64,000 bases of DNA from Candidatus Bipolaricaulota bacterium (GTDB lineage Bacteria > Bipolaricaulota > Bipolaricaulia > UBA7950 > UBA9294): the NCBI GenBank assembly GCA_027007005.1, contig JALTFO010000048.1:1-64000 (forward strand), given 5' to 3'. The notes under the pieces are model-generated. The model did not search any database and was not told where the DNA came from. It saw only the letters and a program-made list of their open reading frames with translations. Made by a program: the position numbers and the translations under genes. This document shows, in pieces, positions 1 to 64,000 of this stretch (position 1 is its first letter; each line of letters starts with the position of its first letter).

Positions 1-872
1 TAGACCTGGTTGAGCTTCGTCCCGGCCACTTCATCGATGTCGAACACGTTGTCGGGCATCCCCGGCATCGCTACCAGCGGCTTCACCGAGGATAGATCGA
101 TCTCCAGCGTGGAGTCATAGACAGCATCCTCGTCCGGGGACAGCTCTGACCAATCACTCTCCCGCTTCTGCATCTTGAGGAACGATCTTGTGATCTCGTC
201 TGAAGGGAAGATCGAAGAAGTTGCCCCGGTCTCGGTGCACATGTTGGTGATCGTCGCTCTTTCGGGGACGGAGAGGGTCTTCACGCCAGGGCCGGTGAAC
301 TCGATGAAGTGGCCGACCCCGCCCTTAACGGATATGCGGCGCAGGATCTCCAGAGCGACGTCCTTTGCCCCCACTCCGTTGGTGAGCTTCCCGGTGAGGA
401 TGACATTCAGCATCTTGGGGACGATGACGTAGAACAGTCCCCCACCCGCGGCCACGGCAACGTCCATCCCACCGGCGCCGATACCGAGCATCCCAAGACC
501 ACCTGCGGTCGGTGTGTGGGAGTCCGACCCAAGGAGTGTCTTGCCAGGAACGCCGAAGCGTTCATAGTGAAGTTGGTGACAGACGCCGTTCCCGTTTTTG
601 GAGAACTTTGCCCCGTAGTGGGAGGCGATCGTCTGTAGGAAGACGTGATCGTCGGTCGACTCACCCTTGAACCCAAGCGATGTATGATCGCAGTAAGAGA
701 CGACCTTCTCCGCTTTTACCTTCTTCAAGCCGAGCGACTCGAACTCAAGCCAGGCCATCGTTCCAGTTGAGTCCTGCGTGAGACAATGGTCGATACGGAT
801 TCCGACCTCCGCCCCCCGCTTTAGGGTTCCTTCCTGCACGTGATGTGAGAGAATCTTTTCCGTCATCGTCAT
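1..872 (-). CDS. Aconitate hydratase (aconitase), N-terminal part; runs off the left edge
   Basis: Minus-strand reading from ATG at 872: MTMTEKILSHHVQEGTLKRGAEVGIRIDHCLTQDSTGTMAWLEFESLG...LLGSDSHTPTAGGLGMLGIGAGGMDVA; aconitase Fe-S family motifs. Missing from the ORF track because it has no stop inside the window. Confidence 0.9.
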   Translation of the reverse strand, partial: MTMTEKILSHHVQEGTLKRGAEVGIRIDHCLTQDSTGTMAWLEFESLGLKKVKAEKVVSYCDHTSLGFKGESTDDHVFLQTIASHYGAKFSKNGNGVCHQLHYERFGVPGKTLLGSDSHTPTAGGLGMLGIGAGGMDVAVAAGGGLFYVIVPKMLNVILTGKLTNGVGAKDVALEILRRISVKGGVGHFIEFTGPGVKTLSVPERATITNMCTETGATSSIFPSDEITRSFLKMQKRESDWSELSPDEDAVYDSTLEIDLSSVKPLVAMPGMPDNVFDIDEVAGTKLNQV

Positions 873-901
873 GCTCACGCTGATCACCTCATGGGGATAT
901 T

Positions 902-935
902 CTCATTATGCAAGAACATGTTCTTGTTTTATGAG
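902..935. promoter_or_regulatory. 34-bp interrupted dyad (CTCAT-N4-CAAGAACATGTTCTTG-N4-ATGAG) upstream of the aconitase gene
   Basis: Perfect 16-bp palindrome at 911-926 plus 5-bp outer arms sharing the same centre; about 30 bp upstream of the acn start. Confidence 0.5.
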
Positions 936-1412
936 GCAGGATACCGAGATGAGAGAGAGTTGTCAAGGAGAGGAGGAACGGGGAAGAACCTTGAACGTGG
1001 AGCGCGGAAGTGCGAATGCGAAGCGAAAAACGAGAAAAGTATGCATCACGCAACAAGCACCACGGGGAGCAATGCAAGAGCTCTGTAATGGGTTATGTTG
1101 GGTCATGCATGATCAGACAAACCAGATAAGTAATGCTTTCCTTCGCGATCTCGGCGTTCTTGAGCGAGCGTAAGCGAGCGGGCGAGAGAATGCTCGGAAC
1201 GCGGGACTTGGAGCTTAGAACGCGGACGGAGGGCAGATTTCTCACGACGAAGGGCACGAAGAGCATTAAGGGATGGAAAGCCTTTCACTCTCTGAGATAT
1301 CCCTGTCTTTCTTGTTCGGCGAGGTAAAGCAGGTGCTGCAACGTCGACAGTTCGACAGCAGCAAACCTTTCGTGTGGCGACGGTGGAAGCTCTTGAATGG
1401 TAAGTAGGTCGT

Positions 1413-1650
1413 TCAAGAGCCAAGGGCATTATTGGCTCGGGCGAAGAATATATACGTGAGGACTGCTCCTACAACGTAGGCGATAGAGGTAATCAAGAAG
1501 AGCGGTATGAGTGCTGCCATCATCAATGCTGCACTTACAAGCAAGGTCGCCCGATACGGGATAACTCCGCCTGCTGAGCCACGGAGAGAGTGAGCGAATA
1601 TGCCTTGGTATCCTTGCGAGAGACAGCCCGCTTGTAGGGTTTCTCAAGCT
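1413..1650 (-). pseudogene. Remnant of an MFS-type transporter C-terminus
   Basis: Minus frame reads ...GYQGIFAHSLRGSAGGVIPYRATLLVSAALMMAALIPLFLITSIAYVVGAVLTYIFFARANNALGS*, a typical last-TM-helix pair with no intact N-terminus. Confidence 0.45.
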
Positions 1651-1763
1651 TGCTACATGAAACAGCAATGGACCAAGTGTCTGGAAGGATTCGATTACCC
1701 TGTGGGGTTCTTGAGTTGTAAAGCCATCCATAGAAAGCTACCATTGAATCGGCCAAATGGAGG

Positions 1764-3020
1764 GTGAGAGGTATGGACTCAGTTAATTGGATCATCAATA
1801 AGCGTGCCTGGTCGGATGTGCACAGCAAGTGGCCAGAGCGCGTAATCCCCAGGGATGTGCCGAGGATTGTCCGCAAGTTCCACGCGCAGATTCCAGGGTA
1901 TCGTATTAGCCCGCTGAAGGGGCTCGATCGGCTCGCGTCGATGCTTGGTGTGGGCGGTATTTGGGTGAAGGATGAATCGCAGAGGCTTGCCCTCAATTCC
2001 TTCAAGGTGTTGGGAGGATCGTATGCCATCTACAACGTGCTCAGGCAGAAGCTTGGCTTGCTTTCAAGGGAGGTCTCGCTTGCTGAGTTAACGTCCCCGG
2101 AGGCGCGCGAGAAGTTAGGAGTGATCACCTTTGCTACTGCTACCGACGGGAACCATGGCCGCGGGGTAGCGTGGGCGGCAAGAAAGCTCGGACACCGCGC
2201 GATCATCTACGTCCCGAGGGGAACAGCACAGGCGCGGATCGACGCGATCAAGGGGTACGGGGCAAAGGTTATCGTCATCGATGGCAACTACGATGAGGCC
2301 GTCGATAAGATCAAAGAGGACGCGCGCAAGCAAGGCTGGCAGGTGGTGTCGGACACGGCATGGGAGGGATATGAGGACATTCCCACGTGGATAATGCAGG
2401 GGTACACGACACTGTTCTCCGAAGCGCAAGAGCAGCTGGCCGCACAAGGGATCATTAAGCCGACGCACGTCTTTGTGCAGGCCGGAGTGGGATCCCTCTC
2501 CGGCTCGGCTGTGGCGTTCTATCGCACCCTGCTCGGTTCCGAGGCCCCGTTGTTTACTGTGGTGGAACCGACGAATGCTGCCTGCTTGTTCGAATCTGCG
2601 AGGATCGGCGATGGGAAGCCGTACAAGATCGAAGGTAGTCTCGATACCATCATGGCTGGGCTTTCCTGTGGGCGGCCCAATCCGATCGCCTGGAATGTCC
2701 TCTGGGACTGCACGCACGTCTTCATCTCTTGCCCAGATTTCGTGGCGGCAAGGGGGATGCGGATGTACGCAGTGCCTCTCGCCGGCGATCCATTTATCGT
2801 GTCCGGCGAATCTGGAGCAGTGACCCTTGGAGTGTTGTCATTGATCATGCAACGACCAGAACTGGCACCCCTGCGAAGGCGGTTGAGTTTGGGACAGGAT
2901 TCTCAGGTGTTGTTGGTGAATAGCGAAGGGAATACCGATCCTGACGACTTCCGTAAGGTGGTGTGGGAGGGAGCACACGCCGTGCCGCGGGGGTTCAAGG
3001 TGACGGAGCTAAGAAGCTAG
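1764..3020 (+). CDS. Diaminopropionate ammonia-lyase-like PLP enzyme
   Basis: WVKDESQRLALNSFKVLGGSYAIYNVL PLP-lysine motif, TATDGNHGRGVAWAA; full length 418 aa. Confidence 0.85.
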   Translation: MRGMDSVNWIINKRAWSDVHSKWPERVIPRDVPRIVRKFHAQIPGYRISPLKGLDRLASMLGVGGIWVKDESQRLALNSFKVLGGSYAIYNVLRQKLGLLSREVSLAELTSPEAREKLGVITFATATDGNHGRGVAWAARKLGHRAIIYVPRGTAQARIDAIKGYGAKVIVIDGNYDEAVDKIKEDARKQGWQVVSDTAWEGYEDIPTWIMQGYTTLFSEAQEQLAAQGIIKPTHVFVQAGVGSLSGSAVAFYRTLLGSEAPLFTVVEPTNAACLFESARIGDGKPYKIEGSLDTIMAGLSCGRPNPIAWNVLWDCTHVFISCPDFVAARGMRMYAVPLAGDPFIVSGESGAVTLGVLSLIMQRPELAPLRRRLSLGQDSQVLLVNSEGNTDPDDFRKVVWEGAHAVPRGFKVTELRS

Positions 3021-3039
3021 CGCAGCGATCTTCTTTGCG

Positions 3040-4377
3040 CTACGGCACAGGCGCTTCCTGTTCAGCTTCCATCAGGATTGCTGTCTTTGTAGCATCGACG
3101 ATCGATTCGAACTCGTTCATAGCGTAGGTCCAGGGTGGAACAGTCCCGTCCTCTGCCGGCTGAAATAGCTTGTTGGGGTCAAACAGGATCCACGCACCGA
3201 CGGTATCCAACATCTGGTTGCGCTTGCAATAAGAGATGAACCTCCTCCAGCGCTTTGCAAACTTCTTTGCCGCTAGAACATGTGTGTCGACGCGATAACC
3301 CTCACCTACTAGCCGCAGTGCCGTCTGGATGATTGCCTGTTTCAGAGCTCCGGCGTGGATCAGTTGGCCACGCATGGCGAGCGTCCACATTCCGACGGCG
3401 GCAAGCTGAGAGAATGTGATCGTCCCCAACCGCGACACGGCATTTATCACCTTCTTCTCCAAGCCAGGAAGTTCCTTCACTCTGTGTAGCTGCTTCCCGA
3501 TGGTGAGGAAGGCGCGCTGCCTACCCGTGGTCATAAAGTCGTAGGTGATGTTCATAGGGAGGACGTTTGGATTGCGTGCCATCTTAACAATCCGGATGAG
3601 CCCTGCCTTGGCCTCCTCAAACTTGCCGTCCTTCTCCAGCCCTCCTTCAGGAGCTATGTATAGGGGATCTCCTTCATCGAGCACCGCCGCGAAACGAGCT
3701 AGTGCATCCAACGTCTCTCTCACGTGCTGCGTGCGGAGCTTCCGTCTGATTTCGGGGGCAAACACGGAGAACTCGCGCTCCCGATCGAGTGCCCGGTGAT
3801 AGCGAAAGCGCAGCACGCCCGAGATGTGAGTGGTTGCCTTGGCTCCGGGGATCATCTCCTGCACCGAACGCGAGAACAGATCTCCAACGGGCACGTTCCC
3901 TATTATCTCTAGAACTGTACGCAGATGTGCCTTTAGCTTGCGCCCATGTAGGTACCCGATCGGATAAGCACGGATCGCCTTGAGTACCGCACTGAGGTTG
4001 GCCGGATAGATCAAGCGACGCAGCCACTGCGGCCGATGTAGGACATAGTCTGATAGATAACCGGGCAGGAACATGCGCTCAGCAGCGACAAACGCGATCC
4101 CTTTCCCTGTCCCATTTCTTGCGCGATACAGCTTCGGCCCAAGGATGATGATGTCGAAGTCGGTCTTGTGGTTCGCTACAACCAGTGTTCCATCTGGGTT
4201 GCTAAGATTCGGCCTTCCGCTCACCTCTAGGTCGAACATTATGTGCTGACCGATCGGGAACGCGGCAACGAGAAACTTTCTGATCAACCTTCCCCACCAC
4301 GGCGTGTGCGGTGCGCGGACGCTCCTTGTCGCAACGGCTATCATGGCCAGCGAAAGGTTCAATAGTTCATGATTCAT
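3040..4377 (-). CDS. PlsC-like 1-acyl-glycerol-3-phosphate acyltransferase domain protein
   Basis: NHKTDFD (HX4D-like) and APEGGLEKDGKFEEAKAGLIRI motifs of the PlsC superfamily. Confidence 0.65.
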   Translation of the reverse strand: MNHELLNLSLAMIAVATRSVRAPHTPWWGRLIRKFLVAAFPIGQHIMFDLEVSGRPNLSNPDGTLVVANHKTDFDIIILGPKLYRARNGTGKGIAFVAAERMFLPGYLSDYVLHRPQWLRRLIYPANLSAVLKAIRAYPIGYLHGRKLKAHLRTVLEIIGNVPVGDLFSRSVQEMIPGAKATTHISGVLRFRYHRALDREREFSVFAPEIRRKLRTQHVRETLDALARFAAVLDEGDPLYIAPEGGLEKDGKFEEAKAGLIRIVKMARNPNVLPMNITYDFMTTGRQRAFLTIGKQLHRVKELPGLEKKVINAVSRLGTITFSQLAAVGMWTLAMRGQLIHAGALKQAIIQTALRLVGEGYRVDTHVLAAKKFAKRWRRFISYCKRNQMLDTVGAWILFDPNKLFQPAEDGTVPPWTYAMNEFESIVDATKTAILMEAEQEAPVP

Positions 4378-4455
4378 CCATATTCTTCCTACCTTTGCTT
4401 GTATCGAGCGGTACCACTACCATAAAATACACCACTTGCCCGCAAAAGGAAAGCC

Positions 4456-5538
4456 ATGAACGAACATACTACCAAGAAAGTGTTGTTTGGAACGAGCTCG
4501 TGGGGACTGGGTCACGCCACCCGCGATCTGAATCTCATCCGTGGTCTGCTGTCACGTGGTTGCGATGTGACGCTCGTCTCGACGGGAAATGCACTACAGG
4601 TCCTCAAGGACGAACTGGGCGACTCCTGTCGTTACCTTGATTGGCCAGATATCCCTTCCAGCGTAGCGCGGTCAAGTTTCTTGTTCTACATGAAGACAAC
4701 AACCAACATTCCACGCATCATCTGGACTTGGCACAACGAGAAGCGCCTCGTTTCCAACCTGTTACGGAGGGAACACTTCGATCTTATTGTTACTGATCAC
4801 CGCAATGGTCTCGTCCGTAGCGACGTTCCTTCGTACTTCATCACCCACAGTCCACGCTACATTGCCCCGTGGCGTGATCCGTTCATGGAGGGAGTGATGG
4901 AATGGTTCTTGGCGCGCTGGTTTGCCCCGGTGAGAGGAATCCTCGTTCCCGACGACGAAGACGGTGGAATGAGCGGGGACATGAGCCACAAAATCAGGTT
5001 CACTCCTAGGGAGAAGATCACGTATCTTGGCATACTCTCAAGCGTACACCGTCGCGACCTACCGCAAGACATCGATTACTTCATCACCATTTCTGGCCCG
5101 GAGCCGCAGCGGACGATGTTTGCCGAGAAAGTTCTATCACAGGTCAAAGCTCTCAGCGGAAAGATCGTGATCGCTCTGGGAATACCGGGTGGTAGAGCAC
5201 CGGAGCTGGGAAATGGGATCGAGGTCTATCCTTACCTGAACCGAGAAAAACAGGAAGAAATGCTCAATCGCGCCAAACTAGTGGTCTGCCGTTCGGGGTA
5301 CACCACATTGATGGAGCTAGCCGAGATCGGAAGGAGAGCGCTCCTCATCCCTACTCCCGGCCAATCAGAGCAGGAGTACCTGGCAAAGACACTGCGTGAA
5401 CGGGGAGTGTTCTACAGTGTGAAGCAGACTAAGCTTGATCTGGTGCGCGATACGGACCTTGCTCGTAACTACCCGGGGTACACGCCGGAGCACCTGACGG
5501 AGAAATCCGTGGAGCGGTTCCTCCAAACTGTGCTCTAA
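4456..5538 (+). CDS. MurG/GT28-like glycosyltransferase
   Basis: FGTSSWGLGHATRDLNLIRGLLSRG N-terminus and VVCRSGYTTLMELAEIGRRALLIPTPGQSEQEYLAKTL C-terminal donor-binding motif. Confidence 0.7.
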   Translation: MNEHTTKKVLFGTSSWGLGHATRDLNLIRGLLSRGCDVTLVSTGNALQVLKDELGDSCRYLDWPDIPSSVARSSFLFYMKTTTNIPRIIWTWHNEKRLVSNLLRREHFDLIVTDHRNGLVRSDVPSYFITHSPRYIAPWRDPFMEGVMEWFLARWFAPVRGILVPDDEDGGMSGDMSHKIRFTPREKITYLGILSSVHRRDLPQDIDYFITISGPEPQRTMFAEKVLSQVKALSGKIVIALGIPGGRAPELGNGIEVYPYLNREKQEEMLNRAKLVVCRSGYTTLMELAEIGRRALLIPTPGQSEQEYLAKTLRERGVFYSVKQTKLDLVRDTDLARNYPGYTPEHLTEKSVERFLQTVL

Positions 5539-5589
5539 CTCCGAGAATAGGGATGGAATATCGGCATCAGCTCTTCTTGCTACGAGTCA

Positions 5590-5720
5590 TCACTTGCCAC
5601 AATGCTCGTAGGCACCTAGATCAGGGGCTGCTCCACAAGCGCGCAGAACGCCTTCCGGTTCCAAATCGGGGAGCTCAAGCCTCACAAATCGGAGTACCCA
5701 CCGGCATGCACCTCCTCTCC
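5590..5720 (-). pseudogene. Possible C-terminal remnant of a choice-of-anchor-Q / parallel beta-helix surface protein
   Basis: Minus frame reads ...RLELPDLEPEGVLRACGAAPDLGAYEHCGK**; the APDLGAYE ending is typical of such proteins. Short match only. Confidence 0.3.
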
Positions 5721-5816
5721 CGATGAGCGTGCATCGCAATTTAAGACCAAGTTCCCTTCTCCACAACTAGCTTTAGATTCCGAGATCCGAGAGGCTACTT
5801 TGGCAGTTTATTGCAT

Positions 5817-6045
5817 TTAGAACCACGCCCAGTCAATCTTAAAGGTACTTGCCCACTCTTCGGGATGAGCCTTCTGCCGATTTGGTGGTCGTTGGTTTTG
5901 CTACGCTGTAAGGCTCTCCTTTAATCGGCATCAAATCCATCTTCCAGGCTAGCGCTTCTTTGTAGAACTGCTTTGCTCTTTAAACGTCGATCATCAAGAT
6001 CTTGCACCAACTGAAGTCAGCGTGTGTCTCAAACATGCTCTTCAT
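5817..6045 (-). pseudogene. Degraded VOC/glyoxalase-family gene
   Basis: RBS (GGAGGAGGATTGGG) + ATG, then MKSMFETHADFSWCKILMIDV*RAKQFYKEALAWKMDLMPIKGEPYSVAK with an in-frame stop and later frame loss. Confidence 0.6.
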
Positions 6046-6150
6046 CCCAATCCTCCTCCGGCGCTTTCCATCATCATCACGCAAGATCACGCAGGCAAAG
6101 CATTGACGACAAGGCATGTCTGGCGTATCCTAAACACGGGTGATCTGCGG

Positions 6151-6522
6151 ATGACAAAATCGACAAGGGGTCAAGTGGATCGGTTCACGTGGGCTATTCT
6201 CCTGCTTATCTTCGGGGTGTTCCTCTTGATCAATCGTGAGTCGATCAACTGGATCGGTTTCTTAATCGCAGCCGGATTCCTCGTCGCTGCGGCCTTCTAT
6301 AAGCAGTCCCGCGGATGGGGAAAAGACGTACTTGGACTGATTTTCGGTATCGTCCTTGGAGCGCTGGGTGTGGGGAAGCACTATGCGGTTGATGTTCCAT
6401 GGATTGCAATCGCGGCAATTGCTGTTGCGATCATGCTCTTGTTCGAGGTATTCAGGAAGGGCAAGCGAAAAGAAGGCGCAGGGCAAGTGATCAACGTTAG
6501 TCATCCAAAGTCAGAAGAGTAA
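6151..6522 (+). CDS. Small multi-spanning membrane protein
   Basis: MTKSTRGQVDRFTWAILLLIFGVFLLINRESINWIGFLIAAGFLVAAAF...; about four hydrophobic helices, charged C-terminus. Confidence 0.55.
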   Translation: MTKSTRGQVDRFTWAILLLIFGVFLLINRESINWIGFLIAAGFLVAAAFYKQSRGWGKDVLGLIFGIVLGALGVGKHYAVDVPWIAIAAIAVAIMLLFEVFRKGKRKEGAGQVINVSHPKSEE

Positions 6523-6548
6523 CGCTTTCAAGAAGGCATGAACTGCCT

Positions 6549-7157
6549 TCACTTGCCTGCCCGCAAGAGGCCTACTATGATCGCTTTTGCCTCCATCAGA
6601 TCGGCTGCCCTGAGATAGGGCACCCCCGCAGGGAGCAACTGGTGCATCCAAGGCTTGTCACCGACAAGGATGAACTCGGCAATCTCCGCTCGCTTGGCAG
6701 CGAGAAGGTCCAGGTGTGCATCTCCAATCGCGATTGCCTCATCGGGACGGATCTTGAGCTTACCCAGTGCGGAGAGAAAAGCCTGCGGGTCGGGCTTGAG
6801 CGCAGTGTCATCACGGCTTGAGACAATGTCGAAGGAAAGGGGATGCTTTGCGAGAACACGCTCGACGCTCCGGCGAGAGTTATTAGTGATCAGTGCACAC
6901 TTGACATGAGCCACATGCAGCAATTGCAATAACTCCCTCGTCCCAGGAGCAAGTGTTCCATTTTCGACCCCCAGTGCCTCATGGCGCTCCAGTATTCGAA
7001 TGCCTCGGACGCGCTCCTGGGAGGACATGTCCATGAGCTGTTTGTAGATCGGCCGGCCGTCAACGGGAACGCCGATCTCCTGGCGCACAGCGAGCCAATC
7101 GATCGGTGCATCCCAGATCGTCCCATCCATATCGAATAACACAGCACGAATTGTCAT
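6549..7157 (-). CDS. HAD-superfamily hydrolase (phosphoglycolate phosphatase-like)
   Basis: DMDGTIWD motif I, ITNNSR motif II, KPDPQAF and IGDAHLDLLAAKRA motifs. Confidence 0.85.
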   Translation of the reverse strand: MTIRAVLFDMDGTIWDAPIDWLAVRQEIGVPVDGRPIYKQLMDMSSQERVRGIRILERHEALGVENGTLAPGTRELLQLLHVAHVKCALITNNSRRSVERVLAKHPLSFDIVSSRDDTALKPDPQAFLSALGKLKIRPDEAIAIGDAHLDLLAAKRAEIAEFILVGDKPWMHQLLPAGVPYLRAADLMEAKAIIVGLLRAGK

Positions 7158-7207
7158 AGAAGCGCTATATTACCCGAAAACACCACTCAGTGGGTGATCG
7201 GTTGGCA

Positions 7208-8245
7208 TTATTGTGTAGGCCCAGGCCTATCCGGGATGGGGAGGCCAAGAAGCTGACGGTAACTGTCGTAGTACGAGTCATCGATCTCAGTGACGGCGGT
7301 CCAACCGTAGAAGCCTTCTCCCCATAGTGCTTTCCCTTCTTTTGTGCCAAGCTGCTCCTCGACCGCGGCAACGATTCGGTCACTGACATCGGATGGGAAA
7401 TCAGGACCGAATGCGAGACAGTCGTTCGGGATTGGCCCGATCACAGCTAGTACCCCGATCCGTCTGATGACATCATCAAGGTCATAGATGTTCCTCACCG
7501 CTCGCCGTAGATCCATGCAAGTTCCGCGCAGCTCCTTACGGTAAGGAGCATTGTTCCAGCGGTCCCAGATCCACAGTTCCGGATCGTCTCCGGGTTTCCA
7601 AGCTGTATTGCTGCAACCGGACGGCGGTAGTGGTGGATTGCCATACCCCGTGCAGAAATCGCCCTGCCCTTCGAGCAGTGCAACCATGGAGTTGATGTGC
7701 CCGCCGCTTTCGACGGTATTACTGAAGCTAATCCCCAGTCTATCGAAGAGCATCTTAGGCAGAACATAACCCGAGGTGGAGCCGCGATCGCTGTAGATCC
7801 ACGTCTTGCCGTTCAGGTCTTGGAGCGAGTCAATCCCCGAATCGCGGGGAACGTAAATCCGGGAGAAGTAGTAGGGATACCCATGGCGCACCGCCGCAAG
7901 GCGTGGTGTGACATCGCCCTTGGTCAATTGGTAGATGCGGACGTATTGATCGGTGGTGACAAACCCGAACGTGTCTCCATCGGAGGAGGCGAACGCTTCG
8001 ACCATTGCCGCGTAATCGGACTGCAGGCTCACCTCGATGTAAAGGCCGGTTTTATCATAGAGCGCTTCAGCGATTTGCTTGCCACGGATGGCAAGCTGGG
8101 AAGACTCGGTCGATGGGACGAGGAGCATGTAGATCGGCCGCTCTCTCGTACCTAGTTTCGCTCCAAACACGTAGCTCGAAATAGACAGTAAGGCTCCGAT
8201 CACGATGAATGTCATAATTGATCTCTGCAAACTCCATGTTTTCAT
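7208..8245 (-). CDS. PhnD-like phosphate/phosphonate ABC transporter substrate-binding protein
   Basis: Signal peptide, VTTDQYVRIYQL, YVPRDSGIDSLQDLNGKTWIYSDRGSTSGYVLPK; typical PhnD pattern. Confidence 0.8.
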   Translation of the reverse strand: MKTWSLQRSIMTFIVIGALLSISSYVFGAKLGTRERPIYMLLVPSTESSQLAIRGKQIAEALYDKTGLYIEVSLQSDYAAMVEAFASSDGDTFGFVTTDQYVRIYQLTKGDVTPRLAAVRHGYPYYFSRIYVPRDSGIDSLQDLNGKTWIYSDRGSTSGYVLPKMLFDRLGISFSNTVESGGHINSMVALLEGQGDFCTGYGNPPLPPSGCSNTAWKPGDDPELWIWDRWNNAPYRKELRGTCMDLRRAVRNIYDLDDVIRRIGVLAVIGPIPNDCLAFGPDFPSDVSDRIVAAVEEQLGTKEGKALWGEGFYGWTAVTEIDDSYYDSYRQLLGLPIPDRPGPTQ

Positions 8246-8295
8246 GTCACATCCCCTATACAGATGGTTCTCACACGCTTCTCTTGCCTAGTACC

Positions 8296-9570
8296 CTAGA
8301 GCTTATCGATATCGGGAACCGTCCCATCAGCCAGTCGAAAGAGCATTTCTCCGGCGTGAGGAACAACCAGGATTCCCTCATCCTCCCGGTTCTCGTAGTC
8401 TCTTGGGTTAATCGTAGATGGGTCGATGTAGCCCAGGTTGATCTCGCGGCATACGTCCTCTGGGATTCCAGTAGCTAGGATGACCTCCATCCGATCGTGT
8501 TCCACACCGTTGCGATAGGTCCCTATCCCCTTGACGTGCGTGGAATGGGCGAGGATGGCACGCGGCACATCCTTGAACTTATCCCACTGTCCGAGGAAAT
8601 AGTCACGGGTGTGGTAGCCAACTTGGCGGATTAATTTACCGTGCGTTACGGAGATCTCGGACAAGCCGGGAGCGTAGATGATCACCCGTCCACCTTCTGC
8701 TACCACAGGTTCAAGTTTGTAGGTGCACTTTCCCGCAGTCCACAACTCCCAGTACATCGGCGGGGCCATGGAGAGGACCGTGTTGAACGGATGCTCAACC
8801 CAGACGATGTTTTCCTTTGCCGAGAGATCCACTGCCGCCGACCAACACTCGTTGACATCACCGACAAAGATCCCCTTCAAGTCGCTTCCGCGCATCACGA
8901 TGGAGATCCCCACCTGCGGTGTTGTAACAAACGCTGCGGCACGCTCAATCATCGCTCGCACCGGTGTCTCTTTGTGCCCAATCGTCTTTGGGCTAGTGAT
9001 CAGCGCGCCCAACCAATGGGAGTGGTGCACCATCTCCGGGCCGGATACGCCGGGAAAGAAGTACTTGTGCCCAGCGGAGAATCCCACCACCTCGTGCGGG
9101 AAGACCGGTCCGAGGATGATCACCAGATCGTGCTCAAGAACCGCTTTGTTTATCGTCACCGGGACTTCCTCGGATAGCTTACCTCCTGAGATTTCCTCCA
9201 TCTCCACGCGGGTTATCGTTCCCACCTGAGAAAGCACTCTCGGATTATCCCACTCGTGCTGGAGGATGTGGATGTTTGCGAAATCGTTGAGCTTCGGGCC
9301 GAGGTGCACGCGCAGTTCATCCTCAGACAGCGGCGGATGTGTACCCAGGGCAACTAGAAAGGTCACAGCAACGGCGCGAGGAGAAAGGCTGGCGCTGATT
9401 GTTTCGAAGAATGTCGGCATGGGAAGGGTACGCGTGTTATCGGGAACGATGACCAGCACCTTCTTCCGGGTTACATCGACCTCTCGCAGCGCCTCTCCCA
9501 GGCGTTCTCCCGCCTCGCGTGTATCGATCGAGCGGCCGGGAGCGTATGATAGGATCATCCTTCCTCCCAC
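8296..9570 (-). CDS. LarA-like (nickel-dependent lactate racemase family, DUF2088) protein
   Basis: VPDNTRTLPMP, ALGTHPPLSEDEL, VFPHEVVGFSAGHKYFFPGVSG. Confidence 0.85.
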   Translation of the reverse strand: MGGRMILSYAPGRSIDTREAGERLGEALREVDVTRKKVLVIVPDNTRTLPMPTFFETISASLSPRAVAVTFLVALGTHPPLSEDELRVHLGPKLNDFANIHILQHEWDNPRVLSQVGTITRVEMEEISGGKLSEEVPVTINKAVLEHDLVIILGPVFPHEVVGFSAGHKYFFPGVSGPEMVHHSHWLGALITSPKTIGHKETPVRAMIERAAAFVTTPQVGISIVMRGSDLKGIFVGDVNECWSAAVDLSAKENIVWVEHPFNTVLSMAPPMYWELWTAGKCTYKLEPVVAEGGRVIIYAPGLSEISVTHGKLIRQVGYHTRDYFLGQWDKFKDVPRAILAHSTHVKGIGTYRNGVEHDRMEVILATGIPEDVCREINLGYIDPSTINPRDYENREDEGILVVPHAGEMLFRLADGTVPDIDKL

Positions 9571-10964
9571 TTCGTGTGAAACACGCCATCTTTATCGATG
9601 CGCTTGTAAGTGTGTGCTCCGAAGAAGTCGCGCTGTGCCTGGATCATGTTTGCCGGAAGGCGTGCGCTGCGATAGGCGTCCAAGAAATCGATCGCCGAAT
9701 CGATCGCCGGAATTGGAATGCCAGATGCGTGCGCCTGAGCGAGGACACGGCGCAGCCCGGATTGACCCTTATCCCAGACCTCCCTAAACGGAGTTGCTAG
9801 GAAGACGAGGGGAAGATCGGGTTCCTCACGGAACACCTGTGCCATCTGCGTAAGGGTGCGCGCCCGGATGATGCATCCCGCCATCCACACACGTGCTACC
9901 TCCGCCGAATCGAGGTTGTATCCTCGTTCCCGCGATGCATCCTGCAATTGGCGAAACCCTTGTGCGTATGCCGCGAGGACGGTAATCTTGACAGTGCCGA
10001 ACAGATCCCGTAGGAATTCATCGCGGTCTGCGGAAATCTTGTTATCCGGTCCCGACAACACGTCCTGTGCTTCCACCCGCTCTTCTTTCAGCGCCGAGAT
10101 GACGCGGGCAAATACTGACATGGCAATTGTCGGGGCAGGCGAGCCTATGTCGAGCGCCGACTGCGTTGACCACTTTCCCGTCCCCTTCTGCGCCGCCCGA
10201 TCGAGGATCAGATCCACAAGCGGTTTTCCTGTGTCAGGGTCGACTCGACGAAGGATCTTTTCGGTGATTTCAAACAGGTAGGAGGAGAGATCTCCGTTGT
10301 TCCACTCCGCGAACACACTTGCCATCTTTTGCGCAGTCATCTTAAGGCCCCGCGACATCAGATCGTACGCCTCGGCGATCGTTTCCATGATTGCGTACTC
10401 GATCCCGTTGTGCACCATCTTCACGTAGTGGCCGGATGATCCCGGTCCGAAGTAGGCGCAACACGGGCCTTCTGGGCCAACAGCGGCGATCTTGACTAGA
10501 ATCTCCTCGACCTGTTCGTACCCTTCTCTGTCGCCCCCCGCCATGATCGCCGGGCCGTGTAGTGCTCCGTCCTCGCCGCCGGAAATTCCGGTTCCCAGGT
10601 AGTGGATCCCGTGCTTTCCCGCTTGCTGTATACGCTTTTCAGTATCAGAGTAGTGCGCGTTCCCGCCATCGATCACGACATCACCCGACGATAGAAGCGG
10701 GAAGAGCTGCTCCAGGACCGCGTCGGTTGCTGGTCCAGCCTTCACCATCAGGATCATCTTTCTCGGAACGGAGAGCGCTTCCACGAACTCTTTCAACGAG
10801 TGTGTGGGAACGACTCTCTTGCCTTCACACTTGTCACGCATGAACTCATCCGTGCGAAACCGCGTCCGGTTGTACACCGCCACCGTGTAGTCGCGGCTCT
10901 CCACATTCAACGCCAGGTTCTGGCCCATCACCGCCAGGCCGATCACGCCAAAGTCAGCACTCAT
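9555..10964 (-). CDS. gnd: 6-phosphogluconate dehydrogenase, decarboxylating
   Basis: FGVIGLAVMGQNLALNVESRDYTVAVYNRT, GTGISGGEDGALHGPAIMAGG, VKMVHNGIEYAIMETIAEAYDL, KGTGKWSTQSALD. Confidence 0.95.
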   Translation of the reverse strand: MSADFGVIGLAVMGQNLALNVESRDYTVAVYNRTRFRTDEFMRDKCEGKRVVPTHSLKEFVEALSVPRKMILMVKAGPATDAVLEQLFPLLSSGDVVIDGGNAHYSDTEKRIQQAGKHGIHYLGTGISGGEDGALHGPAIMAGGDREGYEQVEEILVKIAAVGPEGPCCAYFGPGSSGHYVKMVHNGIEYAIMETIAEAYDLMSRGLKMTAQKMASVFAEWNNGDLSSYLFEITEKILRRVDPDTGKPLVDLILDRAAQKGTGKWSTQSALDIGSPAPTIAMSVFARVISALKEERVEAQDVLSGPDNKISADRDEFLRDLFGTVKITVLAAYAQGFRQLQDASRERGYNLDSAEVARVWMAGCIIRARTLTQMAQVFREEPDLPLVFLATPFREVWDKGQSGLRRVLAQAHASGIPIPAIDSAIDFLDAYRSARLPANMIQAQRDFFGAHTYKRIDKDGVFHTKWEEG

Positions 10965-11866
10965 CCATTCACCTCCCACGGTGGACGCTCGGGGAGCGCC
11001 CGCTCGAACCGTTCGATCAGCATCCCTTCGTACTCGCCGGCATAGGTCCCGGAGAGGAACCGCTCCGTCGCTTCCTCGTAGAACAACTTCCAGGACGCGA
11101 TCTCGTCTCCGGGAATAATCGGGTAGAAGAGAGCACCGTTCGCCCTGGCTGCCCGCATGTCACCCGGTGCGTCCCCGATCATGAGGACGTGCCCATCAGG
11201 GTAGCTCGAGGCGACCGCCGCGATCTGCTCGGTCTTCGTCCCCATCTCCTGCCCACAGATGAGCCCAGCGTAGCGCGCGATCCCATGCTCGGTCCACTCT
11301 CGCTCCAGCGCTTCCAGCGGAGTAGCCGAGACAACGACCATGTCCGTCTTGTCATTCATAAGTTCCAAGGATTCACACACGTAGGGAAAGGGCGGGATTC
11401 CCTTCACGATCTCTTTCACCGCCCAGTTTACGCGCTCCGCCCACTCCAGCACGTGCGACAGTTCCTTTCTCTTCTCGACATCATTTGCTTCATTGATCGC
11501 CTGTTTCAATCCATCGTTTGAAAGGAGGCTCGCTGGATCATCCACCCAGGCAAAGTAGTGCGGGAACTGCGGAACCTGAAATCCGCGCTCCTTGGTCTGC
11601 TGGTGACTCGGCAGCAGTTCTTTGAGGATGCGCTTGATCGTCACATGCCGGTTTGCCCCGCGCGTCTTCGAGTAAAGATCGGCGAACTCCTTACACTCGC
11701 GCGCCGCCTGTGCTACCGGCTGCAATCTGAAGTAGGCAATCATCCACGGGCAGAAGCACTCCCTCTGTTTGATCCCCATTGTGTCGAACGCACAGCCATC
11801 AGAATCGATGCAGACAAGATAATCCTTGCTTGGCTTGAATTCCTCTAGTCGCTTACGATAATCCAT
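10961..11866 (-). CDS. HAD-family hydrolase
   Basis: CIDSDGCAFDT motif I, VVSATP motif II, IGDAPGDMRAARANGALFYPI motif IV. Confidence 0.75.
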   Translation of the reverse strand: MDYRKRLEEFKPSKDYLVCIDSDGCAFDTMGIKQRECFCPWMIAYFRLQPVAQAARECKEFADLYSKTRGANRHVTIKRILKELLPSHQQTKERGFQVPQFPHYFAWVDDPASLLSNDGLKQAINEANDVEKRKELSHVLEWAERVNWAVKEIVKGIPPFPYVCESLELMNDKTDMVVVSATPLEALEREWTEHGIARYAGLICGQEMGTKTEQIAAVASSYPDGHVLMIGDAPGDMRAARANGALFYPIIPGDEIASWKLFYEEATERFLSGTYAGEYEGMLIERFERALPERPPWEVNG

Positions 11867-11971
11867 CTTCCCTCACTTTCAGAGTTTACATTCTTCTGTA
11901 GCGTCGTAGCTTGTCTGCGACGTTCCGTATCTCCGTGTCTCCGCGCCCCTCCAGCTCCAGCTCCCGTTTCT

Positions 11972-13258
11972 TCATCGATACCCTTCCGGGATGTACTCTT
12001 GACATTTCTTCTCGACGAAGATCTCTCTCAAGCGGGCGAACCGCTGCAGCCCACCGACAAGCGGGATTCTAGGCCCAGATTCACCAATCAACGGGCGAGC
12101 ATAATTCAGGAACTCATCGGTCACGTCGATCCCGCTCGGCGCGATCCATTCTGTGGGAAAGACCCGCTCAGAGTTTGCCATATCTTCAAGCCTTGCTTTG
12201 CCGTAAGAAACGTTGTACGTAGGTCCTGGAACGCGCACGATCGTCGCCATGTAGCCCGTCCGTTCCTTGATCGCTATCTCTACTGCGTGGCGGCCGACGG
12301 AGTAGGCCTCTTCCAGGTCGACGATCGAAGAATAGGCGATCGCGTCGCGCTGATCTGTCCCCGGGATCTGCCCACGCGCACTCCCACGCACGACTAAGCC
12401 GCTTTGGTTCAAGTGATTGACCACGACCTGCATGACCGACGTCTCGCTTGCGCTGAACTGCGTGTGACCGAAGGAGTCCCTATTGTCTCCGAGGTCGCCG
12501 ACATCAAACCCCTCACTCACCACGACGATCACCCGCCCACTGCCGCGAAGCTCATTGTTCACATTATCTGTAAGTTCATCGAGTGTACACTCGACCTCGG
12601 GAAGATAGATCTGCAGTGGCATCTCGCGGTACGGGTCGGCAAGGCGCGCCGCAGCGGGGATGAAACCGATCTTTCGCCCCATCGCTTGCACGACGAGCAC
12701 CGGATCTGAGGGTGATGAACCACGGTTCTCCTCGTTTAGGTTCTGGATCATGTGCGCCCAGTAGCGCGCAGTCGATCCGTATCCCGGCGTATGGTCGATC
12801 AACCTGAACTCTTGATCGCCGAGGTCGTTATCGATCGTCTTTGGAACGCCGACACAAACGAGGTCCAACCCGTTTTGTTGCGCAAGCTCGCTCACCCTGT
12901 ACGCTGTGTCCATGGAGTCGTTCCCTCCGATGTAGAAGAAAAAACCGACGTTCTGCGCACGGAAGATCTCGATGATCCGCTCCATGTCTTCTGTCTGTTC
13001 AGGGCGTATCTTGTAGCGACAGGTGCCGATTGCACCGGCGGCCGGTGTAGTGCGAAGAAGCTTTAGCTCTTCCTCGGGCTGGGCCGACAGGTCGAGAAGT
13101 TCCTCTTTTAGAACTCCCTCGATCCCATGATAGGCTGCGTAGATCTTCCCAAAGCGATCTGGGTAGCTCCGGCAGGCCTCCACAACCCCGAGTAGGGACG
13201 AATTGATCACCACGGTTGGGCCGCCCGACTGTGCTATGACGACATTTCTTGCTTTCAT
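11972..13258 (-). CDS. 6-phosphofructokinase, PPi-dependent type
   Basis: IAQSGGPTVVINSSL, YIGGNDSMDTA, GVPKTIDNDL, AMGRKIGFIPAAARL; the GGND...PKTIDND pattern is characteristic of the PPi-dependent type. Confidence 0.85.
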   Translation of the reverse strand: MKARNVVIAQSGGPTVVINSSLLGVVEACRSYPDRFGKIYAAYHGIEGVLKEELLDLSAQPEEELKLLRTTPAAGAIGTCRYKIRPEQTEDMERIIEIFRAQNVGFFFYIGGNDSMDTAYRVSELAQQNGLDLVCVGVPKTIDNDLGDQEFRLIDHTPGYGSTARYWAHMIQNLNEENRGSSPSDPVLVVQAMGRKIGFIPAAARLADPYREMPLQIYLPEVECTLDELTDNVNNELRGSGRVIVVVSEGFDVGDLGDNRDSFGHTQFSASETSVMQVVVNHLNQSGLVVRGSARGQIPGTDQRDAIAYSSIVDLEEAYSVGRHAVEIAIKERTGYMATIVRVPGPTYNVSYGKARLEDMANSERVFPTEWIAPSGIDVTDEFLNYARPLIGESGPRIPLVGGLQRFARLREIFVEKKCQEYIPEGYR

Positions 13259-13348
13259 CCCGAAAGCTCCTTTCCTAATGATCTACGTTTGGCCTGATCT
13301 ATGGGCAGCTTCTTATCAATACTCATCACCGATCACTCATCACGGCTT

Positions 13349-14155
13349 TCACACTCCTGAGTAAGCGGAGAAACCTCCGTCAATCGGGACGATGATGCCA
13401 TTGACGAACTTTGCTTCATCCGATAACAACCAGTTAACCGTGCCTATCAGGTCTTCCGGCGTTCCAAACCGCCCCGTTGGCGTATGATCGATGATCTGCC
13501 TGCCACGCGAAGTGAGATCATCATTATCGTCTTTCAGGAGGAAACGGTTCTGCGCAGTGAGGAAGAACCCGGGAGCGATCGCGTTCACCCGGATATTGGG
13601 CGAGTACTCCTGCGCCATGTGCACCGCTAACCACTGGGTGAAGTTGGCCACTGCTGCCTTGGCCGCGGAGTAGGCCGGGATGCGAGTGAGCGGGCGGATT
13701 GCATTCATGGAGGCGATGTTGACGATCGCCCCGTTCTTCTGCTCGGCCAACACTTTGCCAAACGCCTGGCTAGTGAGGAATGTCCCCATGAAGTTCAGGT
13801 CAAAGGTGAACCTGATCGCGTCTTCTGGTAGATCGAAGAACGGGACCTCTGCGCTCGTCGTCGCCTTGGGGTGATTCCCGCCAGCGCCGTTCACAAGGAA
13901 GTCGATATGTCCGAATTCATCGACCGTGCGTCTTGCCGCATCGTTTAACTCATCGCGAGAGAGAACGCTCGTCTTGATAAACAGGCCGTCACTCCCCGCT
14001 GCACGCACGCGGGAGAGTGTCTCTTGCGCTCTTTTTTCATCGATATCAAGGAGAACGATCTTAGCTTGTTCTCGCGCCAACCCCACGGCGATCGCCGAGC
14101 AGAGGACGCCCGCGCCACCAGTTATCACAGCAACCTTTCCATCAAACCTGTTCAT
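13349..14155 (-). CDS. SDR-family oxidoreductase, UxuB-like (fructuronate reductase / D-mannonate oxidoreductase candidate)
   Basis: VAVITGGAGVLCSAIAVGLA, NGAGGNHPKATTS, YSAAKAAVANFTQWLAVHMAQEYSPNIRVNAIAPGFFLTAQNRFLL. Confidence 0.8.
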   Translation of the reverse strand: MNRFDGKVAVITGGAGVLCSAIAVGLAREQAKIVLLDIDEKRAQETLSRVRAAGSDGLFIKTSVLSRDELNDAARRTVDEFGHIDFLVNGAGGNHPKATTSAEVPFFDLPEDAIRFTFDLNFMGTFLTSQAFGKVLAEQKNGAIVNIASMNAIRPLTRIPAYSAAKAAVANFTQWLAVHMAQEYSPNIRVNAIAPGFFLTAQNRFLLKDDNDDLTSRGRQIIDHTPTGRFGTPEDLIGTVNWLLSDEAKFVNGIIVPIDGGFSAYSGV

Positions 14156-15575
14156 CCTTCACCTCCAACCCCAGCAGGTGCCGTCCCAGATGCCGGGCCA
14201 GTCCTGCATAATGCTCCTCTTCGTGGCTTGCTAAGAATCTCTTCAACCTGTTTCCAAATTGGTCAAGAACAGAACCGTAGCCGACGTGCAGCACCTGCCG
14301 GCTATCGTGCTTCTCTACAAGTGTCGCAAGTTCATCATCTGGAACAGTGTCAATGGCTGGGATGCGTACCGGATCAGCGGAGATGTAGTAGCTCTTCTTA
14401 GCTGCATCAAACACCGAGAGCGAGAGATCCATGATCTCGCGGAAGAAGGATGGATCATCACGTGCCACCACCTCGAGTGCTACTAGGTAACTCGTCCCAG
14501 CGGTCTTCACGTGCCATTTGCCACGGGTCGCTTGGTGAATGAGCGGATAAAGGGTGAACTTGTCCGATCCGGAATGGAGACTCAGTCGATACGAACCAAA
14601 CGAGCGGGCAATAGCAGCGTGGGCGTGAAGCTCCTCTTTGAACTGATCTATGTCGCCCCTCCAGTCCACCCCCTTCTCCATCGCTCCAACGAAGCGCGGA
14701 GCAAGGCTCGTAAGCTTCACCCCTTTACGGTGCAGTTCACGAGCTACAAACAGGTGTTGTAGTGGGCTTGTCGGGAAATCGGTCTCATCGACAGAGACCT
14801 CGTAGTCAAACCCCTCTGGAAGACGCTCGCTGAGTGCACGGTACATCTTGGCGGCGTACTCAATGGCCTTGCCATACTTGACCGCGGCGCCAAAGAGGGC
14901 ATCTTCTGTGAATCGCAGCTCTCCCAATTCTGGAATCAAGAACGGACGATCGATGTACTCCTGTCGCAATTCATCGGCCTGGCTGAGGGCGGAGAATCGT
15001 TGTCGCAGTTCTTCTCCTGATATTTCCTCCGCTGCCACTACGTGCTCTGACGGATCGCAGGTGAAGAACGTGTACCCGATATCCGCGGCCTCAAGCGCAT
15101 CCTCAACGCGTTTTAGGTGATCGGCGTCCGCCCCGAATCCGCCCTTGTAGCCTTCCCGAAACGCGCCGAAGATCGCACTTGCCATTACTTCAGAAAACGT
15201 TCGTCCGGTACGAGCATTCTCCCGCACCGACTGCTGGGCGAGGATGGGAAAGACGTTCGTCTTTCCAAGGGCTCTGATGTGCCCTGGCGTGGCCGAACCA
15301 AGCCGGTCTCCGAATCCGAAACTGGGCCTATCGGAAGGAATACGTCGTGGCTTGAACCAGGGGACGACACGAGCGAGATCAAGGGCTACTTCAGTAGTTA
15401 GAGGATACAGGGCGCCATCGGCAAATGGATCACCTCCTGCAAAGGGAGATTCCCCATGGACATAGACTCTCTTCTCTCCATCGGAGCGCCTCACCAAGCA
15501 GAACAAGGTGTCTCTTCCCTTATAAAGTGATTGTTCAAAGACCTCCCACCCTGTAGGAAGATTGCAAGTTGTCAA
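14142..15575 (-). CDS. uxaE: Tagaturonate/fructuronate epimerase family protein
   Basis: 477 aa; GFGADADHLK, FTFDLHSGSD-like LSLHSGSDKFTLYPLIHQATRGKWHVKTAGTSYLVALEV; family recognised from Thermotoga UxaE. Confidence 0.8.
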   Translation of the reverse strand: MTTCNLPTGWEVFEQSLYKGRDTLFCLVRRSDGEKRVYVHGESPFAGGDPFADGALYPLTTEVALDLARVVPWFKPRRIPSDRPSFGFGDRLGSATPGHIRALGKTNVFPILAQQSVRENARTGRTFSEVMASAIFGAFREGYKGGFGADADHLKRVEDALEAADIGYTFFTCDPSEHVVAAEEISGEELRQRFSALSQADELRQEYIDRPFLIPELGELRFTEDALFGAAVKYGKAIEYAAKMYRALSERLPEGFDYEVSVDETDFPTSPLQHLFVARELHRKGVKLTSLAPRFVGAMEKGVDWRGDIDQFKEELHAHAAIARSFGSYRLSLHSGSDKFTLYPLIHQATRGKWHVKTAGTSYLVALEVVARDDPSFFREIMDLSLSVFDAAKKSYYISADPVRIPAIDTVPDDELATLVEKHDSRQVLHVGYGSVLDQFGNRLKRFLASHEEEHYAGLARHLGRHLLGLEVKDEQV

Positions 15576-16360
15576 TTCTCTCCTCCTTTCAGCCTTTTGG
15601 GTACATTGAGAAGCGCATCGTAGTTTGGCTTGGGAAGCGGTTCGAGGACTAATGCCTGACGATAATCTATCGCATCAAGCGCGTCCCACACCTGCGCGAA
15701 ATCAAGATGCCCATATCCTGGGATCCAGCGGTTGGAATCGGCAAGGTGTACGTGGAACAAGCGATGTCCCGCACTACTAAATGCTTCGCCGACATTTGTC
15801 TCTTCGATATTGGCGTGGAAGGTGTCGACGAGAAGGCCAAGGTTGTCTGCGCCAACACGCTTCACTACGTCGATCCCTTCTTCTACTGTATTCACTAGAC
15901 GGGACTCATAGCGATTGAGCGGTTCGAGGGCGAGCTTGACTTGCGGAGCATGCTTCGCACACTCGCGTAGCGCCTCAGTGAGCAGTTCAATGTCACCGTC
16001 CGCACCACGCAGTGAACCAATGATCACCACTGCGCCAAACCTTGCAGCGAAGTCCATATGGGCCTCTATCCGGTCGATTGTGCGACGACGAATTTCCTCA
16101 TCATCGCTTGTAAGGGAAAGCCCCTCCAGACCCGCTGCCTGCCCGGTGGTTATGGAAAGGAGGCGGAGGCCCTCAGATTCGAGGGCCTCCTTGGCTGTAT
16201 CGGGATCTATATTGGTGGGATTGGTTATTGCTAGCTCTACCCCATCGTATCCTGCAGTCTTGACCCGTCTCAGTGCCTGCCGCCAGTCTACCGGCGCAAA
16301 CGGTGAGAACGGAGTCGGATCCTGCAGAGGAACGATCATCCCCAATGGCCAGTCGTGCAT
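15572..16360 (-). CDS. iolO: IolO-like sugar epimerase (xylose-isomerase-like TIM barrel)
   Basis: LALEPLNRYESRLVNTVEEGIDVV, GLLVDTFHANIEETNVGEAFSSAGHRLFHVHLADSNRWIPGYGHLDF; resembles the T. maritima IolO pattern. Confidence 0.75.
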   Translation of the reverse strand: MHDWPLGMIVPLQDPTPFSPFAPVDWRQALRRVKTAGYDGVELAITNPTNIDPDTAKEALESEGLRLLSITTGQAAGLEGLSLTSDDEEIRRRTIDRIEAHMDFAARFGAVVIIGSLRGADGDIELLTEALRECAKHAPQVKLALEPLNRYESRLVNTVEEGIDVVKRVGADNLGLLVDTFHANIEETNVGEAFSSAGHRLFHVHLADSNRWIPGYGHLDFAQVWDALDAIDYRQALVLEPLPKPNYDALLNVPKRLKGGEN

Positions 16361-17455
16361 CTAGAACCCCCGGCGGGCCAGTGCATAGACTGGTTTCCAT
16401 CCCGGGGAGCCGGGCTCCTTTAGGTAAGGCTCCATCTCCTCTTTCGTACGCGTCGTAATCTCCTCTACGGGGGGCAGCTTCCCTGGTGGGAACGCCTCGA
16501 GGATCTCATCGTGGACGAGGGTTAGGTAGCGAAGGATCGCGGCCGTTGGCCGTTTTGCCTTCTTCGGATCTGCGAGGGCTGGCTTTCCTACCGCCCCGTG
16601 CGGAACAGCGGCAAGCTCGATAGCGATATGTCCCTCTCCCTCAGACCATCTGTGTGGACGTCTGTACGGGTCAACGGAGGTGTCAAAGTGCCCGCCTGGC
16701 AAGTAACTCTTCCCCTCTCCACCGATTGCGTGGTCCATGTCGATCATCCCTTTCGGGAAGAGGAGGAGCCCAAGTGATGTCTCCGCCTCAGCAGAGTGGA
16801 TGAAGTCCGTCTCCCAGCCGGTCCTTTCGCAAGGCACGAAGAACTCGCGCACGCAACGATGCCAGTCGAAGATCTGATAGATCCCAGGAAGCTGGTAGCG
16901 GTACATGAACTCGTGCAGCGCCGATTCGAGCATCCACAGTTGACCATGGTTGTTGATGATCAACTGCTTGCGGAACCCGTCGTTCCACAGTCCAAGCATA
17001 GTATTGATTAGTGTTTCCCGCACCACTTCCTCGGGCATGATCACTGTTCCGGGCATCCCCACGTGATGGTAGGGGTGTCCACCGTAGTTAAGTGGGGAGT
17101 ACACTAGGTTAACCGGCGCTCCCTTCTTTGCCGTATACCTGCGCACTCCTTCGATGAGCTGCGTCACCTGGAACAGGTCGTGCCCGGAACAGGAGTGATC
17201 GCCATGTCGCTCGGTAGAGGCAACGGGAATGATCACAATGTCATTCTTACGACGGTTCTGCTCCACCTTCGCGCGTGGAGTGGTCTGAATATACGATCCC
17301 GGCTTTACCATCTCAGAAGGGGCGGGAATGCCATATTCGGCTAGGATCTGATCGATCTGTTCTTCGGATGCGTCCCAAACTTCCTTCTTTAACCGCCCGA
17401 CTTGTGAATCCTCAAACACAACCTGAGGAAGCTCTGTTGTAAGCCACTTGGCCAT
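16361..17455 (-). CDS. iolN: Creatininase-family hydrolase, IolN-like (3-dehydro-scyllo-inosose hydrolase candidate)
   Basis: PVASTERHGDHSCSGHDLFQ, SPLNYGGHPYHHVGMPGTV, INNHGQ, HSAEAETSLGLLL; RBS AAAGGAGG before ATG at 17455. Confidence 0.75.
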   Translation of the reverse strand: MAKWLTTELPQVVFEDSQVGRLKKEVWDASEEQIDQILAEYGIPAPSEMVKPGSYIQTTPRAKVEQNRRKNDIVIIPVASTERHGDHSCSGHDLFQVTQLIEGVRRYTAKKGAPVNLVYSPLNYGGHPYHHVGMPGTVIMPEEVVRETLINTMLGLWNDGFRKQLIINNHGQLWMLESALHEFMYRYQLPGIYQIFDWHRCVREFFVPCERTGWETDFIHSAEAETSLGLLLFPKGMIDMDHAIGGEGKSYLPGGHFDTSVDPYRRPHRWSEGEGHIAIELAAVPHGAVGKPALADPKKAKRPTAAILRYLTLVHDEILEAFPPGKLPPVEEITTRTKEEMEPYLKEPGSPGWKPVYALARRGF

Positions 17456-17465
17456 TTTTCCTCCT

Positions 17466-18626
17466 TTACGGCTTGATAACGATCTTTCCATCTTCCCGTT
17501 TGCACGCCTTCTCGAGAGCGTCAAGCGCCTGATCGAGTGGGAAGGTGGAAGTGATGATCTTCGAGTTGTCGATAAGGCCAGAGCCCATCATCCGGATGAC
17601 TGAGGGGAAGATAGCATGACCAGAGTGGCCCTGCGCACCGAACAGTTGGCCACGGCGGACCTGAAAGTCCTCCAGGTACATCGGTACCCGCGTCGCCGCG
17701 CGACCAATCTGGGCGATCTTTCCGTTGATTGCCAAAGTCTTTTCCATCTCCGGGATTGTCTTGTCCGGCGCGCCAGCTGCTTCGACCGACATGTCGGCTC
17801 CGGCTCCACCGGTAAGATCCATCACCACCTCGGACGGCGAGACTTCGAGCGGATTGTACACCGCGTCCGCTCCGACTTTCTTTGCCAATTCCCGCCGCGG
17901 CGCGGATACCTCAAAGGAGATCACCTTGGCTGCTCCAGACGCCTTGGAGAGCTGAATCGCCCCCAGACCGATTGGGCCGGCACCATAGACGACAACGTAG
18001 GCACCGGGACGGAATCCACCCGCTCGCTCGAAAATGCCATTGTAGGCGACACAGGTAGGCTCGGTCGTCGCGGCGACATTCCACGCCGTCTCTTCATCTG
18101 AATAGCGTTCAAAGATAGAGTCGATGCTCCAGCACAGTTTTGCTGGAACGACAATGTATTCCGCCATTGCTCCATCGATCGTAAATCCGATCTCTTCCAG
18201 ATTAGCACAGTGATTGGGGAAACCATCGCGGCAAGCACGGCAATAACCGCACCATACCATCTCTTCTGCGGTAACTTTGTCCCCAACCTTGAATTGTTTC
18301 CCTTCGGGTCCAGGACCGATCTCTACAATCTCACCGGAGAACTCGTGCCCGATAATCGCCGGAAACTTGGTTAGGCCCGGATAGAGAATGTAGTCGTCCG
18401 AATCATGCTCGTAGAAATGAATATCCGATCCACAGACCCCACACGCGTGAATTTTGAGCAAGACCTCACCCTGGCCGGGTTGAGGCTGTGGAACGTCCTT
18501 CATCTCAAGCTTCGGATGACGCCAGACATTGAATCCCGCGACCGCTTTTCCTGTTCTCTTCTCGAATTCTGAGACCTGATAACCCTGTCTTGGCTCCCAC
18601 TGAGCCGAAAGTACTAGTCCCTTCAT
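17466..18626 (-). CDS. iolM: Zinc-dependent dehydrogenase, IolM-like (scyllo-inosose 3-dehydrogenase candidate)
   Basis: MKGLVLSAQWEPRQGYQVSEFEKRTGKAV...HACGVCGSDIHFYEHDSDDYILYPGLTKFPAIIGHEFSGEIVEIGP; Zn-ADH fold with IolM-type N-terminus. Confidence 0.78.
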   Translation of the reverse strand: MKGLVLSAQWEPRQGYQVSEFEKRTGKAVAGFNVWRHPKLEMKDVPQPQPGQGEVLLKIHACGVCGSDIHFYEHDSDDYILYPGLTKFPAIIGHEFSGEIVEIGPGPEGKQFKVGDKVTAEEMVWCGYCRACRDGFPNHCANLEEIGFTIDGAMAEYIVVPAKLCWSIDSIFERYSDEETAWNVAATTEPTCVAYNGIFERAGGFRPGAYVVVYGAGPIGLGAIQLSKASGAAKVISFEVSAPRRELAKKVGADAVYNPLEVSPSEVVMDLTGGAGADMSVEAAGAPDKTIPEMEKTLAINGKIAQIGRAATRVPMYLEDFQVRRGQLFGAQGHSGHAIFPSVIRMMGSGLIDNSKIITSTFPLDQALDALEKACKREDGKIVIKP

Positions 18627-18637
18627 TACTCCTCCTT

Positions 18638-18684
18638 TGCAAACGTTTGTATTGCGATTATAACAACACCTTCAGAAATATCAA
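18638..18684 (-). promoter_or_regulatory. Sigma70-like promoter (TTGATA-16-TATAAT) with downstream LacI-type operator TGCAAACGTTTGTA, upstream of iolM
   Basis: -35 at 679-684, -10 at 657-662, operator at 638-651 (last three digits of 18xxx). Confidence 0.75.
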
Positions 18685-18701
18685 ACTCCTGTTACTCCCC
18701 T

Positions 18702-19517
18702 TCAGGATGCACCTTCCAATCGACGGAATTCGCGTATACTCCTATCCACCTCATTGACCGTCTGCTCGTACCAAGCATGTCCGTTCAAGGGGGTGAACGG
18801 ATCGGGTCCAGGTGCGGTACACTCAACGATAATCGGGCCAGAGTAATCCACTTGTTCAAGCTCAGGTAATATACCTGAAAACGGGATGTGCCCGCGCCCG
18901 AGCGCGCGCCGGTTGGAGTCTGTCACATGGAACAAGAATAGCTTGTCACCGGCGGTCCGAATTGCGCCGACAAGATCCCTCCTCGATGTTCATGTGATAA
19001 GTATCAAGAAGGATTCCCACTGCCGAAGAGCCGACTTCGTCTACAAATGACCGCAACGCAGCAGCTGTATTCAGCAAGTGCGACTCGTAGCGGTTAAGCC
19101 CCTCCAGCGCGATGCGCAAGCCCAGTTCTTCTGCTTGTGCGGAGACAGTACGCTAACCTCTTCGGCCAGGAGGTGTTCCTCCTGCGCTTGCTCTGTAACA
19201 GCATGCATACGCCCTACCTCACCATGACAGCCAATCAAAGGAGATCCCATCTCGGTAGCATAGTCAAGGAGACGCAGGTAGTAATCGCGCGCCTTCTCTC
19301 TAATCCCAGTGTCCGGGTGAGCGAGATCGACATTGGTCGGAGTGAGAGAAAACACCGAGAGGCCGTGTTCTGATAGAACGCGATGCGCCACATGCGCCGG
19401 ATAGCGCTCCCAATCGCCGAAGAGTTCGATCCCACTGTAGCCTAGCCCTGAAAGAAGCTCTGCAACCAGCAGCAGGGGAGTATCCCCAAGTATCCAACTG
19501 CATACTCCGTATCGCAC
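18702..19517 (-). pseudogene. TIM-barrel sugar isomerase/epimerase (IolO/IolI-like) with two frameshifts
   Basis: N-part 19517 to about 19140, middle frame ...AQAEELGLRIALEGLNRYESHLLNTAAALRSFVDEVGSSAVGILLDTYHMNIEEG, C-part DLVGAIRTAGDKLFLFHVTDSNRRALGRGH...; frame changes near 19140 and 18978. Confidence 0.75.
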
Positions 19518-19528
19518 ATCGCCTCCTT

Positions 19529-20557
19529 CTACAGGTTGAGGTCCGGATCGATCTCCTCCAGACGCACGGGCCTGTTCTTGGCAAGGGAAAGCTTGGCTGC
19601 GTAACCCATGACCACGGGAATCTTGCCGTCACGTCCGCTGACGAGGGGAGGCTCTCCCTTCTCAATCGAAAGAACGAACGCCTCCGCCTCAGCCACGTAG
19701 GCATCCATGTAGCGATCGGTGAAAAAGTGATAGAGAGCGGATGAGCGATCACCCTCCGAACCGCTTAGCACCACGGTGTCGGGCTTGGGGTTGGAAACTA
19801 CGATGGTCCCCTTCTCTCCAAAAACCTCCGCTCGCTGATCGTATCCATATACAGCTCGGCGGGAGTTGTCGATTACTCCTATCGCACCACTATTGAACCT
19901 CAGAGTAACTACAGCCGTATCAACATCTCCGAGCTCCCCGATCCGCGGGTCAACCAGAACCGCACCCGATGCATAGACTTCCTCCACCTCGTCCTGCATC
20001 AGATAGCGCGCCATGTCAAAATCGTGGATCATCATGTCAAGGAATATGCCGCCCGACACCTTGACGTACTCCGGTGGGGGTGGTTCGGGATCGCGACTTG
20101 TTATCCGCAGGATATGCGGCCGTCCAATCTTTCCTTCCACTACCAAATCGTGCGCGCGGCGGAAGTTCGGATCGAAGCGGCGATTGAACCCAATCTGTAG
20201 TAGCACGCCAGAGCGTTCGACAGTCTCCAACGCATGATCGATCGTCGGAATATCAAGCGCGATCGGCTTTTCGCAGAATATGTTCTTCCCAGCCTCCGCT
20301 GCCTGTTCGATCAGCAAAGCATGGGTGTCCGTACTTGTACAGATGAAGACGGCATCAATCTGCGGATCGTCCAGTATTTGGCGAGGATCATCAAGCACGC
20401 TTGGGATCGATAATTCTTGAGCACATTGCTTCGCTGCCTCAGGAAAAACATCGGCAACCGCGGTTATCTTTACCCCACTAACACGGTACCTCAGATTTGC
20501 CGCGTGTAGTCGTCCGATACGTCCAGCACCAATCAGTCCAATTTTAATAGCACCCAT
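19529..20557 (-). CDS. iolG: Inositol 2-dehydrogenase-like Gfo/Idh/MocA oxidoreductase
   Basis: IGLIGAGRIGRLHAANL, CEKPIALD, IGFNRRFDPNFRRAHDLVVEGKIG, GGIFLDMMIHDFDMARYLM. Confidence 0.88.
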   Translation of the reverse strand: MGAIKIGLIGAGRIGRLHAANLRYRVSGVKITAVADVFPEAAKQCAQELSIPSVLDDPRQILDDPQIDAVFICTSTDTHALLIEQAAEAGKNIFCEKPIALDIPTIDHALETVERSGVLLQIGFNRRFDPNFRRAHDLVVEGKIGRPHILRITSRDPEPPPPEYVKVSGGIFLDMMIHDFDMARYLMQDEVEEVYASGAVLVDPRIGELGDVDTAVVTLRFNSGAIGVIDNSRRAVYGYDQRAEVFGEKGTIVVSNPKPDTVVLSGSEGDRSSALYHFFTDRYMDAYVAEAEAFVLSIEKGEPPLVSGRDGKIPVVMGYAAKLSLAKNRPVRLEEIDPDLNL

Positions 20558-21376
20558 CTAAACCTCCTTGATGACAGTTGACAACAATTGATCTACCTTT
20601 CTAAACGCTTCCTTGGCAACTGTTGTTTGCTCGCCAGATTCGTACTTGGGATGAAAGGCCTCCACCGATAGGGGCCCAGCGTAACCCGTATCCAGGATCG
20701 CCTTCACATAGGCTGCGAGTGGCAATCCTCCTTCTCCGGGAAGAACACGATCACGATCAGTGATTTCAGCCAGTGTCTTCCCATCAGTCAGTGCGTCCGA
20801 TAGGTGCACAAGGCCTATCTCGTCTGTGGAAAGCGCAACAATGCGCTCTGGATCGGTACGGCTGACAGCAAGGTGAAACGTATCGAGAACAAGCGGGATT
20901 CCAGCCGTGGTAGCAACGGTGTGTGCTTCCTGAAGAGAGGAAAACGCGTGCGCGGGAAACCCGATGAATTCATACAATAGGCTGATGCGATATTCACGGC
21001 TTAGCTTACTCAGGTCCGCCAAGATCTCTTGCGCATCGGCGTGAGATGGACGCCCCTTCCCTGGAACGGCGATCACTTGATGCACGTTGAACCGCTTGGC
21101 AAGGGAGAAGACCTCCTCAGCTTGCGCGAATAAACGATCTGGCACAAGCTCGAACACACCTTCGATAGCATTTAGGGCAAGCCAAGAAAGGCCTGTATTA
21201 TGAAGGCTAGCAAGCGCACGTTCTCGACAGCCACGCTCTTCGCAATCAACAAGAGCGGAAATACGTGGTTCATAGTATGAGAATCCGGCATCTCTTGCCG
21301 CGATCAAGCCCGATTCTAAGTTTGCTCGGGCGATGGTTGCTCCGTTCAACCCAAAAGGAAAACTCTTATGTGCCAT
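20558..21376 (-). CDS. Sugar phosphate isomerase/epimerase (xylose-isomerase-like TIM barrel)
   Basis: FPFGLNGATIARANLESGLIAARDAGFSYYEPR...LLYEFIGFPAHAF...VLDTFHLAVS...SVEAFHPKY; RBS AGGAGT. Confidence 0.75.
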   Translation of the reverse strand: MAHKSFPFGLNGATIARANLESGLIAARDAGFSYYEPRISALVDCEERGCRERALASLHNTGLSWLALNAIEGVFELVPDRLFAQAEEVFSLAKRFNVHQVIAVPGKGRPSHADAQEILADLSKLSREYRISLLYEFIGFPAHAFSSLQEAHTVATTAGIPLVLDTFHLAVSRTDPERIVALSTDEIGLVHLSDALTDGKTLAEITDRDRVLPGEGGLPLAAYVKAILDTGYAGPLSVEAFHPKYESGEQTTVAKEAFRKVDQLLSTVIKEV

Positions 21377-21386
21377 TCTTGTACTC

Positions 21387-22169
21387 CTAAAGCAGTGCTT
21401 CAAGCTCGCTGATCTGAGCGATTATCGCATCAGCTCGCACCTGCAAATCAGACTTGCTATGCGCCATCGCTACTCCCAGTCCGGCTAGCTTGATCATCGA
21501 TAGGTCGATCATCTGGTCCCCTACGGCTACTGTGCGTGCAAGTGGGATGTCCAGATACTCGCAGAGCCAAGCAAGTGCCGCTCCTTTCGATACTCCAGGA
21601 GGGAGGACTTCAACGTATTTCTTCTCCGAGCGCATGATGACAAGTTCAGGAGCTACCGTACGCAACTTATCCTCAAGGGCGGGGAGCTCTTCCGGGTCAC
21701 CGATGAACAGAAGTTTGATCGGCCCTGCCGCAAGAAGCGCTGTTTCGTCATCGATAAGCTTTTCTGATAATCCTTCTCGATTGAGAAATGTGCGAATAGG
21801 TGGCGTCATTTCTGACACGTAAACGTATGGATCATTGAGAGAGGGATATATCTGGGGATGAACCGGGAAACCGCGCGCTGCAACAAATACTTTGCGGGCA
21901 AGCTCACCGGGAATGTGTGCTTCATACAGCGATCGCTTTCCAAGGGTGTTGTACACAACTGCTCCATGATAGAGGACAGCCGGCGTCGTTATTTTCAGCT
22001 TATCGATCCACGGTCTGGCGGAGCTAATCGACCTTCCGGTGGCAAGCGTTACTCGATGGTGTTGAGAGAGCCGCGCGAGGAACTGCCTTGTCGATGAGGC
22101 GAGTGTCCCATCTCGTTCCAGCAGGGTTCCATCGACATCAAAGGCGAACAGCTCATAATCTGTATTCAT
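21387..22169 (-). CDS. Cof-type HAD-IIB family hydrolase
   Basis: FAFDVDGTLLERDGTLASSTRQFLARLSQHHRVTLATGRS...LARTVAVGDQMIDLSMIKLAGLGVAMAHSKSDLQVRADAI. Confidence 0.88.
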   Translation of the reverse strand: MNTDYELFAFDVDGTLLERDGTLASSTRQFLARLSQHHRVTLATGRSISSARPWIDKLKITTPAVLYHGAVVYNTLGKRSLYEAHIPGELARKVFVAARGFPVHPQIYPSLNDPYVYVSEMTPPIRTFLNREGLSEKLIDDETALLAAGPIKLLFIGDPEELPALEDKLRTVAPELVIMRSEKKYVEVLPPGVSKGAALAWLCEYLDIPLARTVAVGDQMIDLSMIKLAGLGVAMAHSKSDLQVRADAIIAQISELEALL

Positions 22170-22190
22170 TTGTCCATTGGGTGCCTTCCG

Positions 22191-23066
22191 CTAGAGCTTA
22201 GCCATGAGTTCAAGAACTTCAGAAAGATCCCGATGGAATGGGCCTGGCTCTTCCAATTTGAGGGTGGTGAGGGCAGCGGCAAAGCGCACTGCTTGCGCGG
22301 GAGAATCGCCCAGCAAACGCCGACCAAAGTAGGAAGAGAAGCAGCTATCTCCGCGTCCGGTTCGTCCGGCAAGCGATCGTGGACGGAACGGCGCTTCCAC
22401 AACCTCATCGCCGATCTGCACCATGACCCCTTCTTGATGGGTAAGAACAACCTCTTTGGCTCCCCAATCGCGGAGGATCTTCGCTGCCTTGTAGCGATCC
22501 GTTTCTCCAGTCACCGTGGCCGCCTCGCGGTTATCTACCTTCAGGTAGTGTATCAAGGGAAGAACCTCTCGTGCCTGCTGCCAATGATCGCCGACGAGCT
22601 CTTTGTTTACCTCCTTACGCAGAAATCCTTGCGCATCAACGGCAAGTGGGCCGCGCGAAGCAATCTCCTTGAGGAACGGTAGATCGACCTCACCAGGGAC
22701 GATCGTCCCCATATAGTAAACGCGTGCGTCGACTGCTGGGATGTCTTCTACCGTGAACGTACCGGCAAATCCAAGCAAGTAGCAGGTTCGCCCATCGGAA
22801 TTGCGGTCGGGGATGATGTTTTCTATCCCGGTCGTCTCTTCAGTAAATATGGGAAGGATTTCAGCACCGGCCTCCTTCAGATCATCCAGCAGTTCGATGT
22901 CTTGTTTGGCCACGCGCGTCAGCACAGCAATGTTGAGCCCGAGCTTGCGCAGGACCATGCCACCATAGTAGATTGCTCCTCCGGTGGCATCCGCTCGCTC
23001 ACCCTCAACCACGATCCTGCCCTTGTCAATATGCCCGATGCACAAAACATCCACTTGCTTGTTCAT
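22191..23066 (-). CDS. PfkB-family carbohydrate kinase
   Basis: VLCIGHIDKGRIVVEGERADATGGAIYYGGMVL...GRTGRGDSCFSSYFGRRLLGDSPAQAVRFAAALTTLKLEEPGPF; RBS AGGAGG before ATG at 23066. Confidence 0.85.
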   Translation of the reverse strand: MNKQVDVLCIGHIDKGRIVVEGERADATGGAIYYGGMVLRKLGLNIAVLTRVAKQDIELLDDLKEAGAEILPIFTEETTGIENIIPDRNSDGRTCYLLGFAGTFTVEDIPAVDARVYYMGTIVPGEVDLPFLKEIASRGPLAVDAQGFLRKEVNKELVGDHWQQAREVLPLIHYLKVDNREAATVTGETDRYKAAKILRDWGAKEVVLTHQEGVMVQIGDEVVEAPFRPRSLAGRTGRGDSCFSSYFGRRLLGDSPAQAVRFAAALTTLKLEEPGPFHRDLSEVLELMAKL

Positions 23067-23108
23067 CTGTCCTCCTAAGGTTGGGTTTCTACCACGCATC
23101 AGTTTCTT

Positions 23109-23150
23109 TGCTAACGTTTGCATTATAGACTGGAACAAAGCTGAGGTCAA
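23109..23150 (-). promoter_or_regulatory. Sigma70-like promoter (TTGACC-17-TATAAT) immediately followed by LacI-type operator TGCAAACGTTAGCA, upstream of the pfkB gene
   Basis: -35 at 23145-23150, -10 at 23122-23127, operator at 23109-23122. Confidence 0.82.
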
Positions 23151-23155
23151 TCATC

Positions 23156-24157
23156 CTAGCCGGGACAAGTCGTGGTGCTACGCACGACAAGATGCGGATC
23201 GAGAACACGGTAGAGCGGAGGAGTATCCTCCTCACTAAGAACAGAGAGAAGCCATTCAGTGGCAAGTTTTCCCATCTCGAACGTGGGCTGCGAAACAGTA
23301 GTTAGCTGAATGCGAGGAAGAGAGGCATAGGAGATGTCATCATACCCAACAAGTGAAAGGTCCTTCGGAACAGAGAGGCTAAGCTCATCCGCTGCCTCAA
23401 GTACGCCGAGGGCGGTCACATCGTTGGCAGCGAAGATTGCCGTCGGGCGATTCTCAAGAGAAAGAATCCGCCGGCCGGCCTTGCGACCGGCAACCTGGGT
23501 GAAATCAGAATAGCAGACCCAAGCATCATCCGCAGAGAGGCCATGCTGGCGAAGAACCTTCCGATAGGTTGCCCTCCGATCGCGGCTCGACTGAACGTTC
23601 GCCGGCCCACCGATGAACCCTATCTTGCGATGCCCGAGTTCGATCAGGTGCTCCACCGCCAGACGTGCACCAGCGCGGTCATCGCCGATTACATAGGAGG
23701 TGTCCACATCTCGGCAGATGCGCGATACGAGGATGAACGGTGTCTCCGTCTTTGAAAGGCTCTTTGTAGATGGATCATTGAGGGTAGCCGTGGCCAGAAC
23801 AAGCCCGTCCACCTGTTTACGGCGCAAGAGGCTGATGTAGCTTGCCTCGCGATCGATGGACCCGTTTGTATTACACAGGATAACTCCATAGCCGGCGGCA
23901 TCCGCAACCTCACCCACGCCACGGGCGATATCTGCAAAGAATGTATTGGTAATGTCTGGGATGATTAGCCCAATTGCCTCCGAAGAACCCTTCACCAGCG
24001 CCCGCGCAAGTTCGTTTCGCTCGTACCCCAAACGCTGCGCAGCCACACGAACCTTTTCTCCCGTCTCATCGCTGATAAGCGGGCTACCGCTCAGTGCACG
24101 GGATACGGTTGACGGTGACACCCCCACCTCACGCGCGATGTCCTTGATGGTGACCAT
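23156..24157 (-). CDS. LacI-family transcriptional regulator
   Basis: MVTIKDIAREVGVSPSTVSRALSGSPLISDETGEKVRVAAQRLGY HTH plus periplasmic-binding-like domain. Confidence 0.95.
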   Translation of the reverse strand: MVTIKDIAREVGVSPSTVSRALSGSPLISDETGEKVRVAAQRLGYERNELARALVKGSSEAIGLIIPDITNTFFADIARGVGEVADAAGYGVILCNTNGSIDREASYISLLRRKQVDGLVLATATLNDPSTKSLSKTETPFILVSRICRDVDTSYVIGDDRAGARLAVEHLIELGHRKIGFIGGPANVQSSRDRRATYRKVLRQHGLSADDAWVCYSDFTQVAGRKAGRRILSLENRPTAIFAANDVTALGVLEAADELSLSVPKDLSLVGYDDISYASLPRIQLTTVSQPTFEMGKLATEWLLSVLSEEDTPPLYRVLDPHLVVRSTTTCPG

Positions 24158-24337
24158 TACTCGTCCTTTCTCCCTTCCTCTACGTTTCTGCAGCACACAA
24201 GCTAGGCAGCCCCTTTCGGCGTCAGAGCAACAATACACACCTGAGAAAAGAGTGCTTGGGCTTCAGCTCAACATCAGATACGCATTAAAGAAGAACGGAA
24301 AAGAGATCGGTACTCTGCAAGTGAAGCAATCAACTTC

Positions 24338-25249
24338 TCAGCCTTGCACCTGACGCGCTGATCCTCCTTCCTCTGTGTCAACTCGGTCTAACATGTTTCG
24401 CACATCTTTGAGACTATCCTTCAGTATACTGTATCCATTCTCGAAGAATCGCTCCTGAAGCTCGAGGATATAGATACCCTCATACCCCGCCATGATCCTG
24501 AAGACATCTTCGTACGGAATGTTTCCCCATCCAAGGGGAAGGTGCAGGTCTCCTATCCCCATCGGCATTGCCTCGATATACGGTGGCGCTGATTCAGGTT
24601 TTCCTTTCCCGAAATTGTCGTTGACATGAGCATGCCTGATGTACGGTTTAGCAGCTTGGATTGATCTTAAAAAATCATATCCGAGTTTCTTAGAATTTAT
24701 ATAGGAATGAGCAAAATCGTAACACATCTTAATGCTCTCTTCTCCAACGCCTTCCAACAACTTGATTAGGTGTGTAATGCTCGAGTGAATATTCTCGACG
24801 CAGACCGTCACTCCTTCCCTCTTTGCCAGTTTGCTAAGGTCGGCCAGCTCGTCTATCTCTATCTCGCGCGCCTCTTCCTGGGTCACATCACTGCCATTGC
24901 TCTTTAGCTTTCCTTGGTGATACACGAGAGTTTTGGCACCAATGGCAGCGGTGAACTGAATGCTGGCCGCGAAGACCTTCCGTTGAACGTCAGGGTATTG
25001 AAAGTCCCTCAGATTCAGCCTGTCCGGTGCATGTACGGTGTATTCTAGATCGAATCCATCTAGAATTTCTTTTACTTGTTTTGCTCTTCCCTCACGCAGA
25101 TGCCCGTTCACCACCGCGTCGACACCGTGGACCGGTATTTCGGCCACATCGAAGCCTGCCGCCGCAATGGCACGGATATCTCGTTTCAACAGTTCGAGAT
25201 CGCCGTTGATCCTTCCTGAGTGGATGTTAAGCCCTATTTTGTTTCGCAT
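24338..25249 (-). CDS. Sugar phosphate isomerase/epimerase (TIM barrel)
   Basis: MRNKIGLNIHSGRINGDLELLKRDIRAIAAAGFDVAEIPVHG...VCVENIHSSITHLIKLLEGV...MCYDFAHSYI...HAHVNDNFG. Confidence 0.75.
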   Translation of the reverse strand: MRNKIGLNIHSGRINGDLELLKRDIRAIAAAGFDVAEIPVHGVDAVVNGHLREGRAKQVKEILDGFDLEYTVHAPDRLNLRDFQYPDVQRKVFAASIQFTAAIGAKTLVYHQGKLKSNGSDVTQEEAREIEIDELADLSKLAKREGVTVCVENIHSSITHLIKLLEGVGEESIKMCYDFAHSYINSKKLGYDFLRSIQAAKPYIRHAHVNDNFGKGKPESAPPYIEAMPMGIGDLHLPLGWGNIPYEDVFRIMAGYEGIYILELQERFFENGYSILKDSLKDVRNMLDRVDTEEGGSARQVQG

Positions 25250-25383
25250 GCTGCCCTCTCCTTAGACAGGATGATTTTTATGGCCCGAACTATACTACTT
25301 TTTGGGCACGTAAAACAATGGATTGTGTTCTATGGGCGAGTGTCCCACTTCCATCACGAATCACACCTTGACACCATCTTGTG

Positions 25384-26493
25384 CTACGAGCTTCCACCGT
25401 TATCGCTCCTTAAAACGGAAACTTTTGTCTCCGGGTTGAACAGGTGCGTCTTCGCTTCGTCCAACTTAAGGCAGATCGTCTCGCTGATCTGCCCGTCGAA
25501 GGGAGCCGGGGTCAGTGCACGGATCTCCTCGTCGTCAAACCTGAAGGTAACCAAGTCCTCCCGCCCCAGGGGTTCTATCAGGTAAACCTCGGCCTTGAAA
25601 TCCCCATCTCCTTCCGCCACGACGCTCACATCTTCAGGGCGAATACCCATGGTCACTCGTTGTGGAACGTCATTCTGTTTAGCCAGAACACCGCGTTCAT
25701 CCGGAATGCGGATCTCTAGCGCCTGACTCTTGAGATAGAAGCCATCGTCCCGTTCCTCAAAGGTCATTTCGATGAAGTTCATCGGGGGAGCGCCGATGAA
25801 TCCGGCCACAAATAAGGTATCCGGATCATCATACAGTTGATTCGGCGCACCATAAGTTTGTAGCACACCATAGTTCATCACCGCAATCCGGCTGGCCATG
25901 GTCATCGCCTCGACCTGATCGTGGGTCACGTATACGGAGGTTACGCCCAGACTCTCCTGTAAACGCTTAATCTCCCCGCGCATCCGCAAGCGCAGCTTGG
26001 CATCCAGATTTGAGAGGGGTTCATCGAAGAGCAGGATCGCTGGTTCTTTGACCAGCGCCCGCGCCACAGCGACTCGCTGTTGCTGGCCACCGGAGAGTTC
26101 AGCAGGCTTGCGATCCAGGAGTTCGCCGATCCCCATCATATCAGCCGTTGCCTGAACCCTCGTTTTCATTTCCCTTCTGTGGACCTTCTTCAACTTCAGC
26201 GGATAAGAGATGTTGTCAAATGCGCTCATATGTGGGTACAGGGCGTAGCTCTGAAAGACCATCCCGATATTGCGTTCTTTTGGGATAAGGTGGTTAACCA
26301 CCTTATCACCAAAGCGGATGCTACCAGAAAAAGGCTTATAGATCCCCGCAAGCATGAGCAAGGTGGTGGTCTTTCCACAACCTGACGGTCCCAGGAGGGC
26401 GACAAACTCTCCATCCCTGATCTCCAGATTGAGATTGTCAACCGCTTTCACCTTTCCGAAGAGCTTGCATAAAGCCTCTATGGTGATCTTCAT
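25384..26493 (-). CDS. MalK/UgpC-type sugar ABC transporter ATP-binding protein
   Basis: GPSGCGKTTTL, LSGGQQQRVAVARALVKEPAILLFDEPLSNLDAKLR, C-terminal TOBE-like domain. Confidence 0.92.
   Translation of the reverse strand: MKITIEALCKLFGKVKAVDNLNLEIRDGEFVALLGPSGCGKTTTLLMLAGIYKPFSGSIRFGDKVVNHLIPKERNIGMVFQSYALYPHMSAFDNISYPLKLKKVHRREMKTRVQATADMMGIGELLDRKPAELSGGQQQRVAVARALVKEPAILLFDEPLSNLDAKLRLRMRGEIKRLQESLGVTSVYVTHDQVEAMTMASRIAVMNYGVLQTYGAPNQLYDDPDTLFVAGFIGAPPMNFIEMTFEERDDGFYLKSQALEIRIPDERGVLAKQNDVPQRVTMGIRPEDVSVVAEGDGDFKAEVYLIEPLGREDLVTFRFDDEEIRALTPAPFDGQISETICLKLDEAKTHLFNPETKVSVLRSDNGGSS
26284..26307. repeat. 24-bp perfect palindrome GATAAGGTGGTTAACCACCTTATC inside the ABC ATPase gene
   Basis: Read directly; codes for part of GDKVVNHLIP. 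Confidence 0.95.
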
Positions 26494-26530
26494 TACAGCG
26501 TTCTCCTCGAAGTGGACTTCGTTAGCCGGA

Positions 26531-27421
26531 TCATACTCCCCCCTTCTTTCCGCCACCGTAGATATTTAATAATGCCTCTTGAGTGAATAGGAAGAATATC
26601 ACCACCGGGATCAACTGGAACAGCCCCACCGCCGCCACCGCGTTCCATTCAGTCATAGCAGATTCGCCTATGAAGTTCTGCAAATATAGGGACAGAACCG
26701 CTGATTTTCCAGAGCGCCCGGCCGTAAACGTAAGTGGAATTAAGTAAGCATTCCAAGCGGTGAGAAACGAGAACACAGACAATGCCGCGATCCCGGGCTT
26801 GATATTCGGCATGATTATCTGCCACCAGACCTTGAACCGAGAGGCTCCATCGATCAGGGCTGAACGCTCCATATCCCATGATATATTGTCGAAAAACCCC
26901 TTCATTATCCAAATACCGAATGGAAGTTGAAAGGCAACCATAACTAAAGCTACACCACCTACCGTGTTATACCCAAAGCCTCCAAGGAGCGGAACACCCC
27001 GTCCGATGACAGGGATCTTCGTGATCCAGAGGAGCACGAAATAGATGGGGATCAAGAGGGTAACACTGGGGAAAGCGTGCAGGATCAGTGTCAAGGAAAG
27101 GAAACTCTTCCGTCCGGGGAACTTCATTCGCGCGAGGGCATAGCCGGTCATGGACGAGACCACCACTATGATCAGGGTCATGGTCAAAGACATCAACAGC
27201 GTATTGAGGGTTATCCGCCAGACGCTGGGATACCCGGGACCGAACGGCGATTCCCACAGGAACCGCCAGTTGTGTAAGGTCCATCCTAGCGATCTTAATC
27301 CCTCCGTCCTTGTCGAGAAGCTGGTAATCAGCAACCAGAGAACACCGAGAAGGACGAGAGCACTCGGCACGATTAAAGCGAGATAAACAAGAACAGGTTT
27401 AAGCTTTGATCGTACTGTCAT
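26531..27421 (-). CDS. Carbohydrate ABC transporter permease (MalG type)
   Basis: Six hydrophobic segments, MERSALIDGASRFKVWWQIIMPNIKPGIAAL (EAA loop). Confidence 0.9.
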   Translation of the reverse strand: MTVRSKLKPVLVYLALIVPSALVLLGVLWLLITSFSTRTEGLRSLGWTLHNWRFLWESPFGPGYPSVWRITLNTLLMSLTMTLIIVVVSSMTGYALARMKFPGRKSFLSLTLILHAFPSVTLLIPIYFVLLWITKIPVIGRGVPLLGGFGYNTVGGVALVMVAFQLPFGIWIMKGFFDNISWDMERSALIDGASRFKVWWQIIMPNIKPGIAALSVFSFLTAWNAYLIPLTFTAGRSGKSAVLSLYLQNFIGESAMTEWNAVAAVGLFQLIPVVIFFLFTQEALLNIYGGGKKGGV

Positions 27422-27446
27422 ATTCTCATGCCTCTGTGTGTGTGCA

Positions 27447-28460
27447 TCATAATTGATCTATCTTCGGTTCTTCCACCAACTCTCCGAACTTGAACACGCG
27501 CAGGTAGATGATCGCCATCACGATACCGATAATCACCAGCACCACCGACCATGCCGCGCCATACCCCCACTGGGTATTCCCAAAATAGCTGGTGAACGCA
27601 CGATGGTAAGCGGTCAACGCCCAGACTTCGGTCTGATAAAGACCGGGACCTCCATCGGTGAGGAGCATGATCTGCTGAAAGGATGTTAGCAGGGAGAGGG
27701 TTTGATAGGTGGTGACGAAAAGAAGTGGCCATTTGAGCATGGGAAGTTCGACGTAACGGATCGTCTGCCAGGTTGTTGCCCCATCTACCTTGGAGGCCGT
27801 AAGGTAGTCCTTGGGAATCGCTTCGATAGCCGAAGAGAAGAGAATCATGCCGAACGAGGCACCGATGAAACCGTTGGCCAGGATGATGAAGATCCAAGGG
27901 TTAGTGTTGAGCAGGTATTTTCCACTACCGATGCCTAAAGGGCCCAATATACTATTTATGATTCCCATTGGTGCGGGTCCGGCGAGGGCCTTCCACATCA
28001 TGATGTAAACGACCACCGGGGTGATACGCGGGAGGAACCACAACACTCGAAAAGCGAAACCGGCTCGCCGATTGATGTGCGTCGTTATCAAGGCGATGAG
28101 CAAAGCCATCCCTACGTTGAACACAGTTAGAGTCACAACCACATACATGATTGTGTTGCCGAGGATCTTTGAGAAGAACCTGTTGGTAAAGATCTTTACA
28201 TAATTATCCAAACTCCAGTTTGCCGGGCTCCACCACGCAAGAATACCGAAGTTGGTCATGTCTAGTTTAGTGAAGGCTAATATGAAAACGATTACAAGTG
28301 GAATAAAGAAGAATAAAGTCACTAAAACAAGCGTGGGGGAAAGAAATAGGTAAGGAGCAAGTTGACTGCGCATCCGAGAAAACCTGACGTTTCTCGTTCC
28401 TGATAAAGTGGGGAGGGGGGGCTTCCCCCTCTCCATTATTTGTTCCGTTCTTCGTTTCAC
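27447..28460 (-). CDS. Carbohydrate ABC transporter permease (MalF type)
   Basis: IPKDYLTASKVDGATTWQTIRYVELPMLKWPLLF EAA loop; multi-spanning. Confidence 0.9.
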   Translation of the reverse strand: MKRRTEQIMERGKPPLPTLSGTRNVRFSRMRSQLAPYLFLSPTLVLVTLFFFIPLVIVFILAFTKLDMTNFGILAWWSPANWSLDNYVKIFTNRFFSKILGNTIMYVVVTLTVFNVGMALLIALITTHINRRAGFAFRVLWFLPRITPVVVYIMMWKALAGPAPMGIINSILGPLGIGSGKYLLNTNPWIFIILANGFIGASFGMILFSSAIEAIPKDYLTASKVDGATTWQTIRYVELPMLKWPLLFVTTYQTLSLLTSFQQIMLLTDGGPGLYQTEVWALTAYHRAFTSYFGNTQWGYGAAWSVVLVIIGIVMAIIYLRVFKFGELVEEPKIDQL

Positions 28461-29824
28461 CGGATGATTACTTTGTCACCCAGCTCACGTTGAAGCCCAT
28501 CGACCACGAAATCCACCGCCGCCTGCGGGGTGAAAGTGCCTCCTACCACCGCTGCCAGGGCCTCGTAGGTGATGCTGGAATAGGGTCCCCAATTGGGATT
28601 GTTGGGGAGGAAAGTGGTGTAGTCCAGCATGTAGAGTGCCTCGCTCAGAAGATGGGAGGCCTTATAGAACTTGTACTCCGTTTGCCCTTTCAGGATGCCG
28701 AGATGCGTGCTGGCGATCGCGTGACGGGTGTTGGGCCCGTAGTTGGTGACCTTATCGATCAGAGCCAACGCCAGTTCTGGGTGCTTGCACTGGGAGCTGA
28801 TGAGGTAGGCTAGCGGGTGGGTAAGGGTGTTCGGCCGGCCGCCCTTATCCGCAGCGGGGATCAACGCGAAGCCGAAGTTCTTCCACAGATAGTCCTCGCC
28901 GCCTTGGTCCTTAACGTATATGTTGGCCCATTCAGCCCATTGCCACGTTCCCGCAACCCAAAACAGCCTATTTTCAGTCCCGATAGAATCGTTCCAAGCT
29001 GGCCAACCTATACCAAGGCACTTCATGGAGCCGTAACTGTGTACGGCATCGTAGAAGAACTTGTAGTACTTCAGGCCAGCCTCTTTGTCGAAGACCAGCT
29101 TGCCGGTTGCGGCATCGATCGTATCTCCACCGAAGGCGTAGTAGAAGGCAGTGAAATCAGGGCCGTTCTTCGGACGCGTCCAGAAACCGTTGCCATCAGG
29201 AACGATTCCCTTATCTACAGCTTCTTTGGCAGTTTCCAGCATGTCATAGAGGGTGAATTCGCCCTTCTCGATCTTATCTGGCAGAGCCGCGATCTTGTCC
29301 GCAGACCAACCCAGCTTGCCTAACAGAGTCTTGTTGAAGTAGAGGGGGCGTGCCTCAGCATCTTGGGGAATCCCCCAGATTTTGCCCTTGTAACTCACGC
29401 TGTCCCACAGGTTATCGATAACATTGTTGAACCCGGGAAACTCCTTCATCAGTCCGTCCAAAGCGATGATCCGACCCGCCTCGGCCTGAACCCCAATGTA
29501 CTCGTGCCCGGTGAGCCAGATATCAGGCGACTCATCCGCGCCGTACCCCAGCACGAATTCCGTTACATAATCGCCCCACTCGATGTTGTCCTGATTGATC
29601 ACCACTTCTACGCGTCTAGGATCACCTGCGGCCTCCAGATCGGCGTTGAGTTCCTTGGCCGCGAGAATGAAGTTGTTGCCACGCCAGTTTTCCATCGGCG
29701 GTTTCGCCCGACAACGAATGGTGATTGTGATAGTCTCCGTCTTCTGCGTATTCTGCGCCAGGGCAACCAGCCCTCCAGCCACCATAAAACACCCAATAAG
29801 CATTAACGCAAGCAAACGTTTCAT
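28457..29824 (-). CDS. Extracellular sugar-binding protein (candidate inositol-binding InoE-like)
   Basis: MKRLLALMLIGCFMVAGGLVALAQ signal peptide; SBP-1 family pattern (SPDIWLTGHEYIGVQAEAGRIIALDGLMKEF). Confidence 0.85.
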   Translation of the reverse strand: MKRLLALMLIGCFMVAGGLVALAQNTQKTETITITIRCRAKPPMENWRGNNFILAAKELNADLEAAGDPRRVEVVINQDNIEWGDYVTEFVLGYGADESPDIWLTGHEYIGVQAEAGRIIALDGLMKEFPGFNNVIDNLWDSVSYKGKIWGIPQDAEARPLYFNKTLLGKLGWSADKIAALPDKIEKGEFTLYDMLETAKEAVDKGIVPDGNGFWTRPKNGPDFTAFYYAFGGDTIDAATGKLVFDKEAGLKYYKFFYDAVHSYGSMKCLGIGWPAWNDSIGTENRLFWVAGTWQWAEWANIYVKDQGGEDYLWKNFGFALIPAADKGGRPNTLTHPLAYLISSQCKHPELALALIDKVTNYGPNTRHAIASTHLGILKGQTEYKFYKASHLLSEALYMLDYTTFLPNNPNWGPYSSITYEALAAVVGGTFTPQAAVDFVVDGLQRELGDKVIIR

Positions 29825-30122
29825 GTTCCCTCCTCCTTGTTGTGGGCCCTACGGTATTACGTTCTTACTACAGCGTATTGTCTCGTGAATCACCTCCTGT
29901 AACAGAGATAGCGTGCATAGTATGCGGTGTCCAAGAAGTACCTGTGGGGGTTAGATCTGATCTCAGGCCTAGGAGCGGTCGCTTCGGCGATGAGATGTAC
30001 CCCGGCCAGGCTTCACTCCTCAAGTGTATCATTAACTTAGACCTGATAGAAAGACTAGACGGCCCTTTTCTTGAATCCAAGATGTCTCATCGTAATCCCT
30101 GATGGCTTTCATAGGGAGATCA

Positions 30123-30156
30123 TGCAAACGATACCACAAAAACGCGCCTTTGTCAA
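30123..30156 (-). promoter_or_regulatory. Promoter (TTGACA-17-TATCGT) overlapping a LacI-type half-conserved operator, upstream of the sugar SBP gene
   Basis: -35 at 30151-30156, -10 at 30128-30133, + strand TGCAAACGATACCA at 30123-30136. Confidence 0.5.
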
Positions 30157-30605
30157 TAGGGAAGATTCAAACCTCGCTCCAATACGGTTCCTCACGGCTA
30201 GGCAAGGTAACCCAGAGAAAGACTCAACAGATGAGTCTCTCTCTGAGAGGCAAATAATGACGGGAAACGGCACCTGTTTGTAACAGGGGCGTAGGAAAGA
30301 TTTCTTGTTGATGCTGCAGTGTCGGCCTGCGTCTGAAGGACAGGCAGGCAGCAAACAGCTCTAGAGAAAGGGGAATGGTTTTACATGGAATGGTGCCTCG
30401 GTCCTTATTTCACAGGAGTGCCTCTTGTAGCCATTCCTTACCTTCGCACTGTACTTACGAATCATTTTCTTGGCATGACCCGTATCTCGATGGATCGCTT
30501 CCACCGACTGTCATTTACGTAGTCTGTAGATGATCTCTTGTATGTCATTCATGTGTACCCGCTCCATGCATACCCCCATGTTTGCTCACCATGAAGGATA
30601 TTTAA

Positions 30606-31010
30606 GTGATCTTGGGCGGAGATACTAGGCGACCAGTGACACTACGAGAGCGCCATGTTGGATTGCTGCAGGGCGAGCTATCTTCCGTTGCCCATGAGAA
30701 GTACGCCAGTGTTTTTCTTGAGCTTGAACAGAACGGTCCGAGATATGCCTTCCCGGGAGGGGGGGAGAACGGAACTCAGATCGAGGAACGGATCGCATCA
30801 TTTCTTAACATGATCAGCATAGAGTGCCTGGGAAAAACAGTCGTTGCCGTCAGTCACGGAGCAGCATTGTGCGTCCTTTTGTGGCACATCCTGAAGTTTC
30901 CCTATAACGCTATTTCGCGCTTGCGGTGTGACAATGCGTGCATCAGCTCTTCAATCTTCTCTGATGGTGAGTGGATTTTGGAGTTCTGGAACGATACCGC
31001 ACACTTGTGA
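30606..31010 (+). pseudogene. N-terminally truncated histidine phosphatase (phosphoglycerate mutase-like)
   Basis: LRERHVGLLQGE...GGGENGTQIEERIASFLN...TVVAVSHGAALCVLLWHIL; the RHGE catalytic N-terminus is missing and not found upstream. Confidence 0.6.
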
Positions 31011-31028
31011 GATAACGGGGGCTGCACC

Positions 31029-33092
31029 CTATTCTGATGCGGCTTCGGCAAACTGCAGAGCGTGCAAGGCAGCGTACAGCCCATTGAGTGAGATAAGCTG
31101 CTCGTGTGTCCCTTGTTCCACGATTTTCCCGTTGTGCAACACGATGATCTTGTCTGATTTGCGAATTGTGGAGAGGCGGTGGGCGATGACGATCGATGTG
31201 CGTCCCTTCATGATTTTCGCAAGTGAGCTTTGGATCACATTTTCCGTCTGTGAGTCGATGCTTGCCGTAGCTTCGTCAAGAACTAAGATCTGCGGCTTGA
31301 ATGCCACCGCGCGGGCAAATGAGAGGAGTTGTCGCTCTCCCACCGATAGTGTCACCCCACGCTCTTTGACCTCGGTCTGGTACCCGTTCGGCAATTCTTC
31401 GACGAAGGAAGCATTGGCGAAGCGTGCTGCCTCGACGGCCTCTTGTTCGGGGATCTCCGAGTATAAGCGGATGTTCTCCATGATATCTCCCGAGAAGAGG
31501 AAAACCTCCTGCAACACGACAGCCATGCGCGAACGAAGGAATGCAAGATCGAGCTTGTCTATGGGGACGCCGTCCAGCAGGATCTCTCCCTTTTGGATCT
31601 GGTACATGCGCAGCAATAACCGGATGATTGTTGTCTTCCCTGATCCGGTCGGGCCTACAATCGCTACACTCGATCCAGGCTGGGCGGTGAAGGATACGTC
31701 CTTTAGCACCCAGTCCTGGTCATTGTAGGCAAACCACACATGGCGAAACTCGATCTTTCCTTGCAGGTCGTTGATTCTCTCTCCACCGCCGCGATCCTCC
31801 TCTTGCTCGTCGAGGAGGATGAAGATCCTTTCTGCTGCGGCCATCGCTCCCTGCAGGACGTTGTACCCCTGCGACAGCTCGAGGATCGGTTCGAAGAGCA
31901 TCCGCACGTACTGAATGAATGCTGTAAGCGCACCGAGGGAGAGGCTCCCTTGTAGAACGTTTCGACCGCCATACCAGATGACGAGCGCGACGGCGAATGA
32001 GCTGAGGAAGCTCATCAGTGGTCGGAAGACGGCGAACGTCAGGAGCTGGCGCATGCTAGCGCTGTACTTGTCGACGTTGATTTTCTGGAAGCGTTCGTTC
32101 GCCTTGATCTCCTGCACGAATACCTGAATGATCCGCATTCCCGAAATTGATTCCTGCAGATTGGCGTTGAGCCGAGCGATCTGCCGGCGTACTTCACGGT
32201 AGGCGGAGCGGACTCGGCGCCGGAATTCGAACGCCGCGAGCACGATGAATGGAAACAGAGCCAGGATTACGAGCGCGACCTTCCACTCTAGGTGGAACAT
32301 GATCCCAATCACGGCAAGGATCAAGAACGCGTCGCGGAACAGGTTGACGAGCATTGAGGTGAACATCTCGTTGATCGCGGCGACGTCGTTCGTCACGCGC
32401 GTGACGAGACGGCCAACCGGTGTGCGATCGAAGTACGATAGCGGCAGGCGAAGAACGTGGGCGAAGATCTGGCGCCGCATGTCGTACATCACCTTCTGTC
32501 CAGTCAGCTGCAACAGGTAGACCTGTGCCACTCCGAACAGAAAGCGAATGATGAGGGCTATTGCAAACAGAATGGCCAGCTTGATGACACCGGTGACTGC
32601 TCCCTGACGCAGCGCAATCGTGTCCGCGGCAGGAAGCGTACGCAGTTCCTCCTCTGAGGCGAACGAACCACCGGGAGCGGGGGTGAACACCTTCGGGTAG
32701 CGATCGACCACCGCCTCCTGCGCGCTCCCCTGTGGCACGAACAGGTAGCGCTGTGCAGAGAGTGCGCCGGATGAGTCCCAGCTCTTGCGCATATCGGATG
32801 GAACCTCGTTTATCCGTATTAGGTAGCGACCATCAGCAAGAGCGATCGGCTCGCCGACAGATGGAGCATGATCCAACGTGACGATCGCCCATGGAAGGGT
32901 AAGGAAGTCATCGATCGCGATTTTGGTGATATAAGGAAGCACGGTCTGGATCCCGGTGAGAACGAGGATCAGTAACACGCAAACGGAGAACATCTTCCAG
33001 TAGGGTTTAAGGAAGTGAATGAGTCGGCGCATCAGGCGTGCGTCGAATGCCTTACCCATTACTTTATCATCGCGCGTGCTATGCTGATTCAC
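31029..33092 (-). CDS. ABC exporter half-transporter (TM288/BmrD-like) with an inserted extracytoplasmic segment between TM1 and TM2
   Basis: VGPTGSGKTTIIRLL, LSVGERQLLSFARA, VLDEATASID; about 100-residue hydrophilic insertion after the first TM helix. Confidence 0.9.
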   Translation of the reverse strand: MNQHSTRDDKVMGKAFDARLMRRLIHFLKPYWKMFSVCVLLILVLTGIQTVLPYITKIAIDDFLTLPWAIVTLDHAPSVGEPIALADGRYLIRINEVPSDMRKSWDSSGALSAQRYLFVPQGSAQEAVVDRYPKVFTPAPGGSFASEEELRTLPAADTIALRQGAVTGVIKLAILFAIALIIRFLFGVAQVYLLQLTGQKVMYDMRRQIFAHVLRLPLSYFDRTPVGRLVTRVTNDVAAINEMFTSMLVNLFRDAFLILAVIGIMFHLEWKVALVILALFPFIVLAAFEFRRRVRSAYREVRRQIARLNANLQESISGMRIIQVFVQEIKANERFQKINVDKYSASMRQLLTFAVFRPLMSFLSSFAVALVIWYGGRNVLQGSLSLGALTAFIQYVRMLFEPILELSQGYNVLQGAMAAAERIFILLDEQEEDRGGGERINDLQGKIEFRHVWFAYNDQDWVLKDVSFTAQPGSSVAIVGPTGSGKTTIIRLLLRMYQIQKGEILLDGVPIDKLDLAFLRSRMAVVLQEVFLFSGDIMENIRLYSEIPEQEAVEAARFANASFVEELPNGYQTEVKERGVTLSVGERQLLSFARAVAFKPQILVLDEATASIDSQTENVIQSSLAKIMKGRTSIVIAHRLSTIRKSDKIIVLHNGKIVEQGTHEQLISLNGLYAALHALQFAEAASE

Positions 33093-34869
33093 CGTTCACC
33101 TCCTTCTCCGCCTGTTGCAGGTCCCAGATCCTTCGATAGATTCCACCTTGGGTGAGGAGCTCTGCATGCGTTCCACGTTCTACGATCTGCCCCTTGTCCA
33201 ACACCACGATCCGATCCGCGTGCATCACGGCCGAGAGGCGATGGGCGATGAGAATGGCTGTTCTTCCGCGGAAGAACTCGCGCAGGTTGCGCAGGATGAA
33301 CGCCTCACGTTCGGCATCGACTGCGGAAAGGGGGTCATCGAAGATGAGGATCTGCGGGACGAGCAAGAGCGCCCGCGCAATCGCCACCCGCTGTTTCTGG
33401 CCGCCGGAGAGGGCGATACCACGCTCCCCCACGCGCGTTTCGTACCCCTTCGGGAAGGCGACGATCTCATCGTGAATCCCAGCCAATCGCGCCGCCTGCT
33501 CCACCTGCTCTGTACTTGCCTCGGGGTTTCCGAAGGCGATGTTCTCAGCTATTGAAGCAGAGAATAGGAACGGATCTTGCGGGACAAACCCGATCATCTC
33601 CCGCAGCTTGGCAAGGCTCAGATCGCGCACGTCTTCCCCTCCCAGGTGAACGCACCCTGGCGGAGGGTCAAAGATGCGCGGGATTGTGCGCACAAGTGTG
33701 CTCTTCCCTGCGCCGGTCAAGCCGACGAGGCCCAGCGTTGTCCCCTCCTCGATCTTAAGATCGACGTTTGAGAGAGCAGGCGCGTTTACATCGCGCGATG
33801 GATAGGAGAAGGTAAGATTCTTGATCTCGATCTTAGATCCATGGGCAGTACGCGTATGCGGGGGATCGACGATCTCCGGTGTAGCCACAAGCAACCGGTT
33901 GATGCGCCCAAGTGACGCCCTCCCTCGCTGGATGATGTTCACCGCCCAGCCAAGCGAAATCATTGGCCAGGTGAGCATCATCAGGTACTGGCTGAATGCA
34001 ACGAAGTCTCCAAGTGATATTGATCCGCTGATTACGCTTATACCGCCGACCCACAGGACGATTGCCATTGTTGCCCCACCGAGAAGCTCGATCAGCGGCT
34101 CGAATACACCCCACACACGGACCAAGGCCATGTTCTTGTCGATGAATGCACTGTTGGTAGCGGCGAAATCGCGCTCGGTCCCCTCCTCCTGTACGAACGA
34201 CTTCACCACGCGGATCCCGGCGACGTTCTCCCGCACCTTCTCCATCAGGCCGGAGAATGCTGCCTGGACTACTTCGAAACGCTGGTGGATTACCTTGCCG
34301 AATCCAAGCATGAACACGGTGAGTATCGGGAGTGGAATGATGGCATACAGGGTCAGTCGCGGGTCGATGGAGAGCATGATTCCCACTGCTACCGGAATCA
34401 TAAATATTGGATCGGCTATCGTCAGGACACCGAACCCGCAGGCGCGACTGACGGCATCGATGTCGTTTGTTGCGTGCGCCATCAAATCGCCCGTCTTGTG
34501 TTCGTTGTAGAACGATGCCGAGAGAGAAAGCAGGTGTTGGTAAAGCTTGCTGCGCAGGTCACGTTCGATCTGGCGCGCGCTTCCGATGAGAAAGTACCGC
34601 CACAGGAAACGAAATAACATCACAATAGTGGCCAGGCCAACAATGTACAGCCCGCTTCTTAGAACCCCTCCCTCGCCACTAGCGAGGCGATCGATTGCTC
34701 CCCTTATCACAAGTGGCACGAGGAGCCCCGCTCCGTCGACCACCAAAAGAGAGAGGAATCCAAATAGCACTCGCTTGCGATATTGCCAGAGCCAACCAGT
34801 CAGTCGATCCATGGGTAGAGATCGTACCGTGAAAAGGAAAAGACGCAACCAAATAGCACATTTGTCCAA
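33079..34869 (-). CDS. ABC exporter half-transporter (TM287-like, degenerate Walker B)
   Basis: VGLTGAGKSTLVRTIPRIF, LSGGQKQRVAIARAL, LIFDDPLSAVD (Asp in place of catalytic Glu). Confidence 0.9.
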   Translation of the reverse strand: MDKCAIWLRLFLFTVRSLPMDRLTGWLWQYRKRVLFGFLSLLVVDGAGLLVPLVIRGAIDRLASGEGGVLRSGLYIVGLATIVMLFRFLWRYFLIGSARQIERDLRSKLYQHLLSLSASFYNEHKTGDLMAHATNDIDAVSRACGFGVLTIADPIFMIPVAVGIMLSIDPRLTLYAIIPLPILTVFMLGFGKVIHQRFEVVQAAFSGLMEKVRENVAGIRVVKSFVQEEGTERDFAATNSAFIDKNMALVRVWGVFEPLIELLGGATMAIVLWVGGISVISGSISLGDFVAFSQYLMMLTWPMISLGWAVNIIQRGRASLGRINRLLVATPEIVDPPHTRTAHGSKIEIKNLTFSYPSRDVNAPALSNVDLKIEEGTTLGLVGLTGAGKSTLVRTIPRIFDPPPGCVHLGGEDVRDLSLAKLREMIGFVPQDPFLFSASIAENIAFGNPEASTEQVEQAARLAGIHDEIVAFPKGYETRVGERGIALSGGQKQRVAIARALLLVPQILIFDDPLSAVDAEREAFILRNLREFFRGRTAILIAHRLSAVMHADRIVVLDKGQIVERGTHAELLTQGGIYRRIWDLQQAEKEVNGESA

Positions 34870-35063
34870 CAGGTGACGGCTTGATCAAGGCGAGCCGCTC
34901 GCGGCTCTTGGTCTTCTTAGGCACAATGTGTCCGTGCATGGACGAAGCTGCTTCTTAAGTGGGGGCGTGCTTATTAACCCTGCGTACACGGGCTTAGTTT
35001 GTCGATAGAGATAGGCGCGGTATAATCGGTCGACACCGTGTCTATGTACTCAAGGAGGAGCGC

Positions 35064-36089
35064 ATGATTCATGCCCGCCGTTTGGCAATTCTTTTCATCG
35101 TAATCACCGTATTACTCTCGGTCCTGGTTAGCGCAGGACCTCTTCCAAAGCTGCGTATCAGCCTGCCACCTGTCATGGGTTGCCTTCCGATTGCCTTTGC
35201 TAATGGGTGGGACCTATTCAGACAGAATGGCCTTGATGTGAACGTTGTTGGCCTCAGCGACAACCAGTCGCGCACGCTTGCCCTCATGGCCGGAGACATC
35301 GATGGGATGATCTGCGATGTTTCCACTGCGATACTGCTGATCACGAGCGGAACCGACATCGTGATTACGAGCACTGCTTACCAGCCTACGCAAACGGGGA
35401 GCCTTGCACTGCTTACGCAGAGCTACTTTCACATCAACTCGATTGACGATCTCCTCAAGCGCACGGAAACTGGGAGCACTCTTAAGTCTATCGCCATTAC
35501 GGAGATGAGTGACATCGAATACGAGACCGACTCTCTGCTTACAAGCTTGGGATACACGGTGAACCCGGACAAGGATTACTCCTACTGGCATGACATGCTG
35601 CAGCTATCGATGTTCCTCAACCTCGGATCTGTCTACGCTGCTGTCCTGCCGGAACCCTACATCACTTACCTCAGCAAATATCCCCCAATCAAGCCGGGGA
35701 GCAAGCTCATCCAACTTTCCGACTTTGCAGGGATCGATCTTCTGCCAAGTGTTGTTGTGTTTCGCAGAGATGTGGTGGAGAAATCGCCCGACACCATCGC
35801 CAAGTTCTACGACGTTTACCGGGAAGCGGTCGATAGAGTCAATAGCATTCCGAGGGAACAGTTGATGACAAAAGGAATCGACATTGCCCTCTCGCTCTTC
35901 TTCCCCGGATTGACCAAGGATTCTGTCCCAAAAGGGATACTCGACAATTTCGTGATTCCAACCTTCTCATACCCGGCAATGCTTCCCAAGCAAAAGTTTG
36001 AAGATGTAGTTACGTGGACAAACAAGAAGGGTTATACGTGGAAACATCCTGTATACGAGGATGTGACTACCAATCAATTCATAAAATGA
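35064..36089 (+). CDS. ABC transporter substrate-binding protein (NMT1/TauA/SsuA-like)
   Basis: Signal peptide, LPPVMGCLPIAFANGWDLFRQNGLDVNVVG...LMAGDIDGMICDVSTAILL. Confidence 0.8.
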   Translation: MIHARRLAILFIVITVLLSVLVSAGPLPKLRISLPPVMGCLPIAFANGWDLFRQNGLDVNVVGLSDNQSRTLALMAGDIDGMICDVSTAILLITSGTDIVITSTAYQPTQTGSLALLTQSYFHINSIDDLLKRTETGSTLKSIAITEMSDIEYETDSLLTSLGYTVNPDKDYSYWHDMLQLSMFLNLGSVYAAVLPEPYITYLSKYPPIKPGSKLIQLSDFAGIDLLPSVVVFRRDVVEKSPDTIAKFYDVYREAVDRVNSIPREQLMTKGIDIALSLFFPGLTKDSVPKGILDNFVIPTFSYPAMLPKQKFEDVVTWTNKKGYTWKHPVYEDVTTNQFIK

Positions 36090-36817
36090 TTGATGTAAAT
36101 GCTGTAACAATCGACTACGGACAAGGCGAGCAGACGGTGCGTGCCGTAGAGAATGTGTCATTCCACTTGGAGAAGGGGAAGAGCCTGGCTCTCATCGGCC
36201 CTTCCGGCTGTGGAAAGACATCGCTGTTATTTGCTCTCTCTGGTCTTCTCCACCCGCGCTCTGGCAAGATAATGATGGACAGTGAAGATGTAGATGCTCC
36301 TCGTCGCGATATGGCTCTCATCTTGCAGAACGCCGGGCTCCTTCCGTGGAAGACAGTGTGGCAAAACGCCAATCTGTCGTTATTGTTGAACGGAGAGTTT
36401 CCGCAGCAGAACGCGGCCGAAGTTCTCGCACACTTGGGACTGGATAACGTGATGTCGCGTTTCCCCGCCGAGTTATCCGAGGGGATGAAGCGACGTGTGG
36501 GGATTGCTCGTGCACTTTCTACCTCTCCATCCGTTCTGTTGATGGATGAACCGTTAGCATCGCTGGACACACTGACGCGGGAGAAGATCCAAGATCTGTT
36601 TCTCAACCTATGGCACGAACACGGCTTCTCCATGATCCTCGTGACGCACAACATCGAAGAGGCGGCCTTCCTCGGACAGCGGATCATCGTGTTCACCGAT
36701 CGCCCGGCGCGGATAAGTACGATAGTCGATAACCTGCAGATGGGATCGCTCGACTACCGCGATAACCCAGCGTTCCATGAAGTGATGTCGCAGCTTCGGG
36801 AGGCGTTGGAAGCATGA
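36086..36817 (+). CDS. ABC transporter ATP-binding protein (nitrate/sulfonate/taurine type)
   Basis: LIGPSGCGKTSLLFALSGL, LSEGMKRRVGIARALSTSPSVLLMDEPLASLD; ATGA overlap with the upstream gene. Confidence 0.9.
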   Translation: MIDVNAVTIDYGQGEQTVRAVENVSFHLEKGKSLALIGPSGCGKTSLLFALSGLLHPRSGKIMMDSEDVDAPRRDMALILQNAGLLPWKTVWQNANLSLLLNGEFPQQNAAEVLAHLGLDNVMSRFPAELSEGMKRRVGIARALSTSPSVLLMDEPLASLDTLTREKIQDLFLNLWHEHGFSMILVTHNIEEAAFLGQRIIVFTDRPARISTIVDNLQMGSLDYRDNPAFHEVMSQLREALEA

Positions 36818-37578
36818 AACGAGTTCTCACGTACGTGATCAGCATTGCCGCGCTTCTCTTTATTTGGGAAATGGCGAGCATTGCGGTTAATCTAATTAAC
36901 CACGCAGCGATCCTCCCGGGCCCGTTTGACGCTCTGTCGCAGGTGGTGAAGAATGCAGCGGAGCTGCAGCGCAACTTCGCGGCGAGTGCGTGGCGTCTCA
37001 TCCTGGCGATACTTATTTCCCTGGCAACCGCCATGCCTCTTGGACTGATGATCGGTCGCGAGCCGACGCTCGACCGCTATTTCTCACCGATCATCTACAT
37101 CACCTATCCCATTCCGCAGGTTGCCCTTATCCTCTTTTTGTTCGTCGTCTTCGGGACGGGGAGCGCGACTAAAGTGACAATGGTCGCCCTTGCCCTCTTC
37201 TTTCAGATCCTCGTCTCGGCGCGCGGTGCGGCGAAGAATATCGATGAGGAATACGTGATAAGCGTCCTTTCAGCAGGGGCAACGCGTTGGCAGGTGTACT
37301 GGCACGTTGTTCTTCCTGCCACCCTTCCGCAGATCTTGACAAGCGTGCGCGTAAGCATCGGGCTCGGGATCGCTTTCCTGTACATCGCCGAGACGCAAGC
37401 AGCACAGGGAACAGGACTGGGATCGTTCATCAACAAGTATATGCTGTTCAGGAGGGACAGAGCATTTGCCGGCATTGTCGCCATGGCCGTCCTCGGCCTC
37501 CTCCTATACATTACCGTGGACGTCATTGAACGGATCGTGTGTCGCTGGAAGTACGTTAAGAGGAGGCCCCTCAAATGA
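36814..37578 (+). CDS. ABC transporter permease (SsuC/TauC-like)
   Basis: Multi-spanning; DEEYVISVLSAGATRWQVYWHVVLPATLPQILTSVRVSIGLGIAFLYIAE. Confidence 0.9.
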   Translation: MKRVLTYVISIAALLFIWEMASIAVNLINHAAILPGPFDALSQVVKNAAELQRNFAASAWRLILAILISLATAMPLGLMIGREPTLDRYFSPIIYITYPIPQVALILFLFVVFGTGSATKVTMVALALFFQILVSARGAAKNIDEEYVISVLSAGATRWQVYWHVVLPATLPQILTSVRVSIGLGIAFLYIAETQAAQGTGLGSFINKYMLFRRDRAFAGIVAMAVLGLLLYITVDVIERIVCRWKYVKRRPLK

Positions 37579-37599
37579 TAATTATTATGAGGACAGGAT

Positions 37600-38430
37600 A
37601 TGAAGATTAGCAAGATCTACATCGTCGCCAACACGAGCAAAGAAGGGTCACTGCGTACCTTAGCTGTGCTTAAAGCATGGGCGCAACTGAAGCGGATTGA
37701 GACGGTGCTCATCGATCCCAACCGACCGAGCTTCTCCGAGGAAGAGGGAGCGCTCGTTGTCGCTCTAGGCGGAGATGGGACAGTCCTTCGCGCTGCCTCG
37801 GTCTTTGCCAATTCAGCGATCCCAATCTTGGGAGCGAACCTGGGGAGCCTCGGTTTCCTCACACAGGTGAAGGCACCATTGCTAACTTCTGTGTTAGAAG
37901 GAGTATTGCGCGATTCTTTTGTCATCGAGGAGAGGATGCGCCTGTCTTACGCGTCTCAGGCTGGGAGTGGAACGGTGTTGAACGACGTGGTGATCACCGG
38001 AACATCTGCTCTTCGCTTCTGCGAGCTAGAGCTCATGTGGAGCGATGGCGTGGTGGCAAGCTACCCAGGCGACGGGTTGATCCTGTCCACGGCGACTGGG
38101 TCAACTGCGTACAGCCTATCTTCCGGTGGACCGGTAGTCGTCCCACCGGCAGCGTGCATCATGGCAAGCCCGTTAGCGGTGCACAAGCTGGGGATTCTCC
38201 CGGTCATCTTCCCAGCAGAGGAGGTCCTTCTTGTGCGCACGCACACACAAGTGAGTCTTTATGCTGATGGAGACTTTGCCTTCGATCTGCCCGCGGACAC
38301 GAAGATAACCATAAAGCGTGCCGATACGCCAACCCGGCTTGTAAGGATGGCGGATGCTCCCTCCTTCTTCCACGTATTGAGGGAGAAGCTGAACTGGGGG
38401 GATGAATCGAAGCGTGAGCCGAAGCGCTAA
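37600..38430 (+). CDS. nadK: NAD(+)/NADH kinase
   Basis: VVALGGDGTVLRAASVF, ILGANLGSLGFLTQV, DGLILSTATGSTAYSLSSGGPVVVP. Confidence 0.93.
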   Translation: MKISKIYIVANTSKEGSLRTLAVLKAWAQLKRIETVLIDPNRPSFSEEEGALVVALGGDGTVLRAASVFANSAIPILGANLGSLGFLTQVKAPLLTSVLEGVLRDSFVIEERMRLSYASQAGSGTVLNDVVITGTSALRFCELELMWSDGVVASYPGDGLILSTATGSTAYSLSSGGPVVVPPAACIMASPLAVHKLGILPVIFPAEEVLLVRTHTQVSLYADGDFAFDLPADTKITIKRADTPTRLVRMADAPSFFHVLREKLNWGDESKREPKR

Positions 38431-38458
38431 TGATGGATAAGATCTGGAAGGAGCGATA

Positions 38459-39373
38459 TTGAGCGCAAAGACATTGAACCTTGCTGGCATCTACCCTCCG
38501 ATTCCAACCCCTTTCGATTCAGGTGGCAAGATCTCAGAGACAGCTCTCACAGAGAACCTGCGTGTATGGAATAAGTACAAGTTGCGCGGTTACGCTGTCC
38601 TCGGTTCTAATGGTGAGCTTGTCTTGCTGAACAAACAGGAAAGGCTGGTCGTGCTTCGGATCGCCCGCGATGCGATCCCTTCCGACAAGCTGATGATCGC
38701 CGGCACGGGTTGTCAATCAACTGGGCAGACCGTTGAGTTAACAAAGAGTGCCGCTGCGATCGGAGCGGATGCAGCGCTAGTGGTTACCCCTTCGTACTAT
38801 CGTGGGTTGATGACAAGAGATGCCTTGCGCGAGCACTTCCGGGCAGTAGCTGAGGAATCCCCGATTCCGATCATCCTCTACAACATCCCATCATGCACGG
38901 GGATCGACCTCGATGCCGAGACGGTGGCAGCACTGGCGGAGCACGAAAATATAATAGGCATTAAGGATTCCGGCGGGAACATAGTTAAGATAGCGGAGAT
39001 CAATCGCCTGACCGACGCCAACTTTCAGGTGCTGGCCGGCTCGGCAAGCTTCCTTCTCCCTGCGCTCTCTGTGGGTGCAGTTGGCGGGATCTTGGCCCTA
39101 GCCAACATCGCCCCCTTGCAGTGCCTAGCGATCCGGAGACACTTTCTGGATCGTCAGTGGGAGAGGGCACGCGAGGTGCAACTAAGCATGATCCCGGTAA
39201 ACATGGCCATAACACGCAGATGGGGAGTGCCCGCGGTGAAGGCGGCCTTGGACATGCTCGGGATGTATGGCGGCCCGGCCCGATCACCTCTCCTCCCCTT
39301 ATCTAGTGAAAAGAAAGATAAACTGCGTGTTATCCTGAACCAGTCAGGCATCTTGCCTGAGATTACACGGTAG
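38459..39373 (+). CDS. Dihydrodipicolinate synthase/N-acetylneuraminate lyase family protein
   Basis: GIYPPIPTPFDSGGKI, VTPSYYRGLMTRDALREHFRAVAEESPIPIILYNIPSCTGIDL, GIKDSGGN; TTG start. Confidence 0.88.
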   Translation: MSAKTLNLAGIYPPIPTPFDSGGKISETALTENLRVWNKYKLRGYAVLGSNGELVLLNKQERLVVLRIARDAIPSDKLMIAGTGCQSTGQTVELTKSAAAIGADAALVVTPSYYRGLMTRDALREHFRAVAEESPIPIILYNIPSCTGIDLDAETVAALAEHENIIGIKDSGGNIVKIAEINRLTDANFQVLAGSASFLLPALSVGAVGGILALANIAPLQCLAIRRHFLDRQWERAREVQLSMIPVNMAITRRWGVPAVKAALDMLGMYGGPARSPLLPLSSEKKDKLRVILNQSGILPEITR

Positions 39374-39406
39374 GAGGACAGAGATGTCCCATCAGAATAG
39401 GAGGGT

Positions 39407-40576
39407 GTGATGCGAGATAGAGCATTGCTGATGATCCCTGGGCCAATTGAGTTTGAGCCGGAGGTGCTGCAGGCACTTGGTGCTCCCACCACGAGTCATG
39501 TTTCGCCGGAATTCATCGAGATATTCGGAGAGTCTCTGGAGATGATGCGAGATGTGTGGCTTTGTCCCTCTGGACAGCCTTTCGTTGTTGCGGGATCGGG
39601 GATGCTCGCCCTGGAGATGGCCGTTGTGAACTTGATCGAGCCAGGAGACAAAGTGCTCGTGCTTAATACCGGGGTATTCGGCGATCGCTACGCAGATCTC
39701 TTGCGCCGCTACCACGTTGATGTGAGCGTTCTGCGCGCCCCGCTTGGGGAGACGATCTCACCTCAACAGGTGGAGGATGAGCTTAAGAAACAGAGATACA
39801 AGCTGATGACAATCACGCACGTGGATACATCGACCGGTGTTCGCACTGATGCTAAATTGTTGGCCACCATCGCGCGAAAGTACAACGTGCTAAGCGTACT
39901 TGACGGCGTCTGCTCGGTAGCCGGGGAGGAGCTTCGCCAGGAAGAATGGGGTATCGATGTGGCACTCACCGCCTCACAAAAAGCGATCGGTGTTCCCCCT
40001 GGCCTTGCGTTGATGGTCGCTGGTCCCCGCGCGATTGAAACGTGGCGTGGTAGAAAGATGCCAGTGAGTAACTACTACGCCGATTGGGAAAACTGGCTGC
40101 CGATCATGGAAGCTTACGAAGCGCGGAAAGCAAGCTACTTCGCCACGCCTCCGGTGAACCTGATTTACGCTCTCAACGTCAGCCTAAAGAGAATACTAGA
40201 AGAGGGAATGGAAGAGCGTTTCAAACGCCACCAGAGATTCGGAAGGGCGTGCAAGGAAGCAATACAGGCACTGGGACTGGATCAAGTCCCAACCGATTTA
40301 GCACATTCTGCGGCGACACTCACCGCACCCTATTACCCGAGAGGGGTTATTGGATCAGAGTTTCTTCCTAAGGTTAGAAATGCTGGCGTGATTCTGGCTG
40401 GTGGACTGCACTCGGAGATCAAGGATGAGTACTTCCGCATTGGACACATGGGAGGAGAGACCTCAGGTGACCTACTGGCGACGATCGGTGCCATCGAGGC
40501 TGGGCTCAAGGGGTGCGGCTACGAGTTCGAATTGGGAGCTGGAGTTAGTGTGGCTCAACGCGTTCTGCGTAGCTAA
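39407..40576 (+). CDS. Class V aminotransferase (alanine-glyoxylate/serine-pyruvate type)
   Basis: MIPGPIEFEPEVLQALG, HVDTSTGVRTDAK, LDGVCSVAGEEL, ALTASQKAIGVPPGLAL (PLP lysine). Confidence 0.9.
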   Translation: MMRDRALLMIPGPIEFEPEVLQALGAPTTSHVSPEFIEIFGESLEMMRDVWLCPSGQPFVVAGSGMLALEMAVVNLIEPGDKVLVLNTGVFGDRYADLLRRYHVDVSVLRAPLGETISPQQVEDELKKQRYKLMTITHVDTSTGVRTDAKLLATIARKYNVLSVLDGVCSVAGEELRQEEWGIDVALTASQKAIGVPPGLALMVAGPRAIETWRGRKMPVSNYYADWENWLPIMEAYEARKASYFATPPVNLIYALNVSLKRILEEGMEERFKRHQRFGRACKEAIQALGLDQVPTDLAHSAATLTAPYYPRGVIGSEFLPKVRNAGVILAGGLHSEIKDEYFRIGHMGGETSGDLLATIGAIEAGLKGCGYEFELGAGVSVAQRVLRS

Positions 40577-40621
40577 AGATGCGTTGACTTGCAGTGGGTC
40601 AGGAGCGAACCGGAGAGTCCG

Positions 40622-41101
40622 ATGACTACACGCGGGATCGAGTACCTCAACAAGCGCGGTATCTCCTACCAGGTACTGAGCTACCAGCACGAGACAAAGG
40701 GAGCGAGGTACGCTGCACAAGCCCTTGATCTTCCGCAAGAGATCGTGATCAAGAGCCTCGTCTTCCGCGCCGACGATGGTTCGTTCCTCTTCGCCCTAAT
40801 GAGCGCAGATGGGAGCGTGAGCGAAAAGAAGCTCGCTCGCGCTAGCCACCACAAACGCGTCGCCCCAGCCAGCCCGCACGATGCGGAGCGTATCACCGCA
40901 TATCAGGTGGGAGGAATCAGCCCCCTGGGTGCGAAGAGAGCGCTTCCCGTCTTCCTTGATTCTGCAGTTGCCGCACATCCAGAAGTAGTGATCAACGCCG
41001 GAGCGCGAGGAACGATGCTCCGCCTGAGAACAGCAGATCTTGTCTTCATCACCGGAGCCCTGATTGTAGACATTCGAAAAGCTGAGCATAGAGACATCTG
41101 A
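40622..41101 (+). CDS. YbaK/EbsC-type aminoacyl-tRNA deacylase
   Basis: KRGISYQVLSYQHETKGARYAAQALDLPQEIVIKSLVFRADDGSFLFALMSADGSVS. Confidence 0.85.
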   Translation: MTTRGIEYLNKRGISYQVLSYQHETKGARYAAQALDLPQEIVIKSLVFRADDGSFLFALMSADGSVSEKKLARASHHKRVAPASPHDAERITAYQVGGISPLGAKRALPVFLDSAVAAHPEVVINAGARGTMLRLRTADLVFITGALIVDIRKAEHRDI

Positions 41102-41143
41102 AGGGCATCAAAACCGGCCTTGATTGCTGTGCTACAAGCGTGA

Positions 41144-41461
41144 CTAGGAAGTGCTTGAGTATCTAACCCGATCTTCCCAATCAGGCAAGTAGACGGACAT
41201 CAAGCTCCTGAAAAGCTTCCCATGATTCTGAACCCTTAGATGCAGTAGCTCATGCACGATTACGTATTCCTGGAACTCCCGGCGTTGCCTAAGGAGCCCC
41301 TCGCTGAAGGTTACAGTCCTATTTGGAGAACACGAAGCCCACTTGTTCTTCATCTTCTGCACCCGAATCTGAGCCGGTTTGACATTGAGTGTGTCCGCCC
41401 AGTCGCGAACGGCTTTCTTGAAGGTGTTCTTGTTGGAGAATCCGCTTTCTTGCTTGGTCAT
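41144..41461 (-). CDS. YgjP/SprT-like (M48-type) zinc metallopeptidase
   Basis: NKWASCSPNRTVTFSEGLLRQRREFQEYVIVHELLHLRVQNHGKLF; HELLH zinc motif. Confidence 0.8.
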   Translation of the reverse strand: MTKQESGFSNKNTFKKAVRDWADTLNVKPAQIRVQKMKNKWASCSPNRTVTFSEGLLRQRREFQEYVIVHELLHLRVQNHGKLFRSLMSVYLPDWEDRVRYSSTS

Positions 41462-41522
41462 GGCATGGAACAGATCGGGTAACGCAGAACAACTGATGGA
41501 TGTACATAGAATACCACGATAG

Positions 41523-44438
41523 TCACCTGCTTTCCACACGGAGCATCGCATCAGCCAGTAGTACCATGCGATCCTTCCCCACCAGAGGGAGCAGCATCCT
41601 GTAAATCTCGGCCTTGAGCTGACGGAGTTCTGCCGCATTCTCTCTATAGTTCGGGAATCGCTCAAAGATACCTTTCATCGTTGCCGCAATGCTATCCGAT
41701 TCCGCCACCCCTTCCTTCTTGAGTACCCAGTAGAGGGAGAACGTGGTTACATCGAACCCCATCTCCGATTGCTGACGGCGTGCCTCTACGATCTCTCGAA
41801 TCACAAGCTCGATTCTCCGCAAGGAGTCTTCCGTCGTTATCTGGCGGTTATCGAAGGCTTCAAGGATTGCCTCGGCCCGGTCACCGATCGGCTTAAGGTA
41901 TGGGCTTGAATCCTCCTCTTCGATGACGGCCCTTCGAATGCTGTTAACCAGGTTGATTACCTTCGCTTTGTCCGACCCACCAAAGTCCTTGATTGCCCGA
42001 AGTGTGTTCTCGTCGATCTTCACCGCGGGGAGTGTCATGTCAAGTCCGTAGCTCTCGGCCTTCTCCCTGACCAGTTGCCGGGTCTTGCGGGCGACATCGC
42101 TGTATAGGGTCGACCTTTTTCTGAAGGCATTTTGAATGATCCGATACAAGATAGAGAGAGAACCGAAATCGTCAATGGAGTCCCGCAGATCAGGCGAAGG
42201 CGAGAGGATCTCATAGAGCGTTTCGATCTGCTTGTAGAGGTGATAGAAGGCCTCCCGCTTGTCTTGATCGGTGAACGCCTCGATCGCTTCTTCAATCCCT
42301 CTATCGTCCAGCAATTCTCTGCTCAGGATGATGTATTCTCGTGCCGGACCCGCCATCATCTCCTTGAACTTATTCAGGAGAAGATCGAGATCCTCGATGA
42401 CGCCACTGACAACATCGGAATCAAACGCCAGCGCTTTCTCAAGTTTCTCAAAGATCCCTATGAAATCGACTACGAGCCCGCAAGGCTTGCGGCTCTCTTG
42501 GCCCCATTCATAGGGACGATTGACCCGCGCGATGGCCTGGAGGAGCACATGATCCCGCATCGGCTTGTCGAGGTACATGCAGTAGAGAATGGGCGCATCG
42601 AAGCCGGTGAGGAGCTTGTCGGTGACGATGAAGATCTTCGGCAGCGTATCTGGCTTCGGAAACAGCTTACGCGCCTTCTTTTCCGCATCCGGGCTCACCT
42701 GATGACGATACACGAGAGGGTACTTCTCGCTGTCGTGCTGCGCGGATGTGTAAATCGGAAGGGAGTATTCAGGAGGGAGAACCTTGTCCAGCGCCTCCTT
42801 ATACAGCGCGCAGGCCTCACGATCCACCGCCACCAAAAACGCCTTGTATCCAAGGGGTTCAATGTTCTCTTGAAAGTGTTTCGCCACGAATGCTGCAACC
42901 TTCTCGACTCGATCCCGCGACTTGAGGAACGTCTTCAGGCGCATCGCATGATCTAGGATCCTGTTCAACTCGTCTACGTCGCTGATCCCCTCGGCCTCCG
43001 CCAGATTCAGGAACTCCTCTTCAAGTTGTTGGCGTGGGACTCTGATCTCATTTGGCGCAAGGACGTATTTTAGTGGGACAGTCGTACCATCTTCGATCGA
43101 CTCCACAATCGAATACTTGTCTAGATACCCTTGCTCATCTTCCTTGCCGAAGATCTTGAACGTTCCCTTGCCGTATGCCGTCTTGTCGATCGGCGTACCG
43201 GTGAACCCGATCAATGTGGCGTTCGGGAGGGCGCCAACGAGGTAATTGCCGAGATCGCCACCTGTTGTTCTGTGTGCTTCGTCAATTAGGACGAAGATGT
43301 TCTCACGGGTGTTGATGCCCTTCGGAATTCCGTCAAACTTGTGAATCATCGAAATAATCAACCCGCGAAAGTCCGAGGCAAGGAGTTCGCGCAGATGCTT
43401 CTTGCTAGTGGCCTGCTCGATCTTGATATCGTGCGAATGCATTTCGCCAAGCAATCGCTCAACCCAACCTCCAAGCTGTCCCTCCAATTCATTCCGGTCG
43501 ATCATTAGAATTACGGTGGCCTTACCAAACGTCCCTTTGTCCTGAAGGATCATCCGGGCCGCCGTGATCATGGTGAATGTCTTGCCTGACCCTTGAGTGT
43601 GCCAAATCAGGCCGGTTGCTTTCGCCTTGTCGGCGCATCGATCGAGGATCTTCTCCACCGCCCGGGTTTGGTGTTGGCGCAGGATCGTCTTCTGCAGTTC
43701 ATCTTCCTTGTAGAAGAAGAGGACCCATTCCTTGAGCATGGTCAAAAACCGCTGACGGTCGAAGAACCGTTTGACCTTGTTCTCGTAGTTCCCGGATTCC
43801 TCGTTTCGCCAGTTGAACAGGTTCTTCCGATCCAGGTTCCACGTAGCCCCGTAGTAGAAATCGAGAAGGTTAGTGATGTCGAACACCTGCGGAGCGGTCA
43901 ACATCTCAGGCGTCTCGTGGTGGTACTCCCGGATTTGAGTCATCGGCTTTTCGATTCCCTTTGGTCTCTGTGCACTCTTAGTCTCTACGATAGCGACCGG
44001 AATCCCATTGATCAGGAACATCACATCTGCTCGGTTGGTCTCCTGGCCATTCGTGTACTGCCACTCGTCGGTTACGTGGAAGACGTTGCGCTCAGAATTG
44101 GCGAAGTCGACCAGTATCACATTCCGCTCCCGCTTCTCGTTTTGGTCATAGATGCTCTTCTCTCCACGGAGCCACGCGAGGATCTCCGCGTTCCCCTCAA
44201 TCGTATTAGGGACGGACTCGATACTGCGGACGATCGCATCGACGTTTTCGACCGTGATTAGTTGTGGATTTAGCTCAATGAGCCTCTCTTCTAGTACACG
44301 CCTGAACAGCATTCCTCCTACGCCTTTCCGCAACGAAAGAGCTTCCGACGTAGGGACATACGTCCAACCGATCTCCTCCGCGTAGCGGATGAGGGGGTTC
44401 TGAACCGTATCGTTTTCTGTTCCTGGGTGGGTTGCCAT
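41523..44438 (-). CDS. hsdR: Type I restriction endonuclease subunit R
   Basis: RADVMFLINGIPVAIVETKS nuclease region, WHTQGSGKTFTMI Walker A, LIDEAHRTTGGDLG DEAH, GFTGTPIDK; RBS GAGGAG before ATG at 44438. Confidence 0.93.
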   Translation of the reverse strand: MATHPGTENDTVQNPLIRYAEEIGWTYVPTSEALSLRKGVGGMLFRRVLEERLIELNPQLITVENVDAIVRSIESVPNTIEGNAEILAWLRGEKSIYDQNEKRERNVILVDFANSERNVFHVTDEWQYTNGQETNRADVMFLINGIPVAIVETKSAQRPKGIEKPMTQIREYHHETPEMLTAPQVFDITNLLDFYYGATWNLDRKNLFNWRNEESGNYENKVKRFFDRQRFLTMLKEWVLFFYKEDELQKTILRQHQTRAVEKILDRCADKAKATGLIWHTQGSGKTFTMITAARMILQDKGTFGKATVILMIDRNELEGQLGGWVERLLGEMHSHDIKIEQATSKKHLRELLASDFRGLIISMIHKFDGIPKGINTRENIFVLIDEAHRTTGGDLGNYLVGALPNATLIGFTGTPIDKTAYGKGTFKIFGKEDEQGYLDKYSIVESIEDGTTVPLKYVLAPNEIRVPRQQLEEEFLNLAEAEGISDVDELNRILDHAMRLKTFLKSRDRVEKVAAFVAKHFQENIEPLGYKAFLVAVDREACALYKEALDKVLPPEYSLPIYTSAQHDSEKYPLVYRHQVSPDAEKKARKLFPKPDTLPKIFIVTDKLLTGFDAPILYCMYLDKPMRDHVLLQAIARVNRPYEWGQESRKPCGLVVDFIGIFEKLEKALAFDSDVVSGVIEDLDLLLNKFKEMMAGPAREYIILSRELLDDRGIEEAIEAFTDQDKREAFYHLYKQIETLYEILSPSPDLRDSIDDFGSLSILYRIIQNAFRKRSTLYSDVARKTRQLVREKAESYGLDMTLPAVKIDENTLRAIKDFGGSDKAKVINLVNSIRRAVIEEEDSSPYLKPIGDRAEAILEAFDNRQITTEDSLRRIELVIREIVEARRQQSEMGFDVTTFSLYWVLKKEGVAESDSIAATMKGIFERFPNYRENAAELRQLKAEIYRMLLPLVGKDRMVLLADAMLRVESR

Positions 44439-44457
44439 TGTCTCCTCTTTTGCATAC

Positions 44458-44916
44458 CTAATCGTTATACCCCTTGTCTTTGTTGTCCATAGGGTGCTCC
44501 TGGTTGCTGCCACACCACTTACCTGTGGCAAGCCAGATTTCGTAGTGCAACAACCAAAGGGACGTCCACGGCACAATTGTTCTGGCAATGGGCATTGTGG
44601 AATCCCATTCGTTGTACTTGTATCGGAACAAGCACAGTTCCTTGGCGGAAAACACGTGAGGAATCCTGCTGCCATTCCTGGATACAATCTCGGGCGAAAC
44701 TACCGACACCACCGGTCTCTGTTTCAAGCGGTATTTGATCTTCACAGTGTATTTCTCACTCAATGGACTTGGCTTCAATTGACCTACCCATGTTAGTACG
44801 ATATGCTTATTGAACGTGACGTCTGAGTCTGGAAATACACGTTTCAACCCCGCTGCTTGCACAGCAAGTGGCAGTGTCTTCAGTCTTTTTCGCAGGTATG
44901 ACTTCTTATTTCCCAT
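44458..44916 (-). CDS. E2-like (ubiquitin-conjugating-fold) CBASS accessory protein, short type II CBASS
   Basis: 152 aa; HVFSAKELCLFRYKYNEWDSTMPIARTIVPWTSLWLLHYEIWLATGKWCGSNQEHP: LCL(F/Y)...IAxTIVPWTxxWLxxYExWLATGxW pattern recalled from CD-NTase-linked E2 proteins; position directly after a CD-NTase. Confidence 0.65.
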   Translation of the reverse strand: MGNKKSYLRKRLKTLPLAVQAAGLKRVFPDSDVTFNKHIVLTWVGQLKPSPLSEKYTVKIKYRLKQRPVVSVVSPEIVSRNGSRIPHVFSAKELCLFRYKYNEWDSTMPIARTIVPWTSLWLLHYEIWLATGKWCGSNQEHPMDNKDKGYND

Positions 44917-46078
44917 ACCAAGTGTTCGGTTTTACTGTGGCTCCGACAGTTCCTAAGAGACCAGTCTTCGGGGCCATCCGCAGCTGACCGTCCCGTTGTT
45001 GCTTATCCATAACGTTTCCGTATTTCTCGAAAGCGTGCCTAGCAATTTCTGCTCCTAGCGCGAGAGACAGACTATCCGAGATCTTTTGCAGACCAGTCTC
45101 CTTGATCGCGCTTGAGAAGTCTGTCTCAACTTGCTGGAGCCATTCAAAGAAACGCTTGGCTCTCTGAGATTCTTTTTTCCACTTGTCAGCAAAGTTCTCC
45201 TTTGGGTTAATCGGGTTTGGCACCCAGTATTCGCCATTTCTGGTCTTGATACCGTCACGTAGCTTTGCCGTTAGGGCTATCAACGCCTCAAGGATGTCGG
45301 TTTCGCCGTTGTATGCGTTTGCAGCAAGCGTTGTGGTGATTATGGAAATTGGTTTATCGTCGCGATTCCCTTGATAGTGTACGTCGCGATGGCGTTTCAA
45401 GATCTGAATAGCTCTTCGAAGAGGAGTAGGCACGCGCTCTAGGGGAATCTCTTCTACGTGAACCTCCACAGCCTTTGCCATCATTTCTCGGCGTTCCAAC
45501 AGCAGCGTCTTTTGCTGATCGTTGAACCAGTTGGCGTACCCTTTGGGGTTACTGTGTTGCCACTTCGGGAGTTCCGTATCTGTGATGATAAGTGCATCAT
45601 CGAGATCCCGGAGGTTGTACTCAGCAGCCTTATCGTCTGGGAGCGCAGGCAGGACGTCCATATGGAACTGCCCCTTGTAGTCCAGTGTCCAACATCGGCG
45701 ACCAGGAACAAGCTCTGGAACTTCACTACCCTCGGCAGCTAGACGTTGAAGATAGCGCTTCAGCTGGTCCTCTAAGTCAGCTTTCAATTCTTCCTGAGCC
45801 GTGCTCTCTTTCTGAATCTCGCGACGATAGACAAGGTCTACGTCGTATGCATCTTCATCTTTTACGGGCCGAACAGCGGTACCTAGTCTCAGAGACCCCT
45901 GAGGATAGATCTCCGCATCAGACTGGTAGTGTTCGAGATGGTCTTCCTTCAACCAGTCACCCAGATCCATGTACTTTCTTCGGACCTCTCGATAGACATC
46001 CTCAGGAATATCGAGTTCCTCCCCAACATAACCAATGATGTCCGCTAACTGCATTCCTTTCTGCTGATCAACATCCAT
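44906..46078 (-). CDS. CD-NTase (cGAS/DncV-like nucleotidyltransferase), CBASS
   Basis: YPQGSLRLGTAVRPVKDEDAYDVDLVY (GS + DxD) and FHMDVLPALPD (third Asp); C-terminus ...VKPNTWYGK; RBS-like GGGGGTAGG before ATG at 46078. Confidence 0.85.
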   Translation of the reverse strand: MDVDQQKGMQLADIIGYVGEELDIPEDVYREVRRKYMDLGDWLKEDHLEHYQSDAEIYPQGSLRLGTAVRPVKDEDAYDVDLVYRREIQKESTAQEELKADLEDQLKRYLQRLAAEGSEVPELVPGRRCWTLDYKGQFHMDVLPALPDDKAAEYNLRDLDDALIITDTELPKWQHSNPKGYANWFNDQQKTLLLERREMMAKAVEVHVEEIPLERVPTPLRRAIQILKRHRDVHYQGNRDDKPISIITTTLAANAYNGETDILEALIALTAKLRDGIKTRNGEYWVPNPINPKENFADKWKKESQRAKRFFEWLQQVETDFSSAIKETGLQKISDSLSLALGAEIARHAFEKYGNVMDKQQRDGQLRMAPKTGLLGTVGATVKPNTWYGK

Positions 46079-46091
46079 TTTCCTACCCCCT

Positions 46092-47069
46092 CTACTTATC
46101 ATTTTCCTGGTCTGTTTCATCCGTCAAGGTATAGATGGGCTCGTATGGCGATGCCTTATGACTCAGAAACATGTTACTAACCTCATTCACGGCGTTCCGC
46201 GCTTCCGTTCTTCCTATGCCTTCCAGTTCGAGGGACATCTTGTCGAGCGCATAGTGCCCGCCCAGAATGGGATTGATTCGGAGGAAGCGTTCCTTCCCGA
46301 GAATGTGAAGGCACTGATTCTCAGCAGCACAGCTTTGACCAGCCATCATGAACTCCAGCACCTTGCTCCGCCATGTCCACAGTCCTCCGGTGATGTGCTT
46401 ACTCATTGAGGTAATGGCTTGCCGAGTCGTACCGATACTGAACATCGCTATTGACCCTTGACTTTGGTTTAAGTAACCAAGCGCCTCAGCTAGAGCCACC
46501 ATTGAAGGGTTGTTTGCCCACACGCCGCCGTCGATGAGGCGTACACCTGTGTCACTTATCGATGCAGGGAAGTACGTTGGCGCGGACGCGGTTGCGAGAG
46601 CAATGTTCATTGCCAGCTCCTTGTAGTCCGTCTTGAGTCGCTCGTGATGAGGAGTCTTGTATAAATGGACATCACCCCTGACGGAGTCATAAGAGGGAAT
46701 GATCAAACGCTTTGTGCTTTCGCCGAGCCGTCTGTCTCCGAAGTAGTCCTGAAGAGCTTGGCGAAGGGGCTCTGCCGGGTACTTGCGCCGAAAGACCCAC
46801 TTCACGCTGCCTAGAGCCCGAGTCCATCGACTCTGTGCCGGGAAGATGTCCTTGCCTCGTTCCTTGTAGAAGCCCAATATCTCCTTGGGGCTGAAGCCTA
46901 GTCCCAGAGCTATTGCTATGATACCCCCTGCAGAGGTGCCGGCGATCAGATCAAAATGGTCCACGATCCTCTTGCGTGTATTTTCTTCCAGTGCAGCCAG
47001 GAAGGAAGCCGTGAATATCCCCTTCAGTCCGCCGCCATCGAGAGAGAGAATTTGAAAGCGCTCGGTCAT
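46092..47069 (-). CDS. capV: CapV-like patatin phospholipase (CBASS effector)
   Basis: LSLDGGGLKGIFTASFL, GTSAGGIIAIALGLG, DGGVWANNPSMVALAEA; ATGA overlap with upstream hsdS. Confidence 0.88.
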   Translation of the reverse strand: MTERFQILSLDGGGLKGIFTASFLAALEENTRKRIVDHFDLIAGTSAGGIIAIALGLGFSPKEILGFYKERGKDIFPAQSRWTRALGSVKWVFRRKYPAEPLRQALQDYFGDRRLGESTKRLIIPSYDSVRGDVHLYKTPHHERLKTDYKELAMNIALATASAPTYFPASISDTGVRLIDGGVWANNPSMVALAEALGYLNQSQGSIAMFSIGTTRQAITSMSKHITGGLWTWRSKVLEFMMAGQSCAAENQCLHILGKERFLRINPILGGHYALDKMSLELEGIGRTEARNAVNEVSNMFLSHKASPYEPIYTLTDETDQENDK

Positions 47070-48334
47070 AATTCCACCTCGCTCACATCGATGTCGAGAT
47101 CAACTGTGCGAATCTCACCGGTCATCAGCTTGTCCAACGTCGTTTTGAAGAGGTCTTGAAGACCGGATTTCTTGGATTCGTGGAAACTTAGCTTTGCATC
47201 GACTGTGTCCAAGGAGCAGGCGATCTCCTCCTGTTCTTTCTTTGTGCTTGGGACAGGGAATTCCAGCGGATCCACATTCTTCTTGTTGAGCTGTGGTGTT
47301 GGACCCAGGTCCTGCAACATCGTGAGGTCGAAAGTCAGGAACCAATAGTAAAGGTAAGGTAGTACGATCGAATCATTGGGGACCACAGCAATCAGGTTTG
47401 GATCGAGCAGCGTCCATTGCGTCGTTACGCGTTTCTTGTTTGTCGCGATTGCAGCTCCCCTCTTTGGGAAGATAACCGAGTTAGGTGGCACAGCCTTCTT
47501 TTGAGCGACCACCTTTGGTAGCCTGATTTCGATGTTTGAACAGAGGATGTCGCGATCATTGCCGGCAAGATTCATGTCCGAGACCTTGATCGCATGAACC
47601 AAAACATCTTCTTTGCTTCCAGTATTCCTCGCTTCCAGATCACGAAATGCGACTGTTGAGCTCCGGACCTGGGAACAGGACCGAATAGTTATGACCTTCC
47701 AACTCTCCGGAATCTCGCCGATCTCGGTCATCTTTGTCTTTTCGCCACGGGTGCCGTGGGTGAAGAGGTACTGCATAGTAGATTTCTTGAGGTCACGGAG
47801 TGACTGAATGATATTCTCCTGCATCTCAACTGCCTGTTGGATCTTCAACAATACCGCTGCGATCCTCTTTTGTTCCAAAAGTGGGGGAAGAGCGATCTCC
47901 TGTTTTAGGACATCTTTGTCGGTAACAGCAGGATAGCTCGCACCGTGCTGTGAGTCAGCGATAGCCTTGTTTATTCCATCTGAGAGGAGAAGGAAGTACA
48001 GAAATTCAGGCACTGCCATCTTCCTGTTGGCACGGACAACGCAGAATGCAGTGGATGCGATGTGATCATCGTATTCTGGAGGGACTAGCGCTATTCTCTG
48101 GAGTGTCGGTCGAATGGTTGCATAGAGCACATCTCTCGCATGAACGATCTTCCTTGCCCTCCCAGGCGCGGTCGTTCCAGTCACTACTTGCGGAGAAGTG
48201 ATCTTGAAAAGATCGTTTGATACAGCCGAGACATCGATATAGTAGAAATTGCCCCGTGGCTCTGACCGCGGCTTCCACTGGCTCGTCTTCAGACAGGCGT
48301 TCCTCAATGCCATGTTTTTCCACTCGTTCTTCAT
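47066..48334 (-). CDS. hsdS: Type I restriction-modification specificity subunit
   Basis: Two TRD halves; ALPPLLEQKRIAAVLLKIQQAVEMQENIIQSLRDLKKSTMQYLFTHG spacer; EIGEIPESWKV. Confidence 0.9.
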   Translation of the reverse strand: MKNEWKNMALRNACLKTSQWKPRSEPRGNFYYIDVSAVSNDLFKITSPQVVTGTTAPGRARKIVHARDVLYATIRPTLQRIALVPPEYDDHIASTAFCVVRANRKMAVPEFLYFLLLSDGINKAIADSQHGASYPAVTDKDVLKQEIALPPLLEQKRIAAVLLKIQQAVEMQENIIQSLRDLKKSTMQYLFTHGTRGEKTKMTEIGEIPESWKVITIRSCSQVRSSTVAFRDLEARNTGSKEDVLVHAIKVSDMNLAGNDRDILCSNIEIRLPKVVAQKKAVPPNSVIFPKRGAAIATNKKRVTTQWTLLDPNLIAVVPNDSIVLPYLYYWFLTFDLTMLQDLGPTPQLNKKNVDPLEFPVPSTKKEQEEIACSLDTVDAKLSFHESKKSGLQDLFKTTLDKLMTGEIRTVDLDIDVSEVEL

Positions 48335-48368
48335 CTTCTCAAATCTCTCTGTGCCCTCCGCAATTTCA

Positions 48369-48995
48369 TCACGGCTTCTTCCTTCGATAGTCGTTCGGAT
48401 CGATACAGGTATCATAGGTGGCGCGATCGACGCGAATCCAATCTGTTCTGTTGATGCCACGGCGATTGCGGGATGTCGGACTGAACGGAAAAGCGCATCC
48501 CACTTTGATCCAACGATCATCTCTCCGAGCGATCTTCCGGATTTCGTCGGCCACTTCGCTCAGGTCCTGATCCTGGCTGAAGATCACGGCAACGTCATAC
48601 TGGTTCTCCAAGGCACCGCGCACCACATCAAGGGCAAGGCGAATGTCAATTCCTTTCTCTCTGCCGACCAATGCTGTTGTTAGTGTGCCGTCAGAGGCTT
48701 TTATTGACTGGTTTGAGTAGCGTAAAGGGCGGGAATAGGTGTGGATATTGCGCGTTCCCATAGCGGAGAGCTTGGCAACCCAAAAATGATTCCGTTTTGG
48801 ATCAATATCCGGATTAGGAATCCCGGTATAGAAGCAAATACCGGTCAAGTCCCAGCTCTGCTGAACACAGATGGTCTCGGCTAGTTGTCGGATGTTGTAG
48901 TTCGGATAGGGATAACCGAACGCTTCCTTGACGGCGTTAAACAAGTTCTGTCCATCAATGTAAGCGATTGTGCGTTTGGAGGTGGGCTCTTTCAT
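48369..48995 (-). CDS. NYN-domain (LabA/DUF88-like) putative ribonuclease
   Basis: TIAYIDGQNLFNAVKEAFG, GREKGIDIRLALDVVRGAL, AVIFSQDQDLSEVADEIRKIA; RBS GGAGGTGGAGCT. Confidence 0.82.
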   Translation of the reverse strand: MKEPTSKRTIAYIDGQNLFNAVKEAFGYPYPNYNIRQLAETICVQQSWDLTGICFYTGIPNPDIDPKRNHFWVAKLSAMGTRNIHTYSRPLRYSNQSIKASDGTLTTALVGREKGIDIRLALDVVRGALENQYDVAVIFSQDQDLSEVADEIRKIARRDDRWIKVGCAFPFSPTSRNRRGINRTDWIRVDRATYDTCIDPNDYRRKKP

Positions 48996-49072
48996 AGCTC
49001 CACCTCCTGCGAACAAAGAATAACCCCGCCAGAGGTCCGAAAACTGATCCAGCGGGGAGCAATTACATCGCT

Positions 49073-49101
49073 ATAATACAACGAGACGTCACAGGTGTCA
49101 A
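49073..49101 (-). promoter_or_regulatory. Internal promoter TTGACA-17-TATTAT between hsdM and the NYN gene
   Basis: -35 at 49096-49101, -10 at 49073-49078; followed by a CCCCGC...GCGGGG hairpin at 49024-49056. Confidence 0.65.
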
Positions 49102-49119
49102 CAGCCAAAGTCCATTGTC

Positions 49120-50961
49120 TCATTCCGTTTCCTCTCCGAAACCAAGCTTGTTGAAGACTTTTCGCAGTTCGACATCGATCTCCTCGGCTTTCTTCTCAAG
49201 ACCATCAGGACCCCAAAGCTCATCTAGAATCTCGGGAATTGGCCGGTAAACCTCCTTCTCGCTTGTGTCCACGTAGCCTGAGGGAGAGAGGTTGTAGTCG
49301 TTCTCCGCTGCCTCTTCGTTAGTGATGACCTTGACAAACCGTTCGATGTCCTGCCCTTTGATGAATCCCTGAACGATCTTTTGAATATTCTCGTCGGGGA
49401 TGTAGTTCTTCGGACGTCCCTTCTTAAATTCGCGGCTTGCGTTCACGAGCACAATCTTATCTTTACGCTGCGGAAGCTTGTTCCGATTGAGCAGGATGAT
49501 GATCCCAGCGGCGCTAGTGTTGTAGAATAGGTTGTCCGGCAGAAGAATGACGCCCTCAATGAGGTCATGGTCGACGAACCATTTACGGATAATCTTCTCC
49601 TTATCCTCGTTCTGGCTTCCGCTCCCCCTAGTGACAGCCCCAGTGTCCAAGACAACAGCCGCTCGTCCCGTAGGCTTGAGCGAGGCGAGAGTATGCTGAA
49701 TCCAGGCCCAGTCTGCTTTGCCAGATGTTATTCCACCATGTTCCTCAAACCGTCCGAATTCATCACTCTCGTAGATCGCTCGATTGTAGGCTTGGTTCCA
49801 CATGGGATTCGCAACGACGATGTCAAACTTTCTGAGGCTTGTGTCTGAATCCCGAAACTTCGGGTTGGTCATCGAATTGCCGCGCACGATCTTGCCTTCC
49901 ATGTCGTGAATGACCATATTCATCCGAGCGATGGCGTAGCTTGAACCGTTTATCTCTTGCCCGTAAAGCTTAAGCGGGCGATTGACCTTCAGCTCGCGTT
50001 CCTGAAGGGCCAGTTCGCACTTGATCAATAATCCTGCCGACCCACACGCATAGTCATATACTTCTTCACCCTGAGCCGGCCGAACCATATGGGCCATGAG
50101 CCAACCGACTTCGGTTGGCGTGAAAAATTCACCGGCGCTCTGTCCCTGCCCTTCGGCAAACTTTCGGAGCAGGTACTCATAACAGCGTCCGAGGAAGTCC
50201 GGCTCCACGTCGTAGAGCCCGAGTCGGTAGCGGGGATCAGAGAGTGCCTCCATCACCCCTGCCAGTGCCGAGTCGCTGATCTCTCGCTCCCCAGTGCGGG
50301 TTTCGTTGAAGTCTACGGTGTCGATGACCCCGCTGAGATCTTTGGAACGATCCCCGGCGTTGGCTTTAACGATGGCTCTCATCGTGAGGGTGAGCTGCTC
50401 GCCAAGTGTCTTCGGCCTCTGTCCTTCGTGCCAATCAAATACCTCCCGGCCGCTGACAACCGGCCACCGCGCCTCGGGCGGAATGTAGAACCGCACCAGG
50501 CTCTTGTCGGCTTCAATGATCTCGAGAGCCGTCTCACGGTCGCCGTATGTCTCGGCAAGGCGTTCGACTTCATCCTCAAAGACATCCGAGAGGCGTTTGA
50601 CGAAAAGAAGAGGCAGGATGTAGTCCTTGAACTTAGGGGCATCCTTCTCGCCCCGGATCGAGCAGGCGGCACTCCAGAGCATCTGCTCCATCAACTTCGT
50701 GGTGAGCACATCTTTTCTCAAGACCCTGTGACGACGCTTGGGGATACCAAGATCGAGAGCTGGTCTCCGTTCTTTAAGGCCAACATCTGCAACAAGCTCG
50801 CTGATCGCCTGCTTGGCCCTGCCTCGTGGTGTAGTTCGCCCGTTCTCCCAGCGATTCAATGTGGAGAAAGCTACGCCAAGCCTAGCGGCAAGTTCTTCCT
50901 GGCTTAGCTCAAGCTTATCTCTTAATTGTTTTAGAATCTCAGGGATGTCTCTATCGTCCAT
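49120..50961 (-). CDS. hsdM: Type I restriction-modification methyltransferase subunit with N-terminal XRE HTH domain
   Basis: N-term LRDKLELSQEELAARLGVAFSTLNRWENGRTTP (HTH); GEFFTPTEVGWLMAHMV, DYACGSAGLLI, FDIVVANPMWNQ. Confidence 0.92.
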   Translation of the reverse strand: MDDRDIPEILKQLRDKLELSQEELAARLGVAFSTLNRWENGRTTPRGRAKQAISELVADVGLKERRPALDLGIPKRRHRVLRKDVLTTKLMEQMLWSAACSIRGEKDAPKFKDYILPLLFVKRLSDVFEDEVERLAETYGDRETALEIIEADKSLVRFYIPPEARWPVVSGREVFDWHEGQRPKTLGEQLTLTMRAIVKANAGDRSKDLSGVIDTVDFNETRTGEREISDSALAGVMEALSDPRYRLGLYDVEPDFLGRCYEYLLRKFAEGQGQSAGEFFTPTEVGWLMAHMVRPAQGEEVYDYACGSAGLLIKCELALQERELKVNRPLKLYGQEINGSSYAIARMNMVIHDMEGKIVRGNSMTNPKFRDSDTSLRKFDIVVANPMWNQAYNRAIYESDEFGRFEEHGGITSGKADWAWIQHTLASLKPTGRAAVVLDTGAVTRGSGSQNEDKEKIIRKWFVDHDLIEGVILLPDNLFYNTSAAGIIILLNRNKLPQRKDKIVLVNASREFKKGRPKNYIPDENIQKIVQGFIKGQDIERFVKVITNEEAAENDYNLSPSGYVDTSEKEVYRPIPEILDELWGPDGLEKKAEEIDVELRKVFNKLGFGEETE

Positions 50962-50986
50962 GATCTCCTTTGGAACATAACGCTAT

Positions 50987-51016
50987 AATGCTATAGCATT
51001 ACAATCACATTGTCAA
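50987..51016 (-). promoter_or_regulatory. Putative autoregulatory operator (perfect 14-bp palindrome AATGCTATAGCATT) and -35 TTGACA upstream of hsdM
   Basis: Palindrome at 50987-51000, TTGACA (minus) at 51011-51016; hsdM ATG at 50961. Confidence 0.6.
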
Positions 51017-51123
51017 GCTCAATAATATCGTACGCCGCAACTTCTCACGTTGCAATTCTTCCAGAGGCTCCCGTAGCGCCGTGCAACCAGAGATGGACGT
51101 ACCTTCTTCGAGAGTCGCTGAGA

Positions 51124-52917
51124 TTAGGAAGTCTCCGATCCTTTCAACTCCGACAGCTCATCGATCATCCCCTGCAGGACGTCGAAGCCTCCCTGCCAGA
51201 ATTCTGATGAGACGATGTCGATCCCGGCCTCGGCAAGGATCTCCTGCGGGCTCTTCGATCCGCCGTAGGCGAGGATCTTGAGGAACTTGGGGACGAACGT
51301 TTTTCCCTCTTTCTTGTAGCGCTTGTACAGCGCTAGCACGAGCAGCTGCCCGAAGCTGTATGCGTAGCAGTAGAAGGGAGTGCTGTAGATGTGGGGGATG
51401 GAGACCCACTCGTAGCGGAATTCGTCGCTTAGCTCTACGGCGTCACCGAACTGGTCATTCAGGTTTGCTAGGTATCTCTCAGAGAGAGCGTCGATCGTCG
51501 CTCCAGCCTTGATCAGTGCATGGGCCTCACGCTCGAACAGGACGAAGTACGCTTGCCTGGCAACCGTGGCGTAGGTTCCATCGACGAAGCGGGCGAGCAT
51601 CTCTCGCCTTAGCCCGGGCTCCGATTCGCTTTCAAGCTGATGCTCAAGAAGGAGGATCTCGGAGAAGACGGACGCTGTCTCCGCCAGGGGAAGGGAGGAA
51701 TGGAACGTAAGCGGCGAGTGATCTGCGGCCATGAGGGCGTGCACGGCGTGCCCCAGCTCGTGGGCGAGTGTAGAGACGTCGTCGATCTTGCCGTTGTAGC
51801 TCGTCAGCACCCACGGAGTGAGCCCAGGCAGGACGCCGTAGCAGAAGGCACCGCCGTACTTGCCGGTGCGGACCTCAGAGTCGAGATGCCCCTCGTTGAG
51901 GACTCGCTTAGCGTGCGAAGCCAGAGTCGGCGAGAATGCGTTCAAGCTTGAAAAGACGGTGCTTATCGCCTCATTGAACGGGTAAGTCTCTTCCGATGAT
52001 CCAACCGGAGCGTAGATGTCGTAGCGCCGCAAATGATCCATCCCAAGCCAGCCAGCCTTTAACCGAAAGTAGTCCTGGAACATGCTTACATTGTCGCGGC
52101 AGACATCAAGGAGGACATCGACCGCGGCGTCTGGAATGTCGTTTCTCAGGTTGCGCGAGGCGATCGGGGAGGAGAAGCCACGCAGATCGACCTGTTCATC
52201 AGCCCAGTCGCGCACGATGTGTTGATAAATCTGCCCGAGGACTGTGCTGTTCTCACCGTAGACGCGGTACAGCTCTTTGTACGCGCGTTGACGCAGCTCT
52301 GGGCGTGAATCGCGAGCGTAGGTCATCAACTGCGAACGCGTGAGCGATTTCACCTCGCCATCGACCTCGATCTCAAAGGTGAAGCCGCTCGTCAGCATCT
52401 CATACAGGGTGACAAGCGCCTCCACTCCGTTTAGGTCCTTGATGTTGATCACCTGCTCCACCTGCTCGGAGAGGGTGTAGGGTTTGTATCGACGCAGTGA
52501 GTTCAGGTAGTAGGAGAGATCCCCGCTTACGGCGATGAGACGCTCTGCCGCTGTGTCGTCCAACCCCTTCCACCATAGCTCGAAGAAGAGAGTTCGATTA
52601 TGCGCATCGGCAAGTACACTCTCTACGCGGCCACGGAAGGAGAGAGCGTCCTGATTGGCCGTATCCTCGGCAAACCAGAGTTGGCCATACGCTCCCAGGC
52701 GTCGCATGAGCGAACCAATGCGCTCGACGATAGCAAGGATTTCGCTGAAGTCATCGGTGCTGATATTCGGTGAGAGTATCGTTCGCTTACCCTCAAGATC
52801 GCTGAGCGCACTCTCAAGTTGATCCAGATACTCACTGCCGATATCCTCGGGCCGATCAGCGCTTGGGATCAGGTCGGCAAGCGACCAGCGCCCCTGCTTG
52901 TAGACACGTTCGTTCAT
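51124..52917 (-). CDS. pepF: Oligoendopeptidase F-like M3 metallopeptidase
   Basis: STLAHELGHAVHALMAADHSPLTFHSSLPLAETASVFSE. Confidence 0.9.
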   Translation of the reverse strand: MNERVYKQGRWSLADLIPSADRPEDIGSEYLDQLESALSDLEGKRTILSPNISTDDFSEILAIVERIGSLMRRLGAYGQLWFAEDTANQDALSFRGRVESVLADAHNRTLFFELWWKGLDDTAAERLIAVSGDLSYYLNSLRRYKPYTLSEQVEQVINIKDLNGVEALVTLYEMLTSGFTFEIEVDGEVKSLTRSQLMTYARDSRPELRQRAYKELYRVYGENSTVLGQIYQHIVRDWADEQVDLRGFSSPIASRNLRNDIPDAAVDVLLDVCRDNVSMFQDYFRLKAGWLGMDHLRRYDIYAPVGSSEETYPFNEAISTVFSSLNAFSPTLASHAKRVLNEGHLDSEVRTGKYGGAFCYGVLPGLTPWVLTSYNGKIDDVSTLAHELGHAVHALMAADHSPLTFHSSLPLAETASVFSEILLLEHQLESESEPGLRREMLARFVDGTYATVARQAYFVLFEREAHALIKAGATIDALSERYLANLNDQFGDAVELSDEFRYEWVSIPHIYSTPFYCYAYSFGQLLVLALYKRYKKEGKTFVPKFLKILAYGGSKSPQEILAEAGIDIVSSEFWQGGFDVLQGMIDELSELKGSETS

Positions 52918-52950
52918 CTCATTCCTCCTAAGTAGCGTCCGTGACACCTA

Positions 52951-53541
52951 TTATGCTGAACTAACACCGCTACCGGCAAGTCCGATCTCCGAGGCCACCT
53001 CGCGCATCCCCATGATTACGTCTTCAAACAGGTCTTTGAGTTCCATTCCGAGCATCCGGGCCCCGTTTGCGATCACCTCGCGGTCCACACCGGCGGCGAA
53101 GCTCTTATCCTTCCACTTCTTAGTGACCGACTTCACCTTCATGTCGAGGACACTCTTTGACGGGCGCACCAGGGCGACGGCAGTGACTAAGCCGGTCAAT
53201 TCGTCGATCGTGTATAGAACCTTCTCCATCTCCAATTGCGGTTCGACGTCGGTGACGAGGCCCCACCCGTGCGACATAATTGCGCGGATGTAGTCCTCTG
53301 GCCAGCCACGCTCCTCCAGGATCTCCCTTGTCTTCTTGCAATGCTGCTCTGGGTAGCGCTCGTAATCTAGATCGTGCACAAGGCCGATGATCCCCCATTT
53401 CTCCTCATCCTCACCGCGCTTACGCGCCATGTAGCGCATCACCCCTTCGACGGAGAGGCCGTGTTTGATCAGGCTCTCACTCTTATTGAACTCCTTGAGA
53501 AGCGCCAGTGCTTCTTCGCGTGTCGGTATGTGTGTTTCCAT
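52951..53541 (-). CDS. HD-domain phosphohydrolase
   Basis: LIKHGLSVEGVMRYMARK...WGIIGLVHDLDYERYPEQHCKKTREIL...IMSHGWG; HD motif. Confidence 0.8.
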   Translation of the reverse strand: METHIPTREEALALLKEFNKSESLIKHGLSVEGVMRYMARKRGEDEEKWGIIGLVHDLDYERYPEQHCKKTREILEERGWPEDYIRAIMSHGWGLVTDVEPQLEMEKVLYTIDELTGLVTAVALVRPSKSVLDMKVKSVTKKWKDKSFAAGVDREVIANGARMLGMELKDLFEDVIMGMREVASEIGLAGSGVSSA

Positions 53542-53717
53542 CTTACCTCCTTGTCATTGGTGTCAATCATGACTGTATTACGCAATTGGCTCGATTTCCA
53601 GTGACGGATGAATGACTGAGCGCGCCAACATACGGACACACTCCTGCTGCAAAGCAAGTGTAATTCTTACAAGCGATTGAGTATATTAAAAGCAGACTCT
53701 AGCCAGAAAGGACTCTT

Positions 53718-54497
53718 GTGCATTTCGAGATTGGTACATTCTTAATCCTGTTCTTCAGCGCAATTGCCATCGGCGGCTTTGCCAGCCTCCTCGGCGTAGG
53801 GGGAGGGATTTTCATGGTCCCACTCCTCCTTCTAGGCCGGTTCGTCCCCACGATGCATCAAGCTGCCGGGACAAGTATCGCCGGAGTCGTGTTCACCAGT
53901 CTGTCCGGGACGATCGTCTATTGGTTACGCCGCGCGATCAACTTTCGCATTGGGCTTCTTCTCATGCCGCTCGCGATCCTCGGCGCGTGGACCGGCGCGT
54001 GGCTCAGCGGGCTGATCGATGCGCGCTGGCTGGAGGTAGGGTTTGCAGCGCTCCTGCTCTATCCAGCAGGGATGATGCTTCTCGGTAAACAACCCAAGGA
54101 GATACCACTTTCTTTGCAGGGCAATGTACGCGGAACTCGCTTCTACGCCACAACAGCGATCGTTGGGATCATCGCGGGTGCGGCATCCGGAATGTTCGGT
54201 ATCGGTGGAGGGACGGTGATGGTCCCAGCATTGGCCGTCTTCCTTGGCCTCGACATCGTCACCGCAGTGGCAACAAGCCTGTTTGTAATGATTCCATCGG
54301 CGATGATCGGTTCCTATCAACACTGGGTTCAAGGCGACCTCCGCCTGGAACTTGCGATTCCACTCATCTTAGGATTGATAATTGGAGCACAGCTTGGACC
54401 GCGCTTGGGCTCGCGCGTTCCCAAACGCCGACTGCGCCAACTATTCGGAATCGTTCTCGTGTACGCCGTAGTCAACATGATCCTCAAGGCGACGTGA
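53718..54497 (+). CDS. TauE/SafE-family sulfite exporter-like membrane protein
   Basis: ASLLGVGGGIFMVPLLLLG and duplicated GMFGIGGGTVMVPALAVFLGL motifs. Confidence 0.9.
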   Translation: MHFEIGTFLILFFSAIAIGGFASLLGVGGGIFMVPLLLLGRFVPTMHQAAGTSIAGVVFTSLSGTIVYWLRRAINFRIGLLLMPLAILGAWTGAWLSGLIDARWLEVGFAALLLYPAGMMLLGKQPKEIPLSLQGNVRGTRFYATTAIVGIIAGAASGMFGIGGGTVMVPALAVFLGLDIVTAVATSLFVMIPSAMIGSYQHWVQGDLRLELAIPLILGLIIGAQLGPRLGSRVPKRRLRQLFGIVLVYAVVNMILKAT

Positions 54498-54574
54498 CGC
54501 AGATCTTGCTGGGCCGGGCCGGTTCCTCTATCATGATTTGACGATCGTGTTCCTATGGGAAAGTACTTTGTAGA

Positions 54575-55159
54575 TTGAGGGAGGATTACCACATGCGGCA
54601 TAAAGACGTTCATGGCGTAGAGCGTGTTACCTTGTGGCAGATCTTCTTCGTTTTCTTTAAGATAGGGCTTCTCACCTTTGGCGGCGGGTTCGCCATGCTT
54701 CCTGTCTTAAATTATGAGCTTTATACCAAACGAAAATGGATCGATCAAGAAACGCTGACCGATATCGTGTCCCTCGCGACAGTCTTTCCAGGTGCAATTG
54801 CCGTAAATTCAGCATTTCTGCAAGGTCTGCGCATGCGCGGTGTTCTCGGTGTAATAGTTGCCGTGACTGGGATTGTAACCCCATCGATCATTGTCATCTT
54901 GCTCATCGGTATTTTCCTTTTTCGGTTCACAAGCGTGCATATTGTTCAAGCGTTTTTTAAGGGTGCGGGAGCAGCGATCACCGGACAGATCGCCTACGCG
55001 GTGTACGTGTTTGGCCGAGGCACGACGCTTAACCTGCGTACGATTGGACTAACACTAGGTATCCTCGCAATCTTGTTTGCATTCAAGATTCATCCAATTG
55101 TGGCAATTCTCATCTCTGGAACGGTGGGTATGTTCATCGTTCCAAAGAGGAAATCATGA
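54575..55159 (+). CDS. Chromate transporter, half-size
   Basis: FFKIGLLTFGGGFAMLPVLNYEL; ATFPGAIAVNSA-like. Confidence 0.9.
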   Translation: MREDYHMRHKDVHGVERVTLWQIFFVFFKIGLLTFGGGFAMLPVLNYELYTKRKWIDQETLTDIVSLATVFPGAIAVNSAFLQGLRMRGVLGVIVAVTGIVTPSIIVILLIGIFLFRFTSVHIVQAFFKGAGAAITGQIAYAVYVFGRGTTLNLRTIGLTLGILAILFAFKIHPIVAILISGTVGMFIVPKRKS

Positions 55160-55689
55160 TAGGAATTCTGCTTGAGATCTATGCAAGTTTCTTTCTGATA
55201 GGAATAAGTGCCTACGGCGGTGGGATTGCCACGATTGCACTTATACAGTACGAGATTGTATTTGCTCATGGCTGGCTAACTGCTGCACAGATGCGCGACG
55301 TGATCACCTTAGCCCAGATGACGCCGGGATCGATCGCGATTAACTCTGCTACATTGACTGGTTACAAGATTGGCGGGATAAGTGGCGCGCTTGTCGCGTC
55401 GCTTGCTGTGATTACACCAGGCATTCTGCTGCTGACTGCGTACACACTCGCTGTCTCACATCTGAGGTCAAGGGATGGCCTTAACCGTGTGAAATTGGCT
55501 CTCCAGCCTGGAATACTTGCCCTTATTATCTTTGCAGTATACACTTTTGGCTCAATCTCCATCGATGGGGTCATCACCGGAGGGATCGCTGCAGCCGCAT
55601 TCTTTGGCATCCTGTTTGCTGGCCGAAGGGTGCACCCGGTGCTTATCATTCTTGCTGCTGGGCTACTTGGGATAGCTATATTCCGCTGA
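55156..55689 (+). CDS. Chromate transporter, half-size (second half)
   Basis: FFLIGISAYGGGIATIALIQYEI, ITLAQMTPGSIAINSATLTGYKIGG; ATGA overlap with the preceding gene. Confidence 0.9.
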   Translation: MIGILLEIYASFFLIGISAYGGGIATIALIQYEIVFAHGWLTAAQMRDVITLAQMTPGSIAINSATLTGYKIGGISGALVASLAVITPGILLLTAYTLAVSHLRSRDGLNRVKLALQPGILALIIFAVYTFGSISIDGVITGGIAAAAFFGILFAGRRVHPVLIILAAGLLGIAIFR

Positions 55690-55739
55690 TTTAGACACAC
55701 GTTGACCTCTCGAACCTAACGGAGGATAATCAACTGGCA

Positions 55740-56240
55740 ATGCAACTAACGATTCTTACCACCGGCGGCACGATTGAGAAGACGTACAACGAGCGTGATG
55801 GCTCGCTTAGAAACTACCACACTATCCTCCCCGAGATGCTCACCGGGCTGCGCCTGCCCGATATCAACGTCAGCTATGAGCAAGTCGTGTTCAAGGATTC
55901 ACTTGAGATGACAGAAGATGATCGTCAGCGGATCCTTGCCGCAACCAAGCGAGCGATTCCTCAATCGGATGCGATCATCATCCTGCACGGCACGGACACG
56001 ATGTCCGAGACAGGTGAACTCCTGAATAAGGAGCTGGGCGATCTGCGTATCCCGGTGATCCTGACCGGGGCGATGCGGCCGTACGAGTTTCGTGACACGG
56101 ACGCCCTGCAGAACGTGACCGAATCGCTCCTTGCAGCGAGGCTTGTCTCCCCCGGTGTGTACGTGGTGATGCACAACCGCGTCCTGCGCTTCCCAGGAGT
56201 GGTCAAGGATCGTGAGAACCTCACGTTTGCCAAGGCGTGA
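55740..56240 (+). CDS. Single-domain asparaginase-family protein (N-terminal domain only)
   Basis: ILTTGGTIEKTYNERDGSL, IILHGTDTMSETGELL, VILTGAMRPYEFRDTDALQN. Confidence 0.85.
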   Translation: MQLTILTTGGTIEKTYNERDGSLRNYHTILPEMLTGLRLPDINVSYEQVVFKDSLEMTEDDRQRILAATKRAIPQSDAIIILHGTDTMSETGELLNKELGDLRIPVILTGAMRPYEFRDTDALQNVTESLLAARLVSPGVYVVMHNRVLRFPGVVKDRENLTFAKA

Positions 56241-56390
56241 TCTTTCGTCCCGACGTTTTAGGTAGACTCATTGGGTAACGCTTTCTACTGCTAAGTGAAA
56301 ATAACTGATAGGTCCGACGATCGAATGGTCAGCATGCTAAGGTATACAATGAGTTGCGCAATCGCTCACTTAATTAGATGTATTGTACTC

Positions 56391-56642
56391 TCAGGCGTGA
56401 TTCCACGAATCGAGGATCTTCGCCTTTTCGTTTTCTCCTATATCATGTCCGTAGATACGGCAGAACATCTGTTTTCGTAGCTCATAAGGATCCATCAGAT
56501 CGTGCCCTTCCTTGATCCCAGCACAAACTAGAGCTTTCGCGGTGGCGAACATCCCGCAGGCCATAGTCAGACGATCTTGTGGTGATCTTGCCATGATCAT
56601 CTTCCGAAAACGATCTTCGATATCTATAGGTTTATCGTTCAT
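56391..56642 (-). CDS. Small conserved-looking partner of the nucleotidyltransferase gene
   Basis: MNDKPIDIEDRFRKMIMARSPQDRLTMACGMFATAKALVCAGI...; ATGA-type overlap with the upstream nucleotidyltransferase. Confidence 0.55.
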   Translation of the reverse strand: MNDKPIDIEDRFRKMIMARSPQDRLTMACGMFATAKALVCAGIKEGHDLMDPYELRKQMFCRIYGHDIGENEKAKILDSWNHA

Positions 56643-57187
56643 TGCTTCTTCGCCTGATCGAGCAAGAGGGACACCCTCAGTCTCCGCGCCCACACCTTCA
56701 GGTAGTTCCAATCAAGATCTGTGACCACTTCTATAAGCACTTGGACATCCCTCTGCTGGAGCGGCGAACTTGAGTCCTTAGACCACTCAAGCTTGGACAG
56801 AATGAGGTCTTCCGGCGCAACAACCCAGATTGGAGTGTCGTCGACCTCAAAGCGTTTCCTTCGCTTAAACTCCAGCTTCCTATACTCTTCATCCCCGCGC
56901 ACTATGAAGTCAGCCTTGACCATCCATTCGTTGTGAATGATGTTAAACATGGATCGTCTGATAACTGCGCTTCGGATGCTGTCCTCATTTACATAGCAAT
57001 CAGCCTCAAAGAGCCGCGCAATCTTTGCTGAATCCTCCAGGTGATACTCGATAACCAAGTCTATATCTCGCGTCATGCGTGGTACTGCGTAGATTGCCAT
57101 CGCCATCGAACCGGTCAGCATATACCGAATATTGGCTGCATCCAGTCGCTCTGCTATCTGCTTTACGAACTCCAGTTGTTCGTTCAT
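56639..57187 (-). CDS. Nucleotidyltransferase (AbiEii/DUF6036-like)
   Basis: LTGSMAMAIYAVPRMTRDIDLVIEY (GS...DxD) and EDLILSKLEWSKDS. Confidence 0.75.
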   Translation of the reverse strand: MNEQLEFVKQIAERLDAANIRYMLTGSMAMAIYAVPRMTRDIDLVIEYHLEDSAKIARLFEADCYVNEDSIRSAVIRRSMFNIIHNEWMVKADFIVRGDEEYRKLEFKRRKRFEVDDTPIWVVAPEDLILSKLEWSKDSSSPLQQRDVQVLIEVVTDLDWNYLKVWARRLRVSLLLDQAKKQ

Positions 57188-57459
57188 CGCAGACCAAGTT
57201 TACCATCAATGACTCATTGAACACACATTTGCAAGCGGACAGCCGGAATGTGCTTCACGGTCTCACGCCATAGTCGATACTGGGGCGTGTTCAACGGAGA
57301 GGAACGTGCCATGATGCTCCAGCGTGTAGGGCGCTTCAGTCTCAATCATCGTTTCCTTCATCATGGCCCCTTGTCAATCTGTCCATGCCCGACGTCAGTC
57401 CTCAGATGCTTCGACGACCCGTTCGGCGTAGATTCCGAAGCCGTCTGCAGGACATTGTT

Positions 57460-58165
57460 GGGTGCTAAGGCGGTAGCCCAAGCCTTCGGGGTGAACGGCC
57501 AATCGAGCTTCTGGCATACCTCACGCCACAGGCCAATTGCATCGCCGCTCTCTAAGTATTGGGAGGAAGCCAAGTTTCAGGTAGGTCTTGATCGCGGGTA
57601 ACCGGTAGTACTCCGTGCGCAGGCCGATCTTCCGGTATCCTGCTTCGATGAAACGGCTTGTCACCGCGGCGGACAATGCAAGTCCTAGCCCTCTCCCCGT
57701 ATGCGCAGGATCACAGGCCAGCCATCCAAGATCGCCCCAGAACGGTAGGCTCCTGGTGTGATTTTGCAAACACATCGCCGTCCCGACACGGTTTTAGACT
57801 GTTCCTCCACTGCCATGAACCATCCGTTGGGAATGATACGGGAGATAGTAATCAAGCCTCTTGGCATCCCATCCGGGCCAACCGGCTAAACGCATCACTT
57901 CATAGAAACGTTGCTCATCGCCCGGCTTGTAATTACGGATCTCGTATCCGCCAGGAATCTCTACTTCAGGAGGTTGGCTGATCAGTTGCTGGGGCCATAC
58001 CATTCGGAGCTGAGGTTTCTCGATATCGTGCACTGTAATACCTGCTAGTAACTGTTCACTCTCCTGACAGCATAAATTAGACACAAAAGAGGCCATACCG
58101 CCAAGCGGTGCGCTATTACTCGTTTTTCGCATCAAGTTGTTCTGCTTCTTTGAGTTTCTCGACAT
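57460..58165 (-). pseudogene. Frameshifted GNAT acetyltransferase
   Basis: Three frames together read EIRNYKPGDEQRFYEVMRLAGWPGWDAKRLDYYLP / RIIPNGWFMAVEEQSKTV / MCLQNHTRSLPFWGDLGWLACDPAHTGRGLGLALSAAVTSRFIEAGYRKIGLRTEYYRLPAIKTYLKLGF. Confidence 0.75.
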
Positions 58166-58586
58166 CTATTTTGTCCTGCGGCCTTCCGCTAGCTTCCTTT
58201 GCCCTGATCAGGTCAGATCGAGAGATGAACGAAATCTTCAGATCATCCAATTTCACCACCTCACGCTTTTCCCATGCCTCTTCAAACTTGACTCCTGAAA
58301 TCGACATCATGATGTCAATGCGTAAGGGAGGCCTTCCCATTTGATAGAAGTAGGCCTGATGGGTGAAGTCATCCGCGGTAAGATTTGCCAGCGGCGCACC
58401 AAATTCCTTCAATGCTGCGTATACAGCGTCTGCGTTTTCTGGGTCAGTGGCTATCCAGACATCAAGATCCTTAGTGAATCGCGGCTCACTGTACTTCATT
58501 ACCGCATAGCCACCTACAATGAGATAGCGAATTCTATGTTTTTCGAAAAGACTCAACAGTTCTTTGAAGTCGGAACTCGTCAGCAT
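58116..58586 (-). CDS. Nucleotidyltransferase (DUF6036-like)
   Basis: IRYLIVGGYAVMKYSEPRFTKDLDVWIATDPENADAVYAAL (GG...DxD). Confidence 0.78.
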   Translation of the reverse strand: MLTSSDFKELLSLFEKHRIRYLIVGGYAVMKYSEPRFTKDLDVWIATDPENADAVYAALKEFGAPLANLTADDFTHQAYFYQMGRPPLRIDIMMSISGVKFEEAWEKREVVKLDDLKISFISRSDLIRAKEASGRPQDKIDVEKLKEAEQLDAKNE

Positions 58587-58731
58587 CTTTACCTCGAATT
58601 AAGAAGTAGTCATGCAGCATCTCCAGCACTGCTTCAAAAATGGCGCGATCGCCCTGAGATTGCCAGAAGCAAATGTCAAATGAGCGCCGATCATCGGCAA
58701 TGCGCTGGTAGTTCTCTTCGATTAATCTCAT
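58534..58731 (-). CDS. Small protein overlapping the nucleotidyltransferase start
   Basis: MRLIEENYQRIADDRRSFDICFWQSQGDRAIFEAVLEMLHDYFLIRGKDADEFRLQRTVESFRKT; co-directional and overlapping. Confidence 0.5.
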   Translation of the reverse strand: MRLIEENYQRIADDRRSFDICFWQSQGDRAIFEAVLEMLHDYFLIRGKDADEFRLQRTVESFRKT

Positions 58732-58839
58732 CTTTTTCTCCCGTCCAGCGGCACATGCTGATCAAGCCTCTGACTGCACGTGGCTATTGCCTCGCATGCA
58801 CCCGTATTTTTCTTGTCTTTCACGCGATCCTTTCCCTCC

Positions 58840-59160
58840 TTTAGATTGTACCGCACTGGCCAGGCTCATCCAAAATGCCTCCGATAGCCCGAAATATAAC
58901 GACAGTCACAGAGCCGTGTCGGAGCTGATCGTCCGCGCGCCACGCACAATTCAGTTGATCCGCTGCGCCGGGACACTGATGTTCTTTGCCAAGCGGTATT
59001 GGTTGATCCCTATCGCCTTAAGGAACTCATCCAAGAGTATCTTGCCAGGATGAATCGACGTTAGCTCTTGCTCAGTTGTTTTTTGCTCTCGATAGTCCGC
59101 CATCTCCACCTGGTAGGCATTTCTCACTTCGCCACGCATTTGCCATCTATCATCGGGACG
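58840..59160 (-). pseudogene. higBA toxin-antitoxin remnant (HigB C-terminus fused in frame to HigA with two stops)
   Basis: DDRWQMRGEVRNAYQVEMADYREQKTTEQELTSIHPGKILLDEFLKAIGINQYRLAKNISVPAQRIN*IVRGARTISSDTAL*LSLYFGLSEAFWMSLAS. Confidence 0.8.
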
Positions 59161-59172
59161 GACTATTGGGAT

Positions 59173-60405
59173 CTAGTGGATCTCCTGATCCTCGAAGTGC
59201 ATCAGCGCGGGGAATAGAAGACCGGCCACAGCAAGGAGGATGCAGACGATGCCACCGATCCGGTACCAGAACTGGACCCCCAGCAGGTCGCTGATGGGAC
59301 CGGCCATGGCCAATCCAATCGGCGTTGTCAGCGTGAGCAGACTGCCGAGTGACGCCATGACACGCCCCTGCATGTGTGAGGGTATTCTAGCCTGTAAGAT
59401 TGCAGTGTAAGGAGCATTGGCAATAGCCATCATCCCCCCCAGCAGCGCAGCTCCAACGAGCGCCATCCAGAAGCGCTCAGTCGAGGAAAACCCCACGATT
59501 ACTGCACCGAGGCCCATTCCGCCGAAACCCAACAAAATCGTCAGAATACGCCGTTTGAAACCGCCCCATACGCTGACCAGAAAGCCTCCTCCAATGGTGC
59601 CAGCCCCGATGAGCGCCTGATACAAGGCAAGGCTTGATGCGTCACGCCCGAAGTTCTTGAGGATCAGCACCGGAGTTAACGAAAACGCCGGCATCATCAT
59701 GATCTTCATCACTAACACCAACCCGACGAGGGCAAGAAGCCCGGGCCAGTGGAGGATGAACCGGAGCCCCTCACGTGTGTTGGAAAGAACTGATGCTGCG
59801 CGAATGGCATGGACATGCTCTGGCGGTGGTTGCGGAATCGACAGGAAGAAGAGGGGGACGATGGCGAAAAGGGCGGTGATCACGTCGATCATCATCACCC
59901 CAGATAGCGGCAGAAGGGCGAGGGAAAGCGCCCCGAGCGGCGGGGCGGATACCGATAGGACACCGGAAATCGTTTGGTTGAGCCCCTCCATTCGCGTGTA
60001 GTGCTTACTTGGTACCATCAATGTAGTCGATGCGCGAAAGGCCGGGCTTTGAAATGCCCCGCCTGCTGAACGAGCCAACATCACAACGTAGACGTGCCAC
60101 ACCTGCATCGTTCCCGTCCAGAACAGATACGCGAGCCACAGGGATACCAGGGCGACAAACGAGTCGGAGATCATCATGATCTTTTGACGATTCCACCGAT
60201 CGACAAGGGCACCGATCACAGGGCCCAAGAGAATCCTGGGTAGTAACGCGACCATCGTTGCCGTCGCCAAAACCGTTGCTGATCCCGTCTTCTCGGTGAC
60301 CCACCAGACGAGAGCGAACTGTGCAATGCGGCTGCCGATCAGCGAAAGCTGTTGTCCAGTCCAGACCGTGAAGAACCGTGTCTTCCACGCCTGCGTCTCG
60401 TTCAT
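59173..60405 (-). CDS. MFS transporter (macrolide-efflux-like)
   Basis: FFTVWTGQQLSLIGSRIAQFALVWWVTEKTGSATVLATATMVALLPRILLGPVIGALVDRWNRQKIMMISD. Confidence 0.9.
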   Translation of the reverse strand: MNETQAWKTRFFTVWTGQQLSLIGSRIAQFALVWWVTEKTGSATVLATATMVALLPRILLGPVIGALVDRWNRQKIMMISDSFVALVSLWLAYLFWTGTMQVWHVYVVMLARSAGGAFQSPAFRASTTLMVPSKHYTRMEGLNQTISGVLSVSAPPLGALSLALLPLSGVMMIDVITALFAIVPLFFLSIPQPPPEHVHAIRAASVLSNTREGLRFILHWPGLLALVGLVLVMKIMMMPAFSLTPVLILKNFGRDASSLALYQALIGAGTIGGGFLVSVWGGFKRRILTILLGFGGMGLGAVIVGFSSTERFWMALVGAALLGGMMAIANAPYTAILQARIPSHMQGRVMASLGSLLTLTTPIGLAMAGPISDLLGVQFWYRIGGIVCILLAVAGLLFPALMHFEDQEIH

Positions 60406-60560
60406 GCGCCCCCAGTTTCCACGTAAGTCAACCTCTTCCCTTATTAAATATTATTCTGATTTAGAGACATTATCCAGCAGTGCACTCTTCGAGCTCTTGA
60501 GGAATGGATGCGAAGCGCTGAATATCCGCAGTAGCAGGGAAGAGACTGAAATCTTCTTCC

Positions 60561-60615
60561 TTGACTAATGAGCCTCTTGAGCCTATAATTAGCAATTGAT
60601 GTATGAGACTGCTAA
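60561..60615 (+). promoter_or_regulatory. Sigma70-like promoter TTGACT-17-TATAAT with overlapping near-consensus CIRCE (HrcA) element
   Basis: -35 at 60561-60566, -10 at 60584-60589, TTAGCAATT-N9-GACTGCTAA at 60589-60615 versus CIRCE TTAGCACTC-N9-GAGTGCTAA. Confidence 0.8.
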
Positions 60616-60630
60616 TTTGAGGTGATCGCC

Positions 60631-62862
60631 ATGATCCGTTTTGATAGATTGACTGAAGGAGCACAGGAGCTATTCCACGAGGCGCAGGACCTGCTGACGC
60701 GCTACAAACACAATCAGCTCGATGTCGAGCACATCTTTACCGTCCTGGTAACCAAGGAGGGTGTGGGACGAAACATCCTGCAGGAGATGGGGGTGAACCT
60801 GACCGGGCTGGCCAAGGATCTCGATGTTCTGCTGAAGGATAAACCGACTGTGTCCGGGCCGATCGGGACGCAGATCTACATCACTCCGCGTTTGGACACT
60901 GTGGTGAATGGCGCACAGATGGAAGCGGAGCGGCTACACGATGAGTACATCGGGGTCGACCACCTCCTCCTGTCGATCGCGCGCACGACCGACCCAAAGT
61001 TGAAGAGGGTTCTCGATCGCCACCGCATCACGCCGGAGGCGATCTACACCGCCCTGCGCGACGTGCGCGGGGAGCAGCGGGTGACCGATCGCGACTCCGA
61101 GGATCGTTACCAGATCCTTAAGAAGTACTCCACGAACTTGACTGAGATGGCCAAGCGCGGTGAACTCGACCCAGTGATCGGCCGCGACGAGGAGATACGT
61201 CGCATGGAGCAGATCCTCTCCCGCCGCCGCAAGAACAACCCCGTACTCATCGGCGAACCTGGCGTGGGAAAGACGGCGGTCGTCGAGGGGCTCGCCCAGA
61301 GGATCGCCAGCGGCGACGTGCCCGATTCCCTCAAGGGTAAGGAGATCATTTCCCTCGACATCGCGGCGATGGTCGCCGGTTCCAAGTTCCGCGGGGAGTT
61401 CGAGGACCGGCTGAAGGCGGTGATCAAGGAGATCGAGGCCGCCGCCGGGAAGATGATCGTGTTCATCGATGAGATCCACATGATCGTCGGCGCCGGTGGG
61501 GCGGAAGGAGCGATCGACGCCTCCAACATGCTGAAGGAGCCACTCTCCCGCGGGAAGTTCCAGCTTATCGGAGCGACAACCTTAAACGAGTACCGCGAGC
61601 ACATCGAGAAGGACTCCGCCCTCGAACGCCGCTTCCAGCGCGTGTACGTGGGAGAACCGTCGATCGATGAGACGGTGGAGATCCTCACCGGGTTGCGCGA
61701 GAAGCTGGAGGAGCATCACCATGTGAAGATCACCGACGAGGCGATCGAGGCGGCGGCGAAGCTCTCGGAGCGCTACATCTCCGACCGCTTCCTCCCGGAC
61801 AAGGCGATCGACCTGCTCGACGAGGCGGCCAGCCGCATCCGCGTCGAGGGGAGCGGCGAACAAGTGACGCAGGAGCAGATCGCGGGGATTGTCTCCCAGT
61901 GGACGGGGATCCCGGCCGAGCGAATGCTCACCGAGGAGCGAACGCGTCTATCGAAAATGGAAGATCTCCTCCATGAGCGCATCATCGATCAGGAAGAGGG
62001 GGTACATGCAATCGCCGAGGCAGTGCGTCATTCCCGCGCCGGCCTGTCCGATCCGCGCAAACCGATCGGTACCTTTCTCTTCCTCGGACCAACCGGGGTG
62101 GGGAAGACCGAGCTCGCCAAATCCCTCGCCGCGTTCCTGTTTGGAAGTGACAACGCGCTGTTGCGGATCGACATGTCCGAGTACATGGAGCAGCACACCA
62201 CCGCACGATTGATTGGCTCTCCGCCGGGTTACGTCGGCTACGAGGAAGGCGGGCAGCTCACCGAAGCGGTGCGGCGGCGCCCGTACCAGGTGGTGCTGTT
62301 CGATGAGGTGGAAAAGGCCCATCCGCAGGTGATGAACCTGCTTCTGCAGCTTCTGGATGAGGGGCGGCTCACGGATGGCCACGGCCGCACGGTCGATTTC
62401 CGGCACACGATCATCATCATGACCTCGAACGTGGGCAGCGAGTACTTCACCGAGGAGCTCTCGGAGAAGGACGTGTGGGCAAAGATCGATGAGGAACTGA
62501 AGCGCACCTTCCGCCCAGAGTTCTTAAACCGGATCGATGAAACGATCATCTTCCACCCGCTGAGCGAGGAAGCGATCGCCAAGATCGTCGATCTGAAGGT
62601 CGAGATGCTCAACAAGCGCCTCGCTGAGCAGGGGATCACCCTGACGCTGACCGATGAGGCGAAGAAGGTCCTCGCCAAAAAAGGGTACGATCGCCACTAC
62701 GGAGCGCGTCCGCTGGAACGTGCGCTAAAACGTCTAGTGGAGAACCCGTTGGCGACGAAAATCGTCTCTGGCGAGGTGAGTCAGGGAGATCACGTCACGG
62801 TCGATGCTGCGGCGATGTCCGATGTTCTCCTGATCCGTACGCAAGAGCAACCGCAGAAATAG
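60631..62862 (+). CDS. Hsp100/Clp ATPase (ClpB/ClpC-related) lacking the M domain
   Basis: N-domain, [18 protein letters not shown] and [15 protein letters not shown] Walker A motifs; [34 protein letters not shown] shows no M-domain insertion. Confidence 0.92.
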
Positions 62863-62901
62863 ATCAAGTCGCGTTGTTAACGTATAGAGCACGCAAACAG
62901 G

Positions 62902-62934
62902 CCTACAAGCTGCCGCATTACGACAGCTTGTAGG
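62902..62934. terminator. Stem-loop between convergent genes (CCTACAAGCTG-N11-CAGCTTGTAGG)
   Basis: Perfect 11-bp inverted repeat just after the Clp ATPase stop; no U-tract, so terminator function is uncertain. Confidence 0.5.
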
Positions 62935-62967
62935 TTATACTACCAGGAAAGAGTTACTTTCCTAGTT

Positions 62968-63138
62968 CTAGTCCTTCTGCTCTTCTTCGTTCAGGTAATC
63001 AAGGATCGCTTCAACCGCGAGATAGCTGACTGAGCGGTCATGCTTATCCGCAAGCCTCGCTAATCGCTCGATAGGGCGATCCCCAATCTTGTTCTTGGGA
63101 ACGTAGATCGAAACCTTATCCATTGTCTGTTTTTGCAC
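62968..63138 (-). CDS. Small ribbon-helix-helix-like protein (56 aa)
   Basis: Below the ORF-track cutoff. GTG start with RBS AAGGAGG: (M)QKQTMDKVSIYVPKNKIGDRPIERLARLADKHDRSVSYLAVEAILDYLNEEEQKD*; RHH pattern. Confidence 0.7.
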   Translation of the reverse strand: MQKQTMDKVSIYVPKNKIGDRPIERLARLADKHDRSVSYLAVEAILDYLNEEEQKD

Positions 63139-63372
63139 GAGAGCCTCCTTTCAATGTAAATGACGGGCGTATTATACACGCTTGGAGGTAGATTATCAGT
63201 GCCGTGCATCACACCAGTTCACACCACAGGGAACCCCTATTCGCTGACTGCAGCGTCAAATCATCTTATCAGTGAGCAACGTAGCATTGAGCCGAACTCG
63301 TTACTTAAGATTTCTGGTAATTCCATTGACCCCCTCTTGACCAGTAAAAAAATTTCACTATACTGTAAAGCC

Positions 63373-63954
63373 ATGGACAAAGAAATCGGGCGGAGTTTAC
63401 GTACCATACGGCAACGCAAGGGTTGGACATTGGAAGAGTTGTCTTCTCGTTGTAATCTTTCCATCGGTTTTCTTTCTCAAGTTGAACGTGGGCTGTCGTC
63501 TCTCTCTATCACCTCTCTTCACGCCATCTGTGAAGCGCTAGAGGTCCCTCTCACACATTTCTTCGCGGCAATGCCGTCTGATGGACCAATAGTGGTAAGG
63601 GCGGGCAAACCGCGCAGCCGGATCAAGATCGACGATTCGCAGGTGGTCTATAATCTGTTATCCGACTCAACTCCTGATCGGGTACTAGAGGCACTAATTG
63701 CTGAATATCCACCTCATTACAAGCCCCTCCCGATGGCTCATGCAGGCGAGGAGTTCGGTTACGTGTTGGAAGGGAAGATCCTCCTGCTGGTAGAGGACAA
63801 AGAAGAGACTCTCGAGTCTGGGGACAGCTTCCACATATTCTCAACAAGGCCTCACACCATACAGAATCTAGGTGACACCACCGCAAGGATCTTGTGGATA
63901 CTAACCATGAAACTCTTGGAAGGGGGAGAACCTACAAAATGGCAAGAAGACTAG
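63373..63954 (+). CDS. XRE-family HTH plus cupin transcriptional regulator
   Basis: SLRTIRQRKGWTLEELSSRCNLSIGFLSQVERGLSSLSITSLHAICEALEV HTH; HAGEEFGYVLEGKILLLVEDKEETLESGDSFHI cupin. Confidence 0.93.
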   Translation: MDKEIGRSLRTIRQRKGWTLEELSSRCNLSIGFLSQVERGLSSLSITSLHAICEALEVPLTHFFAAMPSDGPIVVRAGKPRSRIKIDDSQVVYNLLSDSTPDRVLEALIAEYPPHYKPLPMAHAGEEFGYVLEGKILLLVEDKEETLESGDSFHIFSTRPHTIQNLGDTTARILWILTMKLLEGGEPTKWQED

Positions 63955-64000
63955 CCATCGACATCGGTAGGACATTCACTGATCTCGTTTCCTTGGAAGA
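63939..64000 (+). CDS. Hydantoinase/oxoprolinase A-like protein, N-terminus only (runs off the right edge)
   Basis: ATG at 63939: MARRLAIDIGRTFTDLVSLEE; matches the IDIGGTFTDLV start of HyuA-type proteins. Confidence 0.6.
   Translation, partial: MARRLAIDIGRTFTDLVSLE

Follow-up and report, generated by a model that had tools for sequence, protein, structure and literature searches.

A Type I methyltransferase subunit fused to a helix-turn-helix domain as a probable autorepressor of its own operon

Results

Genes and promoters of the hsdM-led island

The stretch of DNA analysed here (64 kb, hereafter the window) carries a Type I restriction-modification operon in which a CBASS module is inserted (Table 1). 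An oligopeptidase ORF precedes hsdM on the same strand and ends at 51124. The first gene of the operon is a single open frame, in which Pfam domains were assigned to residues 10-48 (HTH_3), 91-239 (HsdM_N, 6e-22) and 254-569 (N6_Mtase, 1e-90). The latter two domains, and the presence of hsdS and hsdR in its operon, are as expected of a Type I HsdM. AlphaFold2 predicted the four helices of the HTH at residues 3-17, 21-28, 32-39 and 48-60 with a pLDDT of about 83, and the linker that follows varies in length and sequence among relatives. When compared with the PDB, the protein aligned to HsdM chains (the closest being 7vru, 3lkd and 7bst) from residue 86 or later in every case, indicating that the HTH is absent from every solved relative. 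The protein scored 214.3 bits against the NCBI equivalog TIGR00497, below the cut-off of 242.75 bits, and matched PADLOC PDLC03028 at 1e-151; by these profile scores it is a member of a divergent HsdM subfamily. Identity with a MADS system was rejected, as the MAD2 methyltransferase model NF047738 gave 55.6 bits against a cut-off of 720 bits.

Table 1. Positions of the genes and regulatory elements of the island in the window
Feature	Position	Strand	Basis or remark
hsdM fused to HTH	49120..50961	-	613 aa, Type I adenine methyltransferase subunit; Pfam HTH_3 + HsdM_N + N6_Mtase
XRE-type HTH, four helices, residues 3-60	50782..50955	-	HTH_3 3e-12; recognition helix F32-STLNRWEN
Flexible linker between HTH and methyltransferase, residues 64-90	50692..50772	-	pLDDT below 50 (AlphaFold2)
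Operator O1, perfect 16-bp palindrome TAATGCTATAGCATTA	50986..51001	.	Sequence; motif conserved ahead of HTH-HsdM genes
Third half-site ATAGCGTTA	50978..50986	-	Direct repeat of the right arm, 8-bp period
-35 element TTGACA of P1	51011..51016	-	10/12 together with TAGCAT, 17-bp spacer
Candidate -10 element TAGCAT of P1, within the palindrome	50988..50993	-	Best -10 at a 17-bp spacing
Shine-Dalgarno AGGAG of hsdM	50965..50969	-	Sequence; kept in the sister species
P2, TTGACA-17-TATTAT, promoter-like, between hsdM and NYN, without palindromic operator	49073..49101	-	11/12
NYN-domain protein, HEC-09-like	48369..48992	-	Pfam NYN 4.5e-9, PADLOC HEC-09 4e-14; likely ATG 48992
hsdS, specificity subunit	47066..48334	-	Methylase_S 1.6e-17; ORF to 48520, likely start about 48334
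CBASS effector, CapV-type patatin phospholipase	46092..47069	-	NCBIfam CBASS_lipase 275.7 bits (cut-off 200); PADLOC Effector 2.8e-104
CBASS CD-NTase, DncV-like	44906..46120	-	PADLOC Cyclase 4e-123; SMODS, DncV-like_NTFase
CBASS E2-like protein, Type II-short	44458..44916	-	PADLOC E2 3e-47
hsdR	41523..44438	-	HSDR_N, SWI2_SNF2, T1R_D3-like; ORF to 44687, likely start about 44438
YgjP-like metallopeptidase, last in operon	41144..41461	-	YgjP-like 6e-28; ORF to 41665

The promoter region of hsdM (P1) contains a palindrome whose inner 14-mer AATGCTATAGCATT (50987-51000) is separated by 25 bases from the ATG at 50961. An alternative -10 element, TATAGC, lies at 50990-50995 with a 15-bp spacer. The original prediction, made from the letters of the window, had placed a complete HTH at the HsdM N-terminus and a -35 TTGACA at 51011-51016, and both were borne out; its palindrome is indeed perfect and lies over the hsdM promoter, but measures 16 bp rather than 14. 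As the window contains ten perfect 14-bp palindromes, it is little proof by itself, and it is the conservation of the sequence in orthologs that makes the hsdM palindrome significant. The 14-mer occurs once in the 2.67-Mb assembly. One-mismatch versions of the operator were found at three other places in the genome, compared to two for a control pattern, giving no sign of a regulon.

The second promoter-like sequence, P2, is located directly after the hsdM stop codon and is the strongest such match of the island, above P1. The sister species has the same two hexamers, and a similar promoter was found in L062; these three loci are also the only ones among those retrieved that carry the NYN gene between hsdM and hsdS. 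No RNA structure was seen between hsdM and the NYN gene (z = -0.42). Downstream, the PADLOC Specificity_I matches to the hsdS ORF begin near residue 62.

Conservation of the operator ahead of HTH-HsdM genes

In the same-genus ortholog of the sister species (G003; protein about 90% identical), the 23-bp operator stretch TTGTAATGCTATAGCATTATAGC was identical to that of the window at 23/23 positions, whereas the intergenic DNA before the -35 element had diverged (70/107 identical). An alignment of N-terminal sequences was then used to scan 84,980 species genomes for matches spanning both the HTH and HsdM_N. This yielded 80 further HTH-HsdM loci in bins labelled as roughly 20 phyla, and several more were found on viral contigs. 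Cultured carriers of the fusion include Sphingobium sp. Leaf26 and Novosphingobium sp. FSW06-99. Among the matches listed from plasmid and phage collections there was no such fusion, only HTH-less HsdM or stand-alone XRE proteins.

We searched for shared sequences upstream of hsdM in a non-redundant set of 87 HTH-HsdM loci, drawn largely from GTDB species and in part from viral contigs. Beside the -35-type CTTGAC (43 occurrences vs 2.6 expected), the outstanding 8-mers were GCTATAGC, present upstream in 25 loci vs 0.22 expected, and ATGCTATA, in 40 loci vs 1.16 expected. Unsupervised palindromic expectation maximization returned aTATGCTATAGCATAt with a log-likelihood ratio of 399, compared to 38-54 on shuffled sets. 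In most relatives, two to four half-sites lie within 60 bp of the start codon. Where a -35 element was identified, the distance from TTGAC down to the palindrome centre is almost always 12-27 bp, which places the palindrome on the spacer or the -10 element.

For a stricter assessment, we ranked motif scores over the whole locus (4.5-64 kb) after leaving relatives with more than 75% HTH identity out of motif training. The top-scoring position lay just upstream of hsdM in 57 of the 70 main-type loci (0.35 expected), including the window, whose operator is the top site in its 64 kb. In the remaining 13 the best site lay elsewhere, for some of them only owing to a different half-site spacing, and no operator site was found ahead of the HTH-hsdM of L069.

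Specificity for the fusion and co-variation with the recognition helix

To compare fusions with ordinary subunits, we scored the DNA ahead of 20 HTH-less HsdM paralogs from the same genomes. Their maximum was 5.4 bits vs a median of 15.8 bits for the fusions, and 9 bits or more were reached by 0/20 paralogs vs 71/87 fusions; since the fusions themselves served to train this matrix, the leave-out rank test is the stricter of the two, and the start positions of a few controls are uncertain. The motif was likewise absent ahead of the seven nearest HTH-less HsdM relatives, of which six share 53-58% identity with the HsdM of the window and one comes from a viral contig. In a tree of HsdM with a small HTH-less sample, the fusions formed one side of a branch with a support of 99.

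The operator varied together with the protein. Replacement of Ser, Ala or Thr by Pro at the position of window residue 33, in the recognition helix, was associated with TATCA/TGATA half-sites in place of ATAGC/GCTAT (Fisher 9e-9). Operator distance correlated with HTH distance (Spearman 0.37, with 0 of 500 permutations as high), compared to 0.13 for the DNA 60 bp further up, and the partial correlation was 0.23 after methyltransferase distance had been removed. This co-variation is as direct recognition would predict, with relatedness partly controlled and phylogeny confounded with helix type. In the P-group rank test, 16 of 17 loci had their best site at hsdM, a result that is partly a promoter signal since the P-group motif overlaps the -35 box.

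In one locus (L048, 4968-8786), a stand-alone XRE protein whose HTH closely resembles that of HsdM is encoded ahead of an AAA ATPase and an S8 protease, and a GCTATAGC operator that ranks 1 of 10 kb precedes the XRE gene itself. This arrangement suggests that the HTH of HsdM may have been derived from an autoregulated XRE of such a type. Three plasmid XREs (L194-L196) had no matching operator, which indicates that similar-looking XREs do not generally carry the motif.

Operon structure and a swappable cargo slot

The usual gene order was HTH-hsdM, hsdS, optional cargo, hsdR and a YgjP-like metallopeptidase, with HsdR present in 75 loci and YgjP, recurring after hsdR, in 61. The distance from the hsdM stop to the start of the next gene is within 30 nt in 72 of 82 loci (median -4), so that one promoter would serve the operon. 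The gap between hsdM and hsdR exceeded 3.5 kb in 26 of 73 loci, and the cargo found across loci comprised Schlafen/AlbA-type proteins, DUF1016 nucleases, kinases, AbiEii-like AAA proteins, Fic, Thoeris ThsA and CBASS. The CBASS of the window recurs in the corresponding slot of L053. In the sister species (L022, 11752-17736), the island has the same position and the same HTH-HsdM, NYN and HsdS, with an AAA ATPase, a 221-aa protein and a SWIM-like protein replacing CBASS. Judged by its contents in these loci, the interval between hsdS and hsdR is a swappable slot for defence cargo. On viral contig L130 (5080-5120), the gene for a CapV-type CBASS effector and that for HTH-HsdM diverge from starts about 50 bp apart, with the operator-like sequence TTTGCTATATCATA between them.

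Discussion

HTH-HsdM as an autorepressor and competing explanations

We propose that HTH-HsdM is a dual-function Type I subunit that autorepresses the hsdM-led operon from a promoter-overlapping operator (probability roughly 0.85). The computed basis of this reading consists of the fusion, the position of the operator, its association with the fusion and its co-variation with the recognition helix. From these features we infer physical binding, the pairing of two HsdM molecules and repression rather than activation. As the operator sits on the spacer or the -10 element, a position that would exclude RNA polymerase, repression is the predicted outcome. That HsdM is its own transcriptional regulator through the palindrome, as the original prediction had it, is very probably correct, since the motif is strongly conserved, specific to the fusion and co-varies with the recognition helix; the proposed check, whether the palindrome is kept ahead of HTH-HsdM orthologs, turned out in its favour both in the sister species and in the rank test.

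The palindrome might instead be the operator of another regulator, for example a host XRE factor, with the HTH of HsdM merely aiding the search for or holding of DNA. The stand-alone XRE of L048, which bears the same operator, would fit this explanation, as it means that the motif is not exclusive to HsdM. We nevertheless consider it very improbable: the motif tracks the fusion over about 20 phylum-level labels and is absent before HTH-less HsdM of the same genomes, the operator is unique in the genome of the window and changes along with the recognition helix of HsdM itself, and L048 rather points to the origin of the HTH. It would be more surprising still if the palindrome worked in RNA, as a hairpin or attenuator, or were a product of chance in an AT-rich promoter. 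The abundance of perfect palindromes in the window speaks for chance, but the sequence itself is conserved beyond its symmetry; the site lies between -35 and -10 in many relatives and thus outside the transcript, and a gapless palindrome makes a poor RNA hairpin.

C proteins are stand-alone factors that activate their promoter at low level. The original prediction had labelled HsdM as C-protein-like. Under control of this kind, HTH-HsdM would activate at low level and repress at high level to give a timed delay. Multiple half-sites are common ahead of the fusions and could support such cooperative, biphasic control, and a C-like repressor, HsdC, is known from a Type I operon of Mycoplasma gallisepticum (PMC5282649). 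The label was not supported, however, and control of this kind is very improbable: the sites lie over the spacer or the -10 element, downstream of TTGAC, rather than in an activator position upstream of -35; the -35 element of P1 is near consensus and needs no activator; AGTC-type C-boxes are absent; and HsdM is a 613-aa fused enzyme instead of a small stand-alone HTH protein.

Model of autorepression and its relief

In the autorepression model, the XRE domain on its flexible linker would bind the palindromic operator as a pair contributed by two HsdM molecules, possibly both from one M2S complex. Bound over the sigma-70 promoter, HTH-HsdM would block RNA polymerase, and the hsdM-led operon would be autorepressed. 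When HsdM becomes engaged on unmethylated DNA, during establishment or phage entry, repression could be lifted and a burst of expression would follow, beginning with M and including the embedded cargo (CBASS in the window). This weaker part of the model is tentative, and we would not bet on it at even odds. A one-protein sensor-switch, in which free HsdM represses and unmethylated incoming DNA removes it from the operator, is suggested by analogy with the HTH-fused Type II methyltransferases and is conceivable, but on balance unlikely; if true, entry of a phage or plasmid would itself induce the Type I system together with its embedded abortive-infection cargo (CBASS here, other modules elsewhere). 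By analogy with the XRE and metallopeptidase of CapH/CapP, the YgjP-like metallopeptidase might cut the HTH off HsdM.

The situation in the window is modified by P2. As this promoter, which the sister species shares, follows hsdM and has no operator, HsdM here may chiefly limit itself: P2 would drive NYN, HsdS, CBASS and HsdR at a basal rate regardless of HsdM, and HsdS, CBASS and HsdR may be partly free of its control. The further proposal that HsdM times R-M and CBASS expression is thus possible, given the single promoter of most relatives, but is not established for the window with its operator-less P2.

HTH-HsdM constitutes a widespread family of self-contained putative regulators, found in at least 80 species with roughly 20 phylum-level labels among the bins, and a predicted operator is available for most of its members. 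Since other defence modules often occupy the interval between hsdS and hsdR, the family could also be used to study whether expression of suicide-type defences is gated by the methylation machinery.

Comparison with known systems

The CBASS of the window resembles Type II-short CBASS with a CapV effector in its CD-NTase, phospholipase effector and E2-like protein. It differs in its location inside a Type I operon, flanked by hsdS and hsdR, where a separate regulator gene was not seen. The HsdM subunits of EcoR124II and EcoKI share HsdM_N and N6_Mtase with HTH-HsdM, whereas the HTH is covered by none of the PDB HsdM matches. HsdC, the C-protein homolog of Type I systems in Mollicutes, is encoded by a stand-alone gene upstream of hsdMSR and binds direct repeats GTGTTA-N5 (PMC5282649). 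As predicted for HTH-HsdM, it is an HTH regulator of a Type I hsd operon that binds repeats over the core promoter.

The same arrangement of genes is seen in the RptR-RMS-DarTG-M48 island of EPEC, in which hsdM, hsdS, cargo, hsdR and a metallopeptidase gene follow one regulated promoter with three repeats over the -10 element (PMC12255303). RptR is a separate 9-kDa repressor that binds TAGCTA and was contrasted by its authors with classical HTH regulators (PMC12255303). Gene order, a second defence system as cargo and three repeats at a promoter, regulated in EPEC and predicted to be so here, are common to both islands, with an M48 metallopeptidase there and a YgjP-like one here. In contrast to RptR, the predicted regulator in our case is part of HsdM itself, with TGCTATAGCA as its predicted site; no RptR-like small repressor gene lies directly before hsdM in the window, and the operator differs from the TAGCTA repeats. 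HTH-HsdM bears on a question left open for RptR, namely how repression is relieved.

In predicted mechanism, the nearest counterparts are Type II enzymes. Residues 1-71 of M.Ecl18kI and M.SsoII have a regulatory function; two molecules bind a 15-bp inverted repeat and occlude the methyltransferase promoter in competition with RNA polymerase (PMC3695355), and regulatory HTH-fused Type II methyltransferases have been reviewed (PMC12707154). Autorepression by an HTH-fused methyltransferase is thus known for Type II, and we found no description of a Type I counterpart, HTH-HsdM with its operator, in open-access papers, where absence is not proof. M.SsoII, M.Ecl18kI and M.EcoRII join an N-terminal HTH of about 70 residues to a methyltransferase and have an inverted repeat of about 15 bp over their own promoter. 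HTH-HsdM likewise has an HTH for putative sequence-specific DNA recognition at its N-terminus and a fusion-specific inverted repeat over its promoter. The three Type II enzymes, however, are single-subunit C5-methyltransferases whose endonucleases are separate, while HTH-HsdM is an N6 Type I subunit (N6_Mtase/HsdM_N) that acts with HsdS and HsdR and heads an operon with defence cargo, and the operators are unrelated in sequence. By this analogy, HTH-HsdM would work like the SsoII-type enzymes while lying outside their family.
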